From Paracoccaceae bacterium (GTDB lineage Bacteria > Pseudomonadota > Alphaproteobacteria > Rhodobacterales > Rhodobacteraceae), in assembly GCA_019911965.1 (NCBI GenBank), contig JAIOJF010000059.1, forward strand, positions 1 through 64,000: a stretch of 64,000 bases of DNA, read 5' to 3'. The number at the start of each line of letters is the position of its first letter. Position 1 is the stretch's first letter. A program made the position numbers and the translations under genes. Below the pieces are notes generated by a model. That model was not told the DNA's origin and searched no databases. It worked only from the letters and a program-made list of their open reading frames with translations. Below are positions 1-64,000 of the stretch, one piece after another.

Positions 1-14
1 CTGCGGGGAGGGTA

Positions 15-36
15 GGGTGGGCATTGCTGCCCACCC
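15..36 (-). terminator. Hairpin after the peptide-binding protein gene
   Basis: A perfect 9-bp inverted repeat (GGGTGGGCA / TGCCCACCC, 4-base loop TTGC) lies 15 bases beyond the stop of the binding-protein gene on the minus strand. No T-run follows it in that direction, so it could be an mRNA-stabilising or attenuating hairpin before permease genes off the left edge rather than a full terminator. The repeat is seen; the role is inferred. Confidence 0.5.
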
Positions 37-50
37 CGATTGTCAAAGGC

Positions 51-1748
51 TTACTTGCGGGTCCAGTCGGCGACGTTCCACATCTGGGTGTCCCAGACGT
101 TCAGGCGGACACCGTCCACCGTGTTGGAATGCGCCGCAACCGAGCCGCGCCAGATCAGCGCGATCATCGCGCCTTCCTGCATCAGCATGTCGTTCATTTC
201 ACGAACGATCGCGCCACGCGCTTCGGTGCCGGCGGTCGTGGCCAGCTTCGCAGCCAGCGCATCATAGGCCGGGTTGCAATAGCGCGGCATGTTGGCACCA
301 AGCCAGTTGTTGGCCGGCGACGGGATTTCACCACAGGTCCAGTTGTTCATATAGGCTTCCGCATCGGTGCCGTTGAACAGGTTGGTGTACATCTCGATGT
401 CGGCATAGAACTTCTGGAAGGTGTCCGGGCTGGACTGGTCGCCACCGAAGAACACGCCGGCGGCAATGTTCTTCAACTCGGTTTCAACACCGATTTCCGA
501 CCACCACTGCTTGACCAGTGCCTGGGTGTCCTGACGAACCCCGTTGGTCGAGGTCTGGTACAGGATCGACAGACGCACGCCGTCCTTGGCGCGGATGCCG
601 TCCGAACCGCGGACCCAGCCGGCCTCGTCCAGAACCGCATTGGCCTTGGCGATATCCTGCACCAGGCATTCGTCATTCGCGGTCGACCGGTTATAGGCCG
701 GCGCGGCGACGACGTTGCAGGTTGCCTGACCGGCAGCACCGTAGCCGACTTCCGACAGCAGGTTGCGGTCGATCGCCAGCGACAGGGCGCGGCGAACCGC
801 CGGATCTGTCAGGAACGGATGCGGCCCGCCCTCGATGGTCGAACGCTTCTCGCCCAGTGCCGGGTCGGGGTTGGTCAGGTTCACCATCAGGCGCTCGACG
901 CCGTTGGCGAAGGCCGAAACCACCGTGCCTTTACCGGCCTTGGCCATTTCGCCAAGGACCGTCGGGTCGATCTGGAGGTTCCAGGCGTAATCGAATTCGC
1001 CGGTTTCCAGCACCGAACGCGCCGCCGATTCCGCATCGCCGCCACCCTTGAAGGTCAGCGTGCCGAACGAGGGCTTGGCCGGATCGCGGTAATGCGGGTT
1101 GGCTTCCATCGTGATCACGTCGTTGGCCTTGAATTCAACCACGCGGTACGGCCCGGTGCCGTTCGGGTTGAAGTTCTGCTCGGTGCATTCCGGGGCCTTG
1201 GCACCCATGCAATCGGCAAATTGCGCGGCCTGGATGATCGGGCTTTCACCACCGACGAACGGGCCGTAGGGGAACGGCTTGGGCTTGGAGAAGGTCACCT
1301 TGACGGTCAGTTCGTCCAGCGCCTCGACATTGGCCACGTCCGAAAACTTGGCCAATTGCTGGCAGCCGCCGGTCGGGTCCATGCAGTAATTCGCGGTGAA
1401 TACCACATCCGCCGAGGTAAAGGCCGTGCCGTCGGACCATTTCAGGCCCGGCGTGATCTTCCAGGTGATCGAGGTCAGGTCTTCCGACACGCCGCCGTTT
1501 TCCACGGTGGGAATGGCATCGACCAGCCAGGGCACCATGTTGCCTTCACTGTCGTAACGCGCCAGCGGCTCGATGATCAGCGACGCGGATTCCACGTCCT
1601 TGGTACCGCCCGACAGGAACGGGTTCAGGATCGAAACCGCCTGCCAGTAGATGATGTTGAGATGGCCGCTGTCGCCGCGGCCCGCATTGGCCGCAGGGGC
1701 CAATGCAAGCGCTGCCGCAGCGCCCAGCAGGATTGATTTGAAGGTCAT
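51..1748 (-). CDS. ABC transporter substrate-binding protein, peptide family (SBP_bac_5 type)
   Basis: 565 residues with a clear Sec signal peptide (MTFKSILLGAAAALALA..., likely cleavage after ANA near residue 22). The body has the family-5 binding protein pattern: LxWSDGTAFTSADVVFT near residue 105, NGTGPYRVVEF near 200, and DPAVRRALSLAIDRN near 315. Proteins of this family bind di- or oligopeptides, or related cationic and nickel ligands, in the periplasm. It lies directly downstream of two peptide-type ATPase genes on the same strand, 67 bases after dppF, so it belongs to that transporter. The exact ligand cannot be read from sequence; the neighbouring M20 hydrolases suggest N-acyl amino acids or peptides. 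The permease genes are probably left of the window. Confidence 0.9.
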   Translation of the reverse strand: MTFKSILLGAAAALALAPAANAGRGDSGHLNIIYWQAVSILNPFLSGGTKDVESASLIIEPLARYDSEGNMVPWLVDAIPTVENGGVSEDLTSITWKITPGLKWSDGTAFTSADVVFTANYCMDPTGGCQQLAKFSDVANVEALDELTVKVTFSKPKPFPYGPFVGGESPIIQAAQFADCMGAKAPECTEQNFNPNGTGPYRVVEFKANDVITMEANPHYRDPAKPSFGTLTFKGGGDAESAARSVLETGEFDYAWNLQIDPTVLGEMAKAGKGTVVSAFANGVERLMVNLTNPDPALGEKRSTIEGGPHPFLTDPAVRRALSLAIDRNLLSEVGYGAAGQATCNVVAAPAYNRSTANDECLVQDIAKANAVLDEAGWVRGSDGIRAKDGVRLSILYQTSTNGVRQDTQALVKQWWSEIGVETELKNIAAGVFFGGDQSSPDTFQKFYADIEMYTNLFNGTDAEAYMNNWTCGEIPSPANNWLGANMPRYCNPAYDALAAKLATTAGTEARGAIVREMNDMLMQEGAMIALIWRGSVAAHSNTVDGVRLNVWDTQMWNVADWTRK

Positions 1749-1815
1749 GTCATACTCCCATGTTGGTTTGCTCGTGATCCTCGGTGTTCGGACCGGTTGG
1801 CCCCGGTCTCTCGGG

Positions 1816-2794
1816 TTATTGGCTGGTCAGGTGGCAGGCGACGTGACGGCCGTCTGCCAGCTGAATGAAATCGGGCACTTCGCGACGGCAGATATCCATC
1901 ACCTGCGGGCAGCGGGTGGAGAAATTGCAGCCCGGCGGCGGTCTGGAGGGGCTGGGCACGTCGCCTTGCAGGATGATCCGCTCGCGCTTGTTTTCGACGC
2001 TGGGATCGGGTTCGGGCACCGCCGACAGCAATGCCTGGGTATAGGGATGCCTGGGGTCGGCATACATCTGCTCGCGGCTGGCCAGTTCGACCACCTTGCC
2101 CAGATACATCACCGCCACCCGTGTCGCCAGGTGCCGGACCATCGACAGATCGTGGCTGATGAACAGATAGGTCAGGCCGAACTTTTCCTGCAGGTCTTCC
2201 AGGAGGTTCACCACCTGGGCCTGGATCGACACGTCCAGCGCCGCGATCGGCTCGTCGCAGACGATGAATTTCGGGTTGAGCGCAAGGGCGCGCGCGATGC
2301 CGATCCGCTGGCGCTGGCCGCCGGAAAATTCATGCGGGAACCGGTTGGCAAAATCGCGGTTCAGCCCGACCGCATCCATCAGCTCGAACACCCGCATCAT
2401 GCGCGCCTTGCGCGACAGTTTCTGATGCTCGTCAAGCGGTTCGGCGATGATCGAGGCAACCGTCATGCGCGGGTTCAGGCTGGCCTGCGGATCCTGGAAG
2501 ATCATCTGCATCTGCGGCCGCAGCCGGCGCAGATCGTCGCCCTGCAGGTGCGATATCTCGGTGCCGTCGATCCGGATCGACCCGGCGGTGACATCATAGA
2601 GCCTCAGGATCGCGCGCCCCGCCGACGACTTGCCGCAACCGGATTCACCGACCAGCCCAAGCGTTTCGCCTTCAAAAATGTCAAAACTGATATCGTCAAC
2701 CGCCTTCACGTCGCCGACCTTGCGCCGCAGGATTCCCCGGTAGATCGGGAAGTACATCTTCAGCCCGTCCACCCGGACCAGCGGTTTGGCCTGA

Positions 2795-2805
<11 letters not shown>
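1816..2805 (-). CDS. dppF: Oligopeptide/dipeptide ABC transporter ATP-binding protein (DppF/OppF type)
   Basis: 329 residues from the ATG at 2805 ([12 protein letters not shown]); a longer frame reaches 2850 but would run further into the upstream ATPase. Walker A GESGCGKS, signature [15 protein letters not shown] and Walker [15 protein letters not shown] are intact. The C-terminal cysteine-bearing stretch [15 protein letters not shown] is the oligopeptide-family tail, which in DppD/DppF-type ATPases can carry an iron-sulfur cluster. It would pair with the preceding ATPase to drive uptake through two permeases. Its start overlaps the end of dppD by 11 bases, pointing to translational coupling. 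The family is certain; dipeptide versus oligopeptide specificity is not. Confidence 0.93.
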
Positions 2806-3802
<997 letters not shown>

Positions 3803-3869
3803 TCGGTTCTCCCCACTGAATCTTCGCCCGTTGGTCCGGCAGCGGCCACGCGCGTTATTGTTGTGCCGG

Positions 3870-3899
3870 AGTGTATGCGTGAATTGCTTGTCACGGCAA
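3870..3899 (-). promoter_or_regulatory. Candidate sigma70-type promoter of the peptide transporter operon
   Basis: Read on the minus strand: TTGCCG (3899-3894), 18-base spacer, TACACT (3875-3870), about 70 bases upstream of dppD. Matches to the -35/-10 consensus are moderate, and the location between divergent operons supports it. Confidence 0.4.
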
Positions 3900-3919
3900 C
3901 TGGCTTTTTCGTTTTTCGG

Positions 3920-3942
3920 CCCGATAACGTAACGGTATCGGG
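3920..3942. promoter_or_regulatory. Inverted repeat in the divergent dppD/argE spacer (candidate operator)
   Basis: CCCGATA (3920-3926) and TATCGGG (3936-3942) form perfect 7-base arms separated by 9 bases. The element sits between the divergent transporter and amidohydrolase genes, upstream of both starts, so one regulator could control both. No regulator gene is adjacent, and I cannot assign a family. Confidence 0.5.
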
Positions 3943-4001
3943 TGCGCTTGACGCGCCGGATGCGCTGGCCCAGTGTACCGCCGAAACCAGGGGAGGGTGC
4001 G

Positions 4002-5168
4002 ATGGCCATGCGACTGACGGCGCGCGAGATGCTGGAACGGCTGGTGGCCTTTCCATCGGTGTCGCGCGACAGCAATCTGCCGATCATCGATTTTATCGAG
4101 GAATATCTGGCCAGCCACGGCGTTGTCGCGCACCGGGTCTATGATGCCACCGGCACCAAGGCCAATCTCTATGCCAATGTCGGCCCCGAGGTCGAGGGCG
4201 GCGTGATCCTGTCGGGCCATACCGATGTGGTGCCCGTCGATGGCCAGGACTGGGACAGCGATCCCTTCACCGTGACCGAACGTGACGGCCGCCTTTACGG
4301 GCGCGGCACCTGCGACATGAAGGGCTTCGATGCGCTGGCGCTCTGCGCCGTGCCGCTGGCGCTGGAACGCGGGCTGAAGCGCCCCTTGCAGATCGCCATG
4401 TCCTATGACGAGGAGGTCGGCTGCGTCGGCGCGCCCTCGATGATCGAGGCGATGGCGATCTTCCTGCCGCGCGCCTCGGCGGCGATCATCGGCGAACCCT
4501 CGATGATGCAGGTCGTGACCGGGCATAAGGGCGGCACCGGTTTTGCCACCCATATCAAAGGGTTCGAGGTGCATTCCTCGCTGCAGCATACCGGCGTCAG
4601 CGCGGTTCACGAAGCGGCACGGCTGATCGAATGGGCCAACCAGAAAAACGCCGAAAGTGCCGCCGCCACCCCCGATCCGGTGGCCGCGATGTTCGATCCG
4701 CCCTGGACCAATGCCCATGTCGGCACCATCCAGGGCGGCACCGCCAACAATATCACCGCTGGCGATTGCCGCTTCGTGATGGGCTTTCGCTGCGTGCCGA
4801 CGGACGATCCGGCGGATTGGCGCAATGCCTATATCGCCCGCGTGCGCGAGGTCGAGGCGGCGATGCAGGCGGTACAGCCCGGCACCGCGATCCATCTCGA
4901 ACCGATATTCGACGTGCCCGGCCTGCGCCCCGAGGAAGACGGCGTCGCCGAAGAACTGGCGCGGCGTTTGACCGGCGACAACGGCACCCATGTCGTCAGC
5001 TACGGCACCGAGGCCGGGCAGTTCCAGGCCGCCGGTTATTCCGCCGTGATCTGCGGGCCCGGCAATATCGAACAGGCCCACCAGGCCAATGAATTCATCT
5101 CGATCGAACAATTCAAAGCCGGCGAGGATTTCATTGCCCGCCTGATCGACCAACTGACCAAGGAGTAA
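4002..5168 (+). CDS. argE: M20 family deacetylase, acetylornithine deacetylase type
   Basis: 388 residues. The ATG at 4002 is chosen because GGGAGGG precedes it and it keeps the usual N-terminus (MAMRLTAREMLERLVAFPSV). M20 metal-site motifs are visible: SGHTDVVPV (H73, D75), GRGTCDMKG (D105), the catalytic pair DEEVG (E137-E138), E165 and a late histidine in EQAHQANEF. ArgE enzymes hydrolyse N-acetylornithine to ornithine using a dinuclear zinc centre, and relatives accept other N-acyl amino acids. It is followed 5 bases later by a second M20 enzyme and lies opposite a peptide importer. A role in catabolism of imported N-acyl compounds is as plausible as arginine biosynthesis. Confidence 0.82.
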   Translation: MAMRLTAREMLERLVAFPSVSRDSNLPIIDFIEEYLASHGVVAHRVYDATGTKANLYANVGPEVEGGVILSGHTDVVPVDGQDWDSDPFTVTERDGRLYGRGTCDMKGFDALALCAVPLALERGLKRPLQIAMSYDEEVGCVGAPSMIEAMAIFLPRASAAIIGEPSMMQVVTGHKGGTGFATHIKGFEVHSSLQHTGVSAVHEAARLIEWANQKNAESAAATPDPVAAMFDPPWTNAHVGTIQGGTANNITAGDCRFVMGFRCVPTDDPADWRNAYIARVREVEAAMQAVQPGTAIHLEPIFDVPGLRPEEDGVAEELARRLTGDNGTHVVSYGTEAGQFQAAGYSAVICGPGNIEQAHQANEFISIEQFKAGEDFIARLIDQLTKE

Positions 5169-5173
5169 TCCCG

Positions 5174-6346
5174 ATGCCGCTGATCAACCGCTTTGCCGAC
5201 CTGCATCCCGAAATCACCGAATGGCGGCGCGATTTTCACGAGAACCCGGAATTGCTGTTCGACACCCACCGCACCGCCGGTATCGTGGCCGACAAGCTGA
5301 AGGAATTCGGCTGCGACCAGATCAGGACCGGCATTGGCCGCACCGGCGTTGTCGGCGTGATCCACGGCAAGACCAATACGTCCGGCAAGGTGATCGGCCT
5401 GCGCGCCGACATGGACGCGCTGCCGATCTTCGAGGCGACCGGGCTGGAGTACAAATCCAGGGTCGAGGGCAAGATGCATGCCTGCGGCCATGACGGCCAT
5501 ACCGCGATGCTGCTGGGGGCGGCGAAATACCTGGCCGAGACGCGCAATTTCGACGGCACCGCCGTGGTCATCTTCCAGCCCGCCGAAGAAGGCGGCGGCG
5601 GCGGCCGCGAGATGGTCAATGACGGCATGATGGAGGATTTCGGCATTCAGGAAGTTTACGGCATGCACAACATGCCGGGCTATCCGGTCGGCCATTTCGC
5701 CATCCGCCCCGGCGCGTTCTTCGCCGCCGCCGATCAGTTCACCATAGATATCGAAGGCAAGGGCGGCCACGGGGCCAAGCCGCATGAATCGATTGATACC
5801 ACGCTGATCGGCGCGCATGTCGTGACCGCGCTGCAATCCATCGTGGCACGCAACGCCGATCCGATGAAACAGCTTGTGGTCTCGGTCACCTCGTTTCGCA
5901 CCGAAAGCGACGCCTACAACGTGATCCCGCAGCATGTGCAATTGCGCGGCACGGTGCGCACGATGGATCGCGGCGTGCAGGACATGGCCGAGGACAAGAT
6001 TTCCATGATCACCCGCCACACCGCCGAGGCCTTCGGCGCCCGCGCCACTGTCACCTATCAACGTGGCTATCCGGTGATGGTGAATTCCGACGATCAGACC
6101 GCATTCGCCGCCGAGGTCGCCCGCAAGGTGGCTGGCCCCGACAAGGTTGATGACGATGCGGCGATGATCATGGGGGCCGAGGATTTCTCGTATATGCTGG
6201 AGGCCAGGCCGGGGGCCTACATCCTGGTCGGCAATGGCGACACGCCGATGTGCCACCACCCGCAATACAATTTCAACGACGAGGCGATCCCGGCGGGCTG
6301 TTCCTATTGGGCGACGCTGGTGGAAACCGCGATGCCCGCCGGCTGA
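5174..6346 (+). CDS. M20 family amidohydrolase, hippurate hydrolase/IAA-amino acid hydrolase type
   Basis: 390 residues starting at ATG 5174, 5 bases after the preceding M20 gene. Metal-binding motifs of the M20D group are clear: MHACGHDGHTAM (near residue 100), FQPAEEGGGGGREM (near 135), and MHNMPGYPVG (near 165). The dimerisation domain contains GKGGHGAKPHESIDT, and the final histidine lies in MCHHPQYNFND. These enzymes cleave N-acyl amino acids such as N-acetyl or N-benzoyl derivatives to the free amino acid. Together with the neighbouring deacetylase and the divergent importer it suggests a uptake-and-hydrolysis module. The precise substrate is not determinable. Confidence 0.88.
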   Translation: MPLINRFADLHPEITEWRRDFHENPELLFDTHRTAGIVADKLKEFGCDQIRTGIGRTGVVGVIHGKTNTSGKVIGLRADMDALPIFEATGLEYKSRVEGKMHACGHDGHTAMLLGAAKYLAETRNFDGTAVVIFQPAEEGGGGGREMVNDGMMEDFGIQEVYGMHNMPGYPVGHFAIRPGAFFAAADQFTIDIEGKGGHGAKPHESIDTTLIGAHVVTALQSIVARNADPMKQLVVSVTSFRTESDAYNVIPQHVQLRGTVRTMDRGVQDMAEDKISMITRHTAEAFGARATVTYQRGYPVMVNSDDQTAFAAEVARKVAGPDKVDDDAAMIMGAEDFSYMLEARPGAYILVGNGDTPMCHHPQYNFNDEAIPAGCSYWATLVETAMPAG

Positions 6347-6356
6347 CGGCGTGGAA

Positions 6357-7181
6357 ATGCCGGACCTCGGCACCTTGTTGCCGCTGCTGGTCTTCCTGCT
6401 GGCCATCGGCGGGTTTGCCGGGGTGCTGGCAGGCGCACTTGGGGTCGGCGGCGGCATGGTGCTGGTGCCGGCCTTCTACTATGCCTTCACGATTCTGGGC
6501 TATGACAGCCCGGAACTGATGCAGATCTGCCTGGCAACCTCGCTGGCGACCATCGTTTTCACCTCGATCCGCTCGGTCCTGCGCCATCACCTGAAGGGCG
6601 CGGTGGACTGGGACCTGCTGAAAGGCTGGGCCCCCGGCGTGGCCCTGGGGGCGCTGGCGGGGATGCTGGTGACCAAGGGGCTGCGCTCGGACGTGCTGAT
6701 GGTGCTGTTCGGAGTGCTGGGCGTCAGTGTCGGGGCGTTTCTGGCCTTCGGGCGGCAGGATTGGCGGCTGGGCGATTCCGTGCCGACCGGCGCGGTGCGC
6801 TGGATTTCCGCGCCGCTGATCGGCGGGTTGTCGGTTCTGATGGGAATCGGTGGCGGTGCCTTCGCGGTGCCGCTGATGACCGCTTATGGCCGGCCGATCC
6901 ACCACGCCGTGGCCACCGCCGCGGGGTTCGGGGCGATCATCGCGCTGCCATCGGTTGCAGGCTTTGCGCTGAGCGCCACGTCGCTGGACGGGCGGCCGCC
7001 GTTCCAGTTGGGGCAGGTCAATCTGGCCGGTTTCGCGCTGATCGTGTCGATGACGCTGCTGACCGCGCCGCTGGGGGTTCGGCTGGCACATGCCACGGAT
7101 GCCAGGGTACTGCGCCGGGCCTTTGCGATATTCGTGATCGTGATGGCGGGCAACATGCTCAGGAAAGGGATATGGGGTTAG
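6357..7181 (+). CDS. Sulfite exporter TauE/SafE family membrane protein
   Basis: 274 residues from ATG 6357 (MPDLGTLLPLLVFLL), with an in-frame GTG at 6351 as an alternative start. About eight hydrophobic segments are visible. The two family half-repeats show glycine-rich motifs: GVLAGALGVGGGMVLVP near residue 22 and GLSVLMGIGGGAFAVPLM near 160. The family transports anions such as sulfite, sulfoacetate or other organic acids across the inner membrane. It sits 10 bases after the M20 hydrolase and its last bases overlap the next gene, so it is probably co-transcribed and may export a hydrolysis product. Substrate is unknown. Confidence 0.88.
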   Translation: MPDLGTLLPLLVFLLAIGGFAGVLAGALGVGGGMVLVPAFYYAFTILGYDSPELMQICLATSLATIVFTSIRSVLRHHLKGAVDWDLLKGWAPGVALGALAGMLVTKGLRSDVLMVLFGVLGVSVGAFLAFGRQDWRLGDSVPTGAVRWISAPLIGGLSVLMGIGGGAFAVPLMTAYGRPIHHAVATAAGFGAIIALPSVAGFALSATSLDGRPPFQLGQVNLAGFALIVSMTLLTAPLGVRLAHATDARVLRRAFAIFVIVMAGNMLRKGIWG

Positions 7182-7960
7182 GCGGGGATTTTGCCGCGAA
7201 AGGATGGCTGGGGTTCAGCGATTCCCCCGACCTGCGCCGCTGGCTGGCCCATGCCGGGCCGCTGGCACTGGCGGCGCGGCATGATCCCGGCCATGCCCAT
7301 TGGCTGACCTGCGAGGGCACCTGGTTTGTCGGCGTCAACGCGCTGGCCAATGACGCTGGCGGCGCGATAGCCGGGTCCGGCCCGCTGCCCGGCCCGGCCA
7401 TCGGTTTCGCGCGCGAAACGCTTGGCTTTGCCGGCGATCTGGACCGCGCGCAGGTCTCCATCGCCTATCCCGGCTATCCCCGCCCGCGCGTCGGTGAAAG
7501 CCAGGCCGCCTTCCGCTTTCGCCGCGACCGGGATGCCGCGCATGTCGATGGCCTGCACCCTGTCGGGGCGGACCGCCAGCGACGGCTGGAGGAATTTGCC
7601 GGTTTCCTGATGGGCCTGCCGGTGAGCGAGGCTGACGCCCGCGCCGCCCCGCTGGCAGTCTGGGAAGGCTCGCACCTTGTCATGCGGGCGATGTTCCGGC
7701 GCATGCTGGCACCGCACCTGCCCGAAGACTGGCCGCAGATCGACCTGACCGAGGCCTATCACGCCGCCCGGCGCGAGGCCTTCGCCACCTGTCGGCGCGT
7801 GCTGGTGCATGCAAGGCCGGGCGAGGCGTACCTTTTGCACCGCATGGCCCTGCACGGCATGTCGCCCTGGCAGGACGGCGCATTTGCCCCGCCGGAGGGC
7901 CGTGTGATCCTGTATTTCCGCCCGGAGATTGCGCGCGAGGACTGGCTGTATAGGGATTGA
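7172..7960 (+). CDS. Phytanoyl-CoA dioxygenase (PhyH)-like protein
   Basis: 262 residues. The ATG at 7172 overlaps the TauE gene by 10 bases. The frame is open far upstream, but that part is an out-of-frame reading of TauE. A candidate Fe(II) triad is visible: HVD (H124, D126) and a distal histidine in YLLHRMALHGMSPW near residue 230. An arginine in the terminal RPEIAREDW or nearby could bind 2-oxoglutarate. This pattern fits the PhyH/2OG-Fe(II) oxygenase superfamily, whose members hydroxylate diverse small molecules. The substrate is unknown. Assignment rests on motif spacing only. Confidence 0.6.
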   Translation: MGLGGDFAAKGWLGFSDSPDLRRWLAHAGPLALAARHDPGHAHWLTCEGTWFVGVNALANDAGGAIAGSGPLPGPAIGFARETLGFAGDLDRAQVSIAYPGYPRPRVGESQAAFRFRRDRDAAHVDGLHPVGADRQRRLEEFAGFLMGLPVSEADARAAPLAVWEGSHLVMRAMFRRMLAPHLPEDWPQIDLTEAYHAARREAFATCRRVLVHARPGEAYLLHRMALHGMSPWQDGAFAPPEGRVILYFRPEIAREDWLYRD

Positions 7961-7966
7961 GGCTGC

Positions 7967-8632
7967 CTATCGGCGCAACCCCTCCAGAACGCCGGGCAGA
8001 TCATCGAAATGATCCAGCAGCGCCTCGGGCTTCATTGCCACCACATCGCGCGATTTCGGCCCGAAGGTGACCAGAATGCAGGGCACGTTGGCGGCGGCGG
8101 CGGTATCGCGGTCGGTGATCGTGTCGCCGACCAGCACCGATTGCGCGGAGTTTCCCCCCAGACGGCGGATGGTTTCCAGCAGATGCTCGGGATCGGGCTT
8201 GCGTACCGCGATTGTATCGGCCCCCAGCATCGCGCCGAAGCGGTCGCGGATGCCGAGCCGCGCCAGCAAAATCTCGGCCAGCGCCTCTGGCTTGTTGGTG
8301 CAGACGCCCAGCGCCATGCCCGCCGATGCCAGCCGGTCCAGCGCCGCCTCAGCGCCGTCATACAACTTCGTGTGATGGTCGATGTTGTTGCCGTAATGCT
8401 CCAGAAGATAAGGATAATCCGCATCCACCTCGGCCTCGGACCAGGGCCGGTCAAGCCGCGACATTCCCAGCCGCAACATGGCGCGGCCACCGTTGAAGGC
8501 GGTCTCCATATCGCCCAAAGGGTCCAGCAGATCGCCCGCGCCTCGGCGGCGGAAACAGGCATTGGCGGCTGCGATCAGATCGCCGCTTGTATCCGCCAAT
8601 GTCCCGTCCAGATCGAATATCACGCTGCGCAT
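7967..8632 (-). CDS. gph: HAD-superfamily phosphoglycolate phosphatase
   Basis: 221 residues. The ATG at 8632 is chosen because AGGAAAGG precedes it; a start at 8650 is also open. HAD motifs are all present: VIFDLDGTLADT (nucleophile and acid aspartates, residues ~4-14), CTNKPEAL (motif II), RKPDPEHLL (motif III lysine) and VGDTITDRDTA (motif IV). The small helical cap matches the Gph group, which dephosphorylates 2-phosphoglycolate, a by-product of DNA repair and oxygenation reactions. It is convergent with the PhyH-like gene and divergent from glmU, with an inverted repeat in the shared spacer. Confidence 0.85.
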   Translation of the reverse strand: MRSVIFDLDGTLADTSGDLIAAANACFRRRGAGDLLDPLGDMETAFNGGRAMLRLGMSRLDRPWSEAEVDADYPYLLEHYGNNIDHHTKLYDGAEAALDRLASAGMALGVCTNKPEALAEILLARLGIRDRFGAMLGADTIAVRKPDPEHLLETIRRLGGNSAQSVLVGDTITDRDTAAAANVPCILVTFGPKSRDVVAMKPEALLDHFDDLPGVLEGLRR

Positions 8633-8683
8633 CGCCTGCCTTTCCTGCAATCATCGGCGGAGTTTCGCACATCGTGAAATGTT

Positions 8684-8716
8684 CCGAAAGCATAGTTGAT
8701 GATCTTTCGCTTTCGG
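8684..8716. promoter_or_regulatory. Inverted repeat between gph and glmU
   Basis: CCGAAAGC (8684-8691) and GCTTTCGG (8709-8716) are perfect 8-base arms with a 17-base spacer, in the 135-base divergent spacer. It could be an operator for one or both genes. On the minus strand it would also fold as a hairpin in a gph leader. Confidence 0.42.
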
Positions 8717-8767
8717 CCAGATGAGCGAACCGTTAGAAGGGCTGGAATTGAAAGACAGGATGTTTTC

Positions 8768-10123
8768 ATGCCCATAGCCCTCGTGATTCTCGCTGCCGGC
8801 AAGGGGACCCGGATGAATTCCGACCTGCCGAAGGTGCTGCATCCGCTGGCCGCCGCGCCCTTGCTGGCGCATGCTCTGGCGGCGGGTGCCGCGGCTGACC
8901 CCGAACGAACCATCGTCGTGGCCGGCCACGGTGCCGAGCAGGTGACGGCAGCGCTGGCAGATATCGACGAAACCGCGCAGGTCGTCGTGCAGGAAGACCA
9001 ATTGGGCACCGGCCATGCGGTAGCCCAGGCGACCCCGGCGCTGGAAGGCTTTGGTGGCGATGTCATCGTGCTTTATGGCGACACGCCGTTCATCCGCCCG
9101 CAAACCCTTCATGCCATGCTGGAGGCACGCCAGGGCGGTGCCGATGTGGTGGTGCTGGGCTTCGAGGCCGCCGTTCCCGGGCGCTATGGCCGGCTGATTC
9201 TGGGGCGCGATGGCGGGCTTGACGGCATTGTCGAGGCCAAGGATGCCTCGCCTGAACAACTGGCGGTAACGCTTTGCAATTCCGGCGTTATCGCGGCGGA
9301 TGCCGGGCTGTTGATGCGGCTGGTGGCAAAGATCGACAACGACAATGCCAGCGGCGAATATTACCTGACAGATATCGTTGCCCTGGCGCGCGCCGCCGGT
9401 CACGCCTGCGCCGTGGTCACCTGCGACGAGGCCGAGACGCTGGGCATCAATTCTCGCGCCGAACTGGCCGGCGCCGAGGCCGCGTTTCAGGCCCGCGCAA
9501 GGGCGGCGGCACTGGACAATGGTGCGACGCTGATCGCGCCGGAATCGGTATATTTCGCCCATGATACCGTGATCGGGCGCGACGTGGTGATCGGCCCGAA
9601 TGTCTGGTTCGGCCCCGGCGTCACGGTAGAAAGCGGTGCCACGATCAATGCGTTCTGCCATCTGGAAGGCTGCCATGTCAGCCGCGGCGCGATCATCGGC
9701 CCGTTCGCGCGGCTGCGCCCCGGTGCGGAATTGTCCGAGGATGTCCGCGTCGGCAATTTTGTCGAGGTGAAGAATGCGCTGGTGGCCGAAGGGGCAAAGA
9801 TCAACCATCTGAGTTATATCGGCGATGCCGAAATCGGTGAGGGGGCCAATATCGGGGCCGGCACCATCACCTGCAATTATGACGGGGTGATGAAGCACCG
9901 CACCGAGATCGGCGCTCGCGCCTTCATCGGCTCCAACACCGCGCTGGTGGCACCGGTCCGGGTGGGCCGCGATGCGATGACCGGTTCGGGATCCGTGATC
10001 ACAAAGGACGTTCCCGACGAGGCGCTGGCGGTAGCGCGCGCCGATCAGATCAACAAGGAGGGTCTCGCCGTCCGGCTGATGACCCGGCTGAGGGCCATCA
10101 AGGCCCGCAAACAGAAAGAATAG
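8768..10123 (+). CDS. glmU: Bifunctional GlmU: glucosamine-1-phosphate acetyltransferase / GlcNAc-1-phosphate uridylyltransferase
   Basis: 451 residues from ATG 8768 (MPIALVILAAGKGTRM), with AGGA upstream. The N-terminal half is a nucleotidyltransferase: LAAGKGTRMNSDLPKVLHPL (residues 8-27), and YGDTPFI carrying the metal aspartate. The C-terminal half (from ~residue 250) is a left-handed beta-helix acetyltransferase with hexapeptide repeats and the motifs RLRPGAEL, NFVEVKNA, NHLSYIGDAEIG and TCNYDG. It makes UDP-GlcNAc for peptidoglycan and lipopolysaccharide. glmS follows after 4 bases, so the two last dedicated genes of the pathway form an operon. Confidence 0.97.
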   Translation: MPIALVILAAGKGTRMNSDLPKVLHPLAAAPLLAHALAAGAAADPERTIVVAGHGAEQVTAALADIDETAQVVVQEDQLGTGHAVAQATPALEGFGGDVIVLYGDTPFIRPQTLHAMLEARQGGADVVVLGFEAAVPGRYGRLILGRDGGLDGIVEAKDASPEQLAVTLCNSGVIAADAGLLMRLVAKIDNDNASGEYYLTDIVALARAAGHACAVVTCDEAETLGINSRAELAGAEAAFQARARAAALDNGATLIAPESVYFAHDTVIGRDVVIGPNVWFGPGVTVESGATINAFCHLEGCHVSRGAIIGPFARLRPGAELSEDVRVGNFVEVKNALVAEGAKINHLSYIGDAEIGEGANIGAGTITCNYDGVMKHRTEIGARAFIGSNTALVAPVRVGRDAMTGSGSVITKDVPDEALAVARADQINKEGLAVRLMTRLRAIKARKQKE

Positions 10124-10127
10124 AACC

Positions 10128-11951
10128 ATGTGCGGTATCGTCGGTATCCTTGGAACCAACGAGGTTTCCCCCCTGATCCTGGACGCGCTGAGGCGGCTGG
10201 AATATCGCGGCTATGATTCCGCCGGGATCGCCACCATCAACGACGGTGTGCTGTCGCGCCGCCGTGCCCTGGGCAAGCTGGTCAACCTGTCTGATTTGCT
10301 GGTGCACGAGCCCTTGCCGGGCAAATCCGGCATCGGCCATACCCGCTGGGCCACCCACGGCGCGCCGACGGTCAACAACGCGCATCCGCATCAGGCGGGG
10401 CGGGTGGCGGTGGTGCATAACGGCATTATCGAGAATTTCCGCGATCTGCGCACCGAACTGGCGGCCAAGGGCTGCAAGTTCGTCACCGAGACCGATACCG
10501 AAACCGTGGCCTTGCTGTTCGAGGATTACCTGAAATCCGGGCTGTCGCCGCAGGATGCGGTGCAGGCCACCATCGCGCGGCTGGAAGGGGCCTTTGCGCT
10601 TTGTTTCCTGCTGGATGGCGAGGGCGATCTGATGATTGCCGCGCGCAAGGGCTCGCCGCTGGCCATCGGGCATGGCGACAACGAGATGTATGTCGGCTCG
10701 GACGCGCTGGCGCTGGCCTCGCTGACCGACCGGATCACCTATCTCGACGAGGGCGACTGGGCCATGATCACCCGCGCCGGGGCCGAGATTTTCGATGCCG
10801 CCGGGCGGCGCGCCAACCGCGAGATGCGCCAGATCAAGGCGGAAAGCGCCAGCGTCGACAAGGGCACCTACAAGCATTTCATGGCCAAGGAAATCGCCGA
10901 ACAGCCCTCGGTGCTGGCCGATGCGGTTTCGCATTACCTGACGCCGGAGGGCGACGCGGTGCAGTTGCGCGAGGGGGCCTTGGATTTCACCGCCACCGAG
11001 CGACTGACGATGGTGGCCTGCGGTACCGCATATCTGGCCTGCAACGTCGCCAAATACTGGTTTGAATCGCTGGCGCGGCTGCCGGTGGAACTGGATGTCG
11101 CCTCGGAATTCCGCTACCGCGAGCCGCCCCTGTCGGCCAGCGGCATGGCCCTGTTCGTCAGCCAGTCGGGCGAAACCGCCGACACGCTGGCGGCGTTGCG
11201 CTATTGCCGCGACAAGGTGGCCTCGGTCGTGTCGGTGGTCAATGTCGCCGAAAGCTCGATCGCGCGCGAAAGCGATCTGGCGCTGCCGATCCTCGCCGGG
11301 CGGGAAATCGGCGTCGCCTCGACCAAGGCGTTCACCTGCCAGTTGGTGGCGCTGGCGGCGCTGGCGATCATGGCGGCGCGCCAGCGTGGCCATCTGGACG
11401 CGAAAGCCGAAGCCGCGCTGACGGCGCAATTGCGCAGCCTGCCGGGGCTGATCAACACCGCGCTGGAAGCCGGCGGCAAGCTGCAATCCATCGCCCGCAA
11501 GCTGGCCGAGGCCCGCGATATCCTGTTCCTGGGCCGTGGGCCGATGTATCCACTGGCACTGGAAGGTGCGTTGAAGATGAAGGAAATCAGCTACATACAC
11601 GCCGAAGGTTATGCATCTGGCGAACTGAAGCACGGCCCCATCGCGCTGGTGGACAAACATGTGCCGGTGATCGTACTGGCCCCTAGCGATGCCTTGTTCG
11701 ACAAGACCGTGTCGAACATGCAGGAGGTGATGGCGCGCGGTGGCAAGATCGTGCTGATTACCGATCGCACGGGCGCGGCCGAGGCCAGCGAAGGCACCTG
11801 GGAGACGTTGATCATGCCTGAAGTCGATCCGATCCTGGCGCCCATTGTCTACGCCATTCCGGTGCAGTTGCTGGCCTATCACACCGCCGTCACCAAGGGC
11901 ACCGATGTCGATCAGCCGCGCAACCTGGCGAAATCGGTGACGGTGGAATAA
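10128..11951 (+). CDS. glmS: Glutamine--fructose-6-phosphate aminotransferase (isomerizing)
   Basis: 607 residues, full length for the family. The N-terminus MCGIVGILG exposes the catalytic cysteine after Met removal, and the glutaminase domain shows GIGHTRWATHG and HNGIIENF. Two SIS domains follow, with FVSQSGETADTLAAL, STKAFTCQLV and LGRGPMYPLALEGALKMKEISY. The terminal RNLAKSVTVE is the classical GlmS tail. It converts fructose-6-phosphate and glutamine to glucosamine-6-phosphate, the entry point to UDP-GlcNAc. It lies 4 bases after glmU. No glmS ribozyme is possible in such a short spacer. Confidence 0.98.
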   Translation: MCGIVGILGTNEVSPLILDALRRLEYRGYDSAGIATINDGVLSRRRALGKLVNLSDLLVHEPLPGKSGIGHTRWATHGAPTVNNAHPHQAGRVAVVHNGIIENFRDLRTELAAKGCKFVTETDTETVALLFEDYLKSGLSPQDAVQATIARLEGAFALCFLLDGEGDLMIAARKGSPLAIGHGDNEMYVGSDALALASLTDRITYLDEGDWAMITRAGAEIFDAAGRRANREMRQIKAESASVDKGTYKHFMAKEIAEQPSVLADAVSHYLTPEGDAVQLREGALDFTATERLTMVACGTAYLACNVAKYWFESLARLPVELDVASEFRYREPPLSASGMALFVSQSGETADTLAALRYCRDKVASVVSVVNVAESSIARESDLALPILAGREIGVASTKAFTCQLVALAALAIMAARQRGHLDAKAEAALTAQLRSLPGLINTALEAGGKLQSIARKLAEARDILFLGRGPMYPLALEGALKMKEISYIHAEGYASGELKHGPIALVDKHVPVIVLAPSDALFDKTVSNMQEVMARGGKIVLITDRTGAAEASEGTWETLIMPEVDPILAPIVYAIPVQLLAYHTAVTKGTDVDQPRNLAKSVTVE

Positions 11952-11955
11952 TCCG

Positions 11956-12504
11956 GTGGCCAAGCGGTTCGCTTCTATCGAAGACGATCACCGGGCCTTC
12001 ATCGAGGCCCAGCATTTGTTCTTTGTTGGCAGCGCTGCGGCGGACGGGCGGGTGAATGTCTCGCCCAAGGGCATGGACAGCCTGCGCGTGGCCGGGGCCA
12101 ATCGCATCATCTGGCTGAACCTGACCGGCAGCGGCAACGAGACGGCCGGGCATCTGCGCCAGGTCAACCGCATGACGCTGATGTGGTGCGGCTTTGAAAC
12201 CCGCCCGCTGATCCTGCGCGCCTACGGGCAGGCGCGGGTCATTCATCCGTTCGATGCCGATTGGGAGGCGATGGCGGGATTGTTCGGCCATCCCCTGGGG
12301 GCGCGGCAGGTCTATGACATGGATGTCGATCTGGTGCAGACCTCCTGCGGCTACGGCGTGCCGAAATTCGGTTTTCAGGGCAACCGGGACGCGCTGGCCA
12401 AATGGACCGAGGACCGGGCCGACATTCTGCCGGACTACTGGGCGGAAAAGAACAGCCTGACGATTGACGGTGCACCGACCGGCATTTCCGGCGACAAGGC
12501 ATGA
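11956..12504 (+). CDS. Pyridoxamine 5'-phosphate oxidase-related FMN-binding family protein
   Basis: 182 residues starting at GTG 11956, 4 bases after glmS. The fold is suggested by FFVGSAAADGRVNVSPKGMDSLRV (residues ~22-45), IIWLNLTGSGNETAGHL (~52-68) and a TLMWCGFETRPLILRAYGQARV strand pair, a pattern seen in PNPOx-like split-barrel flavoproteins. The C-terminal CGYGVPKF motif is common in this subgroup. Function is unknown; members bind FMN, F420 or heme-like cofactors. Its position in the glmUS transcript and a 4-base overlap with the next gene suggest co-expression only. Confidence 0.75.
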   Translation: MAKRFASIEDDHRAFIEAQHLFFVGSAAADGRVNVSPKGMDSLRVAGANRIIWLNLTGSGNETAGHLRQVNRMTLMWCGFETRPLILRAYGQARVIHPFDADWEAMAGLFGHPLGARQVYDMDVDLVQTSCGYGVPKFGFQGNRDALAKWTEDRADILPDYWAEKNSLTIDGAPTGISGDKA

Positions 12505-13175
12505 ATGTTGACGAGGCATTGGCGGCGCTGAAAGCGCTTGAGGTGCCGGGGCGTGCGGAGGGTGCGGCGGCCTATCACAAGGTGCCGCGCATCTATCTAG
12601 GCGTGACCAACCCGGCGATCAACGATCTGACCACCTCCTGGCGGCAGCAGATGACGGTGGACGAGCGCGTGGCACTGGCCGATGGGTTGTGGAAGACCGA
12701 TATTTTCGAGGCGCGGCTGGCGGCGGCGAAACTGCTGACGCAGGCGCGTATCCGCCCGGATCAGGCGGTCTGGGATGTGATCACATCATGGCTGCCGGAT
12801 TTCGATAGCTGGGCCATCGCCGATCATGTCTGCATGGCCGGGCAGAAGCGGCTGATTGCCGATCCGTCGCGGCTGGACGAGGTGGAGGGCTGGACCCGCT
12901 CGGATCATATGTGGACGCGGCGCGCGGCACTTGTGATCACATTACCCTTCACCCGGGATCGCAACCCCAAGGCCCCCGATATCGCCGCCCGCGAGCGCAT
13001 CCTTGGCTGGGCGGCGAGCTATGTCGATGATCGCGACTGGTTCATCCAGAAGGCGGTGGCCTGGTGGCTGCGCGATCTGTCCAAGCGCGAGCCGGAACGG
13101 GTGCGGGATTTTCTGGTGGCATACGGTGCCAGGATGAAGCCGTTTGCGCGAAAAGAGGCGGCCAAGTATCTGTAA
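12501..13175 (+). CDS. DNA alkylation repair family protein (AlkD-like HEAT-repeat fold)
   Basis: 224 residues; start ATG 12501 overlaps the previous stop (ATGA). The sequence is all-helical with features of the AlkC/AlkD family: a conserved KVPRIYLGVTNP near residue 27, SWAIADHVC near 110, WTRSDHMWTRRAALV near 132, and DRDWFIQKAVAWWLRDLSK near 175. These tryptophan- and arginine-rich HEAT-like repeats hold the glycosylase site that removes N3- and N7-alkylated bases. An acidic catalytic residue may be the aspartate in DHMW or DRDW. It ends 9 bases before a convergent gene. Confidence 0.82.
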   Translation: MNVDEALAALKALEVPGRAEGAAAYHKVPRIYLGVTNPAINDLTTSWRQQMTVDERVALADGLWKTDIFEARLAAAKLLTQARIRPDQAVWDVITSWLPDFDSWAIADHVCMAGQKRLIADPSRLDEVEGWTRSDHMWTRRAALVITLPFTRDRNPKAPDIAARERILGWAASYVDDRDWFIQKAVAWWLRDLSKREPERVRDFLVAYGARMKPFARKEAAKYL

Positions 13176-13184
13176 GATCTGCGT

Positions 13185-14540
13185 TTAACCGGCTTCTATG
13201 GGGTCATTCGGCTGGCAGACCAGCGCCGACAGATCGCCGACATCTCCGCCTCTGGACAATGCGGCAATCTGGGTTTCGATGGCCGTCGCGCGTGCAATCC
13301 CGACCCTTGGATCGGCAAGGCCGTGGTATTTCTGCCGCAACTCCGTCGCGCCAGGCGGTGCTTCGGCAGTCCATTGCGGGCTCATCAGGCCTGAGGTCAG
13401 CACCCGCCCATCCTTCAGGTGCAGCGATACGATGGCGTGCCGCTGGGCCGGGAAGGTGGCGTTGCAATGGGCATCCTCGCGCATCACCAGCCCTTGCGAC
13501 AGGCGCAACACCTCGGGATCGTTCAACGCCGCCGGTGAAACCTCGGCCGGGCCGACATTGCCGTTCACCAGCGCCACGGCGCACGGATAGGAGGTGGAAT
13601 ATTGCGCCTGTTCGGTATCGGCAGGCCGCCGCGTCGCCAGCCGCACCGATTCGTGGAAGGTGGCGATTTCGATATGATCCACCATGTCCGCACTCAGATC
13701 ATGGGCGCGTTTCAGCGCCAGCACCCCCTCGATCGGGGCCTGTGCCCAGCGGCAGACCGGGTAGGGCTTGAAATACTGCGCCTCGATCAGCCAGGTCTGG
13801 CCCAGATCGCCCCAGAATTTAGCCACCTCCGCGCCCTCCGCCGTGATGGCCGGTGCGCCGGTAAAGCCCGCACGCGCCAGATAGGCCGCCGAAACCCCGG
13901 CCATCGCGCCCCAGCCCGAGCCGTCCTTGACCATTGTGGGATGGTCGATGCAGCGCATCATCTGGCTGCGCGGCCCGTGATATTCCGCGATGCCCATCGC
14001 GTGGCGGGTCTGCGCGTGGTTCAGCCCCAGCATGCGTGCGCCGATGGCCGCCACCGCCGGGGCGACCCATGCGCCGGACGTGTGGTAATCGGCAACGCTG
14101 GCATGCAGGGCCTGGCCGAGCCGCGCGCCAAGTTCGTAGCCGATCACGATTGCGGTCAGGAAGTCGCGGCCATCGCCCTTGCCCCCGGCCTGGGCCATCG
14201 CCAGCGCGCCGGGGAAGACGCCGCAGCCGATATGCCCCTTGTTGGGGTTGAAGCCGTCATGGGCGTCCAGTGCGTCGATGCTCATGCCGCCCGCCAGCGC
14301 CGCGCCGACCGGCGAACAGGGCCGCCCGTCGAACAGGAGGGACGCGCTGCCGCCGCCAAACATCATCGCCGCGTGATCGCGGATGATCCGCGACAGGGGC
14401 GTTTCAGCGCCGCCGATACCGACACCGATCAGGTCCAGCAGGCACAGTTCCGCCTGCGCCTGCACCGGACGGGGCAGGTCGGCGAATGTCAGATCGTGGA
14501 TGAAGCCCACCAGATCGCTGCCGCGCGGATCCATTGGCAT
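13185..14540 (-). CDS. MmgE/PrpD family protein
   Basis: 451 residues from ATG 14540. It has the family's all-helical domain with HDGFNPNKGHIGCGVFPGALA (residues ~93-113), GYELGARLGQALH, GAWVAPAVAAIGARMLGL and the FKPYPVCRWAQAPIEG stretch near residue 262. The family covers 2-methylcitrate dehydratase (PrpD), cis-aconitate decarboxylase and many uncharacterised dehydratases. No methylcitrate synthase or lyase gene is nearby, so a propionate role is not supported here. It is divergent from the DegT-type gene, with 153 bases between the starts. Confidence 0.85.
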   Translation of the reverse strand: MPMDPRGSDLVGFIHDLTFADLPRPVQAQAELCLLDLIGVGIGGAETPLSRIIRDHAAMMFGGGSASLLFDGRPCSPVGAALAGGMSIDALDAHDGFNPNKGHIGCGVFPGALAMAQAGGKGDGRDFLTAIVIGYELGARLGQALHASVADYHTSGAWVAPAVAAIGARMLGLNHAQTRHAMGIAEYHGPRSQMMRCIDHPTMVKDGSGWGAMAGVSAAYLARAGFTGAPAITAEGAEVAKFWGDLGQTWLIEAQYFKPYPVCRWAQAPIEGVLALKRAHDLSADMVDHIEIATFHESVRLATRRPADTEQAQYSTSYPCAVALVNGNVGPAEVSPAALNDPEVLRLSQGLVMREDAHCNATFPAQRHAIVSLHLKDGRVLTSGLMSPQWTAEAPPGATELRQKYHGLADPRVGIARATAIETQIAALSRGGDVGDLSALVCQPNDPIEAG

Positions 14541-14638
14541 GAGGCCCTCCCTGTTTTGCCGCCAAGTCTAGGATCGCCGTCATGCCTGACCCGGCCGTTT
14601 CCGACGCAAATGGTCGTAAATGGTGGCCCAAGCGGCGA

Positions 14639-14667
14639 TTGACGCTGGCACCGGGGCGGATCACACT
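14639..14667 (+). promoter_or_regulatory. Weak candidate promoter for the DegT-type gene
   Basis: TTGACG (14639-14644), 17-base spacer, CACACT (14662-14667), about 27 bases before the start at 14694. The -10 match is poor, so this is tentative. Confidence 0.3.
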
Positions 14668-14693
14668 ACCCCCGGCCCAAGGGACGATCCACG

Positions 14694-15911
14694 ATGCAGA
14701 CCAGATTCACCGGCAGCTTCACCCAGCAGGAACCGATTGACGACGACGCGATCGCAGCAGCGCTGGCGGTTCTGCGCACGGGGCGTCTGCACCGTTATAA
14801 CCTGGCGGACGGGGAAGCGGGCGAGACGGCATTGCTGGAACAGGATTTCGCGGCGATGACCGGTGCGCGTTATTGCCTGGCGGTGGCCTCGGGCGGTTAC
14901 GCGATGGCGACGGTTTTGCGCGCGCATGGCGTGGCGGCGGGCGACAGGGTTTTGACCAATGCCTTCACGCTGGCCCCGGTGCCGGGGGCGATTGCCGCTG
15001 CCGGGGCGGTGCCGGTCTATGTCGAGGTGACGGACCAGTTGGTGATCGACCTTGACGATCTGGCGGCCAAGATTGCCAGCAGCGGGGCGCGGCGCTTGCT
15101 GCTGAGCCATATGCGCGGCCATATCGCGGATATGGAGGCGCTGATGGCGATCTGCGACGCTGCCGGTGTCGCGGTGATCGAGGATTGTGCGCATACGATG
15201 GGCGCGGCGTGGAACGGCGTTGCCAGTGGTCGCCACGGTCTGGCGGCGTGTTTTTCGACCCAGACCTACAAGCACATCAACTCCGGCGAGGGCGGGCTGA
15301 TCATCACGGATGACGCGGACCTGATGGCCCGCACGATCATCCTGTCGGGCAGCTACATGCTTTACGACCGCCACCTGGCCGCGCCGCCGCCGGAAACCTT
15401 CGCGCGTATCCGGCTGGAAACGCCGAATTGCTCGGGCCGGATGGACAATCTGCGTGCCGCCATCCTGCGCCCACAACTGCGCTTGCTGGCGGATCGGGTG
15501 GAAGGGTGGAACCGGCGTTATCGTTGGGTCGAAGATGGCCTGCGCAACATCCCCGGATTGGTGCTGATCGAGCGTCCCGGGGCCGAGGCGTTTGTCGGCT
15601 CGTCGATCCAGTTCCGCCTGCCGGATTTTGGCAAACCCGCGATGCTGGCCGTACAGGAAGCATGTGCACGCCGCGGGGTCGAGTTGAAATGGTTCGGCGC
15701 GGATCAGCCGGTCGGCTTCACCTCGCGCCACGATTCATGGCAATATGCGCCGCCGCAGGACATGCCGCAAAGCGACCTTGTGCTGGCCGGGCTGCTGGAC
15801 ATGCGCCTGCCACTGACCTTCAGCGAAGACGATTGCCGCCTGATCGCCGCTATCATCGCCGATGAAGTGATAGCGGCGGGCCAACGCAACCCGACAAAGG
15901 AAACGCCATGA
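14694..15911 (+). CDS. DegT/DnrJ/EryC1/StrS family PLP-dependent aminotransferase
   Basis: 405 residues from ATG 14694. The PLP-binding lysine is K193 in STQTYKHINSGEGG. The fold-type-I cofactor region includes SGGYAMATVLRAHGV (~65-79), LLSHMRGHIADM (~138) and the aspartate motif VIEDCAHTMGAAW (~160). Enzymes of this family transaminate nucleotide-sugar ketones or inositol-type ketones. The closest functional relatives cannot be named from sequence alone, and no sugar nucleotide genes accompany it. It overlaps by 4 bases with an ABM-domain protein, an unusual partner. Confidence 0.82.
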   Translation: MQTRFTGSFTQQEPIDDDAIAAALAVLRTGRLHRYNLADGEAGETALLEQDFAAMTGARYCLAVASGGYAMATVLRAHGVAAGDRVLTNAFTLAPVPGAIAAAGAVPVYVEVTDQLVIDLDDLAAKIASSGARRLLLSHMRGHIADMEALMAICDAAGVAVIEDCAHTMGAAWNGVASGRHGLAACFSTQTYKHINSGEGGLIITDDADLMARTIILSGSYMLYDRHLAAPPPETFARIRLETPNCSGRMDNLRAAILRPQLRLLADRVEGWNRRYRWVEDGLRNIPGLVLIERPGAEAFVGSSIQFRLPDFGKPAMLAVQEACARRGVELKWFGADQPVGFTSRHDSWQYAPPQDMPQSDLVLAGLLDMRLPLTFSEDDCRLIAAIIADEVIAAGQRNPTKETP

Positions 15912-16255
15912 TCGCCGTTATCTTCGAGGTTACCCCGGCATCCGGACGGATGCAGGATTATCTGGACATCGCCGGCCCGCTGCGCACCGATCTGGAAAAG
16001 ATCGAGGGCTTCATCTCGGTCGAGCGGTTCCAGAGCCTGACCAACCCCGACAAGCTGTTGTCGGTGTCGTTCTTTGACAGCGAGGCGGCGGTGCAGGCCT
16101 GGCGCAATCTGGCAAGCCACCGCGAGGGGCAGGGCAGGGGGCGTTCCGGGTTGTTCGCCTCCTATCGCATACGCGTGGCGCAGGTGCTGCGGGATTATAC
16201 GCTGGATGAGCGCGCCGAGGCCCCGGAAGACAGTAACCGGCATTTCGATTTGTGA
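15908..16255 (+). CDS. Antibiotic biosynthesis monooxygenase (ABM)-domain protein
   Basis: 115 residues; ATG 15908 overlaps the previous stop by 4 bases. The first ~95 residues have the ABM ferredoxin-like pattern: an initial strand MIAVIFEVTP, helix LDIAGPLRTDLEKIEGFISVER, and the strand KLLSVSFFDSEAAVQAWRN ending at a helix with SHREGQGRGR. Such small proteins act as cofactor-free oxygenases, heme-degrading enzymes or mere stress proteins. Nothing here fixes which. Translational coupling to the DegT-type gene suggests a shared context. Confidence 0.75.
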   Translation: MIAVIFEVTPASGRMQDYLDIAGPLRTDLEKIEGFISVERFQSLTNPDKLLSVSFFDSEAAVQAWRNLASHREGQGRGRSGLFASYRIRVAQVLRDYTLDERAEAPEDSNRHFDL

Positions 16256-16316
16256 TGCTTTGACCGGGCAGGGCGGTTTCTGCTATGATCCTGGCCGATA
16301 ACGGGAGGCAACCGAT

Positions 16317-16586
16317 ATGGCCGGAGGCTGGGCGCGCGACGGCGCGGTGAACGAACAGATCGAAGCCTCGATCAGGGATGAGCTTGCCCGCCTGCAGACC
16401 CGGCGCGCACCGGTCGGCGAGGCCCTGAGCCATTGCGTGGAATGCGACGAGCCGATCCCCGAAGCCCGCCGTACCGCCATCCCCGGCGTCAAGCTGTGCA
16501 TTGACTGCCAGCAGGAGCGCGATGCACGGCCCGCCATGCGCGGCGGCATCAACCGGCGCGGCTCGAAGGACAGCCAGTTGAAGTGA
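16317..16586 (+). CDS. Short DksA/TraR-family C4 zinc-finger protein
   Basis: 89 residues. A four-cysteine finger is visible: HCVECDEPIPEARR (two Cys, residues ~40-43) and LCIDCQQERDAR (two Cys, ~61-64). This matches the C-terminal zinc finger of DksA/TraR proteins, with only a short N-terminal helix, as in YbiI-like members. The coiled-coil tip that DksA inserts in the RNA polymerase secondary channel is largely absent, so a DksA-like ppGpp role is uncertain. It stands alone, convergent with the thioesterase gene. Confidence 0.85.
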   Translation: MAGGWARDGAVNEQIEASIRDELARLQTRRAPVGEALSHCVECDEPIPEARRTAIPGVKLCIDCQQERDARPAMRGGINRRGSKDSQLK

Positions 16587-16598
16587 TGGCTTTGGCGC

Positions 16599-17078
16599 TC
16601 AGGACTCGTTCAGGATGATGCATGTGGTCGATCCGGTGGCGTAAAGTCGCCCGTCCTCGACCCCGGTCAGTTTCGCCTCGGACACCGCCGTTGTGCGCCC
16701 GACATGCGAGGCGGTGCCGATGGCCCGCACCAGCATGCCAGGCGGAATGGCGCGGGTGATGTTGATCTTGTATTCCAGCGTCGTGCTGGCGGCACCCTTG
16801 CCGAGCCTGGAATGCACCGCCACGGCCAGCGCGGAATCAAGGATCGCGCCGTACCAGCCGCCGTGGATCGTGCCGAGAGGATTGCGGAATTCCGGCCCGG
16901 GAACGCCTTCAAACACCGACTTTCCCTCTTCAACGGCGATCAGCCGGAAATTCATCGAAACCGCAATCGGGGCCTGCGGCATCGTGCCTGCGACAATCGC
17001 CTGCATCAGTTCCAGCCCGGTCATGGCGGCAATGGCGTTCGGATCGAGCACCTGATTATCGGGGAAATCGCGCGTCAT
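16599..17078 (-). CDS. PaaI-family thioesterase (hotdog fold)
   Basis: 159 residues from ATG 17078. The hotdog active region GTIHGGWYGAILDSALAVAVHS (residues ~88-110) is clear, with the HGG motif and acidic residue D106 typical of PaaI-like acyl-CoA thioesterases. The C-terminal strands VRAIGTASHVGRTTAVSEAKLTG complete the fold. These enzymes hydrolyse phenylacetyl- or other acyl-CoA thioesters. It lies downstream of metF on the same strand, separated by 156 bases containing a strong hairpin, so it is probably transcribed separately. Confidence 0.85.
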   Translation of the reverse strand: MTRDFPDNQVLDPNAIAAMTGLELMQAIVAGTMPQAPIAVSMNFRLIAVEEGKSVFEGVPGPEFRNPLGTIHGGWYGAILDSALAVAVHSRLGKGAASTTLEYKINITRAIPPGMLVRAIGTASHVGRTTAVSEAKLTGVEDGRLYATGSTTCIILNES

Positions 17079-17156
17079 GGTCCTGCCTGTCAGAATCGGC
17101 CATCCGCGCCTAACTAGCGCCGGTCAGGGTGTGGAGACAAGGCGGCGGACGCGCAC

Positions 17157-17178
17157 GGCCCGGGGCTTCCCCCGGGCC
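17157..17178 (-). terminator. Strong GC hairpin downstream of metF
   Basis: GGCCCGGGG (17157-17165) and CCCCGGGCC (17170-17178) pair perfectly around a 4-base loop, 57 bases beyond the metF stop. There is no T-run on the minus strand, so termination strength is uncertain; high-GC alphaproteobacterial terminators often lack one. Confidence 0.55.
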
Positions 17179-17234
17179 ATTCAGTGGCGATAACAGCGTG
17201 ACGATTGCGGTGTTGACGCGTGCTGCAAGCGTCC

Positions 17235-18101
17235 TCAGGCGACGTTCTTCAAGGCGACCACCGGCTCGATCCCCAGCGCCTTGCAGATCTGGCGCGTCAG
17301 ATACGGGCGGTTCAGGGTGTAGAAATGCAGATCCTCGACCCCTTCGTCGATCAGATCGCTGCAAATCTCGGTACAGATGGCGATGGACAGCAGATCCTCC
17401 ACCCCGTCGCGCTTGGCCTTGGTGAAGGCGTCATCCATCCAGCCCGGCAGAACCGCATTGCAGCGCGCCGAGAAACGCTTGACGCCGTCCCAATCCTCGA
17501 TCGGCAGAATGCCGGGGATGATCTTGCCGGTGATGCCGGCCTTTTCGGCGCGGTCGCGGAAGCGCAGGAAACTGTCCACATCGTAGAAATACTGGGTGAT
17601 GGCGCTGTCGGCACCGGCGTCGAACTTGCGCTTCAGATGCTCGATATCGCTGTTGTCGTCCGCCGCTTCGGGGTGGCGGTCCGGGTAGGCGCCGACGCGG
17701 ATATTAAACAGGCCGGTTTCCTTCAGCCCCGCCACCAGATCCACCGACGAGGCATAGCCTTCGGGATGCGGCGTGAAGCGGTCCTCGCCCTTCGGAGCAT
17801 CGCCGCGCAGCGCCACGATCTCGCGCACGCCCATTTCGGCGTAAGAACGCGCGATCGCCAGGGTTTCCTCGCGGCTGGCATTCACGCAGGTCAGGTGGCC
17901 CGCGACGTTCAGCCCGTAATGGCGGATCAGCGTGCCAAGTGCTTCATGCGTCAGCGACCGGGTGGAGCCGCCCGCACCATAGGTGACCGACACGAAACCC
18001 GGGTCCAGCGGGGCCAGCATCTGCACCGAATCCCACAGCCGGAAGCTGGCTTCCAGCGATTGCGGCGGGAAAAACTCAAACGAGATGCGCGGGGTGGTCA
18101 T
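17235..18101 (-). CDS. metF: 5,10-methylenetetrahydrofolate reductase
   Basis: 288 residues from ATG 18101. MetF signatures are present: ISFEFFPPQS (residues 6-15), FVSVTYGAGGSTR (~36-48), HLTCVNASREET (~69), REIVALRGDAPKG (~93-105) and the FAD-binding region ITQYFYDVDSFLRFRDRAE (~167). It reduces methylene-THF to methyl-THF, the methyl donor for methionine synthesis. A LysR-type regulator is transcribed divergently from a 96-base spacer with a perfect inverted repeat, the classic metF-metR arrangement. Confidence 0.96.
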   Translation of the reverse strand: MTTPRISFEFFPPQSLEASFRLWDSVQMLAPLDPGFVSVTYGAGGSTRSLTHEALGTLIRHYGLNVAGHLTCVNASREETLAIARSYAEMGVREIVALRGDAPKGEDRFTPHPEGYASSVDLVAGLKETGLFNIRVGAYPDRHPEAADDNSDIEHLKRKFDAGADSAITQYFYDVDSFLRFRDRAEKAGITGKIIPGILPIEDWDGVKRFSARCNAVLPGWMDDAFTKAKRDGVEDLLSIAICTEICSDLIDEGVEDLHFYTLNRPYLTRQICKALGIEPVVALKNVA

Positions 18102-18138
18102 GTTCGGGGACTCCGTTGATTGGTTGGCCTCTTGTCAC

Positions 18139-18165
18139 ATGAATTTCTTTGTGAGACAAATTCAT
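18139..18165. promoter_or_regulatory. Inverted repeat in the metF-metR divergent promoter
   Basis: ATGAATTT (18139-18146) and AAATTCAT (18158-18165) are perfect 8-base arms, 11-base spacer, in an AT-rich island between metF and the LysR gene. The half-sites TGAA...TTCA resemble MetR boxes, although the known MetR box has a 5-base gap, so this would be a wider version. A second imperfect dyad (ATAAT...ATTAT, 18167-18183) with TCATCATCAT in between adjoins it. Confidence 0.6.
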
Positions 18166-18197
18166 AATAATCATCATCATTATGAGTGGAATCGAAC

Positions 18198-19106
18198 ATG
18201 TACCTGGAATTGCGGCATCTGCGCTCGATCCGAGCCATCCATGACGCCGGGGGTCTGGCAAAGGCGGCGGATGTGCTGAACATCACGCAATCGGCGCTGT
18301 CGCATCAGATCAAGGGGCTGGAGGATCAGGCCGGGCTGGATCTGTTCGTGCGCCGCACCAAGCCGTTGAAACTGTCCCCGGCGGGGCTGAAGATGCTGAA
18401 ACTGGCCGAACGCGTGCTGCCGGAATTCGACGCCCTGGAACAGGATTTCCGCGCCATCCTGTCAGGCAAGGCGGGGCGGCTGCATATTGCCATCGAATGC
18501 CATGCCTGTTTCGACTGGCTGTTTCCGGTGCTGGAACTGTTCCGCCGCGCCTGGCCGGATGTCGATGTCGATATCCGCCCGGGCCTCGCCTTCGAAGCAT
18601 TGCCGGCCCTGCAGCGCGAGGAGGTCGATCTGGTGATCTCGTCCGATCCCGAAAAGCTGCCGGGTGTCGATTTCACGCCCCTGTTCGATTACGAGCCGGT
18701 CTTCATCGCCGCCTCGGGCCATCCGCTGGCCGACAAGGCGTTCATCGAGGCCGAGGATTTTCGAGACCAGACGCTGATCACCTATCCGGTCGACAAGACG
18801 CGGCTGGATGTCTTCACCCAGCTTCTGACCGCCGCCAAGGTTGAACCCGCCACCATCCGGCAAGTGGAGCTGACGGCGGTGATCATGCTGCTGGTCGCCT
18901 CCAATCGCGGGGTTTCGGTGCTGCCCGACTGGGTGGTGCGCGACAGCCGCTATAACCACGATTACGTCACACGGCCCCTGACCAAAGGCGGCATCACACG
19001 GCGGCTGTTTGCCGCGACGCGCACCGAGGATACCGCGCTGCCCTATATGGCGCATCTGATCCGGCTGGGGCGCACCGAGCCTCCGAAGCTGCAGCGCCGG
19101 TCCTGA
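18198..19106 (+). CDS. metR: LysR-family transcriptional regulator, MetR-like
   Basis: 302 residues from ATG 18198 (MYLELRHLRSIRAI), which aligns with MetR N-termini; a GTG at 18186 is an alternative. The winged HTH spans residues ~5-60 with AAADVLNITQSALSHQIKGLE. The effector domain follows, with FVRRTKPLKLSPAG at the hinge and AASGHPLADK near 178. MetR senses homocysteine and activates methionine genes including metF, metE and metH. Divergent orientation from metF and the dyad between them support the MetR identification; the symbol is inferred from context rather than proven. Confidence 0.8.
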   Translation: MYLELRHLRSIRAIHDAGGLAKAADVLNITQSALSHQIKGLEDQAGLDLFVRRTKPLKLSPAGLKMLKLAERVLPEFDALEQDFRAILSGKAGRLHIAIECHACFDWLFPVLELFRRAWPDVDVDIRPGLAFEALPALQREEVDLVISSDPEKLPGVDFTPLFDYEPVFIAASGHPLADKAFIEAEDFRDQTLITYPVDKTRLDVFTQLLTAAKVEPATIRQVELTAVIMLLVASNRGVSVLPDWVVRDSRYNHDYVTRPLTKGGITRRLFAATRTEDTALPYMAHLIRLGRTEPPKLQRRS

Positions 19107-19162
19107 CGGCGCGGCCCCTCGCGCGATTTTGTTTGCGAATCCCGGGCCGATCCGCTAAGAAA

Positions 19163-19176
19163 TGAACACTTGTTCA
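19163..19176. promoter_or_regulatory. Perfect palindrome upstream of the liu operon
   Basis: TGAACACTTGTTCA, arms of 6 bases with a 2-base centre, lies 21 bases before the liuA start. Position and symmetry suggest a repressor operator of the TetR type overlapping the transcription start. Isovalerate genes in proteobacteria are known to be controlled by LiuR or LiuQ; I cannot match this site to either from memory. Confidence 0.55.
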
Positions 19177-19196
19177 ATTAATCCGGAGCCTGCCCC

Positions 19197-20360
19197 ATGT
19201 TCACCGCCTCCATGAATTTCGCCTGTGGCGAGGAAATCGAAGCCCTGCGCCAGATGGTGCATCGCTGGGCACAGGACCGGGTCGCCCCGATGGCCGCCGA
19301 GATTGACCGCTCGAACGCCTTTCCGCCGGAATTGTGGAAGGAGATGGGCGATCTGGGCCTGCTGGGCATCACGGTCGAGGAGGAATATGGCGGCGTCGAT
19401 ATGGGCTATCTGGCGCATACCATCGCGGTCGAGGAAATCGCGCGGGCCAGTGCTTCGGTCTCGCTCAGCTACGGGGCGCATTCCAATCTCTGCGTGAACC
19501 AGATCCGCCTGAACGGCACGCCGGAGCAAAAGGCGAAATACCTTCCGGGGCTGATTTCCGGCGAACATGTCGGTGCGTTGGCAATGTCCGAGGCCGGGGC
19601 GGGGTCGGACGTGGTGTCGATGAAGCTGAGGGCGGACAAGCGCAACGGATATTACAATCTGAACGGCACCAAATACTGGATCACCAACGGCCCGGATGCC
19701 GATACGCTGGTAGTCTATGCCAAGACCGACCCCGAGGCCGGACCACGCGGCATGACCGCGTTTCTGATCGAAAAGTCGATGAAAGGATTTTCGACCAGCC
19801 CGCATTTCGACAAGCTGGGGATGCGCGGCTCGAACACTGCCGAGTTGATCTTTTCGGATGTCGAAGTGCCGTTCGAGAACGTGCTGGGGTACGAGGGCAA
19901 GGGCGTCAACGTGCTGATGTCGGGGCTGGATTACGAGCGCGTGGTGCTGTCGGGGATCGGTGTCGGCATCATGCATGCGGTGCTGGACCACATCATGCCC
20001 TACATGCACGAGCGCAAGCAATTCGGCCAGCCGATCGGGAATTTCCAGCTCATGCAGGGCAAGATTGCCGATATCTACGCCGCGATGAATTCGGCGCGTG
20101 CCTATGTCTATGCCGTGGCCGCCAGTTGCGATCGCGGCGAGGTGACCCGCCAGGACGCGGCGGCCTGCGTGCTCTATGCCTCGGAAAAGGCGATGGAGGT
20201 GGCGGTGCAGGGCGTGCAGGCGATGGGCGGGGCAGGCTTTTTGAACGACAGCCCGCTGGCAAGGATCATGCGCGACGCCAAGCTGATGGAAATCGGCGCC
20301 GGCACCAGCGAGATCCGCCGCATGCTCTGCGGGCGCGAGTTGATGAAGGCGACGGGGTAA
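19197..20360 (+). CDS. liuA: Isovaleryl-CoA dehydrogenase
   Basis: 387 residues, family length. Acyl-CoA dehydrogenase motifs are present: [17 protein letters not shown] (~142-158), [18 protein letters not shown] (~161-178), [14 protein letters not shown] (~204) and a C-terminal [23 protein letters not shown]. The catalytic glutamate is E247 in [11 protein letters not shown], the position distinctive of isovaleryl-CoA dehydrogenases rather than short-chain enzymes. It oxidises isovaleryl-CoA to 3-methylcrotonyl-CoA with electrons going to ETF. It starts the leucine degradation cluster completed by liuB, liuD, liuE and liuC downstream. Confidence 0.95.
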
Positions 20361-20361
20361 C

Positions 20362-20399
20362 TTGACACGGGTACTAACAGATACTACCTTGATAGTATC
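20362..20399 (+). promoter_or_regulatory. Promoter with palindromic operator for the toxin-antitoxin genes
   Basis: TTGACA (20362-20367), 17-base spacer, TACCTT (20385-20390) form a good promoter right after the liuA stop. Overlapping the -10 is the inverted repeat GATACTA (20380-20386) / TAGTATC (20393-20399), 6-base spacer; a further half-like GTACTA lies at 20371-20376. The layout fits autorepression by an AbrB-type antitoxin. Confidence 0.7.
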
Positions 20400-20423
20400 G
20401 AAGACAACATAGGTATCTGCCCC

Positions 20424-20906
20424 ATGACCATTATCGATATGTCTCGCGCGGAATTTGCAGAACTGGAAAAGATCGCCACGGTGTCGGACAAGATCAGGCA
20501 TCTGGACCAGAAGGGCTATGCCCGCGCCGATATCGCGCGCATCCTCGGCAAGCGCTACCAGCATGTCCGCAATGTGCTGGAGGCCGATGCACTGAAAGCC
20601 GCACAAGCTTCTGAGGCGCAGGACGGCCCATCCCTGGACGGCGCGTTTCGCCTGGAAATCGGCCGCGATGGTTCGATCATGATACCGCAGGGCGTCATGG
20701 CGGCACTCGGGATCAGTGGCGGCGGCGTTCTGGCCGCCCGGCTGGATGATGGCGAATTGCGGCTGGCGGACCCTTTGGTGGCGCTTCGCAAGGTGCAGGA
20801 AATGCTGAAACCCATGCGGGAGCGGTTGCGCAAGGAAGGGATTTCACTGTCGGACGAACTGATCGCCGAGAGGCGAGCAGAAGCGATGCGCGAGGTGCGT
20901 GAGTGA
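20424..20906 (+). CDS. vapB: Antitoxin with HTH-like N-terminus and AbrB/SpoVT-like C-terminal domain
   Basis: 160 residues from ATG 20424. Residues ~20-55 (SDKIRHLDQKGYARADIARI...YQHVRNVLEAD) look like a helix-turn-helix. Residues ~75-115 (FRLEIGRDGSIMIPQGVMAA, LGISGGGVLAARLDDGELRL) match the swapped-hairpin AbrB/MazE fold. The C-terminal ~45 residues are charged helices suited to wrapping a toxin. A PIN-domain gene follows with a 4-base overlap, so this is the antitoxin and probably the autorepressor of the pair. It is longer than most VapB proteins. The name is by partner; it could equally be called an AbrB-family antitoxin. Confidence 0.8.
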   Translation: MTIIDMSRAEFAELEKIATVSDKIRHLDQKGYARADIARILGKRYQHVRNVLEADALKAAQASEAQDGPSLDGAFRLEIGRDGSIMIPQGVMAALGISGGGVLAARLDDGELRLADPLVALRKVQEMLKPMRERLRKEGISLSDELIAERRAEAMREVRE

Positions 20907-21289
20907 CACCGGATGTCATCCTGGATGCCTCGGCGGTTCTGGCGGTACTGTTGTCGGAGCGCGGCTCGGATCATGTCGAGCGGCGATTGTCGGGTGCCTT
21001 GATCACGTCGGTCAACTCGGCCGAAGTGATATCGAAACTGATCGACAAGGGATTTGATGCCAGCGATGCTGCGGCAATGATGGCGGAAACATTCATTCCG
21101 GTTCTGGATTTCGGTGCGGCGGACGGGGTTGCGACAGGCCGGTTGCGGGCGGCAACACGCACGGCCGGGCTTTCGCTGGGGGATCGCGCCTGTCTGGCGG
21201 CAGCGCAGCGGCGCGGCATCCCGGCCCTGACCGCCGATCGGGCCTGGGCCGGACTTGATCTTGGCGTGGACGTGGAGGTGATCCGATGA
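20903..21289 (+). CDS. vapC: PIN-domain ribonuclease toxin (VapC-like)
   Basis: 128 residues starting at GTG 20903, overlapping the antitoxin stop (GTGA). The PIN acidic residues are all visible: D8 (VILDASAVLAVL), E41 (SAEVISKL), D94 (GDRACLAAA) and D112 (TADRAW). VapC toxins are Mg-dependent RNases that cut tRNA or rRNA and halt growth when the antitoxin is degraded. It lies within the leucine degradation cluster and in turn overlaps an LprI-like gene. Activity is expected, as no catalytic residue is missing. Confidence 0.88.
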   Translation: MTPDVILDASAVLAVLLSERGSDHVERRLSGALITSVNSAEVISKLIDKGFDASDAAAMMAETFIPVLDFGAADGVATGRLRAATRTAGLSLGDRACLAAAQRRGIPALTADRAWAGLDLGVDVEVIR

Positions 21290-21789
21290 GGATGCTCAGG
21301 TATATTGCCGTCCTGGCGTTGCTGCCGGTACCGGTACTGGCGCAGGACCTTACCTATAGCGACAGCCACAGCGCGACCTGTCTGGCCGCGGGCACGTCGC
21401 TGCCGGAACGCGAGGCCTGTATCGGATTGTCCGCCAATGCCTGTATGGCGGACACAATGGGTGGCTATTCCACCGCCGGGATGGTCGGCTGCCTCGGTCT
21501 TGAGCTTGACTGGTGGGATGCCAGGCTGAACCGGGTCTACGGTGATGTGATGGCGGCGGCCAAGGCGAACGACCGCGACATGGGCGCAGGCGACAATGGC
21601 GTGCCGTCGATGGCCGCCGCGCTGAAGGCGATGCAACGGGCCTGGATACCCTACCGCGACGCCACATGCGATTACGAGCGCTCGTTCTGGGGCGGTGGCA
21701 CCGGCGGAGGGCCTGCGGCGTTGGGCTGTCTGCTGAACCTGACGGCGAAACAGGCGCTTTACCTCGAATATTCCGGCCCCGGCGGCTGA
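21286..21789 (+). CDS. LprI/DUF1311-family periplasmic protein
   Basis: 167 residues; ATG 21286 overlaps the toxin stop (ATGA). A signal peptide is clear ([20 protein letters not shown]). The mature part has six cysteines, with [19 protein letters not shown], a central [21 protein letters not shown] and [13 protein letters not shown]. This matches the DUF1311/lysozyme-inhibitor LprI family, which is secreted and in mycobacteria inhibits lysozyme; most members are uncharacterised. Co-translation with a PIN toxin is odd for a secreted protein and is discussed as a finding. It also precedes liuB by 55 bases. Confidence 0.8.
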
Positions 21790-21844
21790 ACCCTTTGCAG
21801 GATGTCCCGGTTGCGCATCAGGCGACCAAGAAAAGGAAGACCAA

Positions 21845-23449
21845 GTGAAACTGAACTCAACCTTTCTGGCTGGCAGCGAAACCGCGCGGGCCAATCGCCG
21901 CGCCCATCTGGAGGCGCTGGAACAGGTGCGCGAGGCAGCGGCGGCGGCCGCGCTTGGCGGTGGCGACAAGGCGCGGGCGCGGCATGTGGAACGCGGCAAG
22001 ATGCTGCCGCGGGACCGGGTGTCGAACCTCTTGGACCCCGGCTCGGCATTCCTAGAGATCGGCGCGACGGCGGCGCATGGGCTGTATGACGGGGCGGCCC
22101 CGGGGGCGGGGATCGTGGCCGGAATCGGGCGGGTGCAGGGCCATGAGGTGATGGTGATCTGCAACGATGCCACCGTGAAGGGCGGCACCTATTACCCGAT
22201 GACGGTGAAAAAGCATCTGCGCGCCCAGGAGATCGCCGAGGCGAATAACCTTCCGTGCATCTATCTGGTGGATTCCGGCGGGGCCAACCTGCCCAATCAG
22301 GACGAGGTGTTCCCCGACCGCGACCATTTCGGCCGCATCTTCTACAATCAGGCCAATATGTCGGCCAAGGGCATTCCGCAGATCGCCGCCGTGATGGGAT
22401 CCTGCACCGCCGGCGGGGCCTATGTGCCGGCGATGTCCGATGTCTCGGTCATCGTGCGCAATCAGGGCACGATCTTTCTGGCCGGCCCGCCCTTGGTCAA
22501 GGCGGCAACGGGCGAGGTGGTGACAGCGGAGGACTTGGGCGGCGGCGATGTGCATACCCGCCTGTCCGGGGTGGCGGATTACCTGGCCGAGGATGACGCG
22601 CACGCGCTGGCGCTGATCCGGCGCGCGGTATCGGGGCTGAACCGAGTGAAGCCGCAGCAAATGCAGCTTCAGACGCCGGAAGACCCGGCCTATGATCCCG
22701 AGGAAATCCTTGGCGTGGTGCCGACCGATCTGCGTGTTCCCTACGATATCCGCGAGGTGATCGCGCGGGTGGTCGATGGCTCGCGGTTTGACGAGTTCAA
22801 GCCGCGGTTCGGTGAATCGCTGGTCTGCGGCTTCGCGCATGTGATGGGCATGCCTGCCGGGATCATCGCCAATAACGGTGTCTTGTTTTCCGAAAGCGCG
22901 CAGAAGGGCGCACATTTTGTCGAGCTATGCTCGCAGCGGAAAATCCCGCTGGTCTTTGTGCAGAACATCACCGGCTTCATGGTGGGCCGCAAATACGAGA
23001 ACGAAGGCATCGCGCGGCACGGGGCAAAGATGGTGACGGCGGTGGCCTCGACCAGGGTGCCGAAGATCACGCTGATCGTCGGTGGCTCGAACGGGGCGGG
23101 CAATTACGGCATGGCCGGACGGGCCTATTCGCCGCGCTTCCTGTGGACCTGGCCGAATTCGCGGATTTCGGTGATGGGCGGCGAACAGGCAGCGGGGGTG
23201 CTGGCCACGGTCCGGCGCGACGCGATGGAACGCGCCGGCAAGGAATGGTCCGCCGAGGCCGAGGCCGAGTTCAAGCGCCCGACGCTGGAAATGTTCGCCG
23301 AGCAATCGCATCCCTTGTTCGCCTCGGCGCGGCTCTGGGATGACGGGATCATTGATCCGCGAAAAACCCGCGAGGTTCTGGCCTTGAGCCTGTCGGCCTG
23401 CCTGAACGCGGTGATCGAGGAGACCCGCTTTGGCGTATTCCGCATGTGA
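21845..23449 (+). CDS. liuB: Methylcrotonoyl-CoA carboxylase beta (carboxyltransferase) subunit
   Basis: 534 residues from GTG 21845 with AAAAGGAAG upstream. The carboxyltransferase core is intact: [20 protein letters not shown] (~57-76), [20 protein letters not shown] (~140), [16 protein letters not shown] (~184), [16 protein letters not shown] (~377) and [20 protein letters not shown] (~415). It transfers carboxyl from biotin to 3-methylcrotonyl-CoA, forming 3-methylglutaconyl-CoA. The biotin-bearing alpha subunit is encoded just downstream; together they form a dodecameric (alpha-beta)6 enzyme. Confidence 0.96.
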
Positions 23450-23462
23450 GGAAAAACAATAT

Positions 23463-23482
23463 GCCTCCGGCGGGAGTATTTT
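23463..23482 (+). repeat. GCCTCCGGCGGGAGTATTTT motif in the liuB-liuD spacer
   Basis: A small hairpin (CTCC-GGCG-GGAG) followed by TATTTT lies 13 bases after liuB. I recall very similar sequences scattered between genes in Rhodobacterales genomes, so this is probably a dispersed intergenic element with weak terminator character. A genome-wide search is needed to confirm the dispersal. Confidence 0.4.
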
Positions 23483-23548
23483 CACCAAAAAGAAGCGTGC
23501 AATGTCGCGGCTCGCTGGGGTGGGCCAGCAAGATGGAAAGACGATGTG

Positions 23549-25495
23549 ATGTTTGACAAGATACTGATCGCCAATCGCGGCGAGATTGCCTGCCGGGTAA
23601 TCGAAACCGCGTCCCGCATGGGGGTGCGCACCGTCGCGGTCTATTCCGATGCCGACGCCAATGCCAAGCATGTCGCACTGGCCGACGAGGCGGTGCATAT
23701 CGGCCCGCCGCAACCGGCGGAAAGCTATCTGAAAGGCGATGTGATGATCGCGGCGGCCTTGGCGACCGGTGCGCAGGCGATCCATCCCTGTTATGGATTC
23801 TTGTCAGAAAACCCCGATTTCGTCGATGCGGTCGAGGCGGCGGGGCTGGTCTTTATCGGCCCGTCAGCGGCGGCGATCCGGGCGATGGGGCTGAAAGATG
23901 CCGCCAAGTCGCTGATGACCAAGGCGGGCGTGCCGGTGGTGCCGGGTTATCACGGCGACAACCAGGACCCGGCGCATCTGGCGCAGGAAGCCGGCAAGAT
24001 CGGCTATCCGGTGCTGATCAAGGCGGTGGCCGGGGGCGGCGGCAAGGGGATGCGCAAAGTGGGCGCTCCTGCCGATTTCGCGCAGGCGCTGGCCTCGGCC
24101 CGCTCCGAGGCGAAAACCGCCTTTGGCAACGAGGCGGTGCTGATCGAGAAATATGTCGAAAAACCCCGCCACATCGAGATGCAGGTGTTTGGCGACGGCA
24201 AGGACGCGGTGCATCTGTTCGAGCGCGACTGCTCGTTGCAGCGCCGCCATCAAAAGGTGATCGAGGAAGCCCCGGCCCCCGGCATGACGCCCGAGATGCG
24301 AAGCGCGATGGGCGAGGCGGCGGTGAAGGCGGCGCTTGCCATCGGCTACAAGGGTGCCGGCACGATCGAGTTCATCATCGATGCTTCGGACGGGCTGCGC
24401 GCCGACCGGTTCTGGTTCATGGAGATGAATACCCGCCTGCAGGTCGAACATCCCGTGACCGAGGCGATTACCGGCGTCGATCTGGTGGAATGGCAATTGC
24501 GCGTGGCGGCGGGCGAGGCCCTGCCGGCGCGTCAGGCTGACCTTGCGATCAACGGCCATGCCTTCGAGGCGCGGCTTTATGCCGAGGACGTGCCGGCGGG
24601 GTTCCTGCCCGCGACCGGGCGGCTGACGCATCTGGAATTTCCGGCAGGCGCACGCGCCGATAGCGGTGTGCGGGCGGGCGATGCGATCTCGCCGTTTTAC
24701 GATCCGATGATCGCCAAGCTGATCGTGCATGGCCCGACGCGGGCGGTGGCGCTGAAGCGGCTGGAACGTGCGCTGGCGGCGACCGAGGTGGCGGGATCAG
24801 TGACCAACCTGGCCTTTCTGGGCGCGCTGGCGCGGCATGAGGGCTTTGCCAGGGGCGATGTCGATACCGGGCTGATCGAGCGTGATCTGGCGGCGTTGAC
24901 GGTGGAGCCGGAGGTAAGCGATGCGGTCCGCGCGATGGCGGTGCTGGTGGCGCTGGGGCTGGAGCGGGGCGGCGACTGGTCGACCGGCTTCACCCTGTGG
25001 GAGCCGCTGGCGCAGAGCATCGTGCTGGCCGAGGGCGGGGTCGAGTTCACCGCCGTGGCACGGGTGCTTTCGCCGCGCGAGGTTGCCATCACGATTGGCG
25101 ACAGATGCGTCGCTTGCCGCCTTGGGGCCGCTGGCTGGAGTTTTGACAATGTGGTCGGCCCGGCCAATGCGGTGCGGATCGGTCAGGACATCAGCGTCTT
25201 TGCCGGGCATGGCTTTCATTTCACCCTGGCGGACCCGTTGCAGCGGCTGGGCGATGCCGCCGCTGCCGGCAACGTGATCGAGGCACCGATGCCGGGGCTG
25301 GTCAAGGCGGTGTTCGTGTCTGCCGGTGACGTTGTGAAAACCGGCGACCGGCTGGCGATCCTGGAGGCGATGAAGATGGAACATGTGCTGACATCGGCGC
25401 GCGATGGCGTGGTGGCGGAGGTGCTGGTGGCCGAAGGCGCGCAGGTTGAACCACATGCGGCGCTGATCCGGCTGGAAGAGGCGAATGATGCCTGA
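23549..25495 (+). CDS. liuD: Methylcrotonoyl-CoA carboxylase alpha (biotin carboxylase/carrier) subunit
   Basis: 648 residues from ATG 23549 (MFDKILIANRGEIACRV); a GTG sits one codon upstream. Biotin carboxylase motifs: KAVAGGGGKGMRKVG (~155-169), RDCSLQRRHQKVIEEAP (~227) and FMEMNTRLQVEHPVTE (~289). The C-terminal biotinyl domain carries the attachment lysine in LEAMKMEHVL (~607-616). It carboxylates biotin with ATP and bicarbonate and passes CO2 to the LiuB subunit. BirA, which attaches the biotin, is encoded at the end of the nuo operon in this same window. Confidence 0.96.
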   Translation: MFDKILIANRGEIACRVIETASRMGVRTVAVYSDADANAKHVALADEAVHIGPPQPAESYLKGDVMIAAALATGAQAIHPCYGFLSENPDFVDAVEAAGLVFIGPSAAAIRAMGLKDAAKSLMTKAGVPVVPGYHGDNQDPAHLAQEAGKIGYPVLIKAVAGGGGKGMRKVGAPADFAQALASARSEAKTAFGNEAVLIEKYVEKPRHIEMQVFGDGKDAVHLFERDCSLQRRHQKVIEEAPAPGMTPEMRSAMGEAAVKAALAIGYKGAGTIEFIIDASDGLRADRFWFMEMNTRLQVEHPVTEAITGVDLVEWQLRVAAGEALPARQADLAINGHAFEARLYAEDVPAGFLPATGRLTHLEFPAGARADSGVRAGDAISPFYDPMIAKLIVHGPTRAVALKRLERALAATEVAGSVTNLAFLGALARHEGFARGDVDTGLIERDLAALTVEPEVSDAVRAMAVLVALGLERGGDWSTGFTLWEPLAQSIVLAEGGVEFTAVARVLSPREVAITIGDRCVACRLGAAGWSFDNVVGPANAVRIGQDISVFAGHGFHFTLADPLQRLGDAAAAGNVIEAPMPGLVKAVFVSAGDVVKTGDRLAILEAMKMEHVLTSARDGVVAEVLVAEGAQVEPHAALIRLEEANDA

Positions 25496-26342
25496 ACGCG
25501 CCGAGATTTTCGAGGTCGGCCCGCGCGACGGCTTGCAGAACGAACAGCGCCGGATCGACACCGCCGACAAGGTGAGGCTGGTCGACATGCTGTCGGATAC
25601 CGGCTTCAGGCGGATCGAGGTGGCGAGTTTCGTGTCCCCCAAATGGGTGCCGCAGATGGCCGACAGCGCAGAGGTGCTGGCCGGTATAAGACGCAAGCCG
25701 GGCGTGTCCTATGCCGCCTTGACCCCGAATCTGCGGGGCTATGAGGGGGCGAAGGCAGCGGGCGCGAGCGAGGTTGCGATATTCGGCTCGGCCTCGGAGG
25801 GGTTTTCCAGGGCGAATATCAACTGCTCGATCGCGGAATCGCTGGACCGCTTTCGCCCGGTTGCGGCCGCGGCAGAGGCGGATGGCATTGCGGTACGCGG
25901 CTATGTCTCTTGCGTCAGCGATTGCCCGTTCGACGGGCCGACCGATCCCGGCGCGGTGGCCTATGTGGCGGCGGCCCTGCGTGACATGGGGTGTTACGAG
26001 ATCAGCCTTGGCGATACGCTGGGCCAGGCAACGCCGGAACGCATAAGCGCCATGTTACGCGCGGTATTGCAGGAAATACCGGCGGCGCAGCTGGCCGGAC
26101 ATTACCATGCGACGGCGGGCCGGGCCTTGCTGAATATCGAGGCGTCGCTGGAATTGGGCCTGCGGGTATTCGATGCCTCGGTCGGCGGGCTGGGCGGGTG
26201 TCCTTATGCGCCGGGGGCGGCGGGCAATGTCGCCTCGGAAGCGGTGCATGATCTGCTGGCGGGGCTCGGCTATGAGACCGGCCTTGATGGCGAAAAACTG
26301 GCCGGGGCGGCGGCGTTTGCCCGTGGCCTCAGGGCGGAATAA
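25485..26342 (+). CDS. liuE: Hydroxymethylglutaryl-CoA lyase
   Basis: 285 residues. ATG codons at 25485 and 25488 both overlap the end of liuD by up to 11 bases. The DRE-TIM metallolyase motifs are present: EIFEVGPRDGLQNEQ (residues ~7-21, metal and substrate binding), the HYHATAGRALLNIEASLELG stretch, FDASVGGLGGCPYAPGAAGN (~228-247, with the signature cysteine), and NVASEAVHDLL. It cleaves HMG-CoA to acetoacetate and acetyl-CoA, the last step of leucine degradation. The usual HGHNT-type histidine region reads GHYHATAG here. Confidence 0.95.
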   Translation: MMPERAEIFEVGPRDGLQNEQRRIDTADKVRLVDMLSDTGFRRIEVASFVSPKWVPQMADSAEVLAGIRRKPGVSYAALTPNLRGYEGAKAAGASEVAIFGSASEGFSRANINCSIAESLDRFRPVAAAAEADGIAVRGYVSCVSDCPFDGPTDPGAVAYVAAALRDMGCYEISLGDTLGQATPERISAMLRAVLQEIPAAQLAGHYHATAGRALLNIEASLELGLRVFDASVGGLGGCPYAPGAAGNVASEAVHDLLAGLGYETGLDGEKLAGAAAFARGLRAE

Positions 26343-26355
26343 TCAGGAAATGGCG

Positions 26356-27138
26356 ATGTATCAGACTGTGAAGATCGAACGTGACGACCGCGGCGTGGCA
26401 ACCCTCTGGCTGGCGCGCGCCGACAAGCACAACGCGATGTCGGGCGAGATGATCGTGGAACTGGCGGCGGCGGCGGATGATCTGGCCACAGACGACGCGG
26501 TGCGCGTGGTGGTGCTGGCGGCGGAGGGCAGGACATTTTGCGCCGGTGGCGATCTGCGCTGGATGCAGGCGCAGATGACGGCTTCGGCAGATGAGCGCCG
26601 GGCCGAGGCGCGCAAGCTGGCGGGGGCGCTATATGCGCTGAACACCCTGCCGAAACCGCTGATCGGGCGGGTGCAGGGCAATGCCTTTGGCGGCGGTATC
26701 GGCATGATGTCGGTCTGCGACGTGGCAATCGGGGTGCCGGACGCCAAGTTCGGCCTGACCGAAGTGCGCCTGGGCCTGATCCCGGCCACCATCAGCCCCT
26801 ATGTTCTGGCCCGCATGGGCGAGGACAAGGCGCGGCGGGTGTTCATGTCGGCCCGCCCATTCGACGGGCAGGAGGCGGTCGCGCTGAACCTGCTGGCCCG
26901 GGTGGTGCCGGAGGGCGATCTGGACGCGGCGATTGAAGCCGAGATTACGCCCTACCTGCAAGCCGCCCCCGGTGCGGTGGCCGAAAGCAAGCGCTTGACC
27001 CGGATGCTTGGCCCGGCGATCACGCCGGACATCATCGAGGCCACGATCGACCGCCTGGTTGCCGCCTGGGAAGGCGATGAAGCCCCCGAAGGCATCGCGG
27101 CGTTCTTTGAAAAACGCAAGCCGCGCTGGGCGATCTGA
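26356..27138 (+). CDS. liuC: Methylglutaconyl-CoA hydratase (enoyl-CoA hydratase family)
   Basis: 260 residues. I start at ATG 26356 (MYQTVKIERDDRG) because AGGA at 26345-26348 is correctly spaced; ATG 26350 is in frame and possible. Crotonase motifs: HNAMSGEMI (~25), RTFCAGGDLRWMQAQM (~58-73, oxyanion hole) and GNAFGGGIGMMSVCDVAI (~105-122). The catalytic glutamate region is GLTEVRLGLIPATISPYV. By context it hydrates 3-methylglutaconyl-CoA to HMG-CoA, filling the only missing step in the cluster. Specificity is inferred from context rather than sequence. Confidence 0.92.
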   Translation: MYQTVKIERDDRGVATLWLARADKHNAMSGEMIVELAAAADDLATDDAVRVVVLAAEGRTFCAGGDLRWMQAQMTASADERRAEARKLAGALYALNTLPKPLIGRVQGNAFGGGIGMMSVCDVAIGVPDAKFGLTEVRLGLIPATISPYVLARMGEDKARRVFMSARPFDGQEAVALNLLARVVPEGDLDAAIEAEITPYLQAAPGAVAESKRLTRMLGPAITPDIIEATIDRLVAAWEGDEAPEGIAAFFEKRKPRWAI

Positions 27139-27388
27139 GGCCCGGTTTTCCTGCAGGCGGCGACAGCGAGACGGGGCGCGAATAACGACTCGGGCGCATA
27201 TCGAAATGCATGCAATTGGATACAGATTGACGCAGGGCCGGCGATGTGGCCCGCCACGTCGCCAGATTCGCCCCCGAAGCCATGCCAAAACCACCCCATG
27301 CGGCCCTACCTTCGGTTGACCTCCCGGCGCGGCGCGGGTAAAGGTCTGCCAGAAGAAATGGCCTTGCAGCAGATATGAGGGGGCGGCG
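27139..27388. other. Spacer between the liu cluster and the nuo operon
   Basis: 250 bases with no credible gene. It holds the candidate nuoA promoter at 27316-27344 and, near 27190-27225, a relatively AT-rich patch (GAAATGCATGCAATTGGATACAGATTGACG) whose role is unknown. Confidence 0.6.
27316..27344 (+). promoter_or_regulatory. Candidate promoter of the nuo operon
   Basis: TTGACC (27316-27321), 17-base spacer, TAAAGG (27339-27344), which predicts a 5' leader of about 38 bases before nuoA. The -35 is strong and the -10 moderate. Confidence 0.6.
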
Positions 27389-27754
27389 TTGGACGAGCTT
27401 TTGAGAGAGTACCTTCCGATCCTCATATTTCTTGCCCTGGCGGTTGCCCTGGGCATCGTGCTGATCGCGGCGGCCCTGCTGATCGCGGTGCGCCACCCGG
27501 ATGCGGAAAAGATCAGCGCCTATGAATGCGGCTTCAACGCGTTCGACGATGCGCGGATGAAATTCGATGTCCGCTTCTACCTCGTGTCGATCCTGTTCAT
27601 CATCTTCGATCTTGAAGTGGCCTTCCTGTTCCCCTGGGCGGCGGCGTTCCAGGATATCTCGATGGTCGGGTTCTGGTCGATGATGGTATTCCTGGGCGTT
27701 CTGACCGTGGGGTTTGCCTATGAATGGAAGAAGGGGGCGCTGGAATGGGCGTGA
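27389..27754 (+). CDS. nuoA: NADH-quinone oxidoreductase subunit A
   Basis: 121 residues beginning at a TTG codon (27389) with GAGGGGG 6 bases upstream. No closer in-frame ATG or GTG fits. Three membrane helices are visible (residues ~8-30, ~65-87, ~95-115). The conserved loop [26 protein letters not shown] carries the cysteine region involved in the active/deactive loop near the quinone site. NuoA is a membrane subunit of complex I. It opens the 14-subunit operon, and its end overlaps nuoB by 10 bases. Confidence 0.95.
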
Positions 27755-28278
27755 GCACCGCAGTGAATACCGCCGGCCCTGACAAGGAAGTCGCCACCTC
27801 CGCGCTGAACCGCGAATTGCAGGACAAGGGATTCCTGCTGACCTCGACCGAGGATATCATCAACTGGGCCCGCACCGGCAGTTTGCACTGGATGACCTTC
27901 GGCCTGGCCTGTTGCGCGGTCGAGATGATGCATGCTTCGATGCCGCGCTACGATCTGGAACGCTACGGCACCGCGCCGCGCGCCAGCCCGCGCCAGTCGG
28001 ACCTGATGATCATCGCCGGTACGCTGACCAACAAGATGGCCCCGGCGCTCCGGAAGGTCTATGACCAGATGCCGGAACCGCGCTACGTGATCTCGATGGG
28101 GTCATGCGCCAATGGCGGCGGGTACTACCATTATTCCTATTCGGTGGTGCGTGGCTGCGACCGGATCGTGCCGGTCGATATCTACGTGCCCGGCTGTCCG
28201 CCGACCGCCGAGGCGCTGATGTACGGCATCCTGCAATTGCACAAGAAAATCCGCCGGACAGGAACGATTGTCCGTTAA
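27745..28278 (+). CDS. nuoB: NADH-quinone oxidoreductase subunit B
   Basis: 177 residues from ATG 27745 ([14 protein letters not shown]), chosen for the AGGGGG upstream. The N2 [4Fe-4S] cysteines are in [12 protein letters not shown] (two Cys), [10 protein letters not shown] and [11 protein letters not shown]. Adjacent cysteines in the CC pair are diagnostic. NuoB carries the terminal cluster that reduces quinone and docks onto NuoD and NuoH. It is full length. Confidence 0.97.
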
Positions 28279-28302
28279 CACCCGGCAAGACAAGGAAACG
28301 CC

Positions 28303-28908
28303 ATGAGCGAAGCTCTGCAAGAACTGGCCGGCCTGATCGAGGGCAAGCAGGCCGATGCGGTCGTGTCCACCGAGATTGCCGTCGGCGAACTGAGCGTTCA
28401 GGTGACGCTGAGCGGGCTGAAGGATTTCATCGACTTCCTGAAGTCGGATCGCTCCTGCCGGTTCTCGACCCTGGTTGACATCACCGCCGTGGATTACCCG
28501 ACGCGCGGTGCGCGGTTCGACGTGGTCTATCACTTCCTCAGCATGTACCAGAACCACCGCATCCGGGTGAAGGTGGCGGTGCGCGAGGACGAGGTTGTGC
28601 CTTCGATCACGGCTGCATTCCCTGCCGCCAACTGGTTCGAGCGTGAAGTCTACGACATGTACGGCATCCTGTTCTCGGGCCATCCCGATCTGCGCCGCCT
28701 GCTGACGGATTACGGCTTTCGCGGCCATCCCCTGCGCAAGGATTTCCCCACCACGGGCTATACCGAGCTTCGCTACGACGAGAAGGAAAAGCGCGTGGTC
28801 TACGAGCCAGTGTCGCTGGTGCAGGAATACCGCCAGTTCGATTTCATGTCACCCTGGGAAGGGGCCGATTACATCCTGCCGGGTGACGAAAAGGAGGCCG
28901 CGAAATGA
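28303..28908 (+). CDS. nuoC: NADH-quinone oxidoreductase subunit C
   Basis: 201 residues. The 30-kDa subunit signature is clear: ERE-type motif in [30 protein letters not shown] (residues ~107-136) and [18 protein letters not shown]. NuoC is a peripheral-arm subunit without a cofactor, binding NuoB and NuoD. It is separate from NuoD, unlike the fused NuoCD of E. coli, as expected for alphaproteobacteria. Its stop overlaps the next small gene by 4 bases. Confidence 0.96.
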
Positions 28909-29102
28909 TGATGAATTTTGGCTCGACGGGCGTGCTGTACCTGCTGGTCATGGCCGCCCTCATGGTCATCCCGTTCTGGCGCATCCTGCCGCGCTACGGC
29001 ATCCCGAACTGGGTGGCGCTGGTGGCGATCATCCCGCTGGGCGCGCTGATCCTGTTATGGGTCGTGGCGTTCAAGGACAAGCTTGACGGAGGCCGGTCGT
29101 GA
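28905..29102 (+). CDS. Small two-helix membrane protein within the nuo operon
   Basis: 65 residues. ATG 28905 overlaps the nuoC stop, and its own stop overlaps the nuoD ATG (TGATG at 29100-29104). Two hydrophobic segments (residues ~8-26 and ~35-55), separated by the arginine-bearing loop [12 protein letters not shown], indicate a membrane hairpin. Tight overlaps on both sides argue that it is translated. It is not one of the 14 core subunits, and I do not recognise a named family. It could be an accessory or assembly factor. Confidence 0.75.
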
Positions 29103-30313
29103 TGGACGGCTCGAAACCGGCCGAACTGCGCAGCGGCGAACAGCGCATCCGCAATTTCAACATCAACTTCGGCCCGCAACACCCCGCCGCGCATGGCGTT
29201 TTGCGTGTGGTGCTTGAGCTGGACGGCGAGATCGTCGAACGCGCCGATCCGCATATCGGCCTGTTGCATCGCGGCACCGAAAAGCTGATGGAAAGCCGCA
29301 CCTATCTGCAGAACCTGCCGTATTTCGACCGGCTGGATTACGTCTCGCCGATGAATCAGGAACATGCATGGTGCCTGGCCATCGAACGGCTGACCGGCAC
29401 CGAAGTGCCGCGCCGCGCCAGCCTGATCCGGGTGCTGTTCTCGGAAATCGGCCGCATCCTCAACCACCTTTTGAACGTCACCACGCAGGCGATGGATGTC
29501 GGCGCGCTGACGCCGCCGCTCTGGGGGTTCGAGGAACGCGAAAAGCTGATGATCTTTTACGAGCGGGCCTGCGGTGCCCGCCTGCACGCCAACTACTTCC
29601 GTCCCGGCGGCGTGCATCAGGACCTGCCGCCCGAACTGCTGGATGATATCATGCAGTGGACGATGGAATTCCCGGAAATGCTGGACGATATCGACGCATT
29701 GCTGACGGAAAACCGGATTTTCAAGCAGCGCAACGTGGATATCTGTATCGTCTCCGAACAGGAGGCGCTGGACTGGGGCTTTTCCGGCGTGATGGTGCGC
29801 GGCTCGGGCCTGGCCTGGGATCTGCGCCGCGCCCAGCCTTACGAATGCTATGACGAGTTCGATTTCAAGATTCCGGTCGGCAAGAACGGCGATTGCTACG
29901 ATCGCTATCTGGTGCGCATGGCCGAGATGCGGGAATCGGTGAAGATCATGCAGCAGGCCATCAAGAAGCTGGAAGAAGCCACCGGCGACGTGCTGACGCG
30001 CGGCAAGCTGACCCCGCCAAAGCGCGCCGACATGAAAACCTCGATGGAAGCGCTGATCCACCACTTCAAGCTTTACACCGAAGGGTTCCACGTTCCCGCC
30101 GGCGAGGTCTACGCCGCGGTCGAGGCCCCGAAGGGCGAGTTTGGCGTCTATCTGGTGGCCGATGGCACGAACCGGCCCTACAAGGCCAAGATCCGCGCGC
30201 CGGGTTATCCGCATCTGCAGGCGCTGGATCACCTGTCGCGCGGCCACCAGCTTGCCGATGTGGCCGCGATCATCGGCTCGCTCGATGTCGTGTTCGGCGA
30301 GGTGGACCGCTGA
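29102..30313 (+). CDS. nuoD: NADH-quinone oxidoreductase subunit D
   Basis: 403 residues from ATG 29102; a GTG one codon upstream is open. The 49-kDa subunit signature [22 protein letters not shown] (residues ~17-38) and [18 protein letters not shown] (~44) are present, along with [25 protein letters not shown] (~117) forming the quinone chamber. The end [10 protein letters not shown] is the conserved terminus. It forms the quinone pocket with NuoB. Confidence 0.97.
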
Positions 30314-30434
30314 TGCCGCGCAAGCCCCGATTGCCGGCTTGGCCAGTTTTGATGCCGGCCGCATTACCCAACCGTTCGACGCGCGGCATGGCACCTGGCC
30401 ATGCGCCCGCGCTGTAAATGGAGAATAACCGCTG
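30314..30434 (+). other. nuoD-nuoE spacer
   Basis: 121 bases, unusually long for this operon. A 34-codon frame from ATG 30313 ([20 protein letters not shown]...) ends at 30417. I see no family match and treat it as unsupported, but another frame also lacks stops here, so the stretch may be a decayed or very short accessory gene. Confidence 0.35.
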
Positions 30435-31499
30435 ATGTTGCGCCGCCTTCATGCCGACCAACCCGAAAGTTTCGCCTTCACCCCGGCCAATGCCGCCTGG
30501 GCCGAGACGCAGATCGCCAAATATCCCGAAGGCCGCCAGGCCAGCGCCATCATTCCGCTGTTGTGGCGGGCGCAGGAACAGGAAGGCTGGCTGACCCGCA
30601 AGGCGATCGAAACTGTCGCCGACATGCTGGGCATGGCCTATATCCGCGCACTTGAGGTGGCCACCTTCTACTTCATGTTCCAGTTGCAGCCCGTTGGTTC
30701 GGTGGCGCATGTGCAGGTCTGCGGCACCACGTCCTGCATGATCATGGGCGCGGAAGGGCTGGTGAAGCTCTGCAAGAACAAGATCGCGGCGCATGCGCAT
30801 GAATTGTCCGCCGACGGGCGGTTTTCCTGGGAAGAGGTCGAATGCCTCGGCGCCTGCACCAATGCGCCGATGGTGCAGATCGGCAAGGATTATTACGAGG
30901 ACCTGACCGAAGAACGCTTCAGCGAAATCCTCGATGCCTTCGCGGCGGGCGAGGTTCCGGTGCCCGGCCCGCAGAACGGGCGCTACGCGGCTGAACCGAA
31001 GGGCGGGCTGACATCCCTTAAGGATTCAGCAAGTGATCGTGCGCAATATAACGCATCGGTGGCGCTGGCGGTCGAGCTTGGCGATACCATAGCCCGGATC
31101 AAGGGCGACGAAGCGCCTGCGGCAAAGCCGAAGGCACCGGCCAGGCCAGCGGCAAAGCCCGCGGCGAAACCTGCCCCGGCGGCGGCACCTGCGGCGGCAA
31201 GCGGCGAGGGTGTGAAGCCGAAGATGCTCAAGGCCCCCGGAAAGGGCGGCGCGGATGATCTGAAGGCGATCAAGGGCATCGGCCCGGGGCTGGAGGCGTT
31301 GTTGAACGAGATGGGGGTTTTCCATTTCGCGCAGATCGCGGGCTGGACCGGCGATGAAATCGCCTGGGTCGATCAGAACCTCTTGCGGTTCAAGGGTCGC
31401 GCCAGCCGCGACAACTGGGTGGACCAGGCGAAAGTGCTTGCTGAGGGTGGCGAGACAGAATTCTCGAACAGGGTGGCGAAGGGCGACGTATACGACTGA
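30435..31499 (+). CDS. nuoE: NADH-quinone oxidoreductase subunit E with C-terminal H3TH-like tail
   Basis: 354 residues, much longer than the usual ~160-240. The N-terminal ~190 residues are a normal 24-kDa subunit, with the [2Fe-2S] N1a ligands in CGTTSCM (two Cys) and [11 protein letters not shown] (two Cys). A linker rich in Ala, Pro and Lys (~215-258) leads to a compact domain at ~274-338, beginning [20 protein letters not shown]. That domain carries a helix-hairpin-helix GIGPGLE and ends with [13 protein letters not shown]. It matches the predicted 5' nuclease-like H3TH class by pattern. The same domain ends two downstream genes. Confidence 0.95.
31254..31448 (+). repeat. H3TH-like tail domain, copy 1 (in nuoE)
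   Basis: Codes for ~65 residues of NuoE (274-338). By hand alignment about 50 of 65 residues match copy 3 at 33326-33520, including [27 protein letters not shown] and RDNWV. Copy 2 (32633-32836) is more diverged. Confidence 0.85.
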
Positions 31500-31525
31500 C
31501 CTTGACCACGGATTGAGAGGATAGA

Positions 31526-32836
31526 ATGGCGAAACCGAAAAAACAGGGCAGCGGCACATGCGGCACGATCAGTTGGCTGATCGGCGCGATGGCCGGGGCG
31601 TATCTGATCTATGTGATGCTGATCGACCTGAAGCAGGACCTGCTGATTTCGGTGATTGCCGGTATCGGTGCAATGATCGTGGTCGGTTTCGTGCTGGGCC
31701 TGATCCTGTGCTCGCGCAACCGCAACCGCGTGCGCGACCGCCTGGAAGAGGCCGCACCGGTTGCCGCCGCCGCCGCCGCTGCTGACAGTGAATTGTTCGC
31801 AGGTCAGGCCCCGGCAGGCCCGGCACGTCCGGCGCGGATCGTCCCGGCGGCAAGAGGGGCCGAAACGCTTGGAAAGCCTGATGTCGACAAGGTGGATCGC
31901 CAGCTTGACGAACGGCTGGGCCAGGCGGACGCCTCCGACGACAGCGCAGAAGATACCGCGGCGGATTTCAGCGACGAATATGACGATTACGAGGAAGAAC
32001 CGGCCAATACCGTCGCCGCCGATGCGGTGGACGATGCCGAACCGCTGCAGCTGACCGAAACGGTCTCTGAAGACGATGAGGGCGGCGATATCGAGGAACA
32101 GGTCCGCAATGCGGTGGAAGCGCTGGCCACGGGCCTTGCGCGCCCGGCAACGGGGCCGCAAGACGATGCCCCGGAGGCCGGGGATGATAGCCCGGCGGAT
32201 GACGCGGATGATGACAGGAACGAGCCGCAAGCTTCTGAAACGGAACCGGAAATAGAGGTGCAGGCTGAAGAAGCCAATACCGCGAAATCGGACAAGGCCG
32301 CCGCCGTGGCCGCCGCGATCCGCGCCATCGCCTCGGAAGTGCGTGACGAGGACGATGATGGCGACGATGCGCCAGCCGTTGTCGACGCGGGATTGGATGA
32401 CGACAATGTTGACGATTCTCCGGCGGAAATGGACGCGGGCGATGTTGACGGCCCGCAAGCCGCTGACGAGGTGGCGGATGAGCCTGAGGCTGCACCGGTA
32501 GTTGCCGAGACTGCGCCCGAACCTGAAGCCGCGCCCGAACCGGCACCCGAACCGGCCAAGCCTTCTGCGCCAGAGGCAGCGATCAAACCTCTGAAGCCGA
32601 CCGGGCTGGACCAGCCCGAAGGCGGTGAAGGCGACGACCTGACCGCGATCGACGGGATCGGCGAGGTCCAGGCAGCAGCGCTGCACGAGGCCGGCATTTT
32701 CCATTTCGCCCAGATCGTTTCGATGAACCGCCGCGAACTGGCCTGGCTGGATGAAAACATTCCCGGAGAAGACGGGCAGAACGCCTCGGATTCCTGGCGC
32801 AGACAAGCCATCGCCATCGGCAGAAAGGCAGACTGA
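31526..32836 (+). CDS. Membrane-anchored acidic protein with C-terminal H3TH-like domain
   Basis: 436 residues from ATG 31526 (SD GAGAGGAT). Residues 1-70 hold two membrane helices after a short motif GSGTCGTISWLIG; the helices end in LILCSRNRNR. Residues ~75-365 are an extremely acidic, Ala/Pro-rich, probably disordered linker (many D/E runs such as EDDDGDDA). Residues 370-436, starting DDLTAIDGIGEVQAAAL, are a helix-hairpin-helix domain like the NuoE tail. It is a paralogue of the next gene. I do not recognise a known function; it could tether something to complex I or to nucleic acid. Confidence 0.8.
   Translation: MAKPKKQGSGTCGTISWLIGAMAGAYLIYVMLIDLKQDLLISVIAGIGAMIVVGFVLGLILCSRNRNRVRDRLEEAAPVAAAAAAADSELFAGQAPAGPARPARIVPAARGAETLGKPDVDKVDRQLDERLGQADASDDSAEDTAADFSDEYDDYEEEPANTVAADAVDDAEPLQLTETVSEDDEGGDIEEQVRNAVEALATGLARPATGPQDDAPEAGDDSPADDADDDRNEPQASETEPEIEVQAEEANTAKSDKAAAVAAAIRAIASEVRDEDDDGDDAPAVVDAGLDDDNVDDSPAEMDAGDVDGPQAADEVADEPEAAPVVAETAPEPEAAPEPAPEPAKPSAPEAAIKPLKPTGLDQPEGGEGDDLTAIDGIGEVQAAALHEAGIFHFAQIVSMNRRELAWLDENIPGEDGQNASDSWRRQAIAIGRKAD
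32633..32836 (+). repeat. H3TH-like tail domain, copy 2 (diverged)
   Basis: Codes for residues 370-436 of the 436-residue protein. It shares DDL-AI-GIG, HFAQI, ELAWLDEN and a terminal SWRRQA with copies 1 and 3, but has lost the NLLRFKGRA block (reads NIPGEDGQN). Confidence 0.75.
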
Positions 32837-32905
32837 CCGCACGCATACCTTTAGACCAAGTTTCGCCGCCCCGTAATCTTATCCCTTCAGAAGGAGGATC
32901 GAAAG

Positions 32906-33535
32906 ATGAACGACCAGAATGGAAATACCTGCCGCAATTTAAGCTGGCTAGCCGGACTCCTCGCTGGTGTCCTGGTTTTTCTTTATGCGTGGCGCGCGCA
33001 GGAATCGGGGATGCTGTGGGCGCTGTTCATCGGGCTGATCGTGTTCATCGTGGTGGGCTGGCTGCTGATCCGGTTCTTGTGTGAAGCAGGCGGAACCAAA
33101 GCCGCCCCGACGCCGGCACCGGCCCCCAAACCGGCGGCAGCGCCTGCGCCCAAAGCGGCAGCACCGGCCGCCAAACCAGCCCCGGCCCCTGCGGCAGCCA
33201 AGCCCGAAGCGGCACCGGCCAAGCCGGCACCGGCTCCCGCAGCCGAAAAACCGGCCCCGGCAGCGGCGGACGCTTCGGATGCCGCACAACCGTCGGCCCT
33301 GTCGGCTGCGCGTGGTGGCAAGGCGGATGATCTGAAACAGATCAAGGGAATCGGCCCCGGCCTTGAGAAGGCGCTGAACGAGATGGGCATCTACCATTTC
33401 GACCAGATCGCCGCCTGGAGCGCCGCCGAAATCGCCTGGGTTGACGACAATCTGCTGCGGTTCAAGGGCCGGGCCACCCGCGACAATTGGGTGGCACAGG
33501 CCAAGGATCTTGCCGCCGGCAGCAAACAGCATTGA
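32906..33535 (+). CDS. Two-helix membrane protein with Ala/Pro/Lys linker and H3TH-like tail
   Basis: 209 residues from ATG 32906 with a strong SD (AAGGAGG, 32891-32897). Two membrane helices (~12-30 and ~37-60) follow the motif GNTCRNLSWLAG, matching the GxTCxxxSWLxG start of the 436-residue neighbour. Residues ~63-135 are a repetitive KPAPAPAA-type linker. Residues 141-205 form the helix-hairpin-helix domain ([20 protein letters not shown]), nearly the same as the NuoE tail. Predicted topology puts the tail on whichever side the linker exits, most simply the cytoplasm. Function unknown. Confidence 0.82.
   Translation: MNDQNGNTCRNLSWLAGLLAGVLVFLYAWRAQESGMLWALFIGLIVFIVVGWLLIRFLCEAGGTKAAPTPAPAPKPAAAPAPKAAAPAAKPAPAPAAAKPEAAPAKPAPAPAAEKPAPAAADASDAAQPSALSAARGGKADDLKQIKGIGPGLEKALNEMGIYHFDQIAAWSAAEIAWVDDNLLRFKGRATRDNWVAQAKDLAAGSKQH
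33326..33520 (+). repeat. H3TH-like tail domain, copy 3
   Basis: Codes for residues 141-205 of the 209-residue protein; about 77% identical in protein to the NuoE tail (copy 1, 31254-31448), counted by hand. Confidence 0.85.
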
Positions 33536-33548
33536 GGTAAGTCAAGGA

Positions 33549-33776
33549 ATGAAGGCCCCGGCAGGTTATAGCAGCAGGACAGGTCAGATCAGGATCGCGG
33601 CCATCGTGATCTTCCTGACCTTTCCGCTGTGGCTGGGGTTTTCCTGGCTCGGTGGCCGGTTGGGATGGGAAGTGCGATATGTCTTCCTGGCCGATCTTGC
33701 GGCTTTGGCGGCGCTGTTCTGGGCGCTGGTGGTTTTGTATCAGGCCTGGCGCAAGGGCCAGCGGGACGAGGGATAA
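33549..33776 (+). CDS. Small membrane protein resembling DUF5337
   Basis: 75 residues from ATG 33549. A short basic N-terminus (MKAPAGYSSRTGQIRIA) is followed by two membrane helices (~15-32 and ~44-63) and a charged end WRKGQRDEG. Size, topology and position just before nuoF fit the DUF5337 family that I associate with Rhodobacterales nuo operons. The frame is open upstream to 33441, but that would overlap the previous gene. It starts 13 bases after the H3TH protein and ends 3 bases before nuoF, so it is in the operon. Role unknown. Confidence 0.75.
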   Translation: MKAPAGYSSRTGQIRIAAIVIFLTFPLWLGFSWLGGRLGWEVRYVFLADLAALAALFWALVVLYQAWRKGQRDEG

Positions 33777-33779
33777 GCG

Positions 33780-35075
33780 ATGCTGAAGGATCAGGACAGG
33801 ATCTTTACCAATATCTACGGGATGCATGATCGCAGCCTTGCCGGTGCGCGTGCGCGTGGCCATTGGGATGGCACCGACAAGCTGATCAAGAAGGGCCGCG
33901 ACTGGATTGTTGAACAAGTCAAGGCCTCGGGCTTGCGCGGGCGCGGCGGTGCGGGCTTTCCGACCGGCCTGAAATGGTCGTTCATGCCGAAGGAAAGCGA
34001 TGGTCGCCCGTCCTATCTGGTGATCAATGCCGACGAATCAGAGCCGGGCACCTGCAAGGACCGCGAGATCATGCGCAATGATCCCCATACCCTGATCGAA
34101 GGCGCTTTGATCGCCGCCTTCGGCATGGGGGCGCATGCGGCCTATATCTATATCCGCGGCGAATTCATCCGCGAGCGCGAGGTGCTGCAGGGCGCGATCG
34201 ACGAATGCTACGATGCCGGTCTTCTGGGCAAGAACGCCGCCAAATCCGGCTGGGATTTCGACCTCTACCTGCATCATGGCGCTGGTGCCTATATCTGCGG
34301 CGAGGAAACCGCATTGCTGGAAAGCCTTGAGGGCAAGAAGGGAATGCCGCGCATGAAGCCGCCATTTCCCGCCGGTGCCGGGCTTTATGGCTGCCCGACC
34401 ACCGTCAACAACGTGGAATCCATCGCCGTTGCACCGACGATCCTCAGGCGCGGCGCGGACTGGTTCGCCTCGTTCGGGCGGCAGAACAACGCCGGCACCA
34501 AGCTGTTCGCCATTTCCGGCCACGTCAACAATCCCTGCGTGGTGGAAGAGGCGATGTCGATCCCCTTCGAGGAGCTGATCGAAACCCATTGCGGCGGCAT
34601 TCGCGGCGGCTGGGACAATCTGAAAGCGGTGATCCCCGGCGGATCATCCGTGCCGTTGCTGCCGGGGGCGCTGGCGCGCGAGGCGATCATGGATTTCGAC
34701 TGGCTGCGCGACAACCGCTCGGGCCTTGGCACGGCGGCGGTGATCGTGATGGACCAGTCTACCGATATCATCAAGGCGATCTGGCGGTTGAGCGCGTTTT
34801 ACAAGCACGAAAGCTGCGGGCAATGCACGCCGTGCCGTGAAGGCACCGGCTGGATGATGCGGGTGATGGACCGTCTGGTGCGCGGCGAGGCCGAGATCGA
34901 GGAAATCGACATGCTGCTGGACGTGACCAAGCAGGTGGAAGGCCACACGATCTGCGCGCTTGGGGATGCGGCGGCCTGGCCGATCCAGGGTCTGGTGCGG
35001 CATTTCCGCGACGAGATCGAGGATCGCATCAAGGCGCAGAAATCGGGCCGTATCAGCGCGGTAGCGGCAGAATAG
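33780..35075 (+). CDS. nuoF: NADH-quinone oxidoreductase subunit F
   Basis: 431 residues. The NADH/FMN-binding glycine-rich stretch [19 protein letters not shown] (residues ~57-75) and [17 protein letters not shown] (~83) are present, and the N3 [4Fe-4S] ligands lie in [15 protein letters not shown] (three Cys) and [14 protein letters not shown]. NuoF takes hydride from NADH and feeds the iron-sulfur chain with NuoE and NuoG. Full length. Confidence 0.98.
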
Positions 35076-35317
35076 GCGAAGGCGAGGGGACGGGGCAGGC
35101 CATGAAGACGTGCAGCACATATCGCCGCGACGCCGCGCAGATTGCGCGTGCGGAGCGTCTTGCTGCCCTGTCAAACGCCCTCAATTCATTGAAAAATGCC
35201 GTCAGCCAGGCGCTGACCGGGGCCGGTTATTGCATAACAAGGCCGCTGGCTTTCATTTTCCACGGGACAAAAGCGCGAGTCATCGCGCCGCAACCCCGTG
35301 CTGAAAGGAAAGCCCCC
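35076..35317. other. nuoF to DUF5333-like gene spacer
   Basis: 242 bases. A frame beginning at ATG 35102 joins the next gene and would add 72 residues ahead of its signal peptide; I reject that as the start. A small dyad GTCAGC (35201-35206) / GCTGAC (35212-35217) is present. No separate gene is supported. Confidence 0.5.
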
Positions 35318-35740
35318 ATGAAACTCCGTACCGGAAAATCCGTCTTGACGCTGATCACCGCCGCCTCGCTGGCGGCCTCCTCGGCGATGGCGCAATCGGC
35401 CACGCGGCTGGAAGATGACGCGGAAACCTGGGAGCGGCTGTTCATCACCGCCGCCGCCAATGAAATACGCGAGAATTGCGACACTATCGAGGCGCGCAAG
35501 GTCGCGGCCACGTTCTATGTCCTGGGAATCGTGCGGCACGCGAAATCGCTGGGCTTCACCATGGAACAGATCGACGCCTTCCGCTTCGATGAGAAAAACC
35601 AGGACCGGCTGCGCCAGCGCACCTATGCCTGGCTGGACGAGAACGGTGTCGACCGCTCCGCACGAACCGGGTATTGCGCCCTGGGCGATGCGGAGATCGC
35701 AAAGAACAGCCCAATCGGCAAGCTATTGAAACGCGGGTAG
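35318..35740 (+). CDS. Secreted DUF5333-like protein
   Basis: 140 residues from ATG 35318 (SD AAAGGAA). The start gives a good signal peptide (MKLRTGKSVLTLITAASLAA, cleavage after AMA). The mature part has ITAAANEIRENCDTIEARKV and a late YCALGDAEIAKNSPIGKLLK, a two-cysteine pattern (Cys near residues 51 and 123) that I recall from DUF5333, a family found in nuo operons of this order. It probably acts in the periplasm. It ends 3 bases before nuoG. Function is unknown; a maturation role for complex I is only suggested by position. Confidence 0.75.
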   Translation: MKLRTGKSVLTLITAASLAASSAMAQSATRLEDDAETWERLFITAAANEIRENCDTIEARKVAATFYVLGIVRHAKSLGFTMEQIDAFRFDEKNQDRLRQRTYAWLDENGVDRSARTGYCALGDAEIAKNSPIGKLLKRG

Positions 35741-35743
35741 ATC

Positions 35744-37762
35744 ATGACAGACCTTAAGAAGATCAGCATTGACGGCATCGTGGTCGAGGTCGACCCCGCC
35801 ATGACCATCATTCAGGCGGCCGAGGTGGCAGGGATCGAAATCCCGCGGTTCTGCTACCATGAGCGGCTGTCAATCGCCGGCAATTGCCGGATGTGCCTGG
35901 TCGAGGTGAAGGGCGGCCCGCCCAAGCCCGCCGCCTCCTGCGCCATGCAGGTGCGCGATCTGCGCCCCGGCCCCGAGGGCCAGCCGGCGGAGGTGTATAC
36001 CAACACGCCGATGGTCAAGAAGGCCCGTGAGGGCGTGATGGAATTCCTGCTGATCAACCACCCGCTGGATTGCCCGATCTGCGATCAGGGCGGCGAATGC
36101 GATCTTCAGGATCAGGCGATTGCCTACGGGCATGACACGTCGCGGTTCCATGAGGCCAAGCGCGCCTCGGACGATCTTGATCTCGGGCCGCTGGTCGCCA
36201 CCACCATGACCCGCTGCATTTCCTGCACGCGCTGCGTGCGCTTCACCTCGGAAGTGGCCGGTATCACCCAGATGGGCCAGACCGGACGCGGCGAGGATGC
36301 CGAGATTACCTCCTATCTGAACCAGACGCTGGACAGCGAATTGCAGGGCAATATCATTGATCTCTGCCCGGTCGGCGCGCTGACCTCCAAGCCCTACGCC
36401 TTCACCGCGCGGCCCTGGGAATTGAAGAAAACCGAAACCATCGACGTGATGGATGCGCTGGGATCGAATATCCGCGTGGACACCAAGGGGCGCGAAGTGA
36501 TGCGGATCGTGCCACGCAACCATGACGGCGTGAACGAGGAATGGCTGTCCGACAAGTCGCGCTTCGTCTGGGACGGGCTGCGCCGCCAGCGGCTGGACCA
36601 GCCCTATCTGCGCGAGGGCGGCAAGCTGCGCCCTGCCACCTGGCCCGAGGCCCTGGCGGCGGCGGCAAATGCGATGAAGGGCAGGAAAGTGGCGGCGCTG
36701 GCGGGCGATCTGGCCCCGGTCGAGGCGATGTTTGCCCTGCAGGGGCTGATGGTGGCCACCGGCGGCAGCACCGAATGCCGGGTTGACGGCGCCGCGCTGC
36801 CGATCGGCGATCGTGCCGCCTATGCCGGAACCGCACGGATCGAGGATATTGATACCGCCGAGCGTATCCTGCTGATCGGCACCAATCCGCGTGCGGAAAT
36901 GCCGGTTTTGAACGCGCGTATCCGCAAGGCCTGGCTGGCCGGTGCGGAAATCGCTTTGGTCGGCGAAGCGGTTGATCTGACTTATGATTATACCCATGTC
37001 GGCGACGATACCGATGCCTTGGGCCATGTTCTGGCCGAGGGCGGTTCGGATGAAATCCGCGCCAAAGCCTCGCTGGTGATCGTCGGGCAGGGGGCGCTGA
37101 AGGGCGCGAATGGCGCGGCGGTTCTGAACACCGCCAAGCGGATCGCGGAAAACACCGAAAGCGGTTTCTTGATGCTGCACACCGCCGCCGCGCGGGTTGG
37201 CGGCATGGATATCGGCTTTGCCACCGAAGGCGGCATGGCAGCGGCGCTGCAGGGGGCCGAAGTGGTCTATGCCCTTGGCGTGGACGAGGTCGAGATCGAG
37301 GCTGGTCCGTTCGTGATCTATCAGGGCAGCCACGGCGATCGGGGTGCGCACCGCGCCGACCTGATCCTGCCCGCTGCCGCCTATACCGAAGAAAACGGCC
37401 TGTTCGTCAATACCGAGGGCCGCGCGCAACTGGCGATGCGGGCCGCGTTCGCGCCGGGCCAGGCCAAGGAAAACTGGGCCATCATCCGCGCCCTTTCCGC
37501 CGAGTTGGGCGCGACCCTGCCCTATGACTCGATGGCGGCCCTGCGCACGGCGTTGTTTGCCGCGCATCCGCATCTCGGCCTGATCGACGAGGTGCCGGCG
37601 AATGAATGGCAGAAGGCCGCGTCCGGCCGGATGACCAAATCGCGGATTACCGGCGCGGTGGCCAACCATTATCAGACCAACCCGATTGCGCGCGCTTCGG
37701 CGGTGATGGCGGAACTGGCGGCCAATGCTGCGGCACGCAGCCGCAAGATGGCGGCGGAGTAG
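35744..37762 (+). CDS. nuoG: NADH-quinone oxidoreductase subunit G
   Basis: 672 residues. The N-terminal cluster-binding region has [21 protein letters not shown] ([2Fe-2S] N1b), the H-Cys N5 motif [19 protein letters not shown], and the N4 site [12 protein letters not shown]. The molybdopterin-oxidoreductase-like C-terminal domain follows without an active cofactor site. Alphaproteobacterial NuoG proteins of this length lack the extra N7 cluster. It bridges NuoF/NuoE to NuoI in the peripheral arm. Confidence 0.97.
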
Positions 37763-37766
37763 GCCC

Positions 37767-38183
37767 TTGATCGCAACCCAGGCATATCTTCCGGGTCTGG
37801 CGCTTGCCCTTGTGGGCGGGTTGTCGGGCTGCGAGATGACGCTTGGCGAAGGCGCCGACAAGGCACCGGGATTCGCGCCGGAATATCTCGGCATCGAAAC
37901 CCGCCTGCTGGACGACGATCTGGTCGGCTTTCTGGTGGCGATGAAGGGTGCGCGCACCAAGGCGGATGTCGCCGATTACGCGAAATGCGCCGCGGCGCAA
38001 TATGCGTTGATCCGTGGCTACGGTTTTGCGCGCCATGTGCGCACGAAAGTGGAAGAAAGCGATGGCATCTGGCGCGGAGATGCGGTTTATACCGTCTCGG
38101 CGGCACTGCCGCAGGGTTTGCTCACGCTCGATGCCGAGGTCGTGGTTGAAAACTGCAAAGACGACGCAATACCGACGGTTTAG
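37767..38183 (+). CDS. Putative lipoprotein between nuoG and nuoH
   Basis: 138 residues starting at TTG 37767, 4 bases after nuoG; upstream in-frame codons lie inside nuoG. The N-terminus has a hydrophobic stretch ending in GGLSGC (LSGC lipobox, Cys at residue 22), so it is probably lipidated. The mature part contains FVLVAMKGARTK-like and ADYAKCAAAQYALIRGYGFARHV, and ends with VVENCKDDAIPTV, two cysteines that could form a disulfide. I do not recognise a family. Its operon position suggests an accessory role near complex I. Confidence 0.7.
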   Translation: MIATQAYLPGLALALVGGLSGCEMTLGEGADKAPGFAPEYLGIETRLLDDDLVGFLVAMKGARTKADVADYAKCAAAQYALIRGYGFARHVRTKVEESDGIWRGDAVYTVSAALPQGLLTLDAEVVVENCKDDAIPTV

Positions 38184-38200
38184 GGGGCGGTTGAGGGAAC

Positions 38201-39247
38201 ATGAACTGGACAGAATTCTTCTTCGAGACGAATTTCGGGATATTCCTCTTCATCCTCGGGCAATGCCTGCTGGTGACGGTGCTGCTCCTAGTCGCGCTCG
38301 CTTTCCTGATGTATGCCGACCGCAAGATCTGGGCCGCCGTGCAGATGCGCAAGGGTCCGAACGTGGTGGGCGTGTTCGGCCTGCTGCAAAGCTTCGCCGA
38401 TTTCATCAAGTACATCGTGAAAGAGGTGGTGGTACCCGCCGGGGCCGACAAGGTGGTGTATTTCCTTGCCCCGATGATCGCCTTCATCCTGTCGGTGATT
38501 TCCTGGGCGGTGATCCCCTGGGCCGATGGCTGGGTGATCGCCAATCTCAATATCGGCATTCTCTATATCTTCGCGGTCTCCTCGCTCGAGGTTTACGGCG
38601 TGATCATGGGGGGCTGGGCGTCGAACTCGAAATACCCGTTCCTGGGCTCGCTCCGGTCTGCCGCACAGATGATTTCCTATGAAGTTTCAATCGGTTTCAT
38701 CATTGTCGGCGTGATGATCTCGACCGGCTCGCTGAACCTGACCGAGGTGGTGCGCGCACAGGATGGCGATTACGGCTTCCTGAACTGGTACTGGCTGCCG
38801 CATCTGCCGATGGTGTTCCTGTTCCTGATCTCGGCGCTGGCGGAAACCAACCGCCCGCCGTTCGATCTGCCGGAAGCGGAAAGCGAACTGGTCGCGGGGT
38901 TCCAGGTGGAATATTCCTCGACACCGTTCCTTTTGTACATGATCGGCGAATTGATGGCGGTCGTGCTGATGTGCGCGCTGATCACCATCCTGTTCTTCGG
39001 CGGCTGGCTGTCGCCGATCCCCGGCCTGCCGGACGGCGTGTTGTGGATGGTCGCCAAGATGGCGTTCTTCTTCTTCATCTTCTCGATGGTGAAGGCGATC
39101 ACGCCGCGCTACCGCTATGACCAGTTGATGCGGATCGGCTGGAAGGTGTTCCTGCCGATGTCGCTGGGCTGGGTCGTGCTGGTGGCCTTTGCGGCGAAAT
39201 TCGAACTGTTCGGCGGTTTCTATGCCCGCTGGGCGATTGGAGGCTAA
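38201..39247 (+). CDS. nuoH: NADH-quinone oxidoreductase subunit H
   Basis: 348 residues with about eight membrane helices. Signatures: [19 protein letters not shown] (residues ~44-62), the quinone-entry loop with [12 protein letters not shown] (~150), and [20 protein letters not shown] (~223). NuoH forms the quinone tunnel and starts the proton path. Full length. Confidence 0.97.
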
Positions 39248-39251
39248 GCGC

Positions 39252-39746
39252 ATGACCCAGATCGACTGGACCCGCGCCACCAAATATTTCCTGCTGGCGG
39301 ATTTCTTCGGCGGTTTCCGTCTGGGGCTGAAGTATTTCTTCCGCCCCAAGGCGACGATCAACTATCCGCATGAAAAAGGCCCGCTCAGCCCGCGGTTCCG
39401 CGGTGAACACGCGCTCAGGCGCTATCCCAACGGCGAAGAACGCTGCATCGCCTGCAAATTGTGCGAGGCGATCTGCCCGGCGCAGGCCATCACCATCGAT
39501 GCCGAACCGCGCGAGGACGGCTCGCGCCGGACCACGCGCTATGACATCGACATGACGAAATGCATCTATTGCGGCTTCTGCCAGGAGGCCTGCCCGGTCG
39601 ACGCCATCGTCGAAGGGCCGAATTTCGAATATTCCACCGAAAGCCGCGAGGAATTGTTCTTCGACAAGGCGCGGCTGCTGGAAAACGGCGAACGCTGGGA
39701 AGCAGAGATCGCCCGCAACCTGGAATTGGACGCGCCCTACCGCTAG
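39252..39746 (+). CDS. nuoI: NADH-quinone oxidoreductase subunit I
   Basis: 164 residues from ATG 39252, with two ferredoxin motifs: [13 protein letters not shown] and [13 protein letters not shown], each giving three Cys plus the distal Cys of the paired [4Fe-4S] cluster (N6a and N6b). It carries electrons from NuoG to NuoB. The start excludes a 21-residue upstream extension that would overlap nuoH. Confidence 0.97.
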
Positions 39747-39766
39747 GGCGCCGAACACGATGAAGG

Positions 39767-39824
39767 CCCCGCCGGGAACGGCCGGGGAAAACAAACGCAA
39801 GGCCCCGGCGCGAATGACCGGGGC
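39767..39824 (+). repeat. Tandem GC hairpins between nuoI and nuoJ
   Basis: Two imperfectly repeated units both begin AAGGCCCCG. Unit 1 pairs CCCCG (39767-39771) with CGGGG (39783-39787), extended by CCG/CGG with a bulge. Unit 2 is a perfect 7-bp stem GCCCCGG (39802-39808) / CCGGGGC (39818-39824), 9-base loop. They could be partial terminators or mRNA-processing/stability elements in the operon. Confidence 0.5.
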
Positions 39825-39838
39825 AGGGGGACAGAGAC

Positions 39839-40453
39839 ATGGGCATCGCCGCCTTCGCATTCTACCTGTTCGCACTGGTGACGGTGATATCGGGCTTTCT
39901 CGTGGTGATCAGCCGCAACCCGGTGCACGCCGTCCTGTGGCTGATCCTGGCCTTTGTATCCTCTGCCGGGTTGTTCGTGCTCTTGGGGGCGGAATTCGTC
40001 GCGCTGCTTCTGGTGATCGTCTATGTCGGCGCGGTGGCGGTTCTGTTCCTGTTCGTGGTGATGATGCTGGATGTGAACTTCGCCGAATTGCGCGGCGGCC
40101 TTGCGCAATATCTGCCGCTGGGCCTGCTGATCGGCGTGGTGCTGCTGGTCGAGCTTGGCCTTGTGTTCAGCCACTGGGCCTTTGCCGAGGGCTACGAGGA
40201 TGCGCGCGCGGCGGTGACGCCGGCGCTGTCGGATACCCAGAACACCGTCGCGCTGGGGGAGCTGATCTATGATCAATATATCTACATGTTCCAGGCGGCG
40301 GGGCTGATCCTGCTGGTGGCGATGATCGGCGCGATCGTGCTGACGATGCGCCATCGCACGGATGTGAAGCGTCAGGATATCCTGGCGCAGATGTACCGCG
40401 ATCCGGCCAAGGCAATGGAACTGAAAGACGTGAAACCGGGGCAGGGGCTGTAA
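39839..40453 (+). CDS. nuoJ: NADH-quinone oxidoreductase subunit J
   Basis: 204 residues with five membrane helices. The conserved [20 protein letters not shown] (residues ~27-46) and [25 protein letters not shown] (~53-77) identify NuoJ. It is a membrane-arm subunit between NuoH and NuoK. The 93-base spacer from nuoI contains two hairpins. Confidence 0.96.
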
Positions 40454-40455
40454 TC

Positions 40456-40761
40456 ATGATCGGACTTGAACATTATCTGACCGTCGCCGCCGCCCTGTTC
40501 GTGACCGGCATTTTCGGCATCTTCCTCAACCGCAAGAACATCATCGTGATCCTGATGTCGATCGAACTGATGCTGCTGGCGGTGAATATCAATTTCGTGG
40601 CCTTCTCCAGCTTCCTTGGCGATCTGGTCGGGCAGGTCTTCACCCTGTTCGTGCTGACCGTCGCCGCCGCCGAAGCCGCCATCGGCCTTGCCATTCTGGT
40701 CTGTTTCTTCCGCAACCGCGGCACCATCGCGGTCGAAGACGTCAATGTGATGAAGGGTTAA
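40456..40761 (+). CDS. nuoK: NADH-quinone oxidoreductase subunit K
   Basis: 101 residues, three membrane helices. The conserved acidic motif in [16 protein letters not shown] (residues ~34-49, Glu36) and the second in [18 protein letters not shown] (Glu72) are proton-channel residues. Homologous to Mrp MnhC. It starts 2 bases after nuoJ and ends 6 before nuoL. Confidence 0.96.
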
Positions 40762-40767
40762 GTATTC

Positions 40768-42759
40768 ATGGAAACCATCATCCTGTTTGCCCCGCTTGTC
40801 GGCGCGCTGATCTCGGGCTTCGGCTGGAAGCTGATCGGCGAGAAGGCGGCGATCACCACCGCTACGGTACTCTTGTTTCTGGCGGCGGCGCTCAGCTGGG
40901 TCGTGTTCCTGGGCTTTGACGGCGAAACCAGGATCGTCCCGATCATGCGCTGGATCGAAAGCGGCGGTCTGTCCACCGACTGGGCGATCCGGCTGGACCG
41001 GCTGACCACCATCATGCTGATCGTGGTGACCACGGTGTCGAGCCTCGTGCATCTTTATTCGCACGGCTACATGGACAAGGACCCGCAGTGGAAGGACGGC
41101 GAAAGCTACATGCCGCGGTTCTTCGCCTATCTGTCGTTCTTCACCTTCGCGATGCTGATGCTGGTGACCTCGGACAACCTGTTGCAGATGTTCTTCGGCT
41201 GGGAGGGGGTCGGCGTGGCCTCGTACCTGCTGATCGGCTTCTATTACCGCAAACCCAGTGCCAATGCCGCCGCGATCAAGGCGTTCATTGTCAACCGGGT
41301 GGGCGATTTCGGCTTCGCCCTGGGCATTTTCGGCCTGTTCTACATGGTCGAAAGCATCAACCTGACCGAGGTTTTCGCCGCTGGCCACCACCTGGCCGAG
41401 GTGAAGATGGCCTTCCTGTGGCTGGATATCTCGGCCATTGAATTGCTGACCTTCCTGTTGTTCGTCGGCGCGATGGGCAAATCGGCGCAATTGTTCCTGC
41501 ACACATGGTTGCCGGATGCGATGGAAGGCCCGACGCCGGTTTCCGCGCTGATCCATGCCGCGACGATGGTGACCGCTGGCGTGTTCCTGGTCTGCCGGAT
41601 GTCGCCGCTTTATGAATATGCCCCCGGCACGCTGGCCTTTGTCACCGTGATCGGGGCCTGCACGGCCTTTGTCGCGGCGACCATCGGGCTGGTGCAGAAC
41701 GATATCAAGCGGGTGATCGCCTATTCCACCATGTCGCAGCTTGGCTACATGTTCGCCGCCGCCGGTGTCGGTGTCTATCAGGCGGCGATGTTCCACCTGT
41801 TCACGCATGCCTTCTTCAAGGCGATGCTGTTCCTTGGCGCCGGTTCGGTCATCCATGCGATGCATCACGAGCAGGACATGCGCAATTACGGCAATCTCAG
41901 GAAGAAGATCCCGATCACCTTCTGGGCGATGATGATCGGCACGCTGGCGATCACCGGCGTCGGCATTCCCAGCGTGATCGCCAAGCTCGGCCACACGCCG
42001 ATCGGCTTCGCCGGCTTCCTGTCGAAGGATGCGATCATCGAATCGACCTATGCCGCGGGCAGCGATGTCGGCCAGTTCGCCTTCGTCATGCTGGTGCTGG
42101 CCGCCGCGATGACGGCGTTCTATTCCTGGCGGCTGATCTTCATGACCTTCTATGGCACAGAGCGCGGCGATCATCACACGCATGAACACGCCCATGAAAG
42201 CCCCTGGACGATGACCGTGCCGCTGATCGTGCTGGCGGTCGGGTCGGTCTTTGCCGGCATGATCTGGTATTCCGATTTCTTCGGCGATCATGTCGCGGAG
42301 TTCTTCGGGCCATCCGTCTACACCAACCACGACACCAACCATGTGCTGCATGATGCGCATTCGGTGCCGGCCTGGGTGATCTGGGCACCCTTCGTGGCGA
42401 TGCTGCTGGGTTTCGTTGTGTCCTGGCTGTTCTATATCGCCCGTCCGGGTATCCCCGGCGCGCTGGCCGCGCAATTCGAGCCGGTGCATCGCTTCCTGCT
42501 GAAGAAATGGTATTTCGACGAGATTTACGATTTCCTGTTCGTCAATCCTGCGAAATGGCTGGGCCGGTTCCTGTGGAAAAAGGGCGATGGCGCGGTCATT
42601 GACGGCACCATCAACGGCATCGCGATGGGGATCGTGCCCTTCTTCACCCGGCTGGCCGGGCGGGCGCAATCGGGCTTCGTGTTCCATTACGCAATGGCAA
42701 TGGTGATCGGGATCGTGGTTCTGGTGTCCTGGATGATGATCAGCGGAGGAGCCCACTGA
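40768..42759 (+). CDS. nuoL: NADH-quinone oxidoreductase subunit L
   Basis: 663 residues. Antiporter-like membrane subunit with [32 protein letters not shown] (residues ~241-272) and [17 protein letters not shown], and the long lateral helix at the C-terminus. It pumps protons at the distal end of the arm. The loop with [10 protein letters not shown] is histidine-rich. The stop overlaps nuoM by one base. Confidence 0.97.
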
Positions 42760-44303
42760 TGGAAAACCTTCTGTCCATCGTAACCTTCCTGCCGCTGATC
42801 GCCGCGATCATTCTGGCGTTGTTCCTGCGCGGCGAGGATGCCGTGGCGCAACGCGCCGCCAAATGGCTGGCGCTGATCGCCACCAGCGCCACCTTCGTCG
42901 TGTCGCTGGGCATCTGGTTCCAGTTCGACCCCGCCAATACCGGCTTCCAGATGGTCGAGGATCGCGCCTGGCTGGGCGGTTTGCGCTACAAGATGGGCGT
43001 GGACGGGATCAGCGTGCTGTTCGTGCTGCTGACCACCTTCCTGATGCCGCTGGTGATCGCCGCCTCGTGGAACGTCACCACCCGCGTCAAGGAATACATG
43101 ATCGCGTTTCTGGTGCTGGAAACCCTGATGATCGCGGTGTTCTGCGCGCTCGATCTGATCCTGTTCTACGTGGTGTTCGAGGCCGGTCTGATCCCGATGT
43201 TCCTGATCATCGGCATCTGGGGCGGCAAGGAGCGGATCTACGCCGCCTTCAAGTTCTTCCTTTATACGCTGCTGGGATCGGTGCTGATGCTGGTGGCGAT
43301 GATCGCCATGATCCTGGATGCCGGCACCACCGATATCCCGACGCTGCTGACACATGAGTTTTCCTCGTCGACCATTTCGGTCCTGGGCTGGCAGATCGTC
43401 GGCGGCGCGCAGACGTTGATGTTCCTGGCGTTCTTTGCCTCGTTTGCCGTCAAGATGCCGATGTGGCCGGTGCATACCTGGCTGCCCGATGCCCACGTTC
43501 AGGCCCCGACGGCGGGCTCGGTGGTGCTGGCGGCGGTGCTGCTGAAGATGGGCGGCTACGGCTTCTTGCGCTTCAGCCTGCCGATGTTCCCGGTCGGCTC
43601 GGCGGTGATGGCGGATTTCGTGCTGTGGCTGTCGGTCATCGCGATCATCTACACCTCGCTGGTGGCGATGATGCAGGAGGACATGAAAAAGCTGATCGCC
43701 TATTCCTCGGTGGCGCATATGGGTTTCGTCACGATGGGGATTTTCGCCTTCAACCAGCAGGGGCTGGACGGCGCGATCTTCCAGATGCTGAGCCACGGCT
43801 TCATCTCGGGTGCCTTGTTCCTGATCGTCGGCGTGATCTATGACCGCATGCATACCCGCGACATCGACGCCTATGGCGGGCTTGTCGTCAGGATGCCGGC
43901 CTATGCGGCGATCTTCATGCTGTTCACCATGGCCAATGTCGGCCTGCCCGGCACATCCGGCTTTGTCGGTGAATTTCTGACGCTGGTCGGCATTTTCCAG
44001 GCCAATACCTGGGTCGCGGTCTTCGCCACGACCGGCGTGATCCTGTCGGCGGGCTATGCGCTCTGGCTGTACCGGCGGGTGGTGTTCGGCGATCTGATCA
44101 AGGAAAGCCTGAAAGGCATTGCCGACATGGATGCCCGCGAGAAATGGATTTTCGCGCCGCTGGTGGTGATGACCATCCTGCTGGGCGTCTATCCGAGCCT
44201 GGCGCTGGACGTGATCGGCCCGTCGGTGGCGGCCTTGCTGCAACAAATCGAACCCATCGTTTCGGCCGGCGGCGACGCCGCGGCCGCTGCGGCTGGACAC
44301 TGA
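42759..44303 (+). CDS. nuoM: NADH-quinone oxidoreductase subunit M
   Basis: 514 residues with ~14 helices. Antiporter-type motifs: [43 protein letters not shown] (residues ~242-271) and [14 protein letters not shown]. One of three homologous proton channels (L, M, N). Starts inside the nuoL stop codon. Confidence 0.97.
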
Positions 44304-44316
44304 GGGTGGATGAAGA

Positions 44317-45756
44317 ATGATTTACGCTGATCTGACGGTAATCCTGCCCGAACTGGTGATCGTGGTTTTCGCGATGGTCGCGCTGATGTGGGCGGTGTTT
44401 CGCGGCAAGGACAAGGAAGCGCCGATGCTGTTCTGGCTGACGGCGATATTGCTGGCAGCGATGGGGGCGTGGATCGGTCTCGCCCCGGAAGGTACGCAGA
44501 CCGCCTTCAACGGGGCCTTCATCAATGACGGTTTCGCGCGCTTTTCCAAGGTGATCGTGCTGTTTTCCGCCGCCATCGTTTTGTTCATGAGCCAGGAATA
44601 CCTCAAGCGCAACAAGCTGTTGCAGTTCGAGTTTCCGATCCTGATCGCGTTTGCCGTGGTCGGCATGATGATGATGATCTCGGCGGGCGACCTGATGGCG
44701 CTTTATATGGGGCTGGAGCTGCAATCGCTGTCGCTTTACGTGATCGCCGCCTTTCGCCGCGATTCCGTGCGTTCGACCGAGGCAGGGCTGAAGTATTTCG
44801 TGCTGGGGGCGCTGTCGTCGGGGCTGCTGTTGTACGGGGCCTCGCTGATCTACGGTTATGCCGGGACCACCACCTTCACCGGCATTGCCGCCGCTGCCGG
44901 ACATGACGGCCTGTCGCTTGGCCTGCTGATCGGGCTGGTCTTCATGCTGACCGGCATGGCGTTCAAGGTTTCCGCCGTGCCGTTCCACATGTGGACGCCG
45001 GATGTCTATGAAGGCTCGCCCACGCCGGTCACCGCGTTCTTTGCCACCGCCCCCAAGGCGGCGGCGATGGCGATGATGGCGCGTGTGATGTTCGACGCAT
45101 TCGGCGGCGCGACGCATGACTGGACCCAGATCATCGCGCTGCTGGCGGTTCTGTCGATGTTCCTCGGCGCGATTGCCGGGATCGGGCAGAAGGACATCAA
45201 GCGCCTGATGGCCTATTCCTCGATCAGCCATATGGGCTTTGCGCTGCTGGGGCTTGCCGCGGGCACCGAGCAGGGCCTGCAGGCGATGCTGATCTACATG
45301 GCGATCTACGTCACGATGAATATCGGCGTCTTTGCCTTCATTTTGAACATGGAGCGTGACGGCCGTTCGGTAACGGAAATTTCGGCGCTGAACATGTATT
45401 CCCGCGTGGAACCCCTGCGCGCGGCGGCGCTGCTGGTGCTGATGTTCTCGCTCGCCGGTATTCCGCCGCTGGTCGGGTTTTTCGGCAAGTTCTACGTGCT
45501 GCAGGCGGCGATCAATGCCGGTCTGGTCTGGGTGGCGATTGCCGGTGTGATCGCCAGCGTGATCGGCGCGTTCTATTACCTGCGGATCGTCTACCTGATG
45601 TATTTCGGCGAGCCGCGCGAGGCGCTGGATGGCACCATGCCGGCCTTCCACTGGGCCGCATTGATGGCCACGGCTTTCGTGATGCTGGCCGGGGTGGTCA
45701 ACCTGTTCGGGGTTGAAACATTGGCCGGGGCTGCTGCGGCGACCCTGCTGAAATAA
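44317..45756 (+). CDS. nuoN: NADH-quinone oxidoreductase subunit N
   Basis: 479 residues. Antiporter-like; [31 protein letters not shown] (residues ~226-256), [19 protein letters not shown] and [18 protein letters not shown] are diagnostic. It completes the 14 subunits. Its stop shares one base with the birA ATG, so the downstream cofactor genes are translationally linked. Confidence 0.97.
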
Positions 45757-46490
45757 TGGCAGGCTGGCCCGCCGGTATCGGGCGACGCATCTATCCGGTT
45801 CTGGACAGCACGATGGCCGAAGCCCAGCGCCTGAAGGATGCGGCGGTTGGCCCGGTCTGGCTGCTGGCGCTGGAGCAGAACGCGGCGCGGGGCCGTCGCG
45901 GGCGGGCCTGGGTGCAGCCGCCGGGCAATTTTTCCGCCACCTACCTGTTTCGCCCCGGCGGCACGCTGGAGGCGCGCGCGTTGCGCTCGTTCGTGGCTGC
46001 GCTGGCCCTGCGCGACGCGCTTTCCGCCGCCACCGGGCGGCACGACAATCTGTCCTTGAAATGGCCCAATGACGTGCTGCTGCATGGCGGCAAAGTGGCC
46101 GGGATCCTGCTGGAAAGCCTGGGCGAGCATCTGGCGCTGGGGATCGGCGTCAACCTTGTTGCCGCGCCGCCGCCCGATGCGGTGGAACCCGGCGCGACAC
46201 GGCCCGTCAGCCTGCTGGCGGCGACCGGCGTGCGGATCACCCCGGAGGAGTTTCTGGATATCCTCGCCGCCGCCTTCGCCGGGCGCGAGGCCGAGTTCAC
46301 CACCTATGGCTTCGCGCCGATCCGCAACGCCTGGCTGGCCGGCGCGGCGCGGCTTGGCACCGAGATCACCGCCCGCACCGGCAATTCCGCGATCACCGGC
46401 TTCTTCGAGACGGTGGACGAACAGGGCTGCCTTGTTCTAAAAGCCAGCGACGGACGCCACCGCATCGCCGCCGCCGACGTGTTTTTCTGA
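45756..46490 (+). CDS. birA: Biotin--[acetyl-CoA-carboxylase] ligase
   Basis: 244 residues without the N-terminal HTH of E. coli BirA, so a ligase only. Motifs: LALEQNAARGRRGRAWVQPPGNF (biotin/ATP loop, residues ~29-51), SLKWPNDVLLHGGKVAGILLE (~96-116) and LALGIGVNL. It biotinylates acetyl-CoA carboxylase and, presumably, LiuD encoded in the same window. It starts inside the nuoN stop. Confidence 0.95.
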   Translation: MAGWPAGIGRRIYPVLDSTMAEAQRLKDAAVGPVWLLALEQNAARGRRGRAWVQPPGNFSATYLFRPGGTLEARALRSFVAALALRDALSAATGRHDNLSLKWPNDVLLHGGKVAGILLESLGEHLALGIGVNLVAAPPPDAVEPGATRPVSLLAATGVRITPEEFLDILAAAFAGREAEFTTYGFAPIRNAWLAGAARLGTEITARTGNSAITGFFETVDEQGCLVLKASDGRHRIAAADVFF

Positions 46491-46521
46491 CGCCCGCGCC
46501 CCGGGGGAGAGGACCCAACCC

Positions 46522-47295
46522 ATGCTTCTGGCCATTGATGTCGGCAATACCAACACCGTATTTGCCATCCATGACGGGACACGCTTCATCGCCGACTGGC
46601 GCTGTGCCACGGAACACCAGCGTACGGCGGATGAATATTATGTCTGGCTGCACACGCTGATGGAACTGCGCGGTGTCGATGCCGAGATTTCGCAGGTGAT
46701 CGTCTCGTCGGTGGTGCCGCAGGTGGTGTTCAACCTGCGCCTTCTGTCGGATCGCTATTACAAATGCCGCCCGCTGGTGGTCGGCAAGCCCGATTGCGCG
46801 TTGCCGGTCGATGTGCGGGTCGATGCCGATACCCAGGTCGGGGCGGACCGGCTGGTCAATACCGTGGGGGCCTTCGCGCAATATGGCGGCGATCTGATCG
46901 TGGTGGATTTCGGCACCGCCACGACCTTTGATGTGGTGGCGAGCGATGGTGCCTATATCGGCGGCGTGATCGCGCCGGGTGTCAATCTCAGCGTCAAGGC
47001 GCTGCATCTGGCCGCCGCCGCGCTGCCGCATGTCGATGCCACCAAACCGGCCAATGTGATCGGCACGAATACGGTTGCCTGCATGCAGGCGGGCATCTAC
47101 TGGGGGTATGTCGGGCTGATCGAGCGGATCAATGCCCAGATCAGAACCGAACGCGACCGCCCGATGAAGGTGATCGCCACCGGCGGCCTTGCCACCCTGT
47201 TTGGCCAGGAGCCGGGATTGTTCGACCGAATAGATGGCGAATTGACGATGTCTGGCCTTGTCCAGATCAACCGTTTCAACCGAAAGGCCACCTGA
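46522..47295 (+). CDS. coaX: Type III pantothenate kinase
   Basis: 257 residues. ASKHA-fold motifs: LLAIDVGNTNTVFAI (residues 2-16, phosphate loop 1), GADRLVNTVGAF (~110), IVVDFGTATTFDVV (~127-140) and IATGGLATLF. It phosphorylates pantothenate in the first committed step of CoA synthesis and needs a monovalent cation; insensitive to CoA feedback in characterised members. It is the middle gene of the birA-coaX-rnj trio; its stop overlaps rnj by one base. Confidence 0.96.
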   Translation: MLLAIDVGNTNTVFAIHDGTRFIADWRCATEHQRTADEYYVWLHTLMELRGVDAEISQVIVSSVVPQVVFNLRLLSDRYYKCRPLVVGKPDCALPVDVRVDADTQVGADRLVNTVGAFAQYGGDLIVVDFGTATTFDVVASDGAYIGGVIAPGVNLSVKALHLAAAALPHVDATKPANVIGTNTVACMQAGIYWGYVGLIERINAQIRTERDRPMKVIATGGLATLFGQEPGLFDRIDGELTMSGLVQINRFNRKAT

Positions 47296-48971
47296 TGGCA
47301 AAGAAGAACCGGCTGATCTACATGGCACTTGGCGGTGCCGGCGAAATCGGCATGAACACCTATCTCTATGGCTATGGCCCCGAGGGCCGCGAGCGGTTCA
47401 TCCTGGTCGATATCGGCGTGACCTTCCCCGACATGGACAGCGCCCCCGGCGTCGATCTGATCATGGCCGATATCGCCTGGCTGGCGGAACGCCGCGACCG
47501 GATCGACGCGATCTTCATCACCCATGCGCATGAGGATCATGTCGGCGCGCTCGGCCTGTTGCATGGCGCGCTGCAGGCGCCGGTCTATGCCAGGCCGTTT
47601 ACCGCCGCCATTGCGCGGCTGAAACTGGAGGAACGCGGCCAGGATTCGTCCGTTGTGACCGAAGTCGGGCCATTTCCGGTGGTGACCGAGGTCGGGCCGT
47701 TCAAAGTGTCTTACCTGCCGATTTCGCATTCGATCCCGGAAAGCGCCGGGCTGGTGATCGACACGCCGGCGGGCAGGGTCGTGCATACCGGCGATTTCAA
47801 GCTGGACCAGTCGCCGCTGGTCGGCGAGGCCTTCGATCCCGCCTTGTGGCAGGAGGTGGCCAGGCCGGGCGTGAAGGCGCTTGTCTGCGATTCAACCAAC
47901 GTGTTCTCGCCCAATGCCGGGCGCTCGGAGGCGACGCTGATCGAACCGATCACCGCCCTGATCGCCTCGGCGGACGGCATGGTGGTGGCGACCACCTTCG
48001 CCTCGAACGTCGCGCGCCTGAAAACCCTGGCAGAAGCCGGGCGCGCCGCCGGGCGGTCGATCCTGGTGCTGGGCCGCGCGATGCAGAAGATGATCGCGGT
48101 ATCGCAGCAGACCGGCGTGCTGGCGGATTTCCCCGCCACCGTGACGCCGGACGAGGCCGGCGATCTGCCGCGCGGCGATCTGATGGTGCTGGTGACCGGC
48201 TCGCAAGGGGAACGCCGCGCCGGATCGGCGCAACTGGCCAATGGCAAGTACAACGGGCTGGTGCTGCAAAGCGGCGACATGTTCCTGTTTTCCTCCAAAA
48301 CCATTCCCGGCAACGAGGTATCGGTGACGCGCATCGCCAACCGTTTCTCCGAGTTGGGGGTGGATGTGGTCGATGACCAGATGGGCCATTTCCACGTTTC
48401 CGGCCATGCCAACCGCCCCGATCTGGAGCGGATGCATACCCTGATGCAGCCGCAGATACTGATCCCGATGCATGGCGAACACCGGCATCTGCGTGAACAT
48501 GCCCGGCTGGGCGAGGCACGCGGCATTGCCTCGGTGGTGGCACCGAACGGGGCGATGGTCGATCTGTCGGGCAACCGGCCGAAAATCGTCGAACAAATCG
48601 AGACCGGACGCACCTATCTGGACGGCAACGTGATGATCGGCGCGATGGACGGGATCGTGCGCGACCGTATCCGCATGGCGCTGAACGGCCATGTCGCGGT
48701 CGGCATCGTGATCGACGAAGACGACGAACCCCTTGGCGGGGCCTGGGTTGAAACCCACGGCCTGCCAGATCCGGCGGGGGCCGATCACACGCTGGCGGAC
48801 CTGATGGAGGAGGGGATCGAATATCAATTGTCCCGCGCCACCAACAAGATGCTGATGTCGGACGAGGCGCTGGAAGAGGTGATCCGCCGCGCCGTGCGCA
48901 AGATCGGCCTGGAGATCGTCGGCAAGAAGCCCGAAGTGCGGGTGATGATCAGCCGACTGGTCGGGGCCTGA
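47295..48971 (+). CDS. rnj: Ribonuclease J
   Basis: 558 residues. The metallo-beta-lactamase site FITHAHEDHVGAL (residues ~73-85) and the beta-CASP motifs GDFKLDQ, FASNVARL, and HVSGHANRPDL are present, with the RNase J C-terminal domain. It has 5' exonuclease and endonuclease activity in mRNA and rRNA processing. Odd: residues ~120-137 contain a tandem 9-residue duplication (VVTEVGPFP VVTEVGPFK) just before the HSIPES motif. It ends the nuo-linked operon. Confidence 0.95.
   Translation: MAKKNRLIYMALGGAGEIGMNTYLYGYGPEGRERFILVDIGVTFPDMDSAPGVDLIMADIAWLAERRDRIDAIFITHAHEDHVGALGLLHGALQAPVYARPFTAAIARLKLEERGQDSSVVTEVGPFPVVTEVGPFKVSYLPISHSIPESAGLVIDTPAGRVVHTGDFKLDQSPLVGEAFDPALWQEVARPGVKALVCDSTNVFSPNAGRSEATLIEPITALIASADGMVVATTFASNVARLKTLAEAGRAAGRSILVLGRAMQKMIAVSQQTGVLADFPATVTPDEAGDLPRGDLMVLVTGSQGERRAGSAQLANGKYNGLVLQSGDMFLFSSKTIPGNEVSVTRIANRFSELGVDVVDDQMGHFHVSGHANRPDLERMHTLMQPQILIPMHGEHRHLREHARLGEARGIASVVAPNGAMVDLSGNRPKIVEQIETGRTYLDGNVMIGAMDGIVRDRIRMALNGHVAVGIVIDEDDEPLGGAWVETHGLPDPAGADHTLADLMEEGIEYQLSRATNKMLMSDEALEEVIRRAVRKIGLEIVGKKPEVRVMISRLVGA
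47652..47705 (+). repeat. 27-base in-frame tandem duplication in rnj
   Basis: Units 47652-47678 and 47679-47705 encode VVTEVGPFP and VVTEVGPFK. The nucleotides differ at several third positions, so the duplication is not a fresh assembly artefact. Confidence 0.85.
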
Positions 48972-49052
48972 GGCAGACCTGCCGCATGTCAGATCGCAGG
49001 GCGCGGTCTGACGGCGGGCGCGGCCAAGCGCATACTCACCAGAAAGAAGCGA

Positions 49053-50495
49053 TCAGAGCGAGCGTTGCAGAAACGCCGGGACGTGATCGCCAAGGCCGAC
49101 AACATCGTTGTCGGACCCCTGCTTGCCCCGGCTGCGGCTGCGCGGTGCGGGTTTTTCCGGCTTTGCGGCCTTGACCGGTGCCGCCACCGGGGCAGCCTTG
49201 AGCGGTTCAGCGGCGGGTGCGGGTGCGGGTGCGGGTGCGGGCGCGGGCGCGGGTTCGGGCTTTGCTGCGCTGCGTTTTTTCGGCGCACGCGCGGGCCGGG
49301 CCGGGTGCGCGGCTGCTTCGGGCTGGTCTGACGGACCCGCTCCGATACCCGCGGGAACCGGCATCCGGGGCACTTCCATCTCGACCAGGTCTTCGATCGC
49401 CTTCAGGTATTTTTCCTCGGCCGGCGCGCACAGGGTAATCGCATTGCCAAGGCGTCCGGCGCGACCGGTGCGGCCGATACGGTGGACGTAATCCTCGGAA
49501 TGGATCGGCACGTCGAAGTTGAAGATATGGCTGACATTCGGGATATCGAGGCCGCGCGCCGCCACGTCCGAGGCGACAAGAAAGCGGATATCGCCATCGC
49601 GGAATCCGGCAAGGGTTTTCGTGCGCACGCTCTGATCCAGGTCGCCGTGGATGGCGGCGGCGGAAAAATTGTGCTTTTTCATTGATTTGGCAACCACATC
49701 TACATCTACCTTGCGGTTGCAGAAGATGATGCCGTTGCGGCAATCCTCGCCTTCCGAGGCGATGATCGCCCGCAGGATGGCGCGTTTTTCGGTGCCGGTA
49801 CGATCCTTGCGCGACGGTTTGAACACGCAGACGCGCTGCGTGATCGTTTCCGAAGTGGTGGCCTGGCGGGCAACCTCGACACGTTCGGGATTGTGCAGGA
49901 ATTCCTGGGTGATACGGGTAATCTCAGGTGCCATCGTGGCCGAGAAGAACAGCGTCTGCCGGGTGAACGGGGTCAGCTTGAAGATGCGTTCGATATCGGG
50001 GATGAAGCCCATGTCGAGCATGCGGTCGGCCTCGTCAACCACCATGATCTGCACGCCGGTCAGCATCAGCTTGCCGCGCTCGAAATGGTCCAGCAACCGG
50101 CCCGGCGTGGCGATCAGCACGTCGACGCCGCGGTCGATCAGGCGTTCCTGATCCTTGAAGCTGACGCCGCCGATCAGCAATGCCATCGTGAACTTGGTAT
50201 GCTTGGCGTAGATCTCGAAGTTCTCCGCAACCTGGGCCGCCAGTTCGCGGGTCGGGCACAGAACCAGCGAGCGCGGCATCCGCGCCCGCGCGCGGCCCTT
50301 TGCCAAAAGCGTGATCATCGGCAGCACGAACGAGGCCGTCTTGCCGGTGCCGGTCTGGGCAATGCCCAGCACATCGCGCCCCTGCAGGGCATAGGGGATC
50401 GCCTGTGCCTGAATGGGCGTCGGCGTTTCATAGCCGGCTTCTTCAACTGCTTGCAGGACCCGCGGGTCCAGCTCCAGATCAGAGAATTTGGTCAT
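49053..50495 (-). CDS. rhlE: DEAD-box RNA helicase, RhlE type
   Basis: 480 residues from ATG 50495. Helicase motifs: AQTGTGKTASF (I), PTRELAAQ (Ia), VDEADRMLDMGF (II), FSATM (III), HRIGRTGRAGR (VI) and an ARGLDIP (V). The C-terminal ~100 residues are an Ala/Pro/Lys-rich tail with an (AP)n run. RhlE helicases remodel rRNA and mRNA and associate with degradosomes and cold adaptation. It is convergent with rnj, so both RNA-turnover genes lie side by side. Confidence 0.93.
   Translation of the reverse strand: MTKFSDLELDPRVLQAVEEAGYETPTPIQAQAIPYALQGRDVLGIAQTGTGKTASFVLPMITLLAKGRARARMPRSLVLCPTRELAAQVAENFEIYAKHTKFTMALLIGGVSFKDQERLIDRGVDVLIATPGRLLDHFERGKLMLTGVQIMVVDEADRMLDMGFIPDIERIFKLTPFTRQTLFFSATMAPEITRITQEFLHNPERVEVARQATTSETITQRVCVFKPSRKDRTGTEKRAILRAIIASEGEDCRNGIIFCNRKVDVDVVAKSMKKHNFSAAAIHGDLDQSVRTKTLAGFRDGDIRFLVASDVAARGLDIPNVSHIFNFDVPIHSEDYVHRIGRTGRAGRLGNAITLCAPAEEKYLKAIEDLVEMEVPRMPVPAGIGAGPSDQPEAAAHPARPARAPKKRSAAKPEPAPAPAPAPAPAPAAEPLKAAPVAAPVKAAKPEKPAPRSRSRGKQGSDNDVVGLGDHVPAFLQRSL
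49213..49260. repeat. Hexanucleotide tandem repeat in rhlE
   Basis: Eight 6-base units (mostly GCGGGT, three variants) encode an Ala-Pro dipeptide run in the helicase tail. Unit changes are in frame, so length variation would be tolerated. Confidence 0.8.
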
Positions 50496-50932
50496 TCGGT
50501 TCCGTTCACTATGGTCAGAACACCAGCGGGCCTGGCCGCTGTTAAAAATGCCACGCCGATGCGTGGATCAGGCGACGCTTTACTAGTCAAAATTGGGGTT
50601 GGGGTCAATGTGCCATACAGGATATTGGCCAATAGTTCCAACCGGGACCGATTGTTGCATAATGCACGACAATCCAGCGGCGCTGGCAGCGAAATCGTGA
50701 CATTTGCGCAATATTACTGCGACTTTGGCCGATCAGGGCGGTTCGTCCGCGTCCGAAAAAGGAATCGTTACGGGTTTGCGGGCCGGATTCCGCGCGATCT
50801 GCGACAAGCGGTCCCTAAACCCGGGATATAGATCGCGTTTCTAAACCTGACTTGCATGGCGAAATGCGTTGGATTGCGGCCAGATGGTACGAACTGCCCC
50901 GTTCCGGGCAATGAAGAAAGGGAAAATGGCCG
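50496..50932. other. Intergenic stretch between rhlE and the RTX gene
   Basis: 437 bases with no credible coding frame. It includes a TGCAT-A-ATGCA palindrome (50656-50666) flanked by near-matching TTGT/ACAA, and AT-rich patches at 50580-50640 and 50695-50720 that could hold promoters. I cannot identify a strong promoter for the RTX gene. Confidence 0.6.
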
Positions 50933-52510
50933 ATGGCAGTTTTCACCGGCACGACCGGTGCCGACATCCTGACCGGCTCGGCGGATGACGATATCCTCGT
51001 CGCGGGCGGCGCACCTGCGGGCGGGGCTGCGGATGTCCTGTCGGGCGGTGCGGGTGGCGATATCTACCGGCTGACCAAATCCGGCACCTCTGTTCACAAT
51101 GCCATTATCGACGACAGGGGCAGCGACGGCGCGGTCGATCTGATCGACAGCGTTGGCGCGCTTTATTATTCCGCCTCGCTTGGCTATCAGGGCTGGACCA
51201 GCGCGATCCGCCGGGGCGGCGATCTGATCATCGACACGCCGGGCAAGCCGGGACGCTTCCGCGATGCGGCAAAGCCTTCGTTTCACATCGAAATCCGCGA
51301 TCACTACAAGGGCGAGGCAGTTGAGTACATGGTTGCCGGGGGCGTCACCTATGCCCTGTCCGCCGGAAGATTTGGCACGATCGGGGCCGATATCGTGGCT
51401 GGCAGCAACCGCGCCGATAACTTGCACGGGCTGGATGGCGATGACTGGATGTTCGGCAACAAGGGCCGCGACGTGATGGACCTTGGAGGCGGGAACGACA
51501 CCGCCTTTGGCGGGGCCGGACGCGACCGGATCAGCGCCGGGGCAGGCAATGACATGGTGTATGGGCAGGCCGGCCATGACCGCATCGACGGCGGTGCCGG
51601 AAACGACTGGCTGGACGGTGCCGCCGGCAAGGACCGCATTCGCGGCGACGCAGGCAGCGACTGGATCATCGGCGGCGATGGCAATGACCGCCTGGTCGGG
51701 GGTGCGGGCGCGGATTCCTTAAGCGGCGATGCGGGCGATGACTGGCTGTCGGGCGGCCGTGACGGCGATGTCTACGATTTCAACAGCCGCTCCGCCGACG
51801 CGCCGTTCGGCCATGACGTGGTCGAGGATCGCGGCAGCAAGGCCAGCTACAACAATCTCGATATCCTGTCGTTCAGCGGCTTTTACGGCCCCTCGGACGG
51901 CGATCTGGCCGAGGCGCTTGCCCGCCTTTCCTTCGCGCGCACCGCATCCGACATGGTGATCCGGGTCGATGGCGGGGCGTCCGGTGTCACAATATCGCAG
52001 ATGTTCGACGCCCGCGCCAACCGCTATTTCATCGAGGAATTCAAGCTGAATGCCGGATATTGGGAACCGGTTGTGTTCAACTTCCTTGACGGTGCCCGGG
52101 TCGGCATCGGCGATGACCGCGACTATCCCAACGGCTATCTTGGCAAGGCGAACGAAATCCTGTTCGGCACCGATGGCGATGACCTGATCTTCGGCAATAC
52201 CGGGCATAACTTCATCTGGACGGGTGCTGGCGCGGATGTGCTGATCTACAAGGAAAACGATCCGATCCCGTTTTCGGGGCGCAGCGCCATGATCTCGCAC
52301 GATATCGTCGAGGATTTCGACATCGCCAGCGACCGGCTGGATTTCCGCGAAATGGGCATCGCGCTGGCGGACCTGGTGCTGGGCAGCGATATCGACGGCG
52401 ATGCCCTGATCGCCTGGAATTCGCCGATCGCTTACGAGATCGCCTCGATCCTGATCGAATTGCGCGGCGTGGCCGAGGCCGATCTGACCGCCGATCTTTT
52501 CCTGTTCTAA
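50933..52510 (+). CDS. RTX calcium-binding secreted protein
   Basis: 525 residues, no signal peptide, so export by a type I system is expected (none in the window). A short TGADILTGSADDDILVAGG-type repeat begins the protein (residues ~6-24). The main block (residues ~165-280) is nonapeptide repeats of the GGxGxDxxx type (GGGNDTAFGG, AGRDRISAGAGNDM, GGAGNDWLDG, GDGNDRLVGG). More isolated repeats occur near residues ~420-440 (FGTDGDDLIFGNTGHNF). The end matches RTX proteins with hydrophobic tails (TADLFLF), a likely secretion signal. The middle ~300-400 has no known catalytic signature. SD AAGGG precedes. Confidence 0.88.
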   Translation: MAVFTGTTGADILTGSADDDILVAGGAPAGGAADVLSGGAGGDIYRLTKSGTSVHNAIIDDRGSDGAVDLIDSVGALYYSASLGYQGWTSAIRRGGDLIIDTPGKPGRFRDAAKPSFHIEIRDHYKGEAVEYMVAGGVTYALSAGRFGTIGADIVAGSNRADNLHGLDGDDWMFGNKGRDVMDLGGGNDTAFGGAGRDRISAGAGNDMVYGQAGHDRIDGGAGNDWLDGAAGKDRIRGDAGSDWIIGGDGNDRLVGGAGADSLSGDAGDDWLSGGRDGDVYDFNSRSADAPFGHDVVEDRGSKASYNNLDILSFSGFYGPSDGDLAEALARLSFARTASDMVIRVDGGASGVTISQMFDARANRYFIEEFKLNAGYWEPVVFNFLDGARVGIGDDRDYPNGYLGKANEILFGTDGDDLIFGNTGHNFIWTGAGADVLIYKENDPIPFSGRSAMISHDIVEDFDIASDRLDFREMGIALADLVLGSDIDGDALIAWNSPIAYEIASILIELRGVAEADLTADLFLF

Positions 52511-52518
52511 CGTGAAAA

Positions 52519-52552
52519 TGGCAACAATCCGTACGATTTTTGCCAGATTGTT
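52519..52552 (+). terminator. Possible terminator region after the RTX gene
   Basis: Two alternative pairings: TGGCAA (52519-52524)/TTGCCA (52540-52545), and AACAATC (52523-52529)/GATTGTT (52546-52552). Both have long loops and no clean T-run; tentative. Confidence 0.35.
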
Positions 52553-52634
52553 AGGGTTATTTCGGTATCGGGGCTGACAGGATTCCAAGGGTTCCGGACG
52601 CTTGAATATATTGACGGCAGATTGAGGCGGGCAA

Positions 52635-53258
52635 ATGATACGCATTCTGAAAACGGTTCACGGCTGGCTGGGGGTGCTGGTGCTGCCCTGGATCGTGATG
52701 ATCGGGCTGACGGGTCTCTATCTCAACCATTCCAGTTTCGTTCTGGGCTTCCTGCCGGGCGGTTACTACGACGAAGCGAAAATGGATGACTGGCCCGATC
52801 CCAAACCGGTGGATGAAGCCGGGGCGCTGGCGATTGCGGCTGCGGTGTATCCAGGCGATACCTTCAAGCTCAGTTCCACCGACAGCTATCACGGGCGCGA
52901 CGTGATCGCGTATAACGGCGAAAGCGGCAAGGTGATCGTGACGGTGGCCAGCGGCCATTACTGGGTCAAGGATCGCTATACCCGCAAGACCTATGCGCCC
53001 GATGGCCGCCTGATCGACGAGAAATTCTATTGGGGCGATCTGTTCAAGCAATTGCACAAGGACGGCTTCCCGGTCGGCACCTTCGGCAGCCTGCTGGCCG
53101 ATATCACCGCCGGGGCGATGATCCTGTTCGGCCTGTCGGGGATCGTCATGTTCGTCACCCCGCGCATCCGCCGGCGGCGCAATCGCGGCATGCACGGGGC
53201 GGTGTCGGTCAGCCGCACCTCGGTGCCGCGGCCCAAGCGCGTGGTGCTGAAGGGCTGA
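52635..53258 (+). CDS. PepSY-associated transmembrane helix family protein
   Basis: 207 residues from ATG 52635. Helix 1 (residues ~9-30, KTVHGWLGVLVLPWIVMIGLTG) starts with a histidine common in PepSY_TM proteins. A periplasmic domain with a PepSY-like VIAYNGESGKVIVTVASGHYWV (~94-115) follows, then a second helix (~157-177) and a basic tail (RIRRRRNRGMHG). Such proteins are often linked to iron/siderophore or heme handling. No iron gene is adjacent here. The role is unknown. Confidence 0.78.
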   Translation: MIRILKTVHGWLGVLVLPWIVMIGLTGLYLNHSSFVLGFLPGGYYDEAKMDDWPDPKPVDEAGALAIAAAVYPGDTFKLSSTDSYHGRDVIAYNGESGKVIVTVASGHYWVKDRYTRKTYAPDGRLIDEKFYWGDLFKQLHKDGFPVGTFGSLLADITAGAMILFGLSGIVMFVTPRIRRRRNRGMHGAVSVSRTSVPRPKRVVLKG

Positions 53259-53268
53259 TGCGGCGCGC

Positions 53269-54876
53269 TCAGGCGTGCATTTCCTTGGTGGCGCTCAGGG
53301 TCAAATCGGGGTGGTCACGCACCACCCGGTCGATATCCCATTGCAGGCGCGTCATGTAGACCGGATCGCCGTCATTATCATTGGCAATATGGCCCTTGTT
53401 GGCGTTGACGAAGGCGTCGAGCTTGTCCTTCGGCCCCGACACCCAGCGCGCCGAGGTGAATTGCGTCGGCTCGAAGCGCACCGGCAGGCCGTATTCGATC
53501 TCGATCCGGGAGGCCAGAACCTCGAATTGCAAGGCCCCGACAACCCCGACGATGAAGCCTGAACCGATCATCGGCTTGAAGACCTTGGCAGCGCCTTCCT
53601 CGGCAAATTGCATCAGCGCCTTGTCCAGGTGTTTGGCCTTCATCGGGTCCAGTGCCCGTACCGTCTGCAGCAATTCTGGCGCGAAGGACGGGATGCCGGT
53701 AAAGCGCAGCGCCTCGCCTTCGGTCAGGGCATCGCCGATCCTGAGCTGGCCGTGGTTGGGAATGCCGATAATGTCGCCCGCCCAGGCCTCGTCCGCCAAT
53801 TCACGGTCCGAGGCCAGGAACAGCACCGGGTTGGAAATCGCCATCGGTTTTTTCGAGCGTACATGCAACAGCTTCATGCCGCGGGTGAAATGCCCCGAAC
53901 ACAGGCGCACGAAGGCCACCCGGTCGCGGTGCTTGGGGTCCATATTGGCCTGCACCTTGAAGACAAAGCCGGTTACCTTGCCTTCTTCTGGCGATACCTG
54001 TCGCGGCTCGGCCTTGCAGGGCTGGGGTTTCGGGCCGAAGGCACCGATACCGGTCATCAGTTCCTGCACCCCGAAGGAATTGATGGCGCTGCCGAACCAG
54101 ATCGGCGTCATCGTGCCATCCAGAACCGCCTGCTGGTCGAAGGCGGGCAGCAGGGCGCGGGCCATCTCGACCTCCTCGCGCAACCGGGTCAGCAGATGCA
54201 CCGGGACGTGATCCGCCAGCTTCGGATCCTCCAGCCCGGATATCCGCACCGATTGCGCGACCCGGTTGCGATCCGCCCGGTCCATCAGTTCCAGCCGGTC
54301 GTTCAGCAGGTCGTAACAGCCCAGAAACTCGCGCCCCATGCCGATCGGCCAGGAGGCCGGGGTGACGTCAATCGCCAGGTTTTCCTGGATTTCGTCGATG
54401 ATTTCGAACGTGTCGCGGCTTTCGCGGTCCATCTTGTTGCAGAAGGTCAGGATCGGCAGGTCGCGCAGGCGGCACACCTCGAACAATTTCTGCGTCTGGC
54501 TTTCCACGCCTTTCGCGCCGTCGATCACCATCACCGCCGCATCCACCGCCGTCAGGGTACGGTAGGTATCTTCCGAGAAGTCCGAGTGGCCGGGGGTGTC
54601 CACAAGGTTGAACCAGAACTCGCGGAACGGAAACGACATGGCCGAGGCCGAAACCGAGATACCGCGATCCTGTTCCATCTTCATGAAATCCGAACGCGTG
54701 CGCCGCGCCTCGCCCTTGGCGCGAACTTGCCCCGCCATCTGGATCGCGCCGCCATACAGCAGGAATTTCTCCGTCAGCGTGGTCTTGCCCGCATCGGGAT
54801 GCGAAATGATGGCGAAGGTCCGGCGGCGATCAATCTGCGGCGGCAATTCGGGTTGGTTCGAGGCGTGGTCCAGCAT
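53269..54876 (-). CDS. prfC: Peptide chain release factor 3
   Basis: 535 residues; ATG 54876 (MLDHASNQPELPPQIDRRRT) is chosen over a TTG at 54912 because it gives the usual N-terminus. GTPase motifs: IISHPDAGKTTLTEKFLLYG (G1), DTPGHSDFSEDT (G3) and FCNKMDRESRD (G4). RF3 uses GTP to recycle RF1 and RF2 from the ribosome. It is convergent with the PepSY gene, 10 bases apart. Confidence 0.96.
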   Translation of the reverse strand: MLDHASNQPELPPQIDRRRTFAIISHPDAGKTTLTEKFLLYGGAIQMAGQVRAKGEARRTRSDFMKMEQDRGISVSASAMSFPFREFWFNLVDTPGHSDFSEDTYRTLTAVDAAVMVIDGAKGVESQTQKLFEVCRLRDLPILTFCNKMDRESRDTFEIIDEIQENLAIDVTPASWPIGMGREFLGCYDLLNDRLELMDRADRNRVAQSVRISGLEDPKLADHVPVHLLTRLREEVEMARALLPAFDQQAVLDGTMTPIWFGSAINSFGVQELMTGIGAFGPKPQPCKAEPRQVSPEEGKVTGFVFKVQANMDPKHRDRVAFVRLCSGHFTRGMKLLHVRSKKPMAISNPVLFLASDRELADEAWAGDIIGIPNHGQLRIGDALTEGEALRFTGIPSFAPELLQTVRALDPMKAKHLDKALMQFAEEGAAKVFKPMIGSGFIVGVVGALQFEVLASRIEIEYGLPVRFEPTQFTSARWVSGPKDKLDAFVNANKGHIANDNDGDPVYMTRLQWDIDRVVRDHPDLTLSATKEMHA

Positions 54877-54938
54877 GTCGCGCGATATAGGCGAGGGCGC
54901 GGACAAGGGCAAGCATCATGGGAGGCGGCGCAAAGGCG

Positions 54939-54967
54939 GGGCCGCAGGCAATAGGCACCTGCGGCCC
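54939..54967 (-). terminator. Terminator hairpin after the Hint-domain gene
   Basis: GGGCCGCAGG (54939-54948) pairs with CCTGCGGCCC (54958-54967), a 10-bp stem with 9-base loop, 10 bases beyond the stop on the minus strand. The T-run is weak. Confidence 0.65.
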
Positions 54968-54976
54968 TCTGGGGGG

Positions 54977-56026
54977 TTACCGAAACCCTACTTGTTTCAG
55001 CAAGGCTGACGCTTCGTAGGATTTCAGCGACATTCGGCTTGCGATGGCCGAATTCTGGGGCCGCGAGACGATCTCGGGGAAAAGCTCGATGATCTCGGCG
55101 CGGCTGTCCTCGGCAAGGCTGTCGAGGGTGGTGGCGTTGATCTGCAGGCTTTCCGAGGGGATACCTTCGGCATAAACGATTTCGTGGTTGTCGAACAGGA
55201 TGTGGAAATATTCCACCACCCCGCCTTCGCGGCGATAGATGGTGTCGCCGTTGACCAGGTCCTTGGCCTTGACCAGCACTTCCAGGCTGCCCAGCATCAC
55301 CTCGGCGCGCCAGTCCGACAACAGCATCCGGTGCTGCGGGCTGACGATCAGGTCGGCCTTGTTGCCAAGCGCGCCGTTCGTGATCACAATCGGGGCCAGA
55401 TGGCCATAGGCCGGGGCCATGCGCCCGCCGACCCAGCGCACCGCCTGCGGGCCGTTGTCGCGGGTCAGCACCAGATCGCCTTCTTCCAGCGCCTCGACCG
55501 GTTTTTCGCTGCCATCGGCCAGCAGGATCATCGTGCCGCGCCCGAAACAGACGCAGGTATAGTCGGAATAGCGGAACACGCCGGGGTCGATATTGGCCTT
55601 GATCAGGGTATATTCCATCCCCGGCACCAGCGGCGACAGCGGCAGGAAATACTCGCCCGAGGCGGCATAGCTGCCTTCGGTCGTGTTGTTGATGATCAGC
55701 ACCTCGACCTTGGAGCCGTCCGAGCCCATGAAGGTCAGCCGGCTTTCCAGATGCAGGCCATCCCCGGCATCGCCGATTTCCGAACCGGCGGCCACGGTCT
55801 GGCCACTGACATTGTCTTCAAAATAGAGCGCCGAATTGCCCGAACCACTACCGGCATCATGGACGATCAGATCATAGGCGGTGGCACTGGCGGAGAACAC
55901 GTAGGTATCGCCGACGCTGGAATCCGAGGCATTGGTGATGCCCTCACCGGCATTGACACCCGAGGTCACGGTGAAGTCGCTGCCGAAGTAGACATTGCAG
56001 ATCTGGTTGTCGTGAATCGCGCTCAT
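54977..56026 (-). CDS. Hint-domain secreted protein
   Basis: 349 residues from ATG 56026 (MSAIHDNQICNVYFG); an upstream in-frame start would add unrelated residues. Residues 1-155 are Ser/Gly/Asp-rich and contain a beta-type region without recognised motif. A Hint (hedgehog/intein) domain begins at Cys160 in CVCFGRGTMILLADGSEKPV, with GDLVLTRDNGPQAVRWVGG and SPQHRMLLSD, typical of Hint_2 proteins of alphaproteobacteria. Such domains may self-cleave at the cysteine. No intein C-terminal HN is visible, so splicing is unlikely. The upstream AT-rich spacer is discussed separately. Confidence 0.85.
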   Translation of the reverse strand: MSAIHDNQICNVYFGSDFTVTSGVNAGEGITNASDSSVGDTYVFSASATAYDLIVHDAGSGSGNSALYFEDNVSGQTVAAGSEIGDAGDGLHLESRLTFMGSDGSKVEVLIINNTTEGSYAASGEYFLPLSPLVPGMEYTLIKANIDPGVFRYSDYTCVCFGRGTMILLADGSEKPVEALEEGDLVLTRDNGPQAVRWVGGRMAPAYGHLAPIVITNGALGNKADLIVSPQHRMLLSDWRAEVMLGSLEVLVKAKDLVNGDTIYRREGGVVEYFHILFDNHEIVYAEGIPSESLQINATTLDSLAEDSRAEIIELFPEIVSRPQNSAIASRMSLKSYEASALLKQVGFR

Positions 56027-56469
56027 TGGATTGCGCCATGCTGCTCTGGGGAATGGCAGTGCCCGTTCGGAGACGCTGTTTATCGCGTTTGTCCTAGGCA
56101 ATCCCCACCGCCATGGTCGTGCCCAATATGCGGCCAATTGTGGAAAAAGTCAAATAAACAGCGATTTATGTGGCAAAGTTAAGGTATTGTGGAAGGTCGG
56201 GCAACAATCCCGGCCTGGCTGGATCGCTACCGCGCGAATGGTGAACAATCCGCCGCCGTTTGAGGCGCAAGACCGGGCAATCGCACCCGCTGGGCTTGTA
56301 TCGTTGCGCGCCTGCGGGCCGGAAATTAACCAATTGTGGCCAGAACCGGCCTGACTTATCCACAGGGTGATTCGGGGGGGTGCCGTCGGGGTTCCTGCGC
56401 CCGGTGGGTTGACGGCGGCGCGTGCCGGGCTAAGGTTCGCCGGACCAAAGGCAAACTGGGGTGAGCGGG
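56027..56469. other. Spacer between the Hint gene and the SDR gene
   Basis: 443 bases with no credible gene (an open 107-codon frame at 56031-56354 has no plausible composition). It includes a locally AT-rich segment (~56137-56195), five DnaA-box-like words, and two copies of CCAATTGTGG (~56133-56142 and ~56330-56339). Confidence 0.6.
56356..56364 (+). promoter_or_regulatory. Perfect DnaA-box consensus word
   Basis: TTATCCACA matches the strict DnaA box. Looser TGTGG words at 56139, 56169, 56188 and 56335 lie within 230 bases on the opposite sense. The word alone is not evidence of an origin. Confidence 0.35.
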
Positions 56470-57249
56470 ATGGATCTGGGAATACGCGGCAAATGGGCGA
56501 TCGTCTGCGCCAGTTCCAAGGGCCTTGGGCGCGGCTGCGCCGAGGCGCTGGCGGCCGAAGGCGTCAACCTCGTGATCAACGCCCGCTCGGATGCGCCCTT
56601 GCAGGACACAGCCGCCGCCATTCGCGCCGCGTACGGTGTTGAAGTGCACGCGATTGCCGGTGACATCACCTCCGAGGCAGGCCGCGCCGCCGTGCTGGCG
56701 GCCTGTCCGGCCCCGGATATTCTGGTCAACAATGCCGGTGGCCCGCCGCCCGGCATGTGGACAGACTGGGCACGCGACGATTTCATCAAGGCGCTGGATG
56801 CCAATATGCTGACGCCGATTGCGCTGATCCAGGCGGTGGTGCCGGGGATGATGGAACGCGGCTGGGGCCGGGTGGTCAACATCACCTCGCAATCGGTCAA
56901 GGCGCCGCTGGCGGTGCTGGGGCTGTCCAACTCGGCCCGCGCCGGGCTGACGGGCTTTGTCGCCGGCACGTCGCGCCAGATCGCGGGCAAGGGTGTGATC
57001 ATGAACAACCTGCTGCCGGGCAGCCATGCCACCGACAGGATCGCCAGCCTCGATCAACGGGTCTCCCAGCAGCAGGGCATTTCCGAAGCCGAGGCGCGCG
57101 CCGCGCGGCAGGCCGCCAACCCGACCGGGCGCGACGGCACCGCGGCCGAGTTCGGCGCAATGTGCGCGTTCCTGTGCTCGGTGCATGTCGGCTACATGGT
57201 GGGCCAGAACGTGCTGCTGGACGGCGGCGGTGTAAACGCCACCATGTGA
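56470..57249 (+). CDS. SDR-family oxidoreductase lacking the usual YxxxK pair
   Basis: 259 residues from ATG 56470 (a GTG at 56461 is possible). The N-terminus IRGKWAIVCASSKGLGRGCAEAL is an altered Rossmann motif (ASSKGLG for TGxxxGxG), and LVNNAGGPPPG is the NNAG site. Where SDRs normally have Ser...Tyr-x3-Lys, this protein reads NITSQSVKAPLAVLGLSNSARAGLTG: the serine is present but the tyrosine-lysine pair is not obvious. Similar BKR-like atypical SDRs exist (a CDD class resembling 3-oxoacyl-ACP reductases). Substrate unknown; no neighbours indicate one. Confidence 0.82.
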   Translation: MDLGIRGKWAIVCASSKGLGRGCAEALAAEGVNLVINARSDAPLQDTAAAIRAAYGVEVHAIAGDITSEAGRAAVLAACPAPDILVNNAGGPPPGMWTDWARDDFIKALDANMLTPIALIQAVVPGMMERGWGRVVNITSQSVKAPLAVLGLSNSARAGLTGFVAGTSRQIAGKGVIMNNLLPGSHATDRIASLDQRVSQQQGISEAEARAARQAANPTGRDGTAAEFGAMCAFLCSVHVGYMVGQNVLLDGGGVNATM

Positions 57250-57334
57250 CGCCGCGGTCTTGAACCGGATCGTTTCGGTTGATAGATGCAGGCGAACCTG
57301 ATCAAATCACTCAGGAAGCGCGATAGGGCCCGAC

Positions 57335-58465
57335 GTGACGGAAACCACCCCAAGGCTGGAATTGCAGGATATCGGGCGCGTCTTTGACGGGCATGCCGTG
57401 GTCGATGGCCTGTCGCTGTCGCTGGTTGCCGGTGAGGTGACCTGCCTGCTGGGGCCATCGGGCTGCGGCAAGTCAACCACGCTTCGCATCGCCGCCGGGG
57501 TGGACCGGCAGAGCTCGGGGCGGGTGCTGGTCGATGGCGAGGTGGTGTCGGACGACAACCGCCACCTGCCGCCGGAAAAGCGCGCCATCGGCCTGATGTT
57601 CCAGGATTTCGCGCTGTTTCCGCATCTGAGCGTGGCCGACAACGTCGCCTTCGGGCTGATGGGGCGCAGCCGCGCGGACAAGGCGGCGCGGGTGGCTGAA
57701 TTGCTGGGCCGGGTCGATCTGGACGGGTTCGGCGCGAAATATCCCCACCAATTGTCAGGCGGCGAGCAACAGCGGGTGGCGCTGGCCCGCGCGCTGGCCC
57801 CGCAACCGCGGGTATTGCTGATGGACGAGCCGTTTTCCGGCCTCGACAACCGCCTGCGCGACGGTATCCGCGACGAGACATTGTCGCTGCTGAAAGAAGA
57901 AGGCACCGCCGTGCTGCTTGTGACGCATGAGCCGGAAGAGGCGATGCGCATGGCCGACAAGATCGCGCTGATGCGTGGCGGGCGGATCGTGCAATTCGGC
58001 GCGCCCTATAACCTTTACAATGCGCCGCTGGACCGCGAGGCGGCGGCGTTCTTTTCCGATATCAACGTGATCCACGGCGTGGTGCATAACGCGCTGACCG
58101 AAACGCCGTTCGGGCAGTTCCTGACTCCGGGGCTGGTGGATGGCGCGGATGTGGAGATCATCATCCGCCCGCAGCATCTGAAGATGGATTTCGATCGCGC
58201 CGGCAGCGGCCCCAACCCGACCCCGACCGATGGCGTACCGGCGCGCGCGATTGTCGAACGCTCGCGCTTCATGGGGGCGGAAAGCCTGGTCGAGTTCCGC
58301 ACCGAACAGGATGGGATCGAATTGAAGGCCACGGTGCCCGGCGTTTTCCTGCCCAAACCCGGCACGCCCTTGTGGCTGACGATCCGGCGCGACCGTTGCT
58401 TCGTATTCGCCTGCCGCGATCAGCGCCGCGTTGCCAATCCTTACGATCAGGAGGCGGTGGCCTGA
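57335..58465 (+). CDS. ABC transporter ATP-binding protein (Fe3+/polyamine type, TOBE-containing)
   Basis: 376 residues from GTG 57335. Walker A GPSGCGKSTTLRIAAG (~residues 49-64), signature LSGGEQQRVALARALA, and Walker B VLLMDEPFSGLDNRLRD. The C-terminal ~150 residues resemble the TOBE region of FbpC/PotA-type importers (IIRPQHLKMDFD). No binding protein or permease lies in the window, so it is an orphan ATPase here, or partners are elsewhere. It is convergent with hutF. Confidence 0.88.
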   Translation: MTETTPRLELQDIGRVFDGHAVVDGLSLSLVAGEVTCLLGPSGCGKSTTLRIAAGVDRQSSGRVLVDGEVVSDDNRHLPPEKRAIGLMFQDFALFPHLSVADNVAFGLMGRSRADKAARVAELLGRVDLDGFGAKYPHQLSGGEQQRVALARALAPQPRVLLMDEPFSGLDNRLRDGIRDETLSLLKEEGTAVLLVTHEPEEAMRMADKIALMRGGRIVQFGAPYNLYNAPLDREAAAFFSDINVIHGVVHNALTETPFGQFLTPGLVDGADVEIIIRPQHLKMDFDRAGSGPNPTPTDGVPARAIVERSRFMGAESLVEFRTEQDGIELKATVPGVFLPKPGTPLWLTIRRDRCFVFACRDQRRVANPYDQEAVA

Positions 58466-58531
58466 ACCACCCCGGACCGTTCCGGCACCGGCCATTCATC
58501 GGCGCTGACGGGGTCGGGCCATATCGCCGGT

Positions 58532-59896
58532 TCAGATCCGCGCCCTGAGGCGGCGCACCACGCGGCGATAGGCATCCGTGATCGGCGCGCGGGCGATATG
58601 CTGCCCTTCGGCCACCAGATGCCGCCCCGCCGCCCAGACATCGCGCACCTGCGCCTTGCTGCCGGTAAAGGCCCAGGCATCCAGCGCCGTATCGCCTGTC
58701 AGCCCGTCGAGATCGGGATGATCCATGCCGACATGCAGCAGATCCGCCCATTCGCCCACCGCGATGTTGCCTGCACCGCGCCCCAGCGCCTGCGCGGCCC
58801 CGCTGGCGGCCTTCTGGAAAATCCGCCGCCCCGCCGATTGCGTGGCACTGGCCAGCGCGGCGCGGCTGTTGTCGCGCAGGCGTTGCGAGTAATCCAGCGT
58901 GCGGATTTCATCCGGCAGCGAGATCAGGATATTGCTGTCGGTGCCAAAGCCGAACCGCCCGCCGTGATCGAGATAGCGCACGCCGTCGAAAATACCGTCG
59001 CCCAGGCTCGATTCGGTGATCGGGCAGAGGCCCGCAACCGCACCGCTTTCCGCCAGACCGATGGTTTCTGCGGGCGTCATCTGCGTGGCATGGATCAGGC
59101 ACCAGGCGGCATCGACATGGAAGATGTTCAGCAGCCATTCCAGGGGGCGCGCGCCGAAATAGGCCAGCACCTCGGTCACTTCGGCGGGCTGTTCGGCGAT
59201 ATGGATATGCACCGGCCCCTTGCCGATCAAGGCCGGCAGGTGATCGAGGCTTTCGCGCGACACGGCGCGCAGCGAATGCGGTGCCACGCCGGTGCGGCCA
59301 TCGGCAGGACCGGCCTTGATGCCGGCGCGGGCGTGATCCAGCAGCTTTGCATAGGCGTCCAGGTCATTGCCGAAGCGCAATTGTCCGCCCGCAAGCGGGC
59401 GATCGTCGCAGCCGCCCCGGTGATAGAGCACCGGCAGCAGCGTCAGGCCGATACCGCTGGTGGCGCGCGCCGCCAGTACCCTGTCAGCCATCTCGCCAAT
59501 GGCGTCGTAAGGCGCACCGCCCGGCTGGTGGTGCAGATAGTGAAACTCGCCCACCGAGGCAAAGCCGGTTTCCAGCATCTCCATTTGGGCAAAGGCGGTG
59601 ATAGCCTCCACATCATCGGGTGTCAGCAGGTCCAGAAAGCGGTACATCAGGTGCCGCCAGGTCCAGAAACTGTCGGACGGGTCAGGCCCGCGTGCCTCGG
59701 TCAGGCCCGCCATTGCCCGCTGGAAGGCATGCGAATGCAGGTTTCCGGGGGCAGGCAGCAGCAGCGACAGGCGCTGGCCCTCGGGCGGCGCATCAGGTGT
59801 GATCTCGGCGATCCGGCCATCCCCGCCAATCGCGATTCGCACCGCCTTTTGCCAGCCTTCGGCGGTAAGCGCCTGTTCCGCCCAGTGAATCTGCAT
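58532..59896 (-). CDS. hutF: Formimidoylglutamate deiminase
   Basis: 454 residues from ATG 59896 ([10 protein letters not shown]). Amidohydrolase motifs: [15 protein letters not shown] (metal His pair, ~residues 51-65), [23 protein letters not shown], and [15 protein letters not shown] with the catalytic aspartate. HutF hydrolyses formimidoylglutamate to formylglutamate, giving the five-step Hut route. It is divergent from hutH and shares its promoter region. Confidence 0.93.
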
Positions 59897-59910
59897 TGAT
59901 GTTTCACCCG

Positions 59911-59946
59911 TTGACACGATAATATGTGCATACATAATGCGCATAT
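59911..59946 (+). promoter_or_regulatory. hutH promoter with overlapping inverted repeat in the hutF/hutH spacer
   Basis: TTGACA (59911-59916) with CATAAT (59933-59938, 16-base spacer) forms a good promoter toward hutH. ATATGTGCA (59922-59930) and TGCGCATAT (59938-59946) are inverted arms with one mismatch and a 7-base spacer, overlapping the -10. This is consistent with a HutC-like (GntR) repressor; no such gene is in the window. Confidence 0.65.
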
Positions 59947-60020
59947 GCTTGGATTTATCAAGAGGCTCGCCCGATGACCCGCCGCCAGTTTTCAACCGCC
60001 CGCGAAATCGGAGCCTGCAC

Positions 60021-61544
60021 ATGACGCTTGTTCCCGGAAAAGCCAGCCTTGCCGCGCTTGAAGCGATCTATCGCGGCGGCAAGGTCACGATTGATCCCGC
60101 CTGCCGCCCGGGCGTCGAGCGTGCGCAGGCCATCGTGATGGAAGCCGCCGCAGGCGAGGTGCCGGTTTACGGTGTCAATACCGGCTTCGGCAAGCTGGCC
60201 TCGGTGCGTATCGCCGCGCGCGATACCGCGCAATTGCAGCGCAACCTGATCCTCAGCCATGCCGCCGGGATCGGCGCGCCGCTCGATACCGGCGTGGTGC
60301 GGCTGGTGATGGCGCTGAAGATGCTGTCGCTGGGGCGCGGCGCGTCGGGCGTGCGCTGGGAGGTGATCGCGCTGCTGCAGGCGATGCTGGATCAGGGCGT
60401 CGTGCCGCGCATTCCCGCGCAAGGCTCGGTCGGTGCGTCCGGCGATCTGGCACCGCTGGCGCATCTGACCGCGGTGATGATCGGCGAGGGTGAGGCCTTT
60501 GTGGGCGGCGATTGCCTGCCAGGTGCCAGGGCGCTGGCCAGCGTCGGCCTGACGCCGATCAGCCTTGGCCCCAAGGAGGGGCTGGCGATGATCAACGGCA
60601 CGCAGGTGTCCACCGCGCTGGCGCTGGCCGGTCTGTTTCGCATCTGGCGCTGCGCGGCCTCGTCACTTGTCACCGGCGCTTTGTCGACCGAGGCGGCGAT
60701 GGGCTCGTCCGCGCCGTTCCGCGCGGACATCCATGCCTTGCGCGGCCAGCCGGGCCAGATTGCCGTTGCCGGCGTGTTGCGCGGACTGCAGGACGGCAGC
60801 GAAATCCGCGAAAGCCATATCGAGGGTGATGAGCGCGTGCAGGACCCCTATTGCATCCGCTGCCAGCCGCAGGTGGCCGGGGCTGCCATCGACGTGCTGC
60901 GACAGGCCGCGAAAGTGCTTGAGGTCGAGGCCAATGCCGTCACCGACAACCCGCTGGTGCTGGCGGATGGCTCGATCGTGTCGGGCGGCAATTTCCATGC
61001 CGAGCCGGTTGGCTTTGCCGCCGACCAGATCGCGATGGCCGCCTCCGAGATCGGCGCGATTGCGCAGCGCCGGATTGCCTTGCTGGTCGATCCCGCATTG
61101 TCCTTCGGCCTGCCGGCCTTCCTGTCGCCCAAGCCCGGCCTGAATTCCGGGCTGATGATCGCCGAGGTCACATCGGCGGCGCTGATGGCGGAGAACAAGG
61201 CGCTGGCCAATCCCCGCGTCACCGATTCCACGCCCACCAGCGCCAATCAGGAAGATCACGTCTCGATGGCCTGCCACGGGGCACGGCGGCTGCTGGAGAT
61301 GGCGGAGAACCTGTCGGGCATCATCGGCATCGAGGCTCTGGCCGCCGCGCAAGGCATCGACCTGCGCGCACCCTTGCAGACCAGCCCGGCGCTGGCGGGG
61401 TATGTCGCCGCGATCCGCGCGGTATCGCCCTATCTGGAGGATGACCGCCTGATCGCGCCCGATATCGAGGCCTGCACCGGGCTGGTGCGCGGCGGTGGCC
61501 TGTTGCCGCCCGATCTGGCAATCGGGGAGATTGCCGATGCCTGA
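60021..61544 (+). CDS. hutH: Histidine ammonia-lyase
   Basis: 507 residues from ATG 60021; the open frame from 59937 would run through the promoter region. The MIO cofactor triad ASG lies in [14 protein letters not shown] (~residues 137-150), and [12 protein letters not shown] (~52-63) and EAMGSSAPF-like helices are present. It converts histidine to urocanate and ammonia. Other hut enzymes (U, I, G) are not in this window, so the pathway is split or lies beyond the right edge. Confidence 0.96.
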
Positions 61545-61923
61545 GGCAAAGGACGTTCTGGGAACCTGGGAAATCCGCTCCTGGGTGGTGACATATGATG
61601 ACGGCACGACCGACACGCCGTTCGGCGACGAGCCAAAGGGTTTCATCCACTACGGTGCCGATGGCTACATGTTCGCGCAGTTCATGGGGCAGGGCGGGCA
61701 TATCTCCTATGCCGGGCCATATGTGGTGAACGGCGACAAGGTGCGCCACCATGTCGTGGTCTGCGACCGCCCCGGCCTTGTCGGCACCGACCTTCACCGC
61801 CAGTTCGAGGTGGTTGGCGACAATCTGATCATCCGGGTTGCCCGCACCACCTTTGGCGCTAGGGAAGGCTCGGCAGTTCTGACCTGGGCGCGTGCGGCAA
61901 AGCCCGCGCTGGCTGGGGGCTGA
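61537..61923 (+). CDS. Lipocalin-like domain protein
   Basis: 128 residues from ATG 61537, overlapping the hutH stop by 8 bases. The pattern [13 protein letters not shown] (residues 5-17), [17 protein letters not shown] (~34-50) and [15 protein letters not shown] near the end fits the small Lipocalin_5-type fold seen in many bacterial orphan proteins. It has no signal peptide. Coupling with hutH suggests co-expression; ligand unknown. Confidence 0.75.
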
Positions 61924-61948
61924 GGGGCCCGCCCTCTGCCCTGAGGGC

Positions 61949-64000
61949 CTATTCCAGCGTCAATGCGCGTCGCGCCAGCACCGTAGCGCCCTCGTCCATC
62001 ACGTACCAGATTTCATAGTCTCCCGGATCCTCGGGCAGCCTGATCTCGGCGGGATTGCCGTTTCGCGCATAGGCATAGGTCAGGTATTTCTTGCTGCCCC
62101 TGGGCGCGATGGCGATGTAGTCGCGCTGATATCCCGGCCCCTGCCAGGTGACGGCGATCGTGCCACCTGCGGAGGCGCTGGCGGGGGCCTCAAGGCTGGC
62201 GCTCACCGCGACCAGTGCCAGCGGAATGCGTGCCAGCACCTTCAGCGGATTGGCATTCATCACGTAGCGCAGTTCGTAATTGCCAGGCTCGGCAGGCATC
62301 TGCACCGAAGCGGGCGAGCCGTGCCTTGAATAGGCGTAGCTCAGATATTTCTTGTCAGGCGAACCGGCTTCGGCCAGCGCGATGAAGTCGCGGTCGTAAT
62401 CCGGTCCGGTCCATGTCACCTCCAGCATCTGCCCGACATTGGCCTCGGCCGCCGCGCTCAGTTCGGCGGATTGATCGACCACGGTAATCATGCGCGTCGC
62501 CAGGATTTTCGTGTCCTGATTCTGGATATAGCGCAGCTCGTACGTGCCCGGCTCGGCTGGCATGTTCACCGATGCCGGTGAGCCGTGGCGGGTATAGGCA
62601 TAGGCCAGATACTTGTTCGCCTTGGCACCGGGTTCCGCAACGGCGATGAAGTCGCGGTCATAATCCGGGCCGGTCCACGTTACCGCCACCGGCGCGCCGA
62701 TCGGGGCTTCGCCTGCGGCGTCGAGCGAGGCACCGATTTCGGTGATGGTGATCGGCTGACGCGCCAGGATCCGGCGGCCCTCGTTCATGATGTAGCGCAG
62801 CTCGTATTCCCCGGCGTCCGCCGGCATCAGCAATTCGCCGGGATTGCCGTTGCGGGAATAGGTGTAGTTCACGTATTTACCGACCGGCGCATCCACTTCC
62901 GCCACCGCAAGAAAGTCGAGATGGTAATTCGGGCCGGTCCAGTTGACCGACAGCGTGGCACCCGCAGGTGCCTGCGGGGCGGCGTCCAGCGTGGCTGTCA
63001 CATCCGCCACGGTGATTGGCCGGCGCGCCAGGATGGTGGAATCCTGGTTCATCACGTAGCGCAATTCGTACTGCCCGGGTTCGCTTGGCATCACCAGATC
63101 GCCGGGGCTGCCGTGGCGGGTATAGGTGTAGTTCTCGTATTTCCCGGCGGGCGCACCGACCCCTGCCACGGCGATGTAATCTAGGTTATAGTCCGGCCCC
63201 GTCCAGTCCACCTTGATCGTGTCGCCCGACAGGGCGGTATCGGCGGCCTCCAGCGTGGCGGACACGGCGACAACCTCGATCACCGATTTCGCCAGCACCA
63301 GCGAGCGGGTGTTCAGCACATAGCGGATCTCATAGGTGCCGGGCTCCGCCGGCAGGATCAGATCCAGGGGCGAGCCGTGCCGGGTATAGGTGTAGTTGAT
63401 CCATTCGCCATCGCGCTGATCGGCGCGGGTAACGGAGATGAAATCGCCCTCATCGTCGGGGCCGTCCCAGGTGACCTGCACGGCGTCACCGGCAACGCCG
63501 CTGTCGGGGGCCGACAGGCTGGCGGTGGGCAGCACAAGCGGCAGCACCAGTTCAACCGTGGTATGGGTGTTGCGGTTGACGGTGATGGTGGCCTCGGCAT
63601 TGGTTTCGTTCTCGGCACGCAGCACCTCGGCGCGGTAGGTGCCGGGCAGCAATTCGATATCGACACGGGGCTGCGCGGCGCTGTCCAGCACCACCTCGCC
63701 GCTATCGGTATTGGTCAGGGTCCAGATCAGCCCGTCGCTCAACGTAGGGCCGCGATCGCCTTCAATCGCCAGAAAGGTGATCTTGCGCGGTGTCGGCGCG
63801 GGCGGCGGAGGCGGCGCGGCGGTGGCTTTCAGCGCCTCGCTCAACTCCTCGGCGTTGCGGGCGGTGCGGAAGGTGCCGCCGGTATTTTCCGCCAGGCATT
63901 GCAATTGCGCCAGCGCGTCCTTTTCCGCGACATCGAAGCCGATCACATGCGCGGTGAAATCGACACCGGCCTCTTCCAGCGCTCGCCCGACGGCGCAGGG
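61949..64000 (-). CDS. VWA-domain protein with six C-terminal beta repeats (partial, start outside the window)
   Basis: At least 683 codons; the frame remains open at position 64000, so the 5' end is missing. The visible N-terminal ~70 residues (FTAHVIGFDVAEKDALAQL, ENTGGTFRTARNAEELSEAL) match the end of a von Willebrand A domain. Residues after a short PPPPPAPTP linker include a ~100-residue beta domain. Six ~88-residue repeats follow, each with a conserved VTWTGPDYxxDFIAV ... YTYTRHGSP ... MPAEPGxYELRY ... ILA core (nucleotides ~61949-63529). The pattern suggests an envelope or secreted adhesion-type protein, but I recognise no specific family. Confidence 0.85.
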   Translation of the reverse strand, partial: PCAVGRALEEAGVDFTAHVIGFDVAEKDALAQLQCLAENTGGTFRTARNAEELSEALKATAAPPPPPAPTPRKITFLAIEGDRGPTLSDGLIWTLTNTDSGEVVLDSAAQPRVDIELLPGTYRAEVLRAENETNAEATITVNRNTHTTVELVLPLVLPTASLSAPDSGVAGDAVQVTWDGPDDEGDFISVTRADQRDGEWINYTYTRHGSPLDLILPAEPGTYEIRYVLNTRSLVLAKSVIEVVAVSATLEAADTALSGDTIKVDWTGPDYNLDYIAVAGVGAPAGKYENYTYTRHGSPGDLVMPSEPGQYELRYVMNQDSTILARRPITVADVTATLDAAPQAPAGATLSVNWTGPNYHLDFLAVAEVDAPVGKYVNYTYSRNGNPGELLMPADAGEYELRYIMNEGRRILARQPITITEIGASLDAAGEAPIGAPVAVTWTGPDYDRDFIAVAEPGAKANKYLAYAYTRHGSPASVNMPAEPGTYELRYIQNQDTKILATRMITVVDQSAELSAAAEANVGQMLEVTWTGPDYDRDFIALAEAGSPDKKYLSYAYSRHGSPASVQMPAEPGNYELRYVMNANPLKVLARIPLALVAVSASLEAPASASAGGTIAVTWQGPGYQRDYIAIAPRGSKKYLTYAYARNGNPAEIRLPEDPGDYEIWYVMDEGATVLARRALTLE

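Follow-up and report, generated by a model that had tools for sequence, protein, structure and literature searches.

Predicted helix-hairpin-helix tails shared by NuoE and protein-O homologues in the nuo operon of a Paracoccaceae bacterium

Introduction

The nuo operon of a Paracoccaceae bacterium (assembly GCA_019911965.1) raises the question of why a subunit of complex I and two membrane proteins encoded beside it should end in the same domain. A sequence-only reading of the window, the 64,000-nucleotide stretch of contig JAIOJF010000059.1 analyzed here, had called this domain H3TH-like and had considered two roles for it, namely tail-to-tail docking of the membrane proteins to the NADH-dehydrogenase module and tethering to the nucleoid.

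Protein-O, which proved to be relevant to this locus, has been seen in RC-LH1 structures of Dinoroseobacter shibae (PDB 8yy9 and 9lts) and Rhodovulum sulfidophilum (PDB 9wqv). It was published in 2025 as a subunit of RC-LH1, with its gene place in the nuo operon left unexplained. The published D. shibae gene lies between nuoE and nuoF, and its product has a Cys10-Cys59 disulfide and a tail that is not resolved in the map; the likeness of the protein-O tail to NuoE was also in print in 2025.

Results

The features of the locus are listed in Table 1. NuoE consists of a thioredoxin-like 2Fe-2S domain followed by a Lys/Ala/Pro linker and a helix-hairpin-helix (HhH) tail, the tail being modelled by AlphaFold2 with a pLDDT of 88.9 and a pTM of 0.80. 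In the AlphaFold2 model of P0003, helices spanned residues 5-31 and 36-59, with a pLDDT of 87-96 for the block. No tail was found in the DUF5337 protein.

Table 1. Features of the nuo locus (window positions)
Feature	Position	Strand	Basis and remarks
nuoE (P0001, 354 aa)	30435..31499	+	Pfam PF01257, E 7e-53; NCBIfam PRK12373, E 2e-169, 564.5 bits vs cut-off 514
NuoE HhH tail	31233..31454	+	Profile match; 5/6 conserved basic positions, GIG hairpin
P0002 (436 aa), genus-level protein-O paralogue	31526..32836	+	Match to protein-O 8yy9_O
P0002 two-helix membrane hairpin	31559..31711	+	Cys12 and Cys62 at flanks; translation, hydropathy, protein-O alignment
P0002 acidic linker	31721..32617	+	pI 4.05; 85 D/E, 21 K/R
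P0002 altered tail	32612..32824	+	Profile match; 0/6 conserved basic positions
P0003 (209 aa), protein-O homologue	32906..33535	+	Sequence and fold match to 8yy9_O
P0003 two-helix membrane hairpin	32930..33082	+	Cys9 and Cys59 at flanks; translation, AlphaFold2
P0003 HhH tail	33308..33523	+	Profile match; 5/6 conserved basic positions, GIG hairpin
DUF5337 small protein, between tailed proteins and nuoF	33549..33776	+	Pfam PF17272, E 6.7e-24
nuoF	33780..35075	+	Survey anchor

The three tail copies that had been read from the sequence were confirmed by profile search. With P0003 as the query, the end of NuoE was matched at E 1e-36 and that of P0002 at E 6e-17, values that exclude chance. A profile built from 13 tails, the present ones among them, which helps their E-values, detected exactly three copies in the whole 3.67-Mb genome, all of them at nuo. 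Pairwise identity was 73% between the NuoE and P0003 tails, in agreement with an earlier hand count of about 50 of 65 positions for the first and third copies, and 42% between NuoE and P0002. A further likeness of P0002 to P0003 was detected in the hairpin and linker (P0003 residues 4-107; E 7e-7).

Assignment of the tail to the HhH fold rests on a structure-profile search, the predicted fold and the GhG hairpin, since the Pfam HHH_5 scores of P0002 (21.5 bits) and P0003 (19.3 bits) were both under the curated cut-off of 27; NuoE matched no Pfam HhH family at E ≤ 1. In the profile search of solved structures, two protein-O chains were followed by matches that included RadA (9e-4), eL32, a DinB-type polymerase, PolX and topoisomerase V, and the weak matches included the unrelated chains tachylectin-2 and alpha-2-macroglobulin receptor-associated protein. 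Fold searches of the models produced no match at E 0.001 or better, and the NusA AR2-SuhB complex was among the nearest folds of the tail. The NusA AR domains and the N-terminal domain of RadA have a related HhH fold, but the likeness is weak and the NusA AR2 structure is that of a protein complex. The GhG hairpin was present in 237/237 tails and Arg53 and Arg56 in 236/237 each, whatever the carrier; Lys/Arg51 was strictly conserved as well, as were numerous non-basic residues. Residues of the type of Lys/Arg51, Arg53 and Arg56 contact phosphate in HhH domains. The net charge of the tails was approximately neutral (median, -1), which is weak for a DNA grip. A basic linker as the DNA grip was rejected, as linker charge was not conserved. 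The tail is predicted to have an HhH fold of the nucleic-acid-binding type, and to this extent the earlier H3TH-like label was right; nothing backed the narrower reading as an H3TH flap nuclease, and no nuclease domain was matched in the three proteins in Pfam or NCBIfam.

Among relatives of the tail for which an activity has been reported, the nearest is the HhH domain of the phasin PhaH of Caulobacter crescentus, which a review describes as binding DNA non-specifically and as placing PHB granules along the nucleoid. On its own, the NuoE tail matched NF045508, the NCBIfam model for PhaH, from position 170 to 233 out of 234 (E 2.7e-20), and 21 of 21 tails matched this model (best E, 1.3e-20). 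The score of the NuoE tail, 73.5 bits, was far under the whole-protein cut-off of 250, and the phasin N-terminal part was not matched in the tailed proteins by Pfam or NCBIfam. The C-terminal HhH domains are thus homologous, but PhaH is described in the same review as having a PHB-binding N-terminal end, whereas here the domain is carried by a subunit of complex I and by membrane hairpins. The tailed proteins are not PhaH but may work like it. C-terminal HhH extensions of the same domain family occur on ribosomal proteins L21 and S2, although these are other carriers and neither gene was found to have a tail in the present genome; a literature search for helix-hairpin-helix extensions of L21 found none. 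The solved complex I of Paracoccus denitrificans (PDB 8qby) has the same NuoE core, but its NuoE chain of 239 residues matches only residues 1-232 of the NuoE in the window and the structure is therefore uninformative on the tail.

The two-helix membrane proteins that had been noticed in the operon were borne out and are homologues of protein-O. P0003 matched 8yy9_O over residues 7-207 (E 2.4e-38), and P0002 matched it at E 7e-17 in two stretches, the hairpin (17.5 bits) and the tail (50.4 bits). The modelled hairpin of P0003 superposed on 8yy9_O with an rmsd of 0.9 over 52 columns (TM 0.92 by target; Foldseek probability 1.00, E 0.53). For 9wqv, only the linker and tail were significant by sequence, and the hairpin matched by fold with a probability of 0.95. 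Cysteines were found at the hairpin ends as in protein-O (Cys9/Cys59 in P0003; Cys12/Cys62 in P0002). These results showed P0002 and P0003 to be members of the protein-O family, with a membrane hairpin, a linker and an HhH tail. They share with the RC-LH1 protein-O its architecture, the nuoE-nuoF gene place, the hairpin-end cysteines and the NuoE-like tail, but differ in that no reaction-centre genes were detected in this organism or nine congeners and in the acidic linker and altered tail of P0002.

Searches with PF00124 (reaction-centre L/M) were negative in all ten genomes of the genus, of which that of the window was 99% complete and two of the other nine were 77 and 83% complete. P0002 and P0003 are hence homologues of protein-O and not reaction-centre subunits here; as no reaction-centre genes were found in the genus, they must have another job and a different membrane partner.

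The distribution of these features was examined in 196 genomes sampled from the order, every one of which belongs to the organism's own family. Of the 195 other genomes, 140 were taken, hand-picked for genus spread with puf status already known, giving 141 nuo loci with that of the window. The tail was present on 130/141 NuoE proteins; far from being absent in related genomes, the feature is family-wide. A two-helix, tailed membrane protein lay between nuoE and nuoF in 105/141 loci, which contained 107 protein-O genes, two each being present in the window and in locus L126. In a separate set, protein-O was found in 67 of the best 80 of 547 loci, a count that is not a prevalence because the protein-O family itself was used in the search. 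A class-wide survey of NuoE covered 114 genomes, at least 104 of them with a match; among the matches listed, the tail was clearly recognized only in the organism's own family and in one other genome (G240), although diverged tails may be missed. Other proteins with such a tail were L21, S2, phasin-like proteins and membrane proteins with a single helix. Searches of plasmids at the DNA level gave two weak partial matches.

Protein-O was present in 63/69 puf-positive and 42/72 puf-negative loci, being commoner in the former (odds ratio 7.5, p 6e-6, kinship ignored), and in one phototroph it lay at the end of the puf cluster and not in nuo. The cysteine pair was found in 35/42 puf-negative loci, and the flanking cysteine columns were filled in 35 and 36 of 43 puf-negative rows, more often than in puf-positive ones. 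Hairpin identity between genera was 0.252 in puf-positive and 0.229 in puf-negative loci, compared to 0.086 and 0.078 after shuffling. A Q[AG]x[FY] hairpin motif, picked after seeing the sequences, occurred in 26/63 puf-positive and 0/42 puf-negative loci. When the association of protein-O with puf was examined with kinship taken into account, pairs differing in puf were too few for significance in a NuoE-only tree (three usable), and the ten such pairs in a NuoD+NuoE tree, in which protein-O was the same in about eight on average, cannot reach it. Overall, these data showed that protein-O homologues are not exclusive to photosynthesis. The family is under constraint in many puf-negative genomes, and its function is therefore to be sought outside photosynthesis too. 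The likeness of the protein-O tail to NuoE had already been published; the present analysis adds that no reaction-centre genes were found in this genus, that protein-O is kept in many genomes lacking them, and that in one phototroph its gene lies with puf. A search of the RC-LH1 and complex I literature, not aimed at this point, met no account of the protein in non-phototrophs.

P0002-type genes were detected in 7/9 other genomes of the genus. None of the six conserved basic tail positions was kept in P0002 or in its seven relatives, two positions being unaligned in G314, and the GhG hairpin, although retained as GIG in P0002 itself, was broken in 5/8 P0002-type tails. The P0002 linker was the most acidic of the 107 protein-O linkers. 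The second tail copy had been described as diverged, which is accurate as to its lower identity; its differences are not random drift, and P0002 is, on its sequence features, a variant at the level of the genus that has its own set of residues.

Discussion

P0002 and P0003 belong to the protein-O family, whose genes often lie between nuoE and nuoF in this bacterial family, and NuoE has the same tail. The explanation that we favor, tentatively and as possible rather than probable, is that the tails of NuoE and P0003 are parallel nucleic-acid tethers and that P0002 is a reused duplicate. On this view the tail would bind nucleic acid non-specifically, and its copies on NuoE and P0003 would work side by side, each as the tether of its own membrane energy complex. 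These would be complex I, via NuoE, and either RC-LH1 in phototrophs or another membrane partner in this genus, and the target would be the nucleoid or other cytoplasmic nucleic acid, as a review reports of PhaH for PHB granules. P0002 would then be a protein-O duplicate in which the tail has lost nucleic-acid binding; it may have taken on a new role in this genus, perhaps that of a partner that binds protein or competes.

The tail could instead be a protein-interaction HhH module by which one common cytoplasmic protein recruits both NuoE and protein-O. The neutral tails, the many conserved non-basic residues and the NusA AR2-SuhB complex among the nearest folds agree with this proposal, and conservation independent of the carrier suits any common ligand; the strict conservation of the GhG hairpin, Lys/Arg51, Arg53 and Arg56 and the DNA binding reported for PhaH in a review argue against it, and we regard it as somewhat unlikely.

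Docking of tail to tail, by which the NuoE and protein-O tails would hold the membrane proteins or RC-LH1 on the NADH-dehydrogenase module, was raised by the sequence-only reading and now appears improbable. NuoE retained its tail in 33/36 loci without the membrane protein and in 97/105 with it, a pattern that argues against docking and favors a shared ligand, of which nucleic acid is the likeliest. Docking would fit the operon neighbourhood, the finding that the NuoE and P0003 tails of the window are each other's nearest in the tail tree, and a tail identity of 0.682 within genomes vs 0.652 across them (97 genomes). Measured against the nearest genome of another genus, the within-genome excess was 0.024 (p 0.03), and the partial Mantel correlation was 0.16, which exceeded all 500 permutations. 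However, this excess may be gene conversion, the domain has the other carriers noted above, and the NuoD+NuoE tree revealed no joint change, although its 8 and 6 usable pairs are too small a number to test this. Tail likeness between carriers was about that within one kind of carrier, bar the small within-genome excess. Docking was thus rejected, as co-occurrence, identity, the tail tree and independent pairs give it no support; the small excess remains.

That the tail binds RNA or ribosomes and so couples membrane complexes to translation, for co-translational assembly, seems similarly doubtful. Since L21 and S2 carry fused copies of this domain, RNA would fit as well as DNA, and eL32 was among the profile matches; against this, PhaH is described in a review as a DNA binder. 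That P0002 and P0003 are functionless relics of a phototrophic ancestor is very improbable and was rejected on conservation in puf-negative genomes: protein-O is commoner in puf-positive loci and the Q[AG]x[FY] motif is confined to them, but both reading frames are open, conservation between genera is close to that in puf-positive loci with the cysteine columns filled more often, and P0002-type genes with common motifs of their own occur in 8/10 genomes of a genus for which searches detected no puf.

Nucleoid tethering, the alternative to docking in the earlier reading, is now the better supported of the two because PhaH is said in a review to bind DNA non-specifically. In its widest form, which we consider unlikely, the nuo operon of Rhodobacterales would encode a family of membrane-anchored nucleoid tethers that predate the photosynthetic role, with an interchangeable HhH module by which NuoE would attach complex I, and protein-O a second membrane complex, to the chromosome, with adoption of protein-O by the photosystem as an RC-LH1 subunit, and with the duplicate P0002 as a non-gripping counterpart. 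If this were true, RC-LH1 and complex I would be brought to the same nucleoid-facing membrane zones, and P0002 may regulate or release the tether in this genus.

The link to PhaH turns the function of the tail into a concrete question, that of whether it binds DNA, for which the P0002-type paralogues would serve as natural loss-of-binding controls. If the tail does bind DNA, a common module would physically attach bacterial complexes of respiration and of photosynthesis to the chromosome.

Three related tails at the nuo locus

From sequence alone, NuoE and the products of the next two genes (P0002 and P0003, two-helix membrane proteins) had been described as ending in the same helix-hairpin-helix (HhH) tail, and database searches bore this out. 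A P0003 query matched the NuoE tail at E 1e-36 and the P0002 tail at E 6e-17, and a profile of 13 tails, including the window's own three, placed every copy that it detected genome-wide, three in total, at nuo. The NuoE tail was 73% identical to that of P0003 and 42% identical to that of P0002. These matches indicate that the three tails are homologous. The large frame after the DUF5333 gene was read as nuoG.

Genes of the nuo segment carrying or flanking the tails
Gene	Positions	Description
nuoE	30435-31499	
P0002	31526-32836	tailed membrane protein
P0003	32906-33535	tailed membrane protein
DUF5337 gene	33549-33776	small, before nuoF inside the nuo operon
nuoF	33780-35075	
DUF5333 gene	35102-35740	small, after nuoF inside the nuo operon

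P0002 and P0003 are members of the protein-O family

Residues 7 to 207 of P0003 matched the "reaction center protein O chain" of Dinoroseobacter shibae (8yy9; E 2.4e-38), and its linker and tail matched a chain of 9wqv (titled LH1-RC from Rhodovulum sulfidophilum) deposited as "41 kd complex I subunit" (E 2e-31), the hairpin of which gave just 3 bits against P0003 by sequence. P0002 matched the 8yy9 and 9wqv chains at E 7e-17 and 6e-14, respectively. In the AlphaFold2 model of P0003 (pLDDT 82.6), the hairpin was placed by Foldseek on 8yy9_O with an rmsd of 0.9 over 52 columns (probability 1.00), on another structure from D. shibae, 9lts (probability 1.00), and on 9wqv (probability 0.95), with E-values for these matches of 0.5 to 1.5. 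P0002 and P0003 were thereby shown to belong to the protein-O family and to share its membrane hairpin.

The core observation is already published: in the D. shibae structure paper (PMC12079452), protein-O is a hairpin that lies in the gap between RC and LH1, has its cytoplasmic side closed by a disulfide (Cys10-Cys59), is encoded between nuoE and nuoF, and has a tail whose resemblance to NuoE is noted; the remainder beyond the hairpin was invisible in the map, and its function was termed unknown by the authors. A literature search found no published paper naming 9wqv. By homology with protein-O, both hairpin ends of P0002 and P0003 are predicted to face the cytoplasm, and hence the tail would be cytoplasmic.

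Protein-O with and without photosynthesis

A total of 196 genomes were drawn from the order, all of which fell in the window's own family by the codes of the tool, and ∼5.5 kb upstream of nuoF was surveyed in 140 genomes plus the window's (141 loci). All 141 loci had nuoE; NuoE was tailed in 130, and in 105 the nuoE-nuoF interval encoded a two-helix protein with a tail. In a separate scan of named genomes with the protein-O family, nuoE, nuoF, or both were present at each locus among the best 80 of 547 matches. Outside the family, one genome (G240) encoded a NuoE that carries the tail and is 64% identical over residues 2 to 352, plus several more tails, and another (G252) had a 507-residue frame with two tandem tails.

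Reaction-center genes (PF00124) were detected in 81/196 sampled genomes; profile searches found none in the window's genome, and the 10 genomes of its genus, two of them 77 and 83% complete, likewise gave none. Protein-O was present in 63/69 loci of genomes with these genes (puf+) versus 42/72 loci of those without (puf-) (P = 6e-6, uncorrected for kinship), and was unchanged in ∼8 of 10 supported puf-differing pairs on a NuoD+NuoE tree, an underpowered comparison. Between-genus hairpin identity was 0.229 in puf- and 0.252 in puf+ genomes (shuffled, 0.078 and 0.086, respectively), and the two cysteine columns flanking the hairpin were filled in 35 and 36 of 43 puf- rows versus 34 and 34 of 64 puf+ rows. 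A hairpin motif picked post hoc, Q[AG]x[FY], occurred in 26/63 phototroph versus 0/42 puf- loci and also in D. shibae protein-O.

One phototroph (G134) had no protein-O at nuo; a protein-O-like gene closed its puf cluster (L172:3065-3682, minus strand), following pufL and pufM (PF00124) and a putative dxs open reading frame, with one strand used throughout (bchY, bchZ, and dxs identities were read from sequence). Protein-O was also missing at nuo in five further puf+ genomes: in tail searches, G046 and G191 showed the NuoE tail as their sole tail and G094 showed none, and extra tails lay on L21 in G195 and on a single-helix protein in G062. That protein-O is a genuine part of RC-LH1 in phototrophs, if not in every one, was indicated by the Q[AG]x[FY] motif, by the G134 copy, and by the solved structures, which come from two species. 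Its presence in genomes without puf indicates a further role.

A proposed common ligand for the tails

The sequence-only reading suggested tail-to-tail docking, with nucleoid tethering as an alternative, and tails made for each other should be retained or lost together. This was not observed: the NuoE tail was present in 97/105 loci with protein-O and was retained in 33/36 without it. Across genomes, NuoE tails shared a mean identity of 0.669 with one another and protein-O tails 0.659, and the mean for pairs of a NuoE and a protein-O tail was 0.652. Since between-kind identity approximates within-kind identity, the domain is nearly interchangeable between carriers. Within genomes, NuoE and protein-O tails were 0.682 identical (97 genomes), a small excess that could reflect gene conversion or weak coevolution. 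The two kinds were mixed in a tail tree of few columns, with 152/244 inner branches unresolved, and were partly clustered (47 label changes for NuoE tails versus a shuffled mean of 82.6).

Other carriers were seen. A phasin-like soluble tailed protein, as read from sequence, adjoined protein-O before nuoF in L040, L043, L062, and L115. A tailed single-helix membrane protein (MFRxWGFLL-like start) was found in L153, L156, L157, L159, L167, and L169, preceded by a putative OmpA-like reading frame in the six of six loci read. L21-tail fusions were read in many genomes (L158, L160, and others) and an S2-tail fusion in one (G008); a whole-genome tail profile search found neither in the window's genome. 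Interchangeability, the absence of co-retention, and the further carriers point to one cytoplasmic ligand shared by NuoE and protein-O tails.

The tail model was confident and all-helical (AlphaFold2 pLDDT 88.9). No fold match reached E 0.001; the best were a kinetoplastid mitoribosomal chain and the HhH domains of RadA, NusA AR2, Y-family polymerases, and 3-methyladenine glycosylase. The weak top match (E 0.3) was the kinetoplastid mitochondrial large ribosomal subunit chain (6yxy_BS, 7aoi_BS), which raises a possible link with the alphaproteobacterial L21 extension. Below two protein-O chains, tail profile matches included RadA (9e-4), eL32, DinB-type polymerases, PolX, and topoisomerase V; a small number of unrelated chains also appeared among these matches. 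NCBIfam models of L21, S2, and the phasin PhaH include the same domain (NuoE tail versus PhaH model, 2.7e-20), and PhaH is described in a review (PMC13052382) as binding DNA nonspecifically via its HhH domain and as distributing PHB granules over the length of the nucleoid. In the set of 237 NuoE and protein-O tails, every GhG hairpin was intact, six positions were basic in at least 77%, and Arg53 and Arg56 were each present in 236. Nucleic acid is the most economical common ligand. What speaks against strong DNA binding is that the tails are near neutral (median charge, -1) and that the linkers span acidic to basic. A common protein ligand in place of nucleic acid is considered rather unlikely.

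A P0002-type paralogue with a changed tail

The P0002 tail retained 0/6 of the basic positions, the sole such case among the 237 (next lowest, 3), and none of the other linkers in a set of 107 was as acidic as its own (net charge, -64). P0002 was matched in 9/10 genomes of the genus, the exception being G310 (83% complete), and in the regions read a P0002-type gene was the next tailed gene after nuoE in 7/9 nonwindow genomes; G011 had no tailed membrane protein at nuo. Eight P0002-type tails each had 0/6 basic positions (two positions were unaligned in G314), with (M/L)N(R/K)RELAW in 8/8 and WR(K/R)QAI in 7/8; GhG was broken in five and intact in the window's. NuoE and P0003-type tails of the same genomes kept 3 to 6 basic positions. 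The P0002-type linker was usually acidic (that of G309 was basic). The second copy had been called diverged; because such genes recur in the genus with their own motifs and no basic positions, P0002 is better described as a stable paralogue with a changed tail.

Proposed role of the tail

Tentatively, and with somewhat less than even confidence, we favor the reading in which the tail would be a nucleic acid binder that tethers its carriers to the nucleoid. P0003 would then have a nonphotosynthetic partner, and P0002 would have lost nucleic acid binding.
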